From a virus, in IMG/VR virus record IMGVR_UViG_3300006190_000004, positions 1 through 32,463 of that record: 32,463 nucleotides of DNA, one strand, 5' to 3'. Position 1 is the stretch's first letter. Every line of letters starts with the position of its first letter. Of the stretch, positions 1 to 32,463 are shown in pieces. The notes under the pieces were generated by a model that had not been told where the DNA came from, ran no database searches, and saw nothing but the letters and a program-made list of their open reading frames with translations. The translations under genes were made by a program, and so were the position numbers.

Positions 1-1164
1 CACTGCGAGTATTGCTCCCGCTATAGCGACTATTCCTAGTGCTGCCATTCCAATTCCCTTAACTCCTACTCTTTTAGTAACTAATGCTAATATAGAAAAA
101 GGTACTGCGAAAATCAATATTGATAATCCTGCTTTAAGAGCCCAATCTAAATCAGGTGCTCTGAAAGATTTAACTTTTTCTAACAATTGAAATGCGAATG
201 CGATACCTACAACACCTGCCGCCATTATTGGCATTGCAATAGATGCAAATATCATTTCTTTTAAAGATAGTCCTCTGACTGCTCTTGTTATCTTTTTAAA
301 TGAGAATGAAAATATGAATAATAGAATACCTGTTTTTAGGATCCACTTTAATGGTGGTAACGCTGAAAACTTATCAGGCATTAATTTATTAAATACAGTA
401 GCTACTAATGCAATTCCTGCTGCGATAGCAACCATAGCTGCGGTTCCTGCTGCTAGCTTTAGTAAGCCTTTAGCATTCATTGTTATATTAGCCTTCGCTA
501 ATCCTCTAATAATAGCACCGAATGCAAACCCTAATGGGATAAACATGATTCCTATTAGAATAGCACTAGCAGCTTGTGACATCGATATTGGTCGCACTAA
601 GCTTAATAGAAAAGAAGATCCCATAATACCCGCTGCCATTCCAATCATTGCTAATGAAACATTTCCGGCCAGTTTCATAGGATTTCTCATTGTTAATCCT
701 TTTGATTTTCCTATTAATCTTGTTAAAAGTCCTCCACCGTTTAATGATTCCGCTATGTCACTAAATATAGGTGCTATAACTACAAATAATCCACCAATTG
801 CTAATGATGTAATAAGTTGATCATCACTAATAGGCCTAACAAACTGTAATAAACCAGAAGCTGCAACTATAGCTCCCGCCATCGCAACAACTGCGAAAGC
901 ACCTGAGGCAGTTGCAAACATACTTGGCATTTTTAACTTAGTGCTTCCTTCGTTTGAATTGGCATTAGAAGTCGCCTTGATCTGCTCTTTTAATAAACCT
1001 TTAATATCTGTAAGTAATCCTGTATGTATTTTAAGTTCCTTAGAAGTTGTGGTAGACACCTTAACTAAATCAACAGTAAGTACTGAGTTAATTTCGCTAA
1101 TTTGTTTATTTTGTTCTTCTATTAAATTGGCTAACCGTTGTAATGGTGCTAATAGTATTTTCAT
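1..1164 (-). CDS. Tape-measure-like protein, N-terminal part (runs off left edge)
   Basis: The minus-strand frame is open without a stop from ATG at 1164-1162 to base 1, giving 388 codons of a longer protein. The N-terminus (residues 1-65) is helical and coiled-coil-like, as in many tape-measure proteins. It is followed by Ala/Gly/Ile-rich hydrophobic helices in loosely repeating 70-80-residue modules: VRPIS occurs at 109-113 and 190-194, and related turns lie near 262 and 334. A tape-measure protein sets tail length and is threaded inside the tail tube. The main support is position: it directly follows gp18, gp19 and a gp26/gp51-family chaperone-like gene with a frameshift-like extension. 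A terminator (1212-1240) and a late-type promoter (1201-1210) precede it, so it probably starts its own transcription unit. A phage membrane protein is the alternative, because the hydrophobicity is higher than expected for T4 gp29. Confidence 0.6.
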   Translation of the reverse strand, partial: MKILLAPLQRLANLIEEQNKQISEINSVLTVDLVKVSTTTSKELKIHTGLLTDIKGLLKEQIKATSNANSNEGSTKLKMPSMFATASGAFAVVAMAGAIVAASGLLQFVRPISDDQLITSLAIGGLFVVIAPIFSDIAESLNGGGLLTRLIGKSKGLTMRNPMKLAGNVSLAMIGMAAGIMGSSFLLSLVRPISMSQAASAILIGIMFIPLGFAFGAIIRGLAKANITMNAKGLLKLAAGTAAMVAIAAGIALVATVFNKLMPDKFSALPPLKWILKTGILLFIFSFSFKKITRAVRGLSLKEMIFASIAMPIMAAGVVGIAFAFQLLEKVKSFRAPDLDWALKAGLSILIFAVPFSILALVTKRVGVKGIGMAALGIVAIAGAILAV

Positions 1165-1200
1165 GAATCAGTAGTGATGTTTTATCTTGTGTCTTACCTA

Positions 1201-1210
1201 CTATATATTA
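1201..1210 (-). promoter_or_regulatory. Candidate late promoter for the tape-measure-like gene
   Basis: The minus strand reads TAATATATAG, ending 37 nt before the ATG at 1164. It resembles the GAATATATA/GATATATAA motif found upstream of other structural genes here. It lies immediately after the U-tract of the terminator at 1212-1240, so a promoter is needed at this point to express the downstream gene. Confidence 0.4.
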
Positions 1211-1211
1211 C

Positions 1212-1240
1212 AAAAATAACGGGAACAATTCCCGCTATTT
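1212..1240 (-). terminator. Rho-independent terminator before the tape-measure-like gene
   Basis: An inverted repeat with a stem of about 11-12 bp (AATARCGGGAA-type arms, one G-U pair) and a three-base loop is followed on the minus strand by a T-rich run. It lies just after the stop of the 1254-1502 gene. It would end transcription of the gp26-like/chaperone unit. Confidence 0.75.
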
Positions 1241-1253
1241 CTATTTGTTTAAA

Positions 1254-1502
1254 TTAAAGTTTTGGCATTTTCATGTTTGGCATTTTCATGTCTGGGATTT
1301 TCATACCAGATGGATTTGCCGATTGCTGATCTTGCCCTCCTTGATTTGCTTCGTTTTCTTTTTTCATAAATTCTAGTAAATCTTTAACTAAGTAATGGAA
1401 TTCATAATATTCTAATGCTTCCAATTCGCTAGGTTGGATATGTAGATGTTTATAAATATAAAACTTTGTTTTAAAGAAGTTCTCCAGAGATATCTTGAAC
1501 AA
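1254..1502 (-). CDS. Small tail-assembly chaperone-like ORF, possibly a frameshift extension of the gp26-like gene
   Basis: The frame is open from an ATG at 1571, but that would overlap the upstream gene by about 100 nt. The nearest alternative is a TTG at 1502. The conserved-looking part begins around 1472 (KTKFYIYKHL, then a PSELEALEYYEFHYL segment), an arrangement seen in phage tail-chaperone C-terminal domains. The protein ends in a Gln/Asn-rich stretch and short MKMP-type repeats. The upstream gene stops at 1471-1473 in the context CTT CTT TAA AAC, where a +1 slip of CTT to TTT would enter this frame directly. The product may therefore be an extension of the upstream protein and not a separate one. 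Its position just upstream of the tape-measure-like gene matches the G/GT chaperone arrangement of other phages. Function is inferred from context. Confidence 0.45.
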   Translation of the reverse strand: MFKISLENFFKTKFYIYKHLHIQPSELEALEYYEFHYLVKDLLEFMKKENEANQGGQDQQSANPSGMKIPDMKMPNMKMPKL

Positions 1503-2415
1503 TAAAAAGAGATTTGATGCCGTCGCGAAACCCAATTGGGACGTCCTCCCAGTCATCCCCAATCTGAACACTCATTTCTGGTTTAATACCAACTTTCATT
1601 TGTTCTGATAATTTATAAATTAAACTGTATTTCTTATTAGACCAGCTATTCATTTCCATTTCAAACTTAAAAATATCTTTATCAGTAAATCCTCTCCATT
1701 CAGATACCATGTATGGCATTACTTGAAGAACTGACTGATCTATTTTTAAACCTTTTTCTTGACGATCTTTAATGTAAGCTGTCATTTTTTGCATAACACC
1801 AATAGTAGGAGGTGCCACTTTTAATATTCCAAAAGATTTTGTTTCTATTAAGAAAGTTCTAGCAGTATCATCATAATATTTATCTAGAGTTTCAGGTATT
1901 GCAAAATACTTGAAAGTTTCTTTTTTAATTTCAACAGTTTGTTTTTCTCCGTTTTTATCTGTATGGTCTACACTTAAGTTTGACTCAGGTTCTGGGAACG
2001 TTAAGTCTCTAATAGAAAGAATTAAAAAGAATCTATCTTCTTCTAATAGATCTTTATAAGACATTCTTGTTTTATCACTAGTAACTCTTGTACATGCTTC
2101 TACTATATTATTTAACTTCTCATCAACATCTAAAATATTCTGTTCATCTATTGTTGAAAAATGTCTAATCTCAGCTACTTTTGCTGATCTAATATGTACT
2201 TGTGTTCCTTTGGGGTAAAACATACCCGCAGATGGTAAAGCGTTTACAGCAAGAGAATGATATCCTAATAATGTATCAGCATCCTGTGCTTTTTGTGTTC
2301 CGTACTTTTCCATGTTAACTGACCCTAAATCAGCAGGCTTCGGGTTTTCCTGGTTCTCAACGATGTTTTTGTAAGCATCGTCTAAATTTGCATCGTCTTT
2401 TTTGTTGGTGCTCAT
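1471..2415 (-). CDS. gp26: gp26/gp51-family baseplate hub or tail assembly protein
   Basis: This 314-residue protein has a low-complexity N-terminal tail (about 1-55). A domain then begins around LPSAGMFYPKG and continues through HIRSAKVAEIRHFS, resembling the start of the T4 baseplate hub assembly proteins gp26 and gp51 (IAIRPYTVKEEKLL in T4 gp26). These act during baseplate hub and tape-measure assembly. The neighbours fit: gp18, gp19 and a 71-aa protein lie upstream, and a chaperone-like frame and the tape-measure-like gene lie downstream. The gene starts three bases after the stop of the 71-aa gene. Its end overlaps the next frame at a CTT CTT TAA sequence that could allow a +1 shift. Family membership rests on remembered motif similarity and is not certain. 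It could instead be the G-type tail chaperone of this lineage. Confidence 0.55.
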   Translation of the reverse strand: MSTNKKDDANLDDAYKNIVENQENPKPADLGSVNMEKYGTQKAQDADTLLGYHSLAVNALPSAGMFYPKGTQVHIRSAKVAEIRHFSTIDEQNILDVDEKLNNIVEACTRVTSDKTRMSYKDLLEEDRFFLILSIRDLTFPEPESNLSVDHTDKNGEKQTVEIKKETFKYFAIPETLDKYYDDTARTFLIETKSFGILKVAPPTIGVMQKMTAYIKDRQEKGLKIDQSVLQVMPYMVSEWRGFTDKDIFKFEMEMNSWSNKKYSLIYKLSEQMKVGIKPEMSVQIGDDWEDVPIGFRDGIKSLFIVQDISGELL

Positions 2416-2418
2416 TTG

Positions 2419-2634
2419 TTACTTCTTTTTAAGTTTCTTAATATTATCTTTATTCCATTCTAATATTGAATCGGCCTTCAATTCAATTTCCTTGCGGATT
2501 ATATCTCGTATGAACGCTGAGATGGATACTGGTCTTTCTCCTCCTTCAATTGCTTCATTTAAGATAATCCTGTTTATTGATGTCACTTCTGTTTCAGACA
2601 GAAGAACTTGTAATTTCTTAGTCAGTTTATCCAT
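2419..2634 (-). CDS. Small protein with ribbon-helix-helix-like C-terminal half
   Basis: This 71-residue, Lys/Ile-rich protein is not recognised as a known T4 gene product. The stretch RPVSISAFIRDIIRKEIE has the strand-then-helix pattern of ribbon-helix-helix DNA-binding proteins. The C-terminus is a lysine-rich helix. It sits between the tail tube gene terminator and the gp26-like gene, only three bases from the latter's ATG, so the two are probably co-transcribed. It could be a small regulator or an assembly factor; the sequence does not decide. Confidence 0.6.
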   Translation of the reverse strand: MDKLTKKLQVLLSETEVTSINRIILNEAIEGGERPVSISAFIRDIIRKEIELKADSILEWNKDNIKKLKKK

Positions 2635-2671
2635 GTTATTATTATATCAACATATTATGTTTTTGTTTCAT

Positions 2672-2703
2672 AAAAATAGGGGAAACGTTGATGGATCCCC
2701 TAT
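2672..2703 (-). terminator. Rho-independent terminator after the tail tube gene
   Basis: The inverted repeat ATAGGGGA/TCCCCTAT (8 bp, 12-base loop) is followed on the minus strand by TTTTT. It lies 13 bases past the gp19 stop codon and would end the gp18-gp19 transcript. Confidence 0.75.
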
Positions 2704-2715
2704 GTAAAAATAAGA

Positions 2716-3270
2716 TTAAGCTAGAACCTCTTTAAAAGTATCACATCTCCATGTTACTTCAAGTGCTTGTGCTTCTGTAGTTTCGTAATTTAATTCAGTA
2801 GTGAAAGGTAATCCTGAAGTAATGAAACAGTCTTCTAAAGTTACTGTTCTATATATGTCTCCAGCTCTATTGAATTGAACTACAACGATAGTACCTACAT
2901 AATCTTTTTTAAGACCCATTTGGCCAGTCTGAGGATCGTATTGGTTATTATACCATTGTCTCATTGATTTATAAAGATATGCTTGATTAGCATCGTTTAA
3001 GTTTAATGTAAAGTTTATTCCAACGTCTACAGTTGTTTGATCAGGCATTCCTGCGAACGAACGTGTTGAGAATTTATATTTTTGCTCAACAGCTGCAACT
3101 TCTTTGTATAATTCTAAACCTGTTATTGAGGTAACATGTTGAATCATCAGTGGAGCATCTGCTACGCCAGCTGGAGGTAAAACTGTTACTTCAAATAAGT
3201 TCGCTTGAACTGGTTCGAATTGTCTACCGCTTCTGCTTGTTTGATCTTGTGAATAGTGTGGTAAAGCCAT
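2716..3270 (-). CDS. gp19: Tail tube protein (gp19-like)
   Basis: This 184-residue protein (T4 gp19 is 163) immediately follows the tail sheath gene. It has the T4-type tube protein layout: an N-terminal loop, an early FEVTVLPPAG strand, a GLELYKEVAAVEQKYKF region, a central FTLNLNDANQAYLYKSMRQW segment, and a C-terminal strand ending TWRCDTF. Hexamers of this protein stack to form the inner tail tube through which DNA passes. A late-type promoter motif lies 23 nt upstream and a strong terminator lies 13 nt downstream, as expected for an abundant structural protein. The order terminase-sheath-tube is that of T4. Identification rests on these segments and position. Confidence 0.9.
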   Translation of the reverse strand: MALPHYSQDQTSRSGRQFEPVQANLFEVTVLPPAGVADAPLMIQHVTSITGLELYKEVAAVEQKYKFSTRSFAGMPDQTTVDVGINFTLNLNDANQAYLYKSMRQWYNNQYDPQTGQMGLKKDYVGTIVVVQFNRAGDIYRTVTLEDCFITSGLPFTTELNYETTEAQALEVTWRCDTFKEVLA

Positions 3271-3292
3271 TTTTTATATTGTTTTTGTTTTT

Positions 3293-3301
3293 TTATATAT
3301 C
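3293..3301 (-). promoter_or_regulatory. Candidate late promoter for gp19
   Basis: The minus strand reads GATATATAA, ending 23 nt before the gp19 ATG. The same nine bases occur upstream of gp18, the 250-aa gene and the protease-scaffold gene. Confidence 0.55.
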
Positions 3302-3304
3302 TGA

Positions 3305-5674
3305 TTAACTAAAGTTCCCTGTTGAAATTTCACCAGTATTTAAAACTGTAGTTCTGTGTACGACTATTTCTAATCCTTTAACAGGTTCAACATAAGTATC
3401 TATAATACCAAAGTTATTATCAATTACGTCATCAGTGTTGTTTGTTTGATCCATGATGTTTTTGAATTCGAAAACTCCACCGTCTGCTTTTACTGATTCC
3501 ATAAACGAATCTGCTAAAGTTTTGATTTCTAATCTAGTCTGAACATTGTTGAATTCAAATACATATCCTTTAAGAATATTAGCAATACCTTCTTGTATGA
3601 AAATTAAAGCTTCTCTAACATGTGCTGAAGAAAGCGATGATTTAACAGATTGTTGTGCCGTTTTGTTTCCTAAAATAGTAAGACCTACTCCTCTTTGAAA
3701 TACAATTGGATTGATTCCGAAAGGCTCTAATACATCTCTATCATTTTTATCAAAAGCATATTCTACTCCTTTTAATCCTGATCCTCCTACAACTCCTCTT
3801 CTTGGACCTGCAACGATCGACCATGGTTGAGCGCTTGTATATTTATCTAAAAAGTTATTTGATACATTAGCTGCTGGTGGAACTATTAAGTCTTTACCTC
3901 CGTCTGATACTAATAAACCAGGTCCGTAGTAGAATGCATAATTTGCTCCTTCTAAAATACTTGGTAAAGAATATGTCTTAGTTGGATTTTTATCTAAATT
4001 TCCTCCTTGTGCGATATACTCTACTTTAAACTCTCCGTTTGCGTTTGTAAATGAAGGGTTTGTTGATTTTTTAAAATCTGCAACAGTTGGTGCATTTAAG
4101 ATAGCAGAAGCGTTTTGTCTTGCTTGCGCTAAATCTGATAACTGGTGCTTATTTTGTAGCTCTCCATCGTTTGATGTAAATGTATCTACAACATATCTAA
4201 AGTCAATTAAGTCTTTATCAATTAATCCAGCGTATAATCCTGTTCCTCCTTTTAATGCGTCTAGAGCAGAACTTATTGTCTGATCTTCTAAAGTAGCTCC
4301 TGGTAATGCAAATGGTGCATAGTGCGATGTAGCTTCTTCCCATGATTTAAAGAATTTATCTGAGAATGTTAATTCTACTGCAACATCACAATATACGTTG
4401 TATACTGATCCTGCTTTAGATACTCTCTTTACTTTTGCTAATCTATCAGTAACTGCTGATTTAACATAGTCTCCTGCTGATATAGCGAAAGTTGCTGGTG
4501 TATTTGCAGCTGTTGCGAAATCAACTGAAAATTGAGAACCATTACTTGCGTATACTCCTGTTGTTTTACCTTCTTCAGTTACTGCATCTCCGTTACCGTC
4601 TAATACTGGATCTCCGTTACCATCTACTGTTGGTACTTGGTGAGATACTCCTTCTAAAGTTTCTGCAACTTCTCTATCACCTGCATTTATTTTATAAGAT
4701 AGTAACTGAGTGTTTGGTGTAGAAGCTTTATGTCCTACTAAATCTATTTCAGTTCCATTTTCGTTGATTACTGCGTCTTCATCAATTGCACAGAATAAAC
4801 CTGTCTTTCTTGCTTCAGAGTTTACCATTGTTTCAACATATAGGTTTCTTCCTTCTAAATCTTTAAATCCTGGGATTAAAGATCCTGTGTATTGTGCTTC
4901 TAAAGTAACTTGTCTTAAGTTAGCAAATTCTGCTAATTTAGATTTGTCTAATCCGTCTGCGTTAAAGTAAGCTCCATATACTGGATCAGCTGATACATCA
5001 GAGAAGTTTCCTTTAAATACGAAAACATCTACCATGAAATCTGATATGTAATCGAAATCATTCATGAATTCAGGTACATTACCTTCACCATACCAATCTC
5101 TTGCATTAATATCAAAAGCTTTTACATCTGCTGCTTTTCTAATAAAAACTGTTACAGCTTGTTGCTTGATATTTACAAAGTTAATTGCGTTTGATTTAGC
5201 TACTCCTTCGTTTGCTAAGTCAGCAAGTACTTTTGAATCAGAAGGTACCATAAACTTATCATTATCAAAAAAGTTTGTATATTCTGAAACTCCTGAATTT
5301 GATAAAGGATTTAACGGTGCTGATTCTGTTCCTACCTGGTTTCCGTTAGAAACTGGTTTTGCGTAAGCTGATTTAGATGCTGATGTAAACTTATAAAGGT
5401 TTAACGCTAATATAGGTCCTCTTGAAAGAGCTTCTAATGCAGATCTGTGGAAAAACATTCCTTTCTTTTCTAGTTTCTTATCAATTGTTCCGAATACGTT
5501 AGTAAAATCTTCAACACTTGAAATTAAAACTGGTGAATTGTAAGGTCCTTTTCTTGAGTGACCTGTAATTAATCTTAATGTTTCAACGTTTATATTTGCA
5601 GTCTGTGACTTGTCAAATTCTAAACGATATACTCCACTCGATTTAAATTGTAATAAATTTGGACTTAATGCCAT
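3305..5674 (-). CDS. gp18: Contractile tail sheath protein (gp18-like)
   Basis: At 789 residues this is longer than T4 gp18 (659). The N-terminus (MALSPNLLQFKSSGVYRLEF) and the C-terminal half (EPFGINPIVFQRGVGLTILG, then AHVREALIFIQEGI and GDFS-like end strands) carry typical sheath features. The conserved C-terminal part interlocks subunits along the tube, while variable insertions lie on the outer surface. Residues about 345-430 contain an extra strand-rich region with two GNGD repeats (VDGNGDPVLDGNGDA), resembling short acidic calcium-type loops. This part probably decorates the sheath exterior. The gene has a GATATATAA motif 31 nt upstream of its ATG and is followed 34 bases later by gp19. 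Confidence 0.92.
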   Translation of the reverse strand: MALSPNLLQFKSSGVYRLEFDKSQTANINVETLRLITGHSRKGPYNSPVLISSVEDFTNVFGTIDKKLEKKGMFFHRSALEALSRGPILALNLYKFTSASKSAYAKPVSNGNQVGTESAPLNPLSNSGVSEYTNFFDNDKFMVPSDSKVLADLANEGVAKSNAINFVNIKQQAVTVFIRKAADVKAFDINARDWYGEGNVPEFMNDFDYISDFMVDVFVFKGNFSDVSADPVYGAYFNADGLDKSKLAEFANLRQVTLEAQYTGSLIPGFKDLEGRNLYVETMVNSEARKTGLFCAIDEDAVINENGTEIDLVGHKASTPNTQLLSYKINAGDREVAETLEGVSHQVPTVDGNGDPVLDGNGDAVTEEGKTTGVYASNGSQFSVDFATAANTPATFAISAGDYVKSAVTDRLAKVKRVSKAGSVYNVYCDVAVELTFSDKFFKSWEEATSHYAPFALPGATLEDQTISSALDALKGGTGLYAGLIDKDLIDFRYVVDTFTSNDGELQNKHQLSDLAQARQNASAILNAPTVADFKKSTNPSFTNANGEFKVEYIAQGGNLDKNPTKTYSLPSILEGANYAFYYGPGLLVSDGGKDLIVPPAANVSNNFLDKYTSAQPWSIVAGPRRGVVGGSGLKGVEYAFDKNDRDVLEPFGINPIVFQRGVGLTILGNKTAQQSVKSSLSSAHVREALIFIQEGIANILKGYVFEFNNVQTRLEIKTLADSFMESVKADGGVFEFKNIMDQTNNTDDVIDNNFGIIDTYVEPVKGLEIVVHRTTVLNTGEISTGNFS

Positions 5675-5704
5675 AATATTATATTTTTATTTTTTTTTCT
5701 TTTA

Positions 5705-5713
5705 TTATATATC
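5705..5713 (-). promoter_or_regulatory. Candidate late promoter for gp18
   Basis: The minus strand reads GATATATAA, 31 nt before the gp18 ATG, between the terminase stop and the sheath gene. It is an exact copy of the motif upstream of gp19. Confidence 0.55.
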
Positions 5714-5731
5714 ATTGTTATTCTGTGAGTA

Positions 5732-7564
5732 TTACAGTAAATCATAAATATCGAACTGTAAATCTCCTTGTTCTGTGTTATCCTTATATAGTATCTTTTC
5801 CATTAGTTTAACTTTATCATGGTCTATAATATCTAATAGCTCTTCCACGTAGTCTGCGTAATCTGTTGTGCCAAAGAATTCAGTAGCAGTAACGGCGGTC
5901 ATGATAATATCATCGTGCCCCATTTGTGCTCCGTAACTATTATTTCTAAGTACTCCAAATAAACTTGCTTCTTGTACAGTTACTATATCATTAATTTTGA
6001 TTTTGTTTAATTCTATTTGCTTTTTAAAGTTTTGACAGAATACTGATTTGTTATCACTCTTTAATCTAATACCTGGTTTTAAAACCTTTGAATCATGCCT
6101 GTGTTTAAATCTCAATACCATCTCGTCTTCAAAATCGTTACGTCCAGGAAACACTGTACTTAAATACTGTAATAATATACTTCCATAAGTATTGTACTCT
6201 ATAATCAACTTGGTGTTCTCTGAGTTGAATATATCAAGTGCTAGTGTATATAATATCTTTGCAAAGTCCTCAATAGGATGTTCATTACTTCTAAACACTC
6301 CAACTTGATTTAATTTAAAAAAGTCATACATTGCACCAGGACTTATAAAGTTTTCTATATCAATATCTTCCATAGGTTCTACCTCAAACATATTAATTAC
6401 AGAATGGTCTCCTCCGTTTCCTTCAGCGATATCTACAGAAAACATAAAATATTTCTGTGAATTTCCTGCATCTTCTGGATCGAAGTCTGGACTAAATCCT
6501 AAATATCCTTTAGTGTCTATGTGTATATTGTCGAATTCTTCGAAATCATACCATTTAAATATCTGTGCGTTTGATCTGATATTTTTCATAGTACCTGGAC
6601 TTAATAATAAACTAGATGAACTTGTAAATTCATTTCCATACTGTCTATTAAAAGAATCTTCAGATCCTAAATTTCCTAATTCTCTTTTATACCATGCATC
6701 ATCTCTATCAGGGTGCTGCCACCAATCAATTCTTGTTGCCTTATATTCATTGTTTCCTTTCTCTGCATCCGCGTAAATTTCATAAAACTTATTAAATCCA
6801 TTTGGAGTTGAAGTTATATTGATTCTCGATATCTTAGATGCTGATAGCGTTGGATATACATTTTCATAGAATGAATCTACGATAGTAGGGTGTATGTGTG
6901 CAAATTCATCAAGGTATAAATTATGAATAGTAAAACCAATACCAGACTTTGCCGTTGTTGATTGTCCAACTAAACGACATCCGTTATCTGCACGAACATT
7001 CATTACATCATACTTGATAATTCCAGGCTTCATAAAGAAAGGTAAGTTTTCTAAAACTATCTTCGCTTTATCTATAATTTCTTTGGTTGATTCCGATTTG
7101 TTTGCAAGCAATAAAGTTGTTTTATCAAAATTAAAGGTAAGGTACCATGCATTAAATATAGATGCTGTTACAGTTTTACCCATCTGTCTAGAGGCTAACA
7201 CAATATTAAATCTATTATGTTGAAAATCTCTTAGCATTTGCTTTTGATAATCTCTTAACTTAACCTGCTGAACTCCGTTATCTGTCATAACAACAGCATA
7301 CTTTTCTGCAAAGTAAACAATGTCATGAGCACATTTCGCCATTTCTGTAATCTCAGCGTCTGTCCATTCAAATACAATATTACCTCTACGTAAAAACTGC
7401 TTACCTTCATAAAAAGGCATAGATACCGAAGGTCGATATCCTTGATCAAGTGCTAGCATCAACTCGTTGATACTTTTAGTTGACCAGATTAGTTTACCAG
7501 CGTCATCAGCTGACTGTCCCTGAGGGATCCAGCGATTATCGCCTACGTATGAGTCATTTGCCAT
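5732..7564 (-). CDS. gp17: Terminase large subunit (gp17-like)
   Basis: This 610-residue protein matches T4 gp17 (610) in length and layout. The ATPase half has Walker A SRQMGKT (residues 125-131) and Walker B NLYLDE with catalytic Glu220. An STPNG coupling motif lies near 252. The RNase H-fold nuclease half has Asp378 (FSVDIAEG), Glu456 (LIIEYN) and Asp551/552 (GHDDIIM), in the spacing of the T4 catalytic acids. It pumps DNA into the prohead through the portal and cuts the concatemer. It starts two bases after the gp16-like stop, so the two are co-transcribed. All catalytic residues expected for the family are visible. Confidence 0.97.
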   Translation of the reverse strand: MANDSYVGDNRWIPQGQSADDAGKLIWSTKSINELMLALDQGYRPSVSMPFYEGKQFLRRGNIVFEWTDAEITEMAKCAHDIVYFAEKYAVVMTDNGVQQVKLRDYQKQMLRDFQHNRFNIVLASRQMGKTVTASIFNAWYLTFNFDKTTLLLANKSESTKEIIDKAKIVLENLPFFMKPGIIKYDVMNVRADNGCRLVGQSTTAKSGIGFTIHNLYLDEFAHIHPTIVDSFYENVYPTLSASKISRINITSTPNGFNKFYEIYADAEKGNNEYKATRIDWWQHPDRDDAWYKRELGNLGSEDSFNRQYGNEFTSSSSLLLSPGTMKNIRSNAQIFKWYDFEEFDNIHIDTKGYLGFSPDFDPEDAGNSQKYFMFSVDIAEGNGGDHSVINMFEVEPMEDIDIENFISPGAMYDFFKLNQVGVFRSNEHPIEDFAKILYTLALDIFNSENTKLIIEYNTYGSILLQYLSTVFPGRNDFEDEMVLRFKHRHDSKVLKPGIRLKSDNKSVFCQNFKKQIELNKIKINDIVTVQEASLFGVLRNNSYGAQMGHDDIIMTAVTATEFFGTTDYADYVEELLDIIDHDKVKLMEKILYKDNTEQGDLQFDIYDLL

Positions 7565-7566
7565 AT

Positions 7567-8226
7567 TTATTCTTCTGTTATTTCATCAGCGTCTTCAATC
7601 TGATCATCCTGTATTCCGTCTTGAATCATTCTCATTAGATCTTTAGTACCTCTCTGTACTGTTTCGCTTGATTGATGTCCTCCTTTATTTCCGGATGCTT
7701 CGCTAATTTCACGAGTATCGTCTCTTTTCTTGTATAATTCGATATCTCTTGCCATTCTCTTAGCACCTTCTTCAGCTGCCATTAAATACATCGTTTGGGA
7801 TTTGATAATATCTAACATTGACTTTTGTAAAGTTGCTAGAACTTCAAACATTCTTGGAGCGATTTCACCGTCTTCTATTGTTTCTAAAAGAGTTGTAAGA
7901 GCTCTTTCACCTGCTTGTAGTTGATAGATTAAAGAAGACATTGTCATCTCATCTATCTTTTTCTTTGCTACAATATATTCATCCTTCTCTATAATATCCT
8001 CATCTAGATAAAATTTCATTAAACTTGTAATAGTTTTAGAAGCTTTTTTACTAGCGCTTGCTTTAAGTTGAGAATAAGACATTTTAACTGGAAGATCTCT
8101 CTTCGCAGGTAATTCAGGATCTGTTTCTATTACAGATTCTATTGGGTCATTATTTCCTATTAAGTCATCTAGCTCTTTTCTAATATCTTCTGCTTGCGAC
8201 TTAATACTTTTATTTTCTTCTGGCAT
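7567..8226 (-). CDS. gp16: Terminase small subunit (gp16-like)
   Basis: This 219-residue protein is mostly helical, with acidic termini and a long central coiled-coil-type region (about 70-170), as in T4 gp16, which forms a ring that recognises DNA and stimulates gp17. No motif here is diagnostic. The call comes from its place directly before gp17 (two bases between), its size and its helical content. The end is acidic (DDQIEDADEITEE), and that of T4 gp16 contacts partners. A TATAAATA-like element (AATAAATAATC) lies about 20 nt upstream of the ATG. Confidence 0.75.
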   Translation of the reverse strand: MPEENKSIKSQAEDIRKELDDLIGNNDPIESVIETDPELPAKRDLPVKMSYSQLKASASKKASKTITSLMKFYLDEDIIEKDEYIVAKKKIDEMTMSSLIYQLQAGERALTTLLETIEDGEIAPRMFEVLATLQKSMLDIIKSQTMYLMAAEEGAKRMARDIELYKKRDDTREISEASGNKGGHQSSETVQRGTKDLMRMIQDGIQDDQIEDADEITEE

Positions 8227-8245
8227 ATTTCAATATTTTGTTATA

Positions 8246-8257
8246 GATTATTTATTC
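8246..8257 (-). promoter_or_regulatory. Weak candidate late promoter before the terminase genes
   Basis: The minus strand reads GAATAAATAATC, 20 nt before the gp16-like ATG. It is a variant of the GAATATATA motif and also close to the T4 late -10 TATAAATA. Confidence 0.3.
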
Positions 8258-8262
8258 AAATT

Positions 8263-10212
8263 TTATCTGACACTCTTGAATCTCTGATACCCTAAACTTG
8301 GAATTGCATTATCTATAAGAATTGATAATTGATTGTCTCTTACTACATATTGGTTTAATATATTATGATGTTGTTCGTATTCTATAACACTTGTGAATAC
8401 TCTAATGTTTGTCATATATGTATTGTTACCTCTTATGTGGTAATTAGAATCTACGTTCCATTGCATAGGTTGACCTAGTTCCAATGTTCCTGTGTATTCT
8501 TCTATTAAATCGTTACTTGAATCCTGAGGACGTGATCCTACAGTTGTTCCTGTATTTATATTAGAGTCTAATCTATATAATGAAAGCGATGTTTGAAAGA
8601 ATTTATTGTTTATGTTTAATACTAAACCATACCATTCTCCTTTTTGTAGATTTATTCCGTGAAGGAATTCATAATTAACACCATTTGCATTTACTCTAAA
8701 CTTATTGTTGCTTACAAATAGTTTAAATCCTCCAATTGCCGCTAGATCTCCAAATAATACATATTCATTTGAATCCGAAGCGCCGAACTGTGGAGAAAAC
8801 CACATTGTTGTTGCTAAGTTATCTGTTGTTGATAATTCAGATTTTACAGAGTATTCAACTCCAGTTCTGTCTTTTTTTATTTTAGATAAATCATAGTAGT
8901 TTTTACTAACAACAGTCCATCTGTTTTTTAAGTCATACTCTTTTATACTTAACCCTCTATCTACAAAACCTCTAATACCATCTCTATATGTTGTTGTAAC
9001 TGTTTTGAATTGTTTTGGGTTTGTTACTTTTTCTTGTTCTTCTTTTTGTCTTTCTCCAAATACTTCTTCTACTCCTGTTATTAAAGTATCAGTGTCTACT
9101 TCGAATTCATTTTTAATAACTGATGATCTGTCTTGGTATTTAACTAGTTTACATCTCCAATATGACGATGTTTGATTAAATTCATCTGCAATTGATAGTG
9201 AATTAATTTCATACATTCTATTAATTAGTGGAATAAACATGTAATCCTTACTTCTTGGAGACTTACCTTGACCAAATACTGACTCAAACTCTCCTCCTAC
9301 TATATGAATTTCAAATTCTGCAAATTCCATTCCGAATATATCGAAAGTCATCGCTTCATCTGGGAATTCATTATCTGGTACTAATATCTTTATTGCTTTT
9401 TTATCTACAACATTATGTAAAGAATATTCCATTAAATGAACATCTTCAGTTCTTGCATCAGGCTCAGTTCTAAAATATTGAACTTCATGTCCAAATATAT
9501 TATTAGTCATACTGACAAGTTGTTTATATAAGTTTGTTGATTTATTTAAATCGTATGGCTTAAATAAATTATCATCAATGCATTCAATAACATTAGCACA
9601 TCCATACATTGCGAAAGGATCTGAACATTCAACACAAAACTGAGGACAACTAACTACCGCTCCTGCTTGAGTTTCTAATGTATAATTTACTGATATAATA
9701 GTTATTGTATTACCTGATGAAAGTGCAGCAACTTCTCCTCTAACATCTATCCATAAAGGTTTCTTTGGATCAAATGTTAATCCCATTAAATCAGAAAATG
9801 CTAATTGCTTGTTTAAAGGTCTTAATTCTGAGAACTGCTCGTTATCAGTTGACCATCGATATTCATATTCAAAATAATTATTAGCAGCAGGTGGAATATA
9901 AAATTCAATTCCAGTAGTTGTAAAAGTAGGGGCTGTTGTTAAAGTTATTTGTATTGGAGTATCTATAGTCTGTATTTCGAATGTTGTGTTTCCTATAACG
10001 ATTCTATCTCCAATTGTAAACTGTGTGAATTGCGTTAAAGTTCCACTAACGATAGGTGATCCTGTTTCTGTTGAAATAGTACCTACTGTTTTATAGTTCT
10101 GTATTCCTACTATTATTTCCCAGTCTATTATTTTAACTGTATCATAATAAGGTTTGTTTAATTTAGCGATTAAGAAATCACCGTATTCTGTTGCTGTAAA
10201 TCCTGTAACCAT
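8263..10212 (-). CDS. gp14: Neck protein (gp14-like) with added N- and C-terminal domains
   Basis: This 649-residue protein is far longer than T4 gp14 (256). Residues about 241-367 resemble the gp14 core: YFRTEPDARTEDV parallels YYVPREYVSPDLIFGE, and a segment reading DYMFIPLINRMYEINSL parallels GDLIYFPMDNSLFEINWV. gp14 belongs to the neck that joins head and tail. The N-terminal 180 residues are strand-rich. A cysteine cluster (C189, C193, C196, C205, C211) precedes the core. The C-terminal part (about 460-649) looks like a concanavalin/laminin-G-type beta sandwich (GGFKLFVSNNKFRVNA, then KGEWYGLVLNINN), which in phages often binds glycans. The ATG overlaps the stop of the upstream membrane protein gene (TAATG). 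The gp14 assignment is moderate; the sandwich domain is judged only from its pattern. Confidence 0.5.
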   Translation of the reverse strand: MVTGFTATEYGDFLIAKLNKPYYDTVKIIDWEIIVGIQNYKTVGTISTETGSPIVSGTLTQFTQFTIGDRIVIGNTTFEIQTIDTPIQITLTTAPTFTTTGIEFYIPPAANNYFEYEYRWSTDNEQFSELRPLNKQLAFSDLMGLTFDPKKPLWIDVRGEVAALSSGNTITIISVNYTLETQAGAVVSCPQFCVECSDPFAMYGCANVIECIDDNLFKPYDLNKSTNLYKQLVSMTNNIFGHEVQYFRTEPDARTEDVHLMEYSLHNVVDKKAIKILVPDNEFPDEAMTFDIFGMEFAEFEIHIVGGEFESVFGQGKSPRSKDYMFIPLINRMYEINSLSIADEFNQTSSYWRCKLVKYQDRSSVIKNEFEVDTDTLITGVEEVFGERQKEEQEKVTNPKQFKTVTTTYRDGIRGFVDRGLSIKEYDLKNRWTVVSKNYYDLSKIKKDRTGVEYSVKSELSTTDNLATTMWFSPQFGASDSNEYVLFGDLAAIGGFKLFVSNNKFRVNANGVNYEFLHGINLQKGEWYGLVLNINNKFFQTSLSLYRLDSNINTGTTVGSRPQDSSNDLIEEYTGTLELGQPMQWNVDSNYHIRGNNTYMTNIRVFTSVIEYEQHHNILNQYVVRDNQLSILIDNAIPSLGYQRFKSVR

Positions 10213-10619
10213 TATCTTTTAATATTTTGATTAACTTCGTCTTCTGGTTTAATTTTTTCACCAGCGATCCATGAAGCCACAAATCCTGTTAACGATGCGA
10301 AATAAATAGAAAGGTCTTTAAGAGATGCTGCAAAATACATAGATACCATACCTGCTATTGCCCATATAAAAACTACAACATATATCATAAGTTCTCTACG
10401 AGACATTGGTCCCTTACTCATAATACCAGTTTTAGTACTTGGCCTTTTTGATTCAGCCCATATATAAGTAGCGGCATACGCTGTTAAAGATCCAAAATAT
10501 ACTGCTAAATCAGTAAGACTCGATGCCTTAATTGCTGCGTATATTCCCATAGTGATCCATAGCACAACTATAATATAGATTAATGCTTCTCTTTTTCCAA
10601 ATTTATTAAATAATTTCAT
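10212..10619 (-). CDS. Four-helix membrane protein with tandem internal duplication
   Basis: This 135-residue protein has four hydrophobic segments (about 12-31, 36-55, 77-96, 101-120). Residues 10-60 align to 75-125 without gaps, with about 21 of 51 identical; both halves share LxDLxxYFxSLT and begin with Arg-Glu. A positively charged linker (KRPSTKTGIMSKG) joins them. It is an inner-membrane protein formed by duplication of a two-helix unit. The function is not recognised; a holin or host-membrane-modifying protein is possible, but no lysin gene lies nearby. Its stop overlaps the next ATG (TAATG), linking it to the neck gene. A GAATATATA motif lies 19 nt upstream of the ATG. Confidence 0.7.
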   Translation of the reverse strand: MKLFNKFGKREALIYIIVVLWITMGIYAAIKASSLTDLAVYFGSLTAYAATYIWAESKRPSTKTGIMSKGPMSRRELMIYVVVFIWAIAGMVSMYFAASLKDLSIYFASLTGFVASWIAGEKIKPEDEVNQNIKR

Positions 10620-10637
10620 TAAAAAGGTTTATTTAAT

Positions 10638-10647
10638 CTATATATTC
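10638..10647 (-). promoter_or_regulatory. Candidate late promoter for the membrane protein/neck operon
   Basis: The minus strand reads GAATATATAG, 19 nt before the ATG at 10619. It matches the motif upstream of gp20 and the 349-aa gene. Confidence 0.45.
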
Positions 10648-10658
10648 AGAAAATTATA

Positions 10659-11312
10659 TCAATAATCCGTAACTAGTAGCGTTACCGGGTTATCTCCCTC
10701 AACTTTAATGTCTATTAAATCTAATATTGTTGTAATTAATGGAACTGCGTCTGGTTCTCCTTCTATTAAATCATTTTCCATTTCAAGTTCTACCCAATTA
10801 TCTAAAGTATCAAGTAATTCTACTATTTTTAATCTGGCATAAGGTACATTTTCTTCTAATATACCTAAAGACTCTAATACAGGATTAATTATTCTAAGAT
10901 CCTCTTCTTCAAATATGTCAGAAAGTTTTATAGTCATTGATAGTATTCTAAAGTCAAACTTTAAAATCTTCATACCGTCTGATTCTATTAATCTTGAGAA
11001 TTTCTTATCATGACTAAGTGTTAATTTAATTAATTGTAGATTTGGCATGTCAACACACATCATATAAATGAAATAAGGTGAGTTTACTTGCTTATGTAGA
11101 GAATCAACGCCTGTGGATTTAATTCGATGAATCATAGGCATATAGTTATTATCGAGTAATGCTGAGAGTTGTGATAAGGTCACCACTACGGACATTTCAT
11201 CTACTTCAACATAATCTAACTGATTTTTAACCTGGGTCCAAAGGCGGTTATCCAGGTGGTTGTATCTATGTAGTGTTACGTCGACTGCGGTCGGGAAGCT
11301 ACTAATATTCAT
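10659..11312 (-). CDS. Hypothetical protein, 217 aa
   Basis: No family is recognised. The protein is acidic, with alternating strand and helix segments, several Asp/Glu-rich stretches near the C-terminus (VELEMENDLIEGEPDA) and no signal peptide or membrane helix. It starts about 10 bases after the gp62-like stop and so belongs to the replication transcript gp44-RNase H-gp62. The length is close to the T4 sliding clamp gp45 (228), but the sequence does not show gp45 features, so I do not call it that. Confidence 0.7.
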   Translation of the reverse strand: MNISSFPTAVDVTLHRYNHLDNRLWTQVKNQLDYVEVDEMSVVVTLSQLSALLDNNYMPMIHRIKSTGVDSLHKQVNSPYFIYMMCVDMPNLQLIKLTLSHDKKFSRLIESDGMKILKFDFRILSMTIKLSDIFEEEDLRIINPVLESLGILEENVPYARLKIVELLDTLDNWVELEMENDLIEGEPDAVPLITTILDLIDIKVEGDNPVTLLVTDY

Positions 11313-11322
11313 TTTGTTTATA

Positions 11323-11754
11323 TTAATACACTTTCATAGATCCTTCGATCGATTTAAGTGATGTGTATAATTCTGTTTGTGCGAACTTCTCTAGTTCTTT
11401 AAATTCTCGCATTCCTATTTCATTTTTATCTATGAAAAATCGAATTGCTTCATCACTTGGTATATATTTGCCTTTAGTAGAGGCCGCTTTCTTTGCAGAT
11501 TTCTTTGTTTTTGTATAAACCCAACGAGGAACTCCTTTAAATCGAGAAGCCACTGATGCCCAGCTATCAATCACTGCAATAGGATTTATTCCATTAACAT
11601 TAAATAACTGTGCATTTGATGGGAACTTAATTGCGAAGAATCTATTAACCATAAAATGGTGTCTCTTCTTATTATAGTTTTTTATGTTGTGATAATCTTT
11701 TTGCTTCGTGAACATGATTTTCATGAAGTCAAATAATTTTGTTTCGTCTAGCAT
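11323..11754 (-). CDS. gp62: Probable clamp-loader small subunit (gp62-like)
   Basis: This 143-residue basic protein is shorter than T4 gp62 (187). The segment NKKRHHFMVNRFFAIKFP resembles T4 gp62 KDYSKFMVENALSQFPE, and GVPRWVYTKTKK resembles the later PRGKRYGKWAK. gp62 joins four gp44 subunits to make the clamp loader that places gp45 on DNA. The context agrees: gp44 lies two genes upstream on the same strand, and the ATG lies four bases from the RNase H stop. In T4, gp62 directly follows gp44, so RNase H has been inserted between them here. Identification is by short motif similarity. Confidence 0.5.
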   Translation of the reverse strand: MLDETKLFDFMKIMFTKQKDYHNIKNYNKKRHHFMVNRFFAIKFPSNAQLFNVNGINPIAVIDSWASVASRFKGVPRWVYTKTKKSAKKAASTKGKYIPSDEAIRFFIDKNEIGMREFKELEKFAQTELYTSLKSIEGSMKVY

Positions 11755-11757
11755 ATT

Positions 11758-12984
11758 TTAGAATAACTCGTTTGATATTTTACTGCTACTTGTTACTTTT
11801 GTTTCAGGGGTTTTTAATCCAGCAAAAGGATCGTATCCTCCGGGAGCACTTGCTCCTTTTTTCTGTAACCAATCGGTTCCTTCTAATATTACTTCCATCT
11901 TAGTTAATTTTGGAAAGATAGGTTCTACATTAAAATCAGTTTCAATAGCTTTATAGATTTCTTTTTGAATAGGATCTGGTATAGTATTGAAATGCAACAA
12001 CATAAGATCTAGATTTTGATTGAATCTACCTTTGATTTCTTCTATTGTAGATTTATCAATAACTTTATGTATAATACTAACAAGACTATCTACGCTATCT
12101 TTATTAAAGAAATCATCTATTGCAAAGCCGCCATTTAATTCTTTATACTGATCTAGGATTTTAAGTGCATTCTTTTCTGTAATAGAATAATTCATGATTT
12201 TACCAGACTTTGCAGTCTTTGTCCAAGATACAACACTTTTAATGTTATCACTTTTATCACCTTGTAATATCTTAGTGAATATGAAATCATCGCAATTGAT
12301 TTCTTCAAAGGTAACACTATTCTTAAGTGCCCAATCTGTAAGGTTTTGTTTCATCTGATCATGCATAACGGTGTTTGAATTCATGTTAAACATTAAATCA
12401 TCATTAGTCATAGTATCTGTAGCTCTTTCGTTTAAAACTTCTTCGAAACCTTCGAATGTAATAAGCTTACGTTTAGAGTTATAATACCATAAAGTATATG
12501 CATCTGTTGCTTTATTATAATTAACTAATTGAATTAAATCACGATCACCTGTCCAAGCGATACAATTCTTACCTTCATTATTTAATTGAGTAGACCAACC
12601 GAACATAACATCATCTGCTTCTGCACCTTGTACTTGGTGAATTACAACACCTTGTTTTTCTAAGATGTCTTGCCATTCTTTATATGTACTGAAAACACCG
12701 GCCCAGTTAACTGAATCATCATATGTTCTTGTACCTTTATATTGTGCTTCTGGAAATAGATCTTTACGCCATGATTTAGCATCTACGGCAACTACAACCT
12801 GATCTACAAATCCTGACATTCTACGTAACTCAGATGCAAAATCAATACATAACTTACGCATTAAACTTGCCTGACTATCTTTAGTTTCTAGTAATTGTTT
12901 GCCTTTCGGTCTAGGCAGTACGAATAATCTACTATGTAAGAAGTAGTTACCGTCTATTATTAATGTATGTTTACCTAATTTCAT
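11758..12984 (-). CDS. rnh: T4-type RNase H / flap endonuclease
   Basis: This 408-residue protein is a FEN-family 5'-nuclease, like T4 RNase H (305), which removes RNA primers from lagging-strand fragments. Metal-binding acids appear in the family order: Asp11 (LIIDGNYFL), Asp68 (VVAVDAKSWRKD), Glu122/Asp124/Asp125 (GAEADDVMF), Asp147/Asp149 (TGDRDLIQL) and Asp243/Asp246 (QGDKSDNI). The extra 100 residues lie mainly around 170-235 and in the C-terminal tail. The tail ends ISNELF, similar to the -LF ends of two other replication or transcription proteins here, which suggests sliding-clamp binding. It lies between gp44 and the gp62-like gene. Confidence 0.93.
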   Translation of the reverse strand: MKLGKHTLIIDGNYFLHSRLFVLPRPKGKQLLETKDSQASLMRKLCIDFASELRRMSGFVDQVVVAVDAKSWRKDLFPEAQYKGTRTYDDSVNWAGVFSTYKEWQDILEKQGVVIHQVQGAEADDVMFGWSTQLNNEGKNCIAWTGDRDLIQLVNYNKATDAYTLWYYNSKRKLITFEGFEEVLNERATDTMTNDDLMFNMNSNTVMHDQMKQNLTDWALKNSVTFEEINCDDFIFTKILQGDKSDNIKSVVSWTKTAKSGKIMNYSITEKNALKILDQYKELNGGFAIDDFFNKDSVDSLVSIIHKVIDKSTIEEIKGRFNQNLDLMLLHFNTIPDPIQKEIYKAIETDFNVEPIFPKLTKMEVILEGTDWLQKKGASAPGGYDPFAGLKTPETKVTSSSKISNELF

Positions 12985-13043
12985 AATTGGTGTGTTTTTA
13001 TTTGTTATATGTAAATATAAACCTTTTTTGCGACATAAAAAAA

Positions 13044-13994
13044 CTATTGTCTAACTATTTCTTGTAGTTTATATACACATGATAAAAGGGTTATAACTTG
13101 ATCGATTACCAGGTTACGCTGAGCTTGGTGTTCTGCTACTGTAACTGCAATCTGTGGAATAAATCTAACCGCTGATGGTTTTTCAGCCTGGATGTATTGT
13201 ATAAATTCATCTCCTAACGTTTGTAGTACATCATCAACTCTATTTGAATACTCTCCAACGATTTGTTGATAGTTCTTGATAGGGTCTGTTTCGTGGAATA
13301 TTAATTCAAATACATCTTTATAAACTGAATTAAATTTCTTAACATCAGTTACTGTAATGTTAGTAGTTCCTTGAGTCTTATATCCTTGTAGTTTATTAAG
13401 AGTTGTTCTTAAATCTGGAAAGTTACGTTTAACAAATTCAACCAATGCTGGTTTCTCTATTGTCATTTCTTCTTTTTTACAGATATCATATACTCTTCTG
13501 ATATACTTCTTTGTTAATTCATTTTCTTCTGATTTATCAAAGTCAAAATTAATTACTTCAAATCTAGAAAGAATAGGATCTGGCAATTTATTAATGTAAT
13601 TACAAGTTGCTATAAATCTAGAGTTTGATGCAAATGTTTCCATTGTAGCTCTTAATGCTTTAAAGAATTGGTCAGATACTCCATCAACCTCGTCTAATAT
13701 AACTACTTTAAATTTATCTCTGTCATCTAATATAGACATAGTTGAACAGAAATCTGTAATTCTAGTTCTAATAACATCAACTGAAGTATCTGTAGATGCG
13801 TTAATATAAAGGTATGGTAGATCAAATTGTTGAACTATCGCCTTTGCGGTAGATGTTTTACCAGTACCAGGAGATCCTGCAAGTAATATGTTTTGCGATA
13901 AACCATCTTTGAACTTTGACATTACTCTTTCTGGTAATATTAAATCTTCTAGGTTTTTAGGTCTGTATTTTTCTGTAAATAATGCGTGAATCAT
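13044..13994 (-). CDS. gp44: Sliding-clamp loader large subunit (gp44-like, AAA+)
   Basis: This 316-residue protein matches T4 gp44 (319). It begins with the clamp-loader signature FTEKYRPKNLEDLILP and has Walker A GSPGTGKT (40-47), Walker B VVILDEVDG (DEVD 101-104), a sensor-1 region FIATCNY (127-133) and the SRF arginine finger (143-145). With gp62 it opens and loads the gp45 clamp, needed both for replication and, in T4, for late transcription. It is the first gene of the leftward replication cluster. Its upstream gap of 62 bases is shared with the divergent plus-strand gene at 14057. Confidence 0.96.
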   Translation of the reverse strand: MIHALFTEKYRPKNLEDLILPERVMSKFKDGLSQNILLAGSPGTGKTSTAKAIVQQFDLPYLYINASTDTSVDVIRTRITDFCSTMSILDDRDKFKVVILDEVDGVSDQFFKALRATMETFASNSRFIATCNYINKLPDPILSRFEVINFDFDKSEENELTKKYIRRVYDICKKEEMTIEKPALVEFVKRNFPDLRTTLNKLQGYKTQGTTNITVTDVKKFNSVYKDVFELIFHETDPIKNYQQIVGEYSNRVDDVLQTLGDEFIQYIQAEKPSAVRFIPQIAVTVAEHQAQRNLVIDQVITLLSCVYKLQEIVRQ

Positions 13995-14019
13995 CTAGTA
14001 TATGTTTAGATATATTATA

Positions 14020-14027
14020 CAAAGGTA
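14020..14027 (-). promoter_or_regulatory. Possible host-type -7 element for gp44
   Basis: The minus strand reads TACCTTTG, matching the Bacteroidota housekeeping -7 consensus TAnnTTTG, about 26 nt before the gp44 ATG. A clear -33 TTG is not visible, so this is weak. It is the only intergenic promoter region shared by two divergent genes. Confidence 0.3.
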
Positions 14028-14056
14028 TTGTGAAATGTTTCAGATAAATATACTAT

Positions 14057-14554
14057 ATGGCATACAATAAAAAATATCCTAACATTAAGAGAACCGGTGG
14101 ACCTTACCCTAGGAATAGGTACGGGGTTCGATACGACTCTATCTCAAAACAGCAGCGTAGATTATTATTAGAACATCCTATTATAAAGGAACGTGCCCAG
14201 GATGATCAGTTCTTGCATATCATATTTGAGGTATGTCGACATAGACATGTAGATCGTTTTGATAAATTATACTTTGATTGGTCTACTTCCGAATTTGTTA
14301 AAATGGAAGAGTTAAAAGAAAGTTACGATACTATTGATTGGAAGTGTGCACTTAGTGATAAAGACATTAGATCTAATATAAATGATTTTAGTGCAGAAAA
14401 CTTTGTTCATCCAGAATATCACGATACTTTAGGTGGAAGTATAGATTCTAGAATATGGGAATCTTCAGTTCTCTTCCAAAAACACGTAAAAAAACTCTTA
14501 ATGAATCAACAGAAAGAGTTTTTAAAAATTGTTCGTAAGAATTCTAAATCTTAA
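14057..14554 (+). CDS. Hypothetical protein, only plus-strand gene
   Basis: This 165-residue basic protein has an Arg/Lys/Tyr/Pro-rich N-terminus (MAYNKKYPNIKRTGGPYPRN) and a helical C-terminus. No family is recognised, and no signal peptide or membrane helix is visible. It is divergent from gp44, and its stop codon overlaps that of the convergent minus-strand gene (both within the bases ttaa at 14551-14554). The basic N-terminus would suit a nucleic-acid-binding or virion protein. The coding frame is likely real because no minus-strand frame covers this interval and the residue composition is normal. Confidence 0.75.
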   Translation: MAYNKKYPNIKRTGGPYPRNRYGVRYDSISKQQRRLLLEHPIIKERAQDDQFLHIIFEVCRHRHVDRFDKLYFDWSTSEFVKMEELKESYDTIDWKCALSDKDIRSNINDFSAENFVHPEYHDTLGGSIDSRIWESSVLFQKHVKKLLMNQQKEFLKIVRKNSKS

Positions 14555-15600
14555 AGTAAACTAGAGAATCTTGTTTTAATATCAAAGTTTTGATGTCTAG
14601 ATTCATTTAATGTATATGCCATTTCTAATTTAACTATCTCAGATTCTAACATCATACCTAATCCAGTTCCATTAACTTGCCAAGATTCTTTTGCAGATAC
14701 TCTATCAATAAGATCTTTTACTGTATCTATTTTAGATTTTATACCAGACTCTTCGGCTTTAGCTAATAAGTCCTTTAATCTTTTTAATTTTCCATCTTTA
14801 GAGTTTGGATCAACATCGTTAGTTTCTTCATCTTCTGTTTCTTCATCTTCTGTTTCTTCACCTTTACCCTTGTCTGCGTCTTCCTTATCAACTGCTGATT
14901 TTAAATCATCTGTTGCTTCTTGACTGGGTTGAGCGTTTTTAAAGTCTGCCTCATCCTGTATTATCGCAGTTTTTAATTTAGTTATTTGTGCCTTCGCATC
15001 AGCTTTTTGTTCTGGAGTACCTTCTCCCATTGTTATATTTAATACAGCCATCTTACCTTCTTTCTTAGAAATAGATAAAGCCTTTTTAACAGGTGATGAT
15101 TTATCTCCAAATTTATCATCTACATTCTGTTGTAAAGAATCTCTTTGTTTCTTAGATGCCTCTATTTTTTTGCTAATTTTATCTTTCATATCTCCGTCTG
15201 CAGCATCTAATTTAACTTCGATTCCTGCAATCTTAATAGACATTTTATTAACTGAGTCTTGTGCTTTTTTAGCCTTAGGTGCAATTACTTTATAGTCATA
15301 CGCTCTCTTAGCGGCAAGACCTAAACCTGCAATTATACCACCTCCTATAACAGCAGCTCCTCCTATTGCTTTATCTAATAAATCTTCATTTAAAGACTCT
15401 GTCAATTCAACGGATAACGCATCTAATGAAGTCATTATAGCATCAACATCACTCATTATTCCTTTTCTCCCAACAGTGTCAGTATTTGTTGTTTCTCCGG
15501 TTGTTGTAGTAGTATCTGTAGCAACGGGAACCTCTGAAACTTCTTCACTTACTAATTTTTCATTGATCTTGTTAAACCAATTCTCGAATTTATCTATCAT
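14551..15600 (-). CDS. Probable virion core/internal protein with glycine-rich hydrophobic segment
   Basis: This 349-residue protein has no recognised family. The N-terminus (FENWFNKINEKL) is reminiscent of a T4 capsid-targeting peptide, with possible protease cut sites after INE, LVSE and EVSE. A Thr-rich linker follows. Residues 78-98 form a Gly/Ala/Ile-rich segment (AIGGAAVIGGGIIAGLGLAA), either a glycine zipper or a membrane-inserting helix. The centre is a Lys-rich coiled coil, then an acidic TEDEE repeat, then a helical tail. It lies directly after gp23 in the transcription direction, following a terminator and promoter. This is a usual place for head genes. A packaged internal or ejected protein is an inference. 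Confidence 0.55.
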   Translation of the reverse strand: MIDKFENWFNKINEKLVSEEVSEVPVATDTTTTTGETTNTDTVGRKGIMSDVDAIMTSLDALSVELTESLNEDLLDKAIGGAAVIGGGIIAGLGLAAKRAYDYKVIAPKAKKAQDSVNKMSIKIAGIEVKLDAADGDMKDKISKKIEASKKQRDSLQQNVDDKFGDKSSPVKKALSISKKEGKMAVLNITMGEGTPEQKADAKAQITKLKTAIIQDEADFKNAQPSQEATDDLKSAVDKEDADKGKGEETEDEETEDEETNDVDPNSKDGKLKRLKDLLAKAEESGIKSKIDTVKDLIDRVSAKESWQVNGTGLGMMLESEIVKLEMAYTLNESRHQNFDIKTRFSSLL

Positions 15601-15633
15601 AATTTGTTATAATTTTTATGTCTTTATTATAAA

Positions 15634-15643
15634 GTATATATTC
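15634..15643 (-). promoter_or_regulatory. Candidate late promoter for the 349-aa gene
   Basis: The minus strand reads GAATATATAC, 34 nt before the ATG at 15600. It starts right at the end of the U-tract of the gp23 terminator. Confidence 0.45.
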
Positions 15644-15677
15644 ACAAAAAAAGGGTAACAAATTAATGTTACCCTTT
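15644..15677 (-). terminator. Strong rho-independent terminator after gp23
   Basis: A perfect 11-bp inverted repeat (AAAGGGTAACA/TGTTACCCTTT, six-base loop) is followed on the minus strand by a T run. It lies 38 bases after the major capsid stop codon. Confidence 0.85.
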
Positions 15678-15714
15678 CTTAAAGATTTATATGATTAATT
15701 AATCAAACTTAGAA

Positions 15715-17085
15715 TTATACTAAGTTGATTAAGTTAGACCATGATCCAGTTACGTTAAAAGTAACATATTGAGTTTCAGCGTGGAATCCAGCTTCAACTA
15801 ATGCAAATCTAGATTTTACAGCGATCTTTGGTGCCATAGTTCCTTCAGCGATAGTCTGTACTGATTCAGCCATTAAATAAGGCATGAATACTAATCCAGG
15901 TCCGTTTCCGTCTCCTTTTCTTCCAACTGATACTGACATATCTGACCATGCTAATGTAGGGTCAGTATATACGTTAATCCCAGCAACTGATCCTAATGGA
16001 TAGATTGCTCCAGCCGATTGAGAAATAGTGTTAGCCATTGGATTTGCAACGAAACCAGAAACTGCTTGTAATACTGTAGCAACTTGTGCTCCAACTACTG
16101 CGAAGTTTCCTGCTCCTCTACGTCCTCTGTTAGCGATTAAATTAGCTGCTGCTAAAACTTGAGTTAAGATTTGTCTGTGTGCCGAAGCTACAGTATCTCC
16201 TCCAGTTAATGCAGATGCTGCAGATAATGCGATATCAAAAGATGATCCGAATGCAGTAACGTTATCAGCTCCTAAAGTTCTAATAGAACCTAAGATGTGC
16301 TGGTTAATAGATTGTGTTAATTCGTTAGTTAATACTGACTCAACTTGAGCTACAGCATCTACTCCGAATTGCTTTAAATCTTGAACTTGCTCTCTAGTAA
16401 CAGCAGCTGCAACTTGGTAAGTCTTAGCTGAAACTGATTTAGAGAATAAAGATAATCCCATGATCTTGTCAGGAGTTGATTCACCAGCTTCTCTCGAATA
16501 AGGTGTTCCAGCAGCATCTGCTCCTGTAAATCCTTTGATGTGATCTTCTAATGCTTTAACTAATACAGCATCTGCATAAGTTACAGTAATAACACCAGCA
16601 GCTTCAGTTGTAGCACCAATTTTGATAATGTTCTTTCCGTCTAATCTTGAAGTTCCTTCAACAACATCTCCTGAAGAAGCAGCTTCTGCAGTTTTGATGT
16701 AAGTTGGGTTAACAACACCGTCTAATTTACCACCTTCATAAGTAAAGTCTAAATAAGATAATAATCCCATTGGTCCAGCCATTGGAATTACTGGTACTAA
16801 ATCTAAACCTACAGTTTGAGCAGCAACTTGCATTGCTAAAGGTAATAAAGATGGAGCTTTATCTCCTGATCCGTTTCCTCCTGCAGATGGAAAAGCTGTT
16901 GCTCCCATACCTGTTAAGTTCATTGATGGATCTAAAGACATAATGTTAGCGTCTTCATAAAGTTTGTGGTTGTGACAGTAAGTCGACATCCATGCTAATT
17001 TACTAGCATCGTTGATTCCTGTTGCAGATTCGATGATCGGAGACCATGTTCCTCTTACTTCAGATTCGTTAATTAAATTTGCCAT
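15715..17085 (-). CDS. gp23: Major capsid protein (gp23-like)
   Basis: This 456-residue protein (T4 gp23 is 521) is an HK97-fold major head protein. The N-terminus NLINESEVRGTWSPIIES aligns with the T4 start LLNKWKPLLEGE. LVPVIPMAGPMGLLSYLDFTY matches the T4 QPMNSPTGQVFAL region. The C-terminal half contains ANLIANRGRRGAGNFAVVG, matching IARQTGRGEGNFIIAS. In T4 the N-terminal ~65 residues are removed by the prohead protease; here the equivalent leader seems present but the exact site is unclear. The gene stands alone between two terminators and has a long (214-base) upstream gap, as expected for the most abundant late protein. Confidence 0.93.
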   Translation of the reverse strand: MANLINESEVRGTWSPIIESATGINDASKLAWMSTYCHNHKLYEDANIMSLDPSMNLTGMGATAFPSAGGNGSGDKAPSLLPLAMQVAAQTVGLDLVPVIPMAGPMGLLSYLDFTYEGGKLDGVVNPTYIKTAEAASSGDVVEGTSRLDGKNIIKIGATTEAAGVITVTYADAVLVKALEDHIKGFTGADAAGTPYSREAGESTPDKIMGLSLFSKSVSAKTYQVAAAVTREQVQDLKQFGVDAVAQVESVLTNELTQSINQHILGSIRTLGADNVTAFGSSFDIALSAASALTGGDTVASAHRQILTQVLAAANLIANRGRRGAGNFAVVGAQVATVLQAVSGFVANPMANTISQSAGAIYPLGSVAGINVYTDPTLAWSDMSVSVGRKGDGNGPGLVFMPYLMAESVQTIAEGTMAPKIAVKSRFALVEAGFHAETQYVTFNVTGSWSNLINLV

Positions 17086-17185
17086 TTTTGTTTTATATTT
17101 TTTTTAATGGTTTTTTATTGTTTATTCTTTCGATTCTTTTTTAGTCTTTTGCTTCTTAACTAATAATCGATTGTATTTTTATATT

Positions 17186-17195
17186 AATATATATC
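17186..17195 (-). promoter_or_regulatory. Candidate late promoter for gp23
   Basis: The minus strand reads GATATATATT, about 101 nt before the gp23 ATG and downstream of the terminator at 17243-17276. The distance is much larger than for other genes, implying a long leader. The 17086-17299 gap otherwise holds only AT-rich sequence with an A-rich stretch before the ATG. Confidence 0.35.
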
Positions 17196-17242
17196 CTTAT
17201 TATTTTAGAGGAAAATGAAAAATTCATTTTTTCTAATTAAAA

Positions 17243-17276
17243 ATATAAGAGGAGGCTCTTAACCAACCTCTTATAT
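17243..17276 (-). terminator. Rho-independent terminator after the protease-scaffold gene
   Basis: The inverted repeat TATAAGAGG/CCTCTTATA (9-10 bp, 14-base loop) is followed on the minus strand by TTTTTAATT. It separates the protease-scaffold gene from gp23. Confidence 0.7.
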
Positions 17277-17299
17277 AATATATCTTAATTTATTTGTGA

Positions 17300-19384
17300 T
17301 TACTTTTTAAATCTATTTGCAATTTGTGCTGCTATATCCTTAGTATCATATCCAATTGTTGATTTTACTTCAACTTCTTTAGATTCTTTTACCATTTCAA
17401 CTTTCTCCATAACTACTGTAGTATCTCTTAAGTCTCTAGTTTGCCAGAAATTTGCAACTTGATAAGCAGTTTCTAATACGTGGTATTTAGATTGTGCTAA
17501 GATTGATCCTTTTTTAGCTTCTGATAATTTAGCGTAAGTGTCTTTATATTCAGTTGGCATTAAAGTAACTACCTTAGGGTCAGTTGCTACTACCGCGTTT
17601 AATAAAGAATTTTGCCATAATCCTAAGATTTGTCCTTCTGTTAGGAATCCTCTTCCTTCGATTGCAGATAATACTTTAGTTTTATCTTCTGTTGCTAATT
17701 CATTAAATTCTGTTCTTGCAGATTCTGATACAAATTTAAAGAAGTGTGGATCTTTTGTTTTGTTTTCTTCAGCCTTATTAATTAATGATTGTAACTTTTC
17801 AGTGATTGAATTCTTGTAAGCATCTAACGAATCAACTTCTTCGTTTTTAGCAGCTAATTTACCGTCCTTAGGTTCTCCTAATTCTTTGATTTCGTCTTCG
17901 ATATCTTTTGCTCTATCTTCAGTTACTTCTTCTTCATCTTCGTAAGCTTCTTCTTCTTCAGATTCTTCAGATTCTTGAAGTTTCTTAGGTTCTCCTAATT
18001 CTTTGGTTTCGTCTTCAATATCTTCAGATCTGTCTTCAGCTACTACTTCTCCTTCAGCTTCTCCTTCACCGTCTAGTTCTAAATCACCTTCAACGTTTTC
18101 AACTTCTCCGTCAATTACGTTTCCTTCTGCATCAACTATAGGTTTTGTAACATCAGTTGTATCAGTTTTAATATCTTCAGCTGGAATTCCTGCTTCATCT
18201 TCTACTATTAAATTAGAATTTACAGTTTCAGCAACGTATTCAGCGTAATCAGATACTTTTTCTAAGTTTTCTTTTAAATATCCAACATACTCTAATAAAC
18301 TCTCGTGAGTTGTTGCACCTTCATTATAAGATTCTGCTAAATAATTAGTATACTCTTTAATTTTATCAACACCACCAGCAATATGCTCAGAGTATTGAAT
18401 TGATTGATCTACCTTTTCAGCTAAGCTTTCTGCGTACTGTATTGATTGATCTGTTTTTTCTGCAACATGTTCTGAATACTGAATAACTTGATCAGTCTTT
18501 TCTGCGATATGCTCTGAATACTGAATAACTTGATCAGTCTTTTCTGCAACATGTTCTGTATACTGAATATTTTGATCAGTCTTTTCAGCGATATGCTCTG
18601 CGTACTTTATTGATTGATCTAATTTTTCAGCTAAATAGCTAGTGTATTCTTTTATTTCTGCTAATTCTGTTTCATTACCTTTTTCGCTTGCTTCTGTTAG
18701 AGACTCTTTAATAGACTTAATTTCTTCAGAAAGATATTTCGAATATTTATTAAAGTCCTCAACAGTGATGAATTTTGATTCTGCCATTGTTTCTGTTTCT
18801 TTATTTTCTATTTTGGTTTCGTTAATTTGTGATGCACTAGCACCTATTTCATATATTAATATGTCAGAGTCATTACCAAATCCATAAGATTCATTAACTC
18901 TTGTTAATTCTGCGTTGGCAAATCCTGGATCAGCAACTAAATCATATGTAAATAGTTGTTTGATTTTTACAGTACCATTCTCTTCAACAGCTCCTGCTGC
19001 TCTAGATGATATTTGTAAAGGAACACCTGCATCTACTAAAGCCTTAGCTTGTCTACCTGCATCGGTATCTAATAATCTAATACGTCCTTTAATTTGCTTG
19101 TTTTCTTTATCGTATGTAATTTCCTCGATAACATGAGATACATTCTTTAAAGATACATCAAAGTTAGAAGGATGATCTAATTCACCTAATAATTTTGAAG
19201 ATTTAATTTTGTCTTGTAACGATTCGATTTGTGGTAAATACTCTTCTGCTGTGTAGATTCTATTGTTTTTATTCTTTTTATCTAACTCGCCGAAAATACC
19301 TTCTAATACGTAAATCCCATTCTCGTTCTTTAAATCTAAACTAGAAGAAGATCTTTCTAAGATTAATAAGTCTTTTTTGATCAT
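17300..19384 (-). CDS. gp21: Prohead protease fused to a scaffold/core protein (gp21-gp22-like)
   Basis: This 694-residue protein has two parts. Residues 1-170 form a T4 gp21-type prohead protease of the herpesvirus-assemblin fold: GIFGELDKKNKNNRIYT, LLGELDHPSNFDVSLKNVSH (His71 in LDHP), LQISSRAAGAV (Ser126/127) and LVADPGFANAEL. The rest is scaffold-like: a coiled coil with six 14-residue repeats (251-334), an acidic stretch (395-510) with an 18-residue near-duplicate, and a helical C-terminal domain (515-694). T4 encodes protease (gp21, 212 aa) and scaffold (gp22) separately, so this is a fusion. Met200 follows an A-rich leader and could start a separate scaffold product. Likely self-cleavage sites include LIYE/I and INE/T. 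A GATATATAA promoter motif lies 24 nt upstream. Confidence 0.88.
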   Translation of the reverse strand: MIKKDLLILERSSSSLDLKNENGIYVLEGIFGELDKKNKNNRIYTAEEYLPQIESLQDKIKSSKLLGELDHPSNFDVSLKNVSHVIEEITYDKENKQIKGRIRLLDTDAGRQAKALVDAGVPLQISSRAAGAVEENGTVKIKQLFTYDLVADPGFANAELTRVNESYGFGNDSDILIYEIGASASQINETKIENKETETMAESKFITVEDFNKYSKYLSEEIKSIKESLTEASEKGNETELAEIKEYTSYLAEKLDQSIKYAEHIAEKTDQNIQYTEHVAEKTDQVIQYSEHIAEKTDQVIQYSEHVAEKTDQSIQYAESLAEKVDQSIQYSEHIAGGVDKIKEYTNYLAESYNEGATTHESLLEYVGYLKENLEKVSDYAEYVAETVNSNLIVEDEAGIPAEDIKTDTTDVTKPIVDAEGNVIDGEVENVEGDLELDGEGEAEGEVVAEDRSEDIEDETKELGEPKKLQESEESEEEEAYEDEEEVTEDRAKDIEDEIKELGEPKDGKLAAKNEEVDSLDAYKNSITEKLQSLINKAEENKTKDPHFFKFVSESARTEFNELATEDKTKVLSAIEGRGFLTEGQILGLWQNSLLNAVVATDPKVVTLMPTEYKDTYAKLSEAKKGSILAQSKYHVLETAYQVANFWQTRDLRDTTVVMEKVEMVKESKEVEVKSTIGYDTKDIAAQIANRFKK
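18383..18634 (-). repeat. Six tandem 42-bp coding repeats in the scaffold rod
   Basis: Residues 251-334 of the protease-scaffold protein are six consecutive 14-residue units of the type IAEKTDQVIQYSEH, with substitutions mainly at positions 1, 5, 8 and 12. A degenerate seventh unit follows. Fourteen residues are two heptads, so the repeats would lengthen a coiled coil without changing register. At the DNA level the units are similar but not identical. Confidence 0.9.
18785..18787 (-). promoter_or_regulatory. Candidate internal start for a separate scaffold product
   Basis: This is an in-frame ATG at Met200 of the protease-scaffold gene, giving a product of about 495 residues. It is preceded by an A-rich stretch (AAATAAAGAAACAGAAACA) like the leaders before true starts in this genome. 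The position coincides with the junction between the protease domain and the scaffold. This is an inference by analogy with phages that nest a scaffold gene inside a protease gene. Confidence 0.35.
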
Positions 19385-19407
19385 TTTATTATTTTATTAT
19401 ATTTGGA

Positions 19408-19416
19408 TTATATATC
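19408..19416 (-). promoter_or_regulatory. Candidate late promoter for the protease-scaffold gene
   Basis: The minus strand reads GATATATAA, 24 nt before the ATG at 19384. It is an exact match to the motif upstream of gp18 and gp19. Confidence 0.5.
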
Positions 19417-19420
19417 TTCA

Positions 19421-19440
19421 TTAAAAAGTGTCCTTTTTAA
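19421..19440 (-). terminator. Weak hairpin after the capsid-targeted protein gene
   Basis: The inverted repeat ttaaaaag/ctttttaa (8 bp, four-base loop) has only one G-C pair. It lies 10 bases past the stop at 19450. It may slow or partly end transcription; it is weaker than the other terminators. Confidence 0.3.
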
Positions 19441-19449
19441 AAAGTTTGT

Positions 19450-20091
19450 TTATTTCTCTAATGCTGCTATTTCATCATCGATAGAATCTCCTGAATCTTC
19501 ATCTCCATCTGCTGTTGGATTTTCTTTCTCTTCTTCTTCTTTCTCTGTTTCTATGGCAGTAACTTCTTCTACATACTCATTATAATACTTTATCAAAGTA
19601 AATATATCTGTCTCTGTAAATGCTCCTTGACCGTATGTCTCGTAAAAGTATTCTATAAATTCGTCTTCAGTATCAGAACTTACAATAGCTCCAACAATTT
19701 CAACTGCTTTAATTTCTTGAGAATCATCAGTAGTATAGTCATCTACTTTAATATCTGATTCTGGAGTTACTTTAACAGCTTCAGATAATACTGAATCAGG
19801 CCAGCACATTATAGTTGAATCATCGTAAAATGTTATTTCCCATCCCCTATCAGCAGCTTGCTTTCTAAAAGACTTTAATACTCCATTATCAAACTTAGCA
19901 GTTGATACGCTTCGATCTATTTGTTTATCACCATCTGATTTACTTAACCAGATTCCTGATTCTTCACCGTTGAACTCTTCACTTGTTTTTACGAAGTCTC
20001 TTCCTTTACTTTTAAACCAAGACATCATGGCTTTTCTATCTAAAGTCTTTGCTTCATTAACAAACTGTTCGAATAATTTTACGTGTTTCAT
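19450..20091 (-). CDS. Acidic small protein with capsid-targeting-like N-terminus
   Basis: This 213-residue protein begins MKHVKLFEQFVNEA, which closely resembles the T4 capsid targeting sequence MKTYQEFIAEA of internal proteins and Alt. The prohead protease cuts such a leader after the Glu. A second potential site is VLSE/A near residue 103. The remainder contains a compact domain (MSWFKSKGRDFV through WEITFYDDSTIMCWPD) and a very acidic C-terminal tail (EKEEEEKENPTADGDEDSGD). It lies between portal and protease-scaffold genes, where T4 has small prohead core genes (67, 68). It is likely incorporated into the prohead as core or internal protein. The exact function is unknown. Confidence 0.65.
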   Translation of the reverse strand: MKHVKLFEQFVNEAKTLDRKAMMSWFKSKGRDFVKTSEEFNGEESGIWLSKSDGDKQIDRSVSTAKFDNGVLKSFRKQAADRGWEITFYDDSTIMCWPDSVLSEAVKVTPESDIKVDDYTTDDSQEIKAVEIVGAIVSSDTEDEFIEYFYETYGQGAFTETDIFTLIKYYNEYVEEVTAIETEKEEEEKENPTADGDEDSGDSIDDEIAALEK

Positions 20092-20107
20092 TTTATTGTT
20101 TATAATT

Positions 20108-21703
20108 TTAAATTCCTAAATCCATAGGATCTACCTCAGGTTCTTCAGCATCTTTAGCTGCTTTACGAGCTTTATATGCGTCATTTGCTGCTTTATCATC
20201 CGGTGTTAGTTTTAAGTAACGGTCTACTAAGAAGTCTTGATCAAAGTATGATGTTTCTTCCATAGTTTCTGGATCTGTTTCAACTAATGAATCTTTAAGA
20301 TCTGAAACGAAGTTAATTCTACGTTCCATAATTTCCATGTGTTTAAGTTCTGCAAACATATTCTCTTCAATAAATTGTAAAGATATTTGCGTTTTAAAAG
20401 CTGGATCATCTGCAAATTCAGGGTATTTAAGACACATTTGAATGTGTAGTGGTTTAACTAATATTTCTTGGAAAACTGATCTTAGTCTTTTAATAAATTT
20501 AGAGAATTTGATTTCATCTCTAATCATACCATCTGCTGCTAAGTTAAAGTCTCCTCCACCGTCTTCATACATGAATCTGTTAAATGGAATCTTAGAAACT
20601 GCTTTAAGTTTATCTGAGAAATATTTAAGTGCTTCTGTGTCGCTTAATTCAGGACCTTCTCCACCTAATGTTTCTATTTCAGGTTGTTCACCGTCTTTAG
20701 AAGGTAACCAGTATTCTTTGTTAAATTGTAACATTGGTTTACCGTCAGTATGCATTGTTCCAGATTCCCAATCGAAATCTACAACTTCTTTATAGTTATT
20801 CATTAACTGAGCTAAAGATTGTTTTGCTCTAGTTTTAGATTTACCACCAACTGGTATAATGAATTTCATTCTGTAAGATGAATTAGTAACAGCCCAAATA
20901 ACTCTGGTGTGTTCCATAATTCTCATTAAGTTAAAAGACCTTACAAGACGTTCTAAGTAACTAACTCTAGATGCTGTGGTAATAGATGAATAAGAGATAT
21001 AAATGATTTGAGAGTCATACAAGACTCTCTCCTTGATAGGATCGTCTTTGAATTGAGTCCAAACTTTCTTCTTATCTTCTTTGTTATATCCTGGTACTAA
21101 TGTAATTGGATCTATTTCTTTAAAACCTATAATCTCAGTTTGATCCGGACTATATATAATCTCAAATGATAAATAACCATCTACTAAGAATTTTCTAAAA
21201 TAATACCATGCTGATTGATCTTGTGTAAAACCAAAATATTGGTAAATATTTCTAAATGATTTATTAAGGTATTTAGTTACATCTTCCGAAACATCCATTC
21301 CTATTATTTCAGGATTTACGAAAAAGTTTTTGTTATCATAAACAATAGACTCATCACAAAGGATATCTAGTATGTCTTCAATTTCGTCATACGTTGAAAA
21401 TGCTCTTAGTTCATCACGTTTACCTTCGTAACCTTGATCGAAGAACGGAATATTCTTACGCATGTTTGTGTCTGCCATAGATAACGCTGCAAAAGCGCCA
21501 TACATGTCATCATTGTCAATACCCATTTGGTTCATCTGACCGTACCCTATCTCATCTTCCATCGGTCCAATCGATTGTGATTGTCTAAGTACTAGATCAT
21601 CATAAAACATACCAAAAGAAGATAACTTCTTAAGTGAGTCTTTTAATGTGAACGATTTCTTATTGTAACTTAAAGGGCCATTTCTATCTACGAATCCTGC
21701 CAT
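20108..21703 (-). CDS. gp20: Portal protein (gp20-like)
   Basis: This 531-residue protein is close to T4 gp20 (524). Characteristic segments are EIIGFKEIDPITLVPGY, the stem region RAKQSLAQLMNNYKEVVDFD, EYWLPSKDGEQPEIETLGGE (T4: YWLPRREGNRGTEVDTLPGG) and KIPFNRFMYEDGG. Twelve copies form the DNA gate at one head vertex, nucleate prohead assembly and bind the terminase and neck. It is followed by the capsid-targeted protein, protease-scaffold and gp23, the T4 head order. A GAATATATAA motif lies 24 nt upstream of the ATG. Confidence 0.95.
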   Translation of the reverse strand: MAGFVDRNGPLSYNKKSFTLKDSLKKLSSFGMFYDDLVLRQSQSIGPMEDEIGYGQMNQMGIDNDDMYGAFAALSMADTNMRKNIPFFDQGYEGKRDELRAFSTYDEIEDILDILCDESIVYDNKNFFVNPEIIGMDVSEDVTKYLNKSFRNIYQYFGFTQDQSAWYYFRKFLVDGYLSFEIIYSPDQTEIIGFKEIDPITLVPGYNKEDKKKVWTQFKDDPIKERVLYDSQIIYISYSSITTASRVSYLERLVRSFNLMRIMEHTRVIWAVTNSSYRMKFIIPVGGKSKTRAKQSLAQLMNNYKEVVDFDWESGTMHTDGKPMLQFNKEYWLPSKDGEQPEIETLGGEGPELSDTEALKYFSDKLKAVSKIPFNRFMYEDGGGDFNLAADGMIRDEIKFSKFIKRLRSVFQEILVKPLHIQMCLKYPEFADDPAFKTQISLQFIEENMFAELKHMEIMERRINFVSDLKDSLVETDPETMEETSYFDQDFLVDRYLKLTPDDKAANDAYKARKAAKDAEEPEVDPMDLGI

Positions 21704-21726
21704 AGTTATTACTTTATTATATTTGT

Positions 21727-21736
21727 TTATATATTC
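21727..21736 (-). promoter_or_regulatory. Candidate late promoter for the portal gene
   Basis: The minus strand reads GAATATATAA, 24 nt before the gp20 ATG, in the 41-base gap after the preceding gene. Confidence 0.5.
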
Positions 21737-21744
21737 TGTTTTTA

Positions 21745-22329
21745 TTAGCTGAAAAACATTCTTCTAATTTGTGTCACTGTTGTTCCGTTTAGTTTAATAA
21801 AATCACATAAAGCGATTTCCGGCCACTTAGTATAGCTAATAACACTTTGTCTTGATTTTCCTGTAGGAATATACTGTCTAATTGCAAAATCATATCCAAA
21901 TCTCTTTAGATACGATGATATTCCTTCGTACGTTATTCTTAAAGGAGCCTGTCTCGATGCATTATAAGCTCTTTTACCTGATGTTGCGTTATTAATTTGA
22001 CCTTCCATCCTATCATATAAATCATCTAATAGATTTTCTTTTATACTAACAGGTAATAGATTTAAATTAATACCTAGATCGTTTTCACCTTTATGTTCTA
22101 TTGCTAAAACGAGAGGCTTTCTATCAAACCAAGGTAAATCCTTTGTTACGGGTGTATAGTCAAATACATATATTTTACCAGGTTCAAATCTGGATCTTGT
22201 TTGTTTTACTTCATTCAGAGATCTAGATGATTCGCCTTCTTTAAACCATTTCTCAGATGCAGATCTAGCTTGTTTCTTGCTACCTGCATCTTTGATTAAT
22301 TGCTTTATAGTTTTTTTAACGTAACCCAT
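21745..22329 (-). CDS. Conserved T4-like protein, possibly DNA end protector gp2
   Basis: This 194-residue basic protein has a helical, Lys-rich N-terminus. It also has a core beginning PGKIYVFDYTPVTKDLPWFD and continuing with RKPLVLAIEHKGENDLGINL. That YxFxYxPxTKDLPxxDxxPLV pattern is common to a T4-like phage family which I recall as the gp2 group (protects DNA ends from host RecBCD). T4 gene 2 lies next to gene 4, and here the gene overlaps the end of gp4, supporting that reading. T4 gp2 is longer (274), so the assignment is tentative. It could also be a baseplate or head-completion protein. Confidence 0.4.
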   Translation of the reverse strand: MGYVKKTIKQLIKDAGSKKQARSASEKWFKEGESSRSLNEVKQTRSRFEPGKIYVFDYTPVTKDLPWFDRKPLVLAIEHKGENDLGINLNLLPVSIKENLLDDLYDRMEGQINNATSGKRAYNASRQAPLRITYEGISSYLKRFGYDFAIRQYIPTGKSRQSVISYTKWPEIALCDFIKLNGTTVTQIRRMFFS

Positions 22330-22804
22330 TTAATATAGTATCTTCTGTTAGCACAATGAATTTGTAATTTCTTCCATCACAAAACTCTTTGGCTGCATTA
22401 TATTTATCCATATTTTTAATGTATGCCTCAGCGAGGAACTTATAGGATTCTAATGCTTTCTTAGATTGTTTTTTTGGAGGTTGCGGCTTAGTTATCTGAT
22501 TCTTTGGTTTAATTTCAACAATGTATTCTAACGTCGTGCCGTCAGGTTGTATTTGTTTAAAGTAAAAGTCTGGATAATATTTATGAGCCTTTGAATCTTG
22601 TCTAGACCAATATTTAATTTCAACAGGTTCACTAGACCACTTTAATACCTTGTCATTATTATCACACCATATACAAAACTTACGTTCCCATGAACTCCTA
22701 TATATTATTGGAGTTGGTCCTACGTATTTTTCAGGAAATATAGGTACATAATACCCTTGACTGAATCCTGAATTTTTTGTTGGTTTGAGGTTTTTTATTG
22801 ACAT
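22316..22804 (-). CDS. gp4: Head completion protein (gp4-like)
   Basis: This 162-residue protein aligns well with T4 gp4 (150). IYRSSWERKFCIWCDNNDKV parallels ITYRSNWEKFFFEWLDKNPE, KWSSEPVEIKYW parallels AWGSETAVIPYF, and YYPDFYFKQ with EYIVEIKPKNQ parallels RYFMDIWMKD with FIEIKPKKET. YKFIVLTED at the end parallels IKFRILTED. The E-x-K/D pattern is of the endonuclease-like fold. gp4 is needed to finish the head before tail joining. Its start follows the gp55 stop directly, and its end overlaps the next gene by about 14 bases. Confidence 0.9.
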   Translation of the reverse strand: MSIKNLKPTKNSGFSQGYYVPIFPEKYVGPTPIIYRSSWERKFCIWCDNNDKVLKWSSEPVEIKYWSRQDSKAHKYYPDFYFKQIQPDGTTLEYIVEIKPKNQITKPQPPKKQSKKALESYKFLAEAYIKNMDKYNAAKEFCDGRNYKFIVLTEDTILNGLR

Positions 22805-23182
22805 TTATATAGTGTAGATACCTGAACCTTCTCCTTCGCCTCCTCCAGAGTTACCTCCAATAGAGATAGTTCCTTTGTATTTCTGTGGATGTATTTTATT
22901 CCATCCTTTAGCATATCCTCTCTTTGCAATTTCTGTAAAGTATGCGAAAGCATTAGGATATTTAGGGTTAAAGTTTCTCCAATATTTAAGAAGATCTAGC
23001 ATAGCGAATTGTAAACAATCATTACGATCATCTTCGCTTACATATCTCATTTTATTGATAGTTTTTTCTGCTAAAAGAATTAACATCTTTTCTGCAGTCT
23101 TAGTTAGTACATCAGCATCCTTCGAGAGAACCATCTCAGCGTAGAAGTCTTTGTTATTTAGATAATTTTTTTTACGAGCCAA
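22805..23182 (-). CDS. gp55: Late transcription sigma factor (gp55-like)
   Basis: This 125-residue protein is shorter than T4 gp55 (185). YLNNKDF near the N-terminus matches T4 YVNNKEL. DRNDCLQFAMLDLLKYWRNF followed by NPKYPNAFAYFTEIAKRGYA parallels the T4 region-2-like KQEMIADGIEASIKGLHNF with KYKNPHAYITQACFNAF. gp55 directs RNA polymerase to late promoters. The TTG at 23182 is chosen because the YLNNKDF homology lies before the first internal ATG (residue 17). The C-terminus is Gly-rich (GGNSGGGEGEGSGIYTI) and lacks the T4 SLDFL clamp-binding end. It follows a terminator and must have its own promoter in the 23183-23240 gap, which shows no GATATATAA motif. Confidence 0.8.
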   Translation of the reverse strand: MARKKNYLNNKDFYAEMVLSKDADVLTKTAEKMLILLAEKTINKMRYVSEDDRNDCLQFAMLDLLKYWRNFNPKYPNAFAYFTEIAKRGYAKGWNKIHPQKYKGTISIGGNSGGGEGEGSGIYTI

Positions 23183-23240
23183 ATTAATTAATTTTTATTT
23201 GTTTAAACTTATACACTTAATTGTAGTTTTGTTTCTAAAA

Positions 23241-23266
23241 TAAAAAAGAGACCGGTTAGGGTCTCT
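23241..23266 (-). terminator. Rho-independent terminator after the 250-aa gene
   Basis: The inverted repeat AGAGACC/GGTCTCT (7 bp, six-base loop) is followed on the minus strand by TTTTTTA. It lies 23 bases after the stop at 23289 and separates this unit from gp55. Confidence 0.85.
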
Positions 23267-23288
23267 CTTCATGTATTGTTAAACAGTG

Positions 23289-24041
23289 TTATGCTTGTAA
23301 TTCTGAAATCTTAGTTTCCCAAGTTGTAATTTCTTCATTGATTAAAGAATCTGCAGCTTTTATTTCTGGAATTGACTTATCAGCTTCAGCTAATAAACCT
23401 CTTTGATCTTTTAAGAATGCAACCATATCTTGATATGATTTTATTGTTGCTTCGTTTTGAGCTATTTCCTGTGCTTGTCCTGTAACTAATTCATTTAAGA
23501 ATGTTGCTGCTGATAAACCAGTTTGCTCTGTTACGAAATCTACTGCTGCATTTGCGTTAGTAGCTTCGAAGAACTTAGCTATTTTGTTAGAAGTGTTAAA
23601 TCTAGAAACATAAACCTTTTCTTCGATTTTAAATAAGTTAACAATATTGTTTTTTCCTTCAAAAGTTGCTACGAAATCTAAAGATACGAAATTCTCTATC
23701 ATTGATGGTAAAGATTCGAATAAATCTGCAGTTCCTTTATTTGCATATCTTACTAATCCAGAAGATAATACGTGTTTTGTGAAGTTTTCAATAACTACAT
23801 CTCCTATTGAGAATGTGTTTTCTGTTAAACTATAAGTAAATTTAGAAGCTCCGTGGAACCATTTTACTGAATTTGCTGAGAATTCAAAAGATTCAAAAGC
23901 AGCAATAGCGTTACTTAAGTTAGAATCAATAGATTCTGTTTCTGTTATAATATTGTTATTCATTTCAAAAACTCTACCGTTAACGTAGAACTTGAAAGAA
24001 TCTTCAGTTTTTATAAATGGGGCTAAAATATTAGTCTTCAT
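23289..24041 (-). CDS. Hypothetical protein in its own transcription unit, 250 aa
   Basis: No family is recognised. The N-terminal 180 residues alternate hydrophobic strands and helices (FKFYVNGRVFEMNNNI, then a helix NLSNAIAAFESFEF). The C-terminal 65 residues (from TGQAQEIAQNEATIKSYQDM) are a coiled coil. There is no signal peptide or membrane helix. A GATATATAA motif lies 22 nt upstream, and a strong terminator follows, so the gene is monocistronic like gp23. That organisation suggests strong late expression, perhaps of a virion or decoration protein; the sequence does not identify one. Confidence 0.7.
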   Translation of the reverse strand: MKTNILAPFIKTEDSFKFYVNGRVFEMNNNIITETESIDSNLSNAIAAFESFEFSANSVKWFHGASKFTYSLTENTFSIGDVVIENFTKHVLSSGLVRYANKGTADLFESLPSMIENFVSLDFVATFEGKNNIVNLFKIEEKVYVSRFNTSNKIAKFFEATNANAAVDFVTEQTGLSAATFLNELVTGQAQEIAQNEATIKSYQDMVAFLKDQRGLLAEADKSIPEIKAADSLINEEITTWETKISELQA

Positions 24042-24062
24042 GTTGATTTGTTTTTATTTTTA

Positions 24063-24071
24063 TTATATATC
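24063..24071 (-). promoter_or_regulatory. Candidate late promoter for the 250-aa gene
   Basis: The minus strand reads GATATATAA, 22 nt before the ATG at 24041. It is an exact match to the motif of gp18 and gp19. Confidence 0.55.
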
Positions 24072-24097
24072 TTTGTTATTTAGGGTCTATTCAATAA

Positions 24098-25303
24098 TTA
24101 AACACAGAATGTTCCCGGACTATTTGTTGGATTAAATGGAATACCATCGCCATTATCATCTAAAATACCTATCATTCTTATATAAGTTCCATCTAATGCA
24201 GATATTCCTTTAGATACAGAATCTATTGTGAATTTATAATTAGGTTCGTACAATTGTATGTCTCCGTTAGGGTTAGTTAACATTGATCTTGAATTATATC
24301 CAACTAATCCATCTAAGGTTCCTTGTGCTTTTATTCTTCCAACTGTGTTTGATAAATCAAATGCATGTGGTTGTTCAAGTAATCTATCGTCAAACGAAAA
24401 TGTAGATCCGTTTCTTAAAGTTGCTGTTATAATATGCAATACTCCACTAGGATCTGGATTACTACCTGCTGATCTACTAATAGGTAATCTAACAAGACAA
24501 CCCGTATGTTTAGGTATGCTTATTTTACCACCGGAAGAAGAATCTGCTCCAACTGAACTTAAATTACCAGTTGCTGGCACTACAGTTGAGTTAATTTCAT
24601 ACATTCTGTTTCCAGCATGTCTTTCGCTTTCAAAATCAAATGAAGGTATTGAAGTATTAATCTCTATTGGAAATGTAATTTTATATTTGTCTTTATCTTC
24701 GAATGTAAAGTCTATAGGTCTTTGTATATCATAATCATCTGGCATTGAGTATTGTGAATTTAATCGGTATGTTGCTTCGTTTAAATGACCAACCTCAATG
24801 TTAAAATTATTTGCTTTATATAACTCCTTGACAAGCATCTCGGTTATCTTTAAGGCATCCAATGTAGAACTGATTAATATTTCAATATCTACGCCAAGTG
24901 TGATAGGAATCATCTCAAACTCAGTTGAGTAACCTTCCATTGCTCCATCTGAGTTTAACTTAGTATAAGTTCCCATATTTCTTTTATTAATTAACTTTCC
25001 AGAGTCTATTGACATACCTGTTAAATTAACTACTCCTCTAGGAACAACATCGTAGTTTCCATCAGCAAATGCCATATCTGGATGACAGTCTGCTCCTGAA
25101 GGGGTTGTAAATAAGAAATTATCTCTTAAGAACTGATCATCTCCTGTTATTGAATAATAGAATGGAATATCAATAACTACTCTATCTTTTTCATTTAATT
25201 GTCGATAAAAATAAACCTTATTATTTAAGTCAGCTAATAAGCCAATAAGAACGTGTCTTATTACGCTATCGTCTGAATTATATTTTTGATTATATGATGC
25301 CAT
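24098..25303 (-). CDS. gp15: Tail sheath terminator / proximal sheath stabiliser (gp15-like)
   Basis: This 401-residue protein is longer than T4 gp15 (272). The N-terminal segment VIRHVLIGLLADLNNKVYFY followed by RQLNEKDRVVIDIPFYYS parallels T4 FRRYATLMGDLFSNIQIKRQ followed by LESGDKFIRVPITYA. EMIPITLGVDIEILISSTLD parallels KMIYELSIFTRYEDDMFQIV, and KYKITFPIEINTSIPSFD parallels RRIEWSLTFEVNGWMYPP. gp15 caps the tail at its head end and joins it to gp13/gp14. The extra 100+ C-terminal residues form a strand-rich region not seen in T4. It lies downstream of gp46 with a 20-base gap, so it may share that transcript. Confidence 0.75.
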   Translation of the reverse strand: MASYNQKYNSDDSVIRHVLIGLLADLNNKVYFYRQLNEKDRVVIDIPFYYSITGDDQFLRDNFLFTTPSGADCHPDMAFADGNYDVVPRGVVNLTGMSIDSGKLINKRNMGTYTKLNSDGAMEGYSTEFEMIPITLGVDIEILISSTLDALKITEMLVKELYKANNFNIEVGHLNEATYRLNSQYSMPDDYDIQRPIDFTFEDKDKYKITFPIEINTSIPSFDFESERHAGNRMYEINSTVVPATGNLSSVGADSSSGGKISIPKHTGCLVRLPISRSAGSNPDPSGVLHIITATLRNGSTFSFDDRLLEQPHAFDLSNTVGRIKAQGTLDGLVGYNSRSMLTNPNGDIQLYEPNYKFTIDSVSKGISALDGTYIRMIGILDDNGDGIPFNPTNSPGTFCV

Positions 25304-25323
25304 GTTAACTTTTAATTGTTTTG

Positions 25324-26997
25324 TTATTCGATAGTCTCTATATCAAATTTAGAGAAACCATTCTCTTTATATATTTGTATTTTTTTATCAAATAATTCAT
25401 GGGGCAGCACTGAGTGATTTATCACAAATGTGTTGATTTTACTTTCTTTAATAACTTGACTTAATATCTTTAAAATATTATGTACACCGTCGGCATCTAC
25501 TGAACTTAATAGCTCATCTAAGAATAACAGGTTTAATTGTGGAAATCTTAACTTAAGTATTTTTATAATTGCAATGATAATAATAAAGTCTGCTTTCTTA
25601 CGTTCTCCTGTTGAAAGGGTAAGTGGATTAATTTCTTCACCTAAATGATTAATAATACAATTAAACTTTTCATCAAATCTTATATGGAATGAAAGGTGCA
25701 TAGTAGAAGCCATCGCTGCTATGTTTGTATTTAATCCTGGTAGTATTGTTTTAACTGCAAGATTCTTAACACCATCTTCTCCTAAAATTTCTTCAAGGTT
25801 TTCTAGAAAGTAATACTCACTATTAACTATTGTTTTTGTTTTAGTCTTTTCTGTTTCTTGTATTTCAAATCCATCTATCAAGGATTGCATGTGTGCAAAA
25901 CTATCTCCATTATTTAAAGAATCTTTAATCTTTATTAGTTCTCCTTTAAGGTTTCTAATATTTGTATTTATAGTTGAAACTTTGTCTCGAACTGCTCTAT
26001 CTTTTTGTTGTAGTTTGGTTATGTTTTCTTCTATCTCTATAACCTTAGCCTTTTCTATATTAATTTGAGAAGGTAACTGCTCTACTTTCGTTGACATCTC
26101 TGTTTTACGACCAGTGTGGAATTCTGTTGAAAGTTCACCTTCACAAGTTGGACATGAATTTTGTTCATACAAACTTAATTTCTTTCTAAGAGCTTGTAAT
26201 TCATAAGTTAATTTTGTCTTATCTTCTTGTGCTGAACTTAATGTACCAGAAATATTACCTAAACTTTTAGAAATAGATACCTGGGCATCTTCTAGTTTGG
26301 TTTTATTGGAAGTATATCTAATAAGTGAAGTCTTTAACTCTTGAATTCGAACTTTGTCCTTTTGATTAGACTCTGCCATTAATTCGTTAAGTTTCATATT
26401 AACTGAAGTGATGTTTTCATTCAATTGAGTAATTTCTCTTTCGTAGACATCGATATCAACCTTTAATCCTTTACGCTCTTCTTTAATGTTTTGTTGCATT
26501 TCATTAAGAATAGAGAAACCAAACATTTTATCAATAATTTGCTTTTTATCATTATTCGTCATTGTTAAAAATGACTTAAAATCATTAACTGATAATATGA
26601 TGATGTTTTTAAATACATGGTATGGTATTCCGAATATCTCTTCTTCTAGATATTCTTGAACAGATCTCTTACCTGCTTTATCAAATTCTATACCGTTAAG
26701 TTTAACTTCGAATTTACCAGGAGCAAGTCCTCTCTCTATCGAAACATCGGTTGTTTTACATTTTAAATTGATCTTTACCCACAACTCTTTATTAATACGA
26801 TTAGGAAGGTCTGCCATCTTGACTCCTTCTACTTTACCATATAACGCAAAAACAATCGCGTTAGCAATAGTTGTTTTTCCGTGTCCATTCTTTCCAAGTG
26901 TTAGAAATAATTCTGAATTATCTTTTTCAAATTCTAAACGCTGAATTGAATTACCGTAACTTGCAAAGTTTTTAAATTCTATTGACTCTATTCTCAT
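25324..26997 (-). CDS. gp46: Recombination nuclease ATPase subunit (gp46, SbcC/Rad50-like)
   Basis: This 557-residue protein (T4 gp46 is 560) starts at ATG 26997, overlapping the gp47 stop as ATGA; a frame extension upstream to 27024 is unlikely to be used. Walker A is GKNGHGKT (35-42). Long coiled-coil arms flank a zinc hook CPTC (282-285). The ABC signature is LSTGER (461-466), Walker B is LLFLDE (490-495), the D-loop SSVD (498-501) and the H-loop NH (527-528). It works with gp47 in processing DNA ends for recombination-dependent replication and in host DNA breakdown. Confidence 0.96.
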   Translation of the reverse strand: MRIESIEFKNFASYGNSIQRLEFEKDNSELFLTLGKNGHGKTTIANAIVFALYGKVEGVKMADLPNRINKELWVKINLKCKTTDVSIERGLAPGKFEVKLNGIEFDKAGKRSVQEYLEEEIFGIPYHVFKNIIILSVNDFKSFLTMTNNDKKQIIDKMFGFSILNEMQQNIKEERKGLKVDIDVYEREITQLNENITSVNMKLNELMAESNQKDKVRIQELKTSLIRYTSNKTKLEDAQVSISKSLGNISGTLSSAQEDKTKLTYELQALRKKLSLYEQNSCPTCEGELSTEFHTGRKTEMSTKVEQLPSQINIEKAKVIEIEENITKLQQKDRAVRDKVSTINTNIRNLKGELIKIKDSLNNGDSFAHMQSLIDGFEIQETEKTKTKTIVNSEYYFLENLEEILGEDGVKNLAVKTILPGLNTNIAAMASTMHLSFHIRFDEKFNCIINHLGEEINPLTLSTGERKKADFIIIIAIIKILKLRFPQLNLLFLDELLSSVDADGVHNILKILSQVIKESKINTFVINHSVLPHELFDKKIQIYKENGFSKFDIETIE

Positions 26998-28109
26998 TGT
27001 TCGCTGTCGTAGTTGTATGCACATACATCGTGCAATCTCTTTATTCTATCTTTAATAAGGTCTTTTGTTTCATCATCCTTAGACATTCCATCAATATACA
27101 TATTACATAAATGAAGAATATTGTAGTTCTTATAAAGATCCTCTATTTCTTCCATGTCATACATGTCTTTATCTATAAAGGTATCTTGTTCATATATGTT
27201 AGGTTCTATTCTTCTACCTATGTTTTGAATTTGATTAATGAATTTAGATAATGAATTTGAAGCGGCAACATGTGATGGTATAAAAAGATCTACAAAATTA
27301 TTTCTAATCTCATCTTTAAATTCACCAAGTGTTACATTATATAGACTCGTGATATACGCTTTAACAAATTTAGGTGATCTATCATTTTCAAAGAAAGTCT
27401 CGCTCATGTCACTTAAATCAATTAGATCAAAACCTTTAACGTTGTTTGCATCAGATCTTGTTAATTGGTAAGGAACTCCAACCATTCTTAGTTTTCCTTT
27501 CTTTTGTCTATAATGAATATGTCCCGACCAAACTCCATCAAATTGATCATATGAATTTGCTTCGACTCCATGTAAGTTAGTTACCTTTGAATTTAACTTA
27601 ATTCCTCTAACTTCAGAATGACAAAATACCATATTAGCTTGTGGATATTCTGCTAGAGTTTCAACCTCATGCTCTGTGTCTCTTCTCCATGGCATTAACA
27701 ATACATTCTTGTCTGCCCATTTAAACATCTTAGGTTCTTTGTGTATCTGTATATTTGGAATCCACTTAAGGGAATCTATCGAAGTAACTTCATTACTCTT
27801 CTTTGCCCAGATATCATGATTTCCACAAATAATATGTGTTGGTATAATTTCACCTAACCTTTCGAACAAATCAACTGCATAATTTAATACTTTTAAATTT
27901 ATACTTTGTCTATTGTCGAATGCGTCTCCTACCTGTATTAATATATCGCCAGGTCTTACTTTTTCTTTAAGGGTTGGTATGAATACATTTTCATAGAAAT
28001 CTTTTTGGATATCTAACCATTCCATTGAATTAGAACGAACTCCTAAATGCATATCACCTAAAACCCAAATCCTTTTTACAGGTGTATTTAAGATTTTACT
28101 TTCAATCAT
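26994..28109 (-). CDS. gp47: Recombination nuclease subunit (gp47, SbcD/Mre11-like)
   Basis: This 371-residue protein (T4 gp47 is 339) is a calcineurin-like metallophosphoesterase with all motifs: GDMH (Asp19, His21), GDAFDNR (Asp62), GNHD (Asn97, His98), CHSEVRG (His164) and GHIH (His197, His199). The C-terminal part is the gp46-binding and capping region. It starts one base after the stop of the gp33-like gene and ends in an ATGA overlap with gp46, so the three are co-transcribed and the two nuclease subunits are translationally coupled. Confidence 0.96.
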   Translation of the reverse strand: MIESKILNTPVKRIWVLGDMHLGVRSNSMEWLDIQKDFYENVFIPTLKEKVRPGDILIQVGDAFDNRQSINLKVLNYAVDLFERLGEIIPTHIICGNHDIWAKKSNEVTSIDSLKWIPNIQIHKEPKMFKWADKNVLLMPWRRDTEHEVETLAEYPQANMVFCHSEVRGIKLNSKVTNLHGVEANSYDQFDGVWSGHIHYRQKKGKLRMVGVPYQLTRSDANNVKGFDLIDLSDMSETFFENDRSPKFVKAYITSLYNVTLGEFKDEIRNNFVDLFIPSHVAASNSLSKFINQIQNIGRRIEPNIYEQDTFIDKDMYDMEEIEDLYKNYNILHLCNMYIDGMSKDDETKDLIKDRIKRLHDVCAYNYDSEQ

Positions 28110-28110
28110 A

Positions 28111-28587
28111 TTAAAACAATCTATTAATATTTTTCTTTTGTAGTATATTTGTTCTTGCGTCTAATTCTTCGATTAGCTCTTCTTTAAATTTATTACCAAG
28201 AGACTGGTAGAACCTTGTAGGATTTACGTTAAAGTAATCACACATTTCTGAAAAGATATCTACTAAAGAATGCGTGTCTTTTGTTTCTTCAGATATAAAT
28301 TCATAAACCTCATTAATATCTATTTTGTTTAATTTAACAGTCTGATGGAACTCATCTATTTTGTTAAATTTCTTAAATCTAGAATTAACTATTAATGAAT
28401 GCAGTTTAGTTGCTATAAGATTAGCTTCTATTTTGTCTTCTTCAGATCTATTATCAACAACTCTTGGAGATAGTGCAAATGACATTGAAGTATCAAATTC
28501 GTATTCTGTTTCTTCAAATGTATTATCAAATATCTTATCTCTCTTCGTTCTTCCTTGAGATTCTTTCTTTTTTTCTTTTTCTGACAT
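28111..28587 (-). CDS. gp33: Probable late transcription co-activator (gp33-like)
   Basis: This 158-residue protein has a charged, disordered N-terminus. Its helical C-terminal half reads SLVDIFSEMCDYFNVNPTRF then a FKEELIEELDARTNIL segment, which parallels T4 gp33 FGMSYLEATTAFLEENSIPE with FIPSGIIEKIQSEAIDENLL. It ends INRLF, a short hydrophobic C-terminus of the kind T4 gp33 uses to hold the gp45 clamp. gp33 links RNA polymerase to the clamp so that gp55 can start late transcription. The TAATG overlap with the gp41 stop couples its expression to the helicase. The similarity is short, so the call is moderate. Confidence 0.5.
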   Translation of the reverse strand: MSEKEKKKESQGRTKRDKIFDNTFEETEYEFDTSMSFALSPRVVDNRSEEDKIEANLIATKLHSLIVNSRFKKFNKIDEFHQTVKLNKIDINEVYEFISEETKDTHSLVDIFSEMCDYFNVNPTRFYQSLGNKFKEELIEELDARTNILQKKNINRLF

Positions 28588-29900
28588 TATAAACTGTGTA
28601 TATTTGAGTTAGTAGTTTCATCGGTTTCCGTAAGTCTCATGTAGTTGTAGTTAATTTCTAACTTACACTTAGTTCCTTTACCTTCACCGTCCCTGATCTT
28701 CAGGATTTTTAACCAATATTCATAACTAGATCTCATTAAGTCGTCTTGTATAATACCTAACATCATATCAGCTGTGTGTGATAGACCTGCAGATTCTGCA
28801 ACGTCTCCCATTCCAATATCACTTGAGTTGTAGTTATTTCTATTAATCTGAGTTGCTGTTACGATTAACCAACCGTTACGAGTTCCCATTGCTCTTAAAT
28901 CTTCAGCGATTTGCTTGATCTTTAAGTATGTGTTTTCAGAATTTGGATTTCTAAAGTTTGCAAGAATGTTAATATAGTCAATTACAATTGCACCTAGTTT
29001 AATCCTTCTTTCTTCTTCAATTTCTTTCAAATAAGCTTCAATATCTGGTACTGTTGCTTGTGATGTTGGAAACTGTTTAATAAATAATTGACCAGGAGGT
29101 GTTAAACCATCTCCTACATTCTCAATCTTTCTTTTGATTAGATCACGATTCTTTGCTTTTTCATCGTATTCATTCATCGTGATACTTAATAGATTAGCTC
29201 CTATTCTTTTTAAAACTTTAGGGGCTGACATTTCCGCCGAGATGAATGTTGTATTAACTCCCATCTTTACAAAATTAGCAGCATCATTTGCTAAAAATAT
29301 AGATTTACCAATGTTTTGTTCTCCTACATAAACTACTAAAGAACCATCTTTGTCATAACCTCCGTTTAAAACTCTATCTAAAAAGTTATAACCAGAACTT
29401 ACTTTAACACGATCTTCGCTATAGTGATCGTCTGCATTAAAGAAATCTAATCCAATATCTGAATTAAATGTAATTGCGTTTCTTTCGTTTATTAAAGTCT
29501 TTACTTTAGATACAATACTATCTACATTCTCAGGAGATACGTCAGTTGTTTTAACATACTCAATCGTATCCATTAAAGTACCTTCGAAGTTTCTCCATTT
29601 AATCCAAGACTCCATGGTTTGCGTTAACCACTCATCATCGTATTGTAATAAATCTACTCTATATAATAACTCAACGATGTTCTCATCAATTTTACCTTTA
29701 ACTTTAGGTGATTTTGTAAGAACAACCATTTGATCTACCGAAGGAGTTTCATGGAATTTAGCATGAAACTTAGATGCTAATGTGTGTAACATTGCAATAT
29801 CATCAGATGTATAAAATGATCTATCAATTGTTTCAAAGTACTTGGGTTTAGCAAGTGATAATCTAAAAAAGATCTTTTCAAAGTCTGCTCCGAATTTCAT
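28587..29900 (-). CDS. gp41: Replicative DNA helicase (gp41, DnaB-like)
   Basis: This 437-residue protein (T4 gp41 is 475) has a DnaB-type organisation: an N-terminal helical domain (1-145) with FEKIFFRLSLAKPKYFETID, and a RecA-fold motor with Walker A GEQNIGKS (193-200), FISAEMS (219-225), Walker B GAIVIDYINIL (303-313), and the later TATQINR and KIRDGEGKG segments. It unwinds the parental duplex at the replication fork and works with a primase (not in this window). Its stop overlaps the ATG of the gp33-like gene. A GATATAAAC element lies 22 nt upstream of its ATG. Confidence 0.95.
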   Translation of the reverse strand: MKFGADFEKIFFRLSLAKPKYFETIDRSFYTSDDIAMLHTLASKFHAKFHETPSVDQMVVLTKSPKVKGKIDENIVELLYRVDLLQYDDEWLTQTMESWIKWRNFEGTLMDTIEYVKTTDVSPENVDSIVSKVKTLINERNAITFNSDIGLDFFNADDHYSEDRVKVSSGYNFLDRVLNGGYDKDGSLVVYVGEQNIGKSIFLANDAANFVKMGVNTTFISAEMSAPKVLKRIGANLLSITMNEYDEKAKNRDLIKRKIENVGDGLTPPGQLFIKQFPTSQATVPDIEAYLKEIEEERRIKLGAIVIDYINILANFRNPNSENTYLKIKQIAEDLRAMGTRNGWLIVTATQINRNNYNSSDIGMGDVAESAGLSHTADMMLGIIQDDLMRSSYEYWLKILKIRDGEGKGTKCKLEINYNYMRLTETDETTNSNIHSL

Positions 29901-29920
29901 ATTTGTTTTGTTTTATATAC

Positions 29921-29930
29921 AGTTTATATC
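29921..29930 (-). promoter_or_regulatory. Weak candidate promoter for gp41
   Basis: The minus strand reads GATATAAACT, 22 nt before the gp41 ATG, in the 54-base gap after the oxygenase stop. It is a partial match to the late motif. gp41 would be expected to be expressed earlier, so this may be chance. Confidence 0.25.
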
Positions 29931-29954
29931 CTTAAATGTCGTTTAGTTTCAACG

Positions 29955-30524
29955 TTATTCTAGTATAATATGACCTTCTCCTACTGACCAAGGCTCTGTT
30001 GCCCATATATTAATTGCGATAGCTCCTCTAGTTCCAGCAGTTACCTCGGACACTCCGTGTACTACTTCTCCTGGATTAAATATAACTAATCTATTTGGTC
30101 TAGTTTTAATTACCTCAGGTGTTTTTCCTTCTCCGTCTGTAAAGATTTGAAGATCTCCTCCCTCAAATTCAAAACCTGGAGGATAATATACGCATCCTAA
30201 TATTGGAAACATTCTTTCACCTTTAGTATTTCTTAAGTGTACATCATCATCAATGTGTAACTCTAAGTAGTTTCTTCTACCTTCAATATCTGCAGATTGT
30301 AATCCAGTCCAATGTTCAAATCCATCTATTTCTCCACCTACCTTTACTGGTAAATTGTCTCCCCAGATATATTTAATCAATCTTTGTTTTACATTACTAG
30401 GTTCAGAATTCCACCATCCTTTATAATACTTATATTGCCCTGTTGGTATATAAAAGTTAGGATCGTTTTCTATTTCTTTAAGTAGTTCTTCGTCTTTTAT
30501 AAAATTATCGAATACTGCTATCAT
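29955..30524 (-). CDS. 2-oxoglutarate/Fe(II)-dependent oxygenase
   Basis: This 189-residue protein has the double-stranded beta-helix motif of 2OG-Fe(II) oxygenases: LHID with His90 and Asp92, distal His156 (GEVVHGVSE) and the 2-oxoglutarate-binding Arg166 (GTRGAIAINIW). It is of the prolyl-4-hydroxylase-like type common in T4-like phages of marine bacteria. The substrate is unknown; a protein side chain or a nucleic acid base are possible. The GGDLQIF segment (122-128) is typical of this phage subgroup. It overlaps the preceding gene by four bases (ATGA) and lies between recombinase and helicase genes. Confidence 0.88.
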   Translation of the reverse strand: MIAVFDNFIKDEELLKEIENDPNFYIPTGQYKYYKGWWNSEPSNVKQRLIKYIWGDNLPVKVGGEIDGFEHWTGLQSADIEGRRNYLELHIDDDVHLRNTKGERMFPILGCVYYPPGFEFEGGDLQIFTDGEGKTPEVIKTRPNRLVIFNPGEVVHGVSEVTAGTRGAIAINIWATEPWSVGEGHIILE

Positions 30525-30832
30525 ATGTATGGGTTTATTTTTATTTCGTATGTTTCTTTTCCTTCATCAAATTTAACTTGTTCTAGTAAACCTAATTGAA
30601 TTGCTCTTTTTAAACCTTCTTCTGCATTTTCATGATTACCTTTTGAATGGTATCGCATTAAAGCATGCTTCGTGAATGTTTCCTTCTGTCTATCAGGGCG
30701 CCGTACCGCTTCGTTGATAAATATGTATAATATATCAAAAGCATCAGGAAAAGCTTCTAACTGATCCTGTATGCCTAGAATATATTTTATTGGTAGTTTA
30801 TCATCTACGATATTGTGTATATCTACTTTCAT
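30521..30832 (-). CDS. Hypothetical protein, 103 aa, between UvsX and the oxygenase
   Basis: No family is recognised. Residues about 45-100 have a helix-helix-strand pattern (TFTKHALMRYHSKGNHENAE, then RAIQLGLLEQVKFD and YEIKI) suggestive of a winged-helix DNA-binding domain. It is linked by a TAATG overlap to UvsX and by an ATGA overlap to the oxygenase, so it is translated with them. T4 has gene 40 at this point, between uvsX and 41, but there is no clear similarity. Confidence 0.7.
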   Translation of the reverse strand: MKVDIHNIVDDKLPIKYILGIQDQLEAFPDAFDILYIFINEAVRRPDRQKETFTKHALMRYHSKGNHENAEEGLKRAIQLGLLEQVKFDEGKETYEIKINPYI

Positions 30833-31947
30833 TAATCTTCGCTATCTTCGCTATCTTCTAACATACCTTCGATATCCATCGTTGATGAGTCAGAATTGTA
30901 GTTGAATATTGGTTTAATGTATTCTTCTATTTTCTCTAGAACTTCTCTAGTAAAAACCTTTTCAGTAAAGAATTCTTTATTAGGTACAGTATGGTCTAAG
31001 TGATCACATATCCAACCCCTTGCAGTCGCTTTAGGAGTTTTAACTCCTTTTTCGATAGTTCCTTTTGTAATTCCACAAATCTCCCAAGTTGCATAATTTT
31101 CTAATCCAACATAAGGGTTCATGCCTTCACTAAAGTTTAGGTGAAACTTAATTGGAGTTGGTTTTGCAAATCTGTTTTTAGTTGGTTTTGCCGTAACAAT
31201 AATACCTACTTTATCAGCACCATCTTTTAACTGAGCCTTTCCTAACATTAATACAATTGACGCAGCATACTCAGGACCTGTTCCTCCACCTGCAATTTGC
31301 ATTGGAATAAAAGATTGTGATTGATATGTGTGATTTGTAAAAATGAATGGAATTTTAAGATCAGCTAACGGTGTCATTATGATTCTAAAGATTGACTTAA
31401 GAATTTTAGAACGAGTCATATCTGATTTTTCAGAACCAGATGCAGCATCATCAATTTCTTTTCTTGTTGCTAAGTTACCAGCGGAATCTAAGATAATCAT
31501 AATTTTAGGAAGTTTTCCTCCATTATGTTTAATCTCTTGCATCTTTTGCGTAATAGTAGTAATAGAAGTTCTGAAATCCTGAACAGTATTCATTGGTTGG
31601 TAGTTTACCTTTTTAGTATCAATACCAAATTTAACCATTTGTTCTTTATCAACAGCAGCCTCAGAATCATAATAGATTACGTTGTAACCCATGTTGATTG
31701 CTTCTCTAACTGAATTTAATGTAAGGAATGTTTTACCAGTACCTGAAGGTCCTGCTACTGAGCAAGATCTGTTGTTCGGCCATCCACCAAAAAGTGAACC
31801 TGAAACTGCAGCGTTTAAATGATAGTTACCTGTATGAATCCATTCAGTAACCTCACTAAAGCTAGATTGATCCATAACAGATCCTAATGGATTTAAATTA
31901 GCTAGCTCTTTATTTAAATCTGTAAATGTAAAATCTTTTTTAGCCAT
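30832..31947 (-). CDS. uvsX: Recombinase (UvsX, RecA-like)
   Basis: This 371-residue protein (T4 UvsX is 391) has a RecA core with Walker A GPSGTGKT (66-73), IYYDSEAA, Walker B IMIILDSAGNL, and FTNHTY and GGGTGPEY segments in loop regions. It forms filaments on single-stranded DNA and drives strand exchange in recombination-dependent replication and repair. The C-terminus is acidic (MLEDSEDSED), as in T4 UvsX, where it modulates DNA binding. The ATG overlaps the end of the 64-aa gene upstream, and the stop overlaps the next ATG (TAATG). Confidence 0.96.
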   Translation of the reverse strand: MAKKDFTFTDLNKELANLNPLGSVMDQSSFSEVTEWIHTGNYHLNAAVSGSLFGGWPNNRSCSVAGPSGTGKTFLTLNSVREAINMGYNVIYYDSEAAVDKEQMVKFGIDTKKVNYQPMNTVQDFRTSITTITQKMQEIKHNGGKLPKIMIILDSAGNLATRKEIDDAASGSEKSDMTRSKILKSIFRIIMTPLADLKIPFIFTNHTYQSQSFIPMQIAGGGTGPEYAASIVLMLGKAQLKDGADKVGIIVTAKPTKNRFAKPTPIKFHLNFSEGMNPYVGLENYATWEICGITKGTIEKGVKTPKATARGWICDHLDHTVPNKEFFTEKVFTREVLEKIEEYIKPIFNYNSDSSTMDIEGMLEDSEDSED

Positions 31948-32134
31948 TGTTTTCGTCTTTATTTTTTGTTCTCATTTTATCAAGAGTCTGTAAGAGGTCT
32001 GTCGTTTCATCTTGTATATCTGACATTTGAGATTTTAAAACCTTTAATCTCATAAACACCTTTTGATAATCTCTAAGCTGTACTTTCTGTTCAGCTGTTA
32101 AATCTTCTGTAATTTTCTTAGGATCTATTTCCAT
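31940..32134 (-). CDS. Small coiled-coil protein upstream of UvsX
   Basis: This 64-residue protein is not recognised. It is highly charged, and residues 20-58 form a probable coiled coil (LRDYQKVFMRLKVLKSQMSD). It overlaps both the previous 64-aa gene (17 bases) and UvsX (8 bases), so it is co-translated with the recombinase. A small partner or regulator of recombination is possible, but only position suggests it. Confidence 0.65.
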   Translation of the reverse strand: MEIDPKKITEDLTAEQKVQLRDYQKVFMRLKVLKSQMSDIQDETTDLLQTLDKMRTKNKDENNG

Positions 32135-32312
32135 ATTTTTCTATATCTTCTAATATTGTTACTTGGTTCGTATCTTCTTTAATAACTTCTTTGTCTAAAT
32201 TCTCTATAGCTTCAAATCTATTAATGGTATCTCGTATCTTTGCACCGAGAGTCATATTGTTAGGATTTTCTTTAACTAAATACTTTACTGCTTCATAAAA
32301 TGTATCATTCAT
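32118..32312 (-). CDS. Small acidic protein, 64 aa
   Basis: This 64-residue helical protein is not recognised. Its start lies four bases after the stop of the polymerase-like gene, and its end overlaps the next small ORF by 17 bases, so it is part of the same cluster. It has no membrane helix or cysteine motif. Confidence 0.6.
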   Translation of the reverse strand: MNDTFYEAVKYLVKENPNNMTLGAKIRDTINRFEAIENLDKEVIKEDTNQVTILEDIEKYGNRS

Positions 32313-32316
32313 ATGT

Positions 32317-32463
32317 TTAAAATAAAGAAGTTGAATAAATTAAATTTCGGTTTAACAACTGTAATGAGCATGCTTTTAAAACTCTATTAAGCGGAAGGAT
32401 TACACTTTTTTCAAATTGTATTTCATAATCTACTTCAGGAGCTATTTCATAAGGGTGTTCCCC
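32317..32463 (-). CDS. C-terminal end of a larger gene, possibly DNA polymerase (gp43-like)
   Basis: An open minus-strand frame enters from the right edge and ends at TAA 32319-32317, giving 48 residues. The segment HPYEIAPEVDYEIQFEKSVI then LPLNRVLKACSLQLL resembles the thumb end of B-family DNA polymerases (typically IDYxxYxEKxIxxxLxRIL). The last residues, STSLF, resemble the clamp-binding C-terminus of T4 gp43. In T4, gene 43 lies not far from uvsX, so the position agrees. Only the last 48 residues are visible, so the identification is tentative. Confidence 0.4.
   Translation of the reverse strand, partial: GEHPYEIAPEVDYEIQFEKSVILPLNRVLKACSLQLLNRNLIYSTSLF

Follow-up and report, generated by a model that had tools for sequence, protein, structure and literature searches.

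A likely programmed +1 frameshift at TTT_C in the gp26/gp51-type tail assembly chaperone gene of a T4-related phage

Introduction

Phage lambda makes its tail assembly chaperone (TAC) from one gene near the tape-measure gene, as a short form, G, and a C-terminally extended form, GT, the latter by a -1 frameshift (PMC5009743). The same review describes G-T frameshifting as widely conserved, with T4 as the exception, and states that the tail chaperone of the haloarchaeal myovirus HSTV-2 very likely uses +1 frameshifting (PMC5009743). The T4 proteins gp26 and gp51 are described as hub assembly chaperones (PMC3004832), and some T4-like phages are reported to carry both short and longer, fused copies of the TAC gene, poly-T -1 signals being known in such genes (PMC10885494, PMC12846349). 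T4 itself encodes gp26 and gp51 by two separate genes; in cyanophages the homologous gp26-gp51 pair has a poly-T -1 site. Vladimirov, Gautam and Davidson (2022) are reportedly, in the words of papers that cite them, the source for the T4-like TAC copies and their poly-T -1 signals. Within the accessible parts of the literature on gp26/gp51, T4-like TACs and huge or Bacteroidetes phages, a body of text outside which Vladimirov et al. 2022 falls, we found no report of +1 TAC frameshifting in the phages considered here.

In bacteria, the prfB gene for RF2 contains a +1 site, CUU UGA. To our knowledge, the programmed +1 sites known from bacteria mostly involve a stop codon or a CC-rich slip. A different type is found in PA-X of influenza A virus, where the P-site tRNA slips on UUU_C while the rare codon CGU occupies the A site, within UCC_UUU_CGU (PMC3498833).

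The locus studied here lies in a 32,463-nucleotide stretch of viral DNA (IMG/VR record IMGVR_UViG_3300006190_000004, positions 1 to 32,463; hereafter the window). Like lambda G/GT, it would yield a short and a C-terminally extended form from one gene, here close to a tape-measure candidate; the shift of the window phage would, however, be +1, at UUU_C and about 55 nt before the stop. With PA-X it shares a P-site UUU that can re-pair with UUC, a rare A-site codon and the +1 direction, and slippage on UUU_C of the PA-X type fits the sequences. PA-X differs in belonging to a eukaryotic virus and an unrelated protein, and its E-site UCC is not found here: the window has GGG (GGG TTT CGC), its clade has varied codons, and a second clade has CCC in the A site. 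HSTV-2, an archaeal virus, is likened to this locus by its described +1 direction alone. The prfB site shares the +1 direction, and CTT TAA is present in the window, but conservation here centres on another site, one that requires no stop codon.

Results

Arrangement of the locus

The genes run in the order sheath, tube, a 71-aa ORF, the gp26-like gene, ORF2 and a long hydrophobic ORF. The features referred to below are as follows.

3305..5674, minus strand: tail sheath protein, upstream neighbour (phrog_34521, E 9.8e-126)
2716..3270, minus strand: tail tube protein, upstream neighbour (phrog_4542, E 1.1e-7)
1471..2415, minus strand: gp26-like tail assembly chaperone, short form; zero frame, 314 aa, stop TAA 1473-1471
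1525..1530, minus strand: proposed +1 shift site TTT_CGC; UUU 1530-1528 (P site), rare CGC 1527-1525 (A site)
1254..1526, minus strand: +1-frame extension; 90 codons from GCG 1526-1524 to stop TAA 1256-1254; putative long form 386 aa
1474..1526, minus strand: dual-coded overlap; zero frame for the short form, +1 frame for the proposed long form, zero-frame third positions suppressed
1471..1479, minus strand: CTT CTT TAA, the shift site proposed in an earlier note; end of the short form, kept only in the window's clade
1..1164, minus strand: tape-measure candidate, exceeding the window edge; hydrophobic segments, identity suggested by position

The short form matches phrog_36717 (E 1.1e-28), and its gene sits between the tail tube gene and the tape-measure candidate, the usual place of a tail assembly chaperone. 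The earlier note had also placed it before a tape-measure candidate, in agreement with this order; the candidate itself gave no significant family match. The note had further read the gene as ending in CTT CTT TAA, with the next frame exactly +1 and open to 1254. Both points held in the window, the open +1 frame there extending from 1571 to 1254.

The extension lies in the +1 frame in all 191 sequences

We collected relatives from IMG/VR, among them the best 80 of 152 and the best 80 of 347, together with huge phages and named phages: Sphingomonas phage PAU, Chryseobacterium phage MA9V-1, Flavobacterium phage MaF61, Tenacibaculum phages pT24 and PTm1 and the Prevotella Lak phages. Of 31 phage records that matched, 15 were used, the other 16 being RefSeq or duplicate copies and Lak genomes with equal match scores. 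Further searches with the MA9V gene gave no additional relatives, and those with PTm1 and PAU returned only the same phages. The resulting 191 sequences (190 loci plus the window) contain 59 duplicate junctions, leaving 132 unique ones; one locus, L013, leaves its contig before the zero-frame stop and is excluded from the count, and one of the unique junctions, L081, reaches its contig end 25 nt past the stop. For the per-site statistics, the window's clade (clade A) contributed 65 unique genes and a second clade (clade B) 54.

In every sequence with a readable zero-frame stop, the frame that stays open furthest past the stop of the gp26-like gene is +1 (191/191; 132/132 unique). Together with the family match of ORF2 given below, this makes the overlap more than a chance open frame. 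The Lak phages follow the same rule, their +1 frame continuing through ORF2; in Lak-B5 (L018) it does so only if a TAG at +55 is read as Gln. TAG is reassigned in Lak phages. As the earlier note had remarked, this geometry departs from the usual -1 mechanism: a -1 shift with an X_XXY_YYZ heptamer was not found, the extension being +1 in all 191 sequences.

In PAU, MA9V-1, MaF61, pT24 and PTm1 (L017, L019-L022), the gene annotated after the gp26-like gene has a variable start, from -23 to +94 relative to the stop, and omits part of the +1-coded stretch.

A conserved TTT_C, mostly followed by rare codons in the two sampled clades

Upstream of the stop lies a conserved codon pair, TTT CGC in the window (in frame at 1530-1525), 57 nt before the site proposed earlier. 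An in-frame TTT_C starting between -78 and -33 of the stop is present in 131 of the 132 unique junctions, compared with 201 of 1,584 upstream 16-codon stretches of the same genes, both counts being of non-independent events. Clade A has TTT in 65/65 genes, followed in 62 of these by CGC or CGT (TTTCGC 31, TTTCGT 31, TTTCCT 2, TTTCAA 1), while Arg elsewhere in the same genes is written AGR in 674 of 785 cases. Clade B has TTTCCC in 54/54, with CCC making up 3 of 533 Pro codons elsewhere. The choice of TTT is also strict: Phe codons outside the site divide into 641 TTT and 200 TTC in clade A and 709 and 452 in clade B, yet the Phe column at the site shows 0 codon changes in either clade. The remaining conserved Phe columns that fall outside the overlap show 7-17 changes in clade A (8 columns) and 3-17 in clade B (16 columns). 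None of the 641 and 709 TTT codons elsewhere in the clade A and B genes is followed by CGY, and none by CCC. Across the 9,789 codons of 28 window ORFs, in-frame TTTCGC, TTTCGT or TTTCCC occurs once, at 1530; CGC accounts for 4 of their 332 Arg codons.

The site is also traceable over larger distances. In an alignment of 15 diverged representatives (alignment A1), TTT_C falls at the aligned Phe in 12, is displaced in 2 (PTm1, at -75, and MA9V-1, at -36) and is missing in 1 (L026), which reads TAC CCC ATC there. The Lak phages have TTT at -57. L015, PTm1 and the Lak phages carry CAA in the A site, and the rare-codon feature does not extend to these lineages. Between MA9V-1 (L019) and MA9V-2 (L286) there are 74 differences in the 915 nt of the gene and none in its last 120 nt; judged from this comparison, dual coding may extend further upstream in that lineage.

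We saw no downstream stimulatory RNA structure in the 13 of 65 clade A and 11 of 54 clade B genes that were folded, mean z-scores being +0.8 and -0.1 (A) and +0.1 and -0.6 (B). Upstream of the site the mean z was -0.3 in clade A and -1.7 in clade B.

Dual coding begins at TTT_C

Parsimony changes per site were mapped on gene trees of clade A (65 genes) and clade B (54 genes). Downstream of TTT (-57 in A, -63 in B), zero-frame third positions are nearly frozen, and some first positions, which are third positions in the +1 frame, still vary, as in GAT [A/T/C]TC [G/T/A]CT, where I-S is kept in +1. The exceptions in clade A, third positions -52, -46 and -40 with 9, 17 and 7 changes, correspond to A/V, E/A/G and N/S in the +1 reading. 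The stretch with the least third-position change in the whole gene is a window of 19 codons in clade A and 21 codons in clade B that starts exactly at TTT_C; its changes per codon are 2.47 against a median of 14.05 in clade A, and 0.71 against 8.95 in clade B. Upstream, +1-frame stops come no closer than -62 (clade A) and -68 (clade B), which puts the nearest ones a single +1 codon ahead of UUC, and between these points and the zero-frame stop neither clade contains a +1-frame stop. By this pattern of changes, constrained +1 coding begins about 55 nt upstream of TAA, a feature that the earlier note had missed.

Such an onset well before the stop bears directly on where the ribosome would change frame. 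The earlier note had proposed a prfB-like slip from CTT to TTT over the TAA stop, adding 71 residues; we count 72 for a shift at that point. CTT TAA is indeed present in 65/65 clade A genes (CTT CTT TAA in 64/65), and the zero-frame E-L-L that it helps to encode is conserved. Outside clade A, however, the motif is not kept: clade B genes end in GAA TAA (53/54) or AAA TAA (1/54), and CTT TAA is lacking in clade B, PAU, pT24, PTm1, MA9V-1, MaF61 and the Lak phages. Fusion profiles built from 22 of the 65 clade A genes and compared with the cyanophage chaperone separate the two sites, with a score of 36.5 (E 5e-5) for fusion at the stop, 60.8 (E 4e-9) for fusion at TTT_C and 63.4 for fusion at -36. 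Fusion at the stop scores lower because the +1-encoded residues ISLENFF are lost; these match LENYF of the cyanophage protein, in which the corresponding residues follow the zero-frame stop and are free of dual coding. A slip at the stop would also leave the +1 constraint upstream of it unexplained. Since the +1 reading is conserved upstream of TAA and fusion at the stop scores worse, the prfB analogy fails for the main site; CTT|TAA is very probably not the site, and a prfB-like slip as the source of the long form is extremely unlikely.

GAA CTT CTT TAA itself (window 1471-1482) is identical in 64 of 65 clade A genes, with 0, 1 and 0 first-position changes, and GAA CTT CTT is fixed beyond what +1 coding alone needs. 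Because the motif is so unusually fixed, a minor second slip at CTT TAA is possible in clade A.

Other shift points and internal starts

A +1 shift in the same region could also take place at another site, for example nTT TTC at -36 or, in clade B, CCC_N. The homology scores do not separate TTT_C from -36 (60.8 and 63.4), and L026 has CCC_A and no TTT_C. At -36, though, three of the 65 clade A genes read TTA and one reads CTA, codons at which +1 re-pairing fails, and these 4/65 genes disfavour that site; CCC follows TTT in 0 clade A genes. Both the suppression of third positions and the codon bias start at TTT_C, and we regard a shift elsewhere in the region as very unlikely. A -2 shift offered no consistent re-pairing on inspection.

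Alternatively, ORF2 might be a separate small protein whose translation starts inside the gp26-like gene. The earlier note had found no good ATG for the second frame without a long overlap, a fair description of the window, where the start-like codons in +1 are GTG 1571, TTG 1562, ATG 1556, TTG 1535 and TTG 1502 (L001 is identical to the window at these codons). Candidates are TTG 1502 in the window, ATG at -29 or -26 in clade B, and a near-cognate AT[A/T/C] at -20. In clade A, 56 of 65 genes carry TTG at -29, and all 65 have AT[A/C/T] as the +1 codon at -20; clade B has ATG at -26 in 52/54 and at -29 in 38/54, one or both in 54/54. Taken over the whole interval from the upstream +1 stop to the helix, ATG, GTG or TTG is present in 63 of the 65 genes of clade A and in all 54 of clade B. 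The annotation of T4 gene 26 includes an internal 26' product, and public records list ORF2 as a separate small gene.

Against initiation as the general route, 9 of the 65 clade A genes carry TTA in place of TTG at -29 (5 changes). L015 and L038 lack ATG, GTG and TTG throughout the interval from the upstream +1 stop to the conserved helix, as does L025 across positions -65 to +40. Internal initiation would also leave unexplained the +1 constraint and the invariant TTT with its rare codons 25-35 nt further upstream, as well as the homology to fused chaperones. As the sole origin of the ORF2 product it is improbable. Since 63 genes of clade A and all 54 of clade B hold start-like codons, a separate ORF2 product may be made as well, and internal starts are possible mainly in clade B.

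The predicted fusion is a gp26/gp51-type chaperone

The earlier note had proposed that a +1 shift joins the gp26-like protein to a chaperone-like C-terminus, and profile comparisons support such a fusion. ORF2 matches phrog_634, 'baseplate hub assembly catalyst' (E 7e-4); a Pfam search of ORF2 gave no match. With hhalign, a set of 16 selected bacteroidal-type fusions, from which Lak and L026 were omitted and in which PTm1 and MA9V-1 were fused at their displaced TTT_C, aligned with 12 cyanophage-type -1 fusions at 98.4% (E 4.8e-15) over 273 columns, co-linear across both junctions. In single hhalign comparisons, the cyanophage fusion matched T4 gp26 (E 2.8e-15) and T4 gp51 (E 1.4e-8), and T4 gp51 matched T4 gp26 with E 3e-4 and a probability of 40%. 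The bacteroidal-type fusion compared directly with T4 gp51 was not significant (E 0.018, 20 columns).

The cyanophage-type loci are built differently at the junction. All 68 unique loci from the best 80 of 599 have T_TTT_TTC in register just before the stop, with ORF2 in -1; seven named T4-like phages have T_TTT_TTC in six cases and T_TTT_TTT in one. In cyanophage, pelagiphage and Vibrio T4-like gp26 genes (L202-L281, L029, L031-L036), T_TTT_TTC or T_TTT_TTT precedes the stop in register and gp51 follows in -1. The records of the named T4-like phages annotate gp51 as a separate gene or lack it (Syn2, L036).

An AlphaFold2 model of the 386-aa product (pLDDT 73, pTM 0.68) comprises a folded domain at about residues 50-293, a low-confidence stretch at 296-311 around the junction and helices at 310-362, so that in the model the junction sits in a low-confidence linker between the folded and the helical domains. 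Searches of BFVD with this model gave a T4-like baseplate hub assembly protein (E 5.2e-6, TM 0.43/0.57), a T4 gp51-like protein of CP21 (E 2.4e-3) and Gp93 of an uncultured marine phage. A PDB fold search with the model returned 0 matches at E <= 0.001, and the best VIA-align Z was 2.7. On sequence and predicted fold together, we assign the product to the T4 gp26/gp51-type tail assembly chaperones; the gene is the counterpart of lambda G/GT and of T4 gp26/gp51.

Discussion

The arrangement is most likely explained by a TAC of a T4-related contractile phage that is made in a short and a long form through a +1 slip at TTT_C. Most ribosomes would stay in the zero frame and produce the 314-aa short form. 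A small fraction, the efficiency presumably being low, would pause at the rare A-site codon while tRNA-Phe slips from UUU to UUC, and would then continue in +1 (F296-ATASNLFLLFKISLENFFKTKF...) to give a long form of 386 aa that carries an additional helical domain. On the model of G and GT, the short form may coat the tape measure, and the added domain may recruit tube subunits. What the comparison shows directly is the order of frames and how widely it is kept, the fixed codons at TTT_C, the point at which dual coding starts and the homology to the cyanophage -1 fusion; slippage itself, its efficiency, any contribution of the rare codon and a role in tail assembly are inferred.

Among T4-related phages, one homologous chaperone gene has probably come to its short and long forms along three routes, namely a -1 slip, two separate genes and a +1 slip on UUU_C next to a rare codon in the A site. 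It seems likely that the -1 route, on U_UUU_UUC, belongs to cyanophages and Vibrio phages, the two-gene route to T4, and the +1 route to huge phages and phages with mostly Bacteroidota among their named hosts, the Lak phages included. If this is true, UUU_CGY and UUU_CCC would represent a PA-X-type signal for programmed +1 shifts that is widespread in bacteria and independent of a stop codon; UUU_C followed by a rare sense codon, retained over very divergent phages, would be a simple +1 signal for bacteria. The same reading would account for the C-terminal domain missing from the annotated genomes of PAU, PTm1, pT24, MA9V-1 and MaF61, and it would show that homologous genes can differ in the direction of frameshifting while the fused product is kept.

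Two further observations concern individual loci. In L025 (LR756501.1), roughly 57 nt of additional sequence, located at about -45 to +12 relative to the stop of the gp26-like gene, separate the first F-S motif from the FSVF motif; the extra stretch leaves the +1 frame open and resembles a partial duplication. In the window, an inverted repeat, CGGGAACAATTCCCG, which the scan reported for the plus strand only, lies at 1220-1234, between ORF2 and the tape-measure candidate; on the minus strand it is followed by TTATTTTTG, and the whole is terminator-like.
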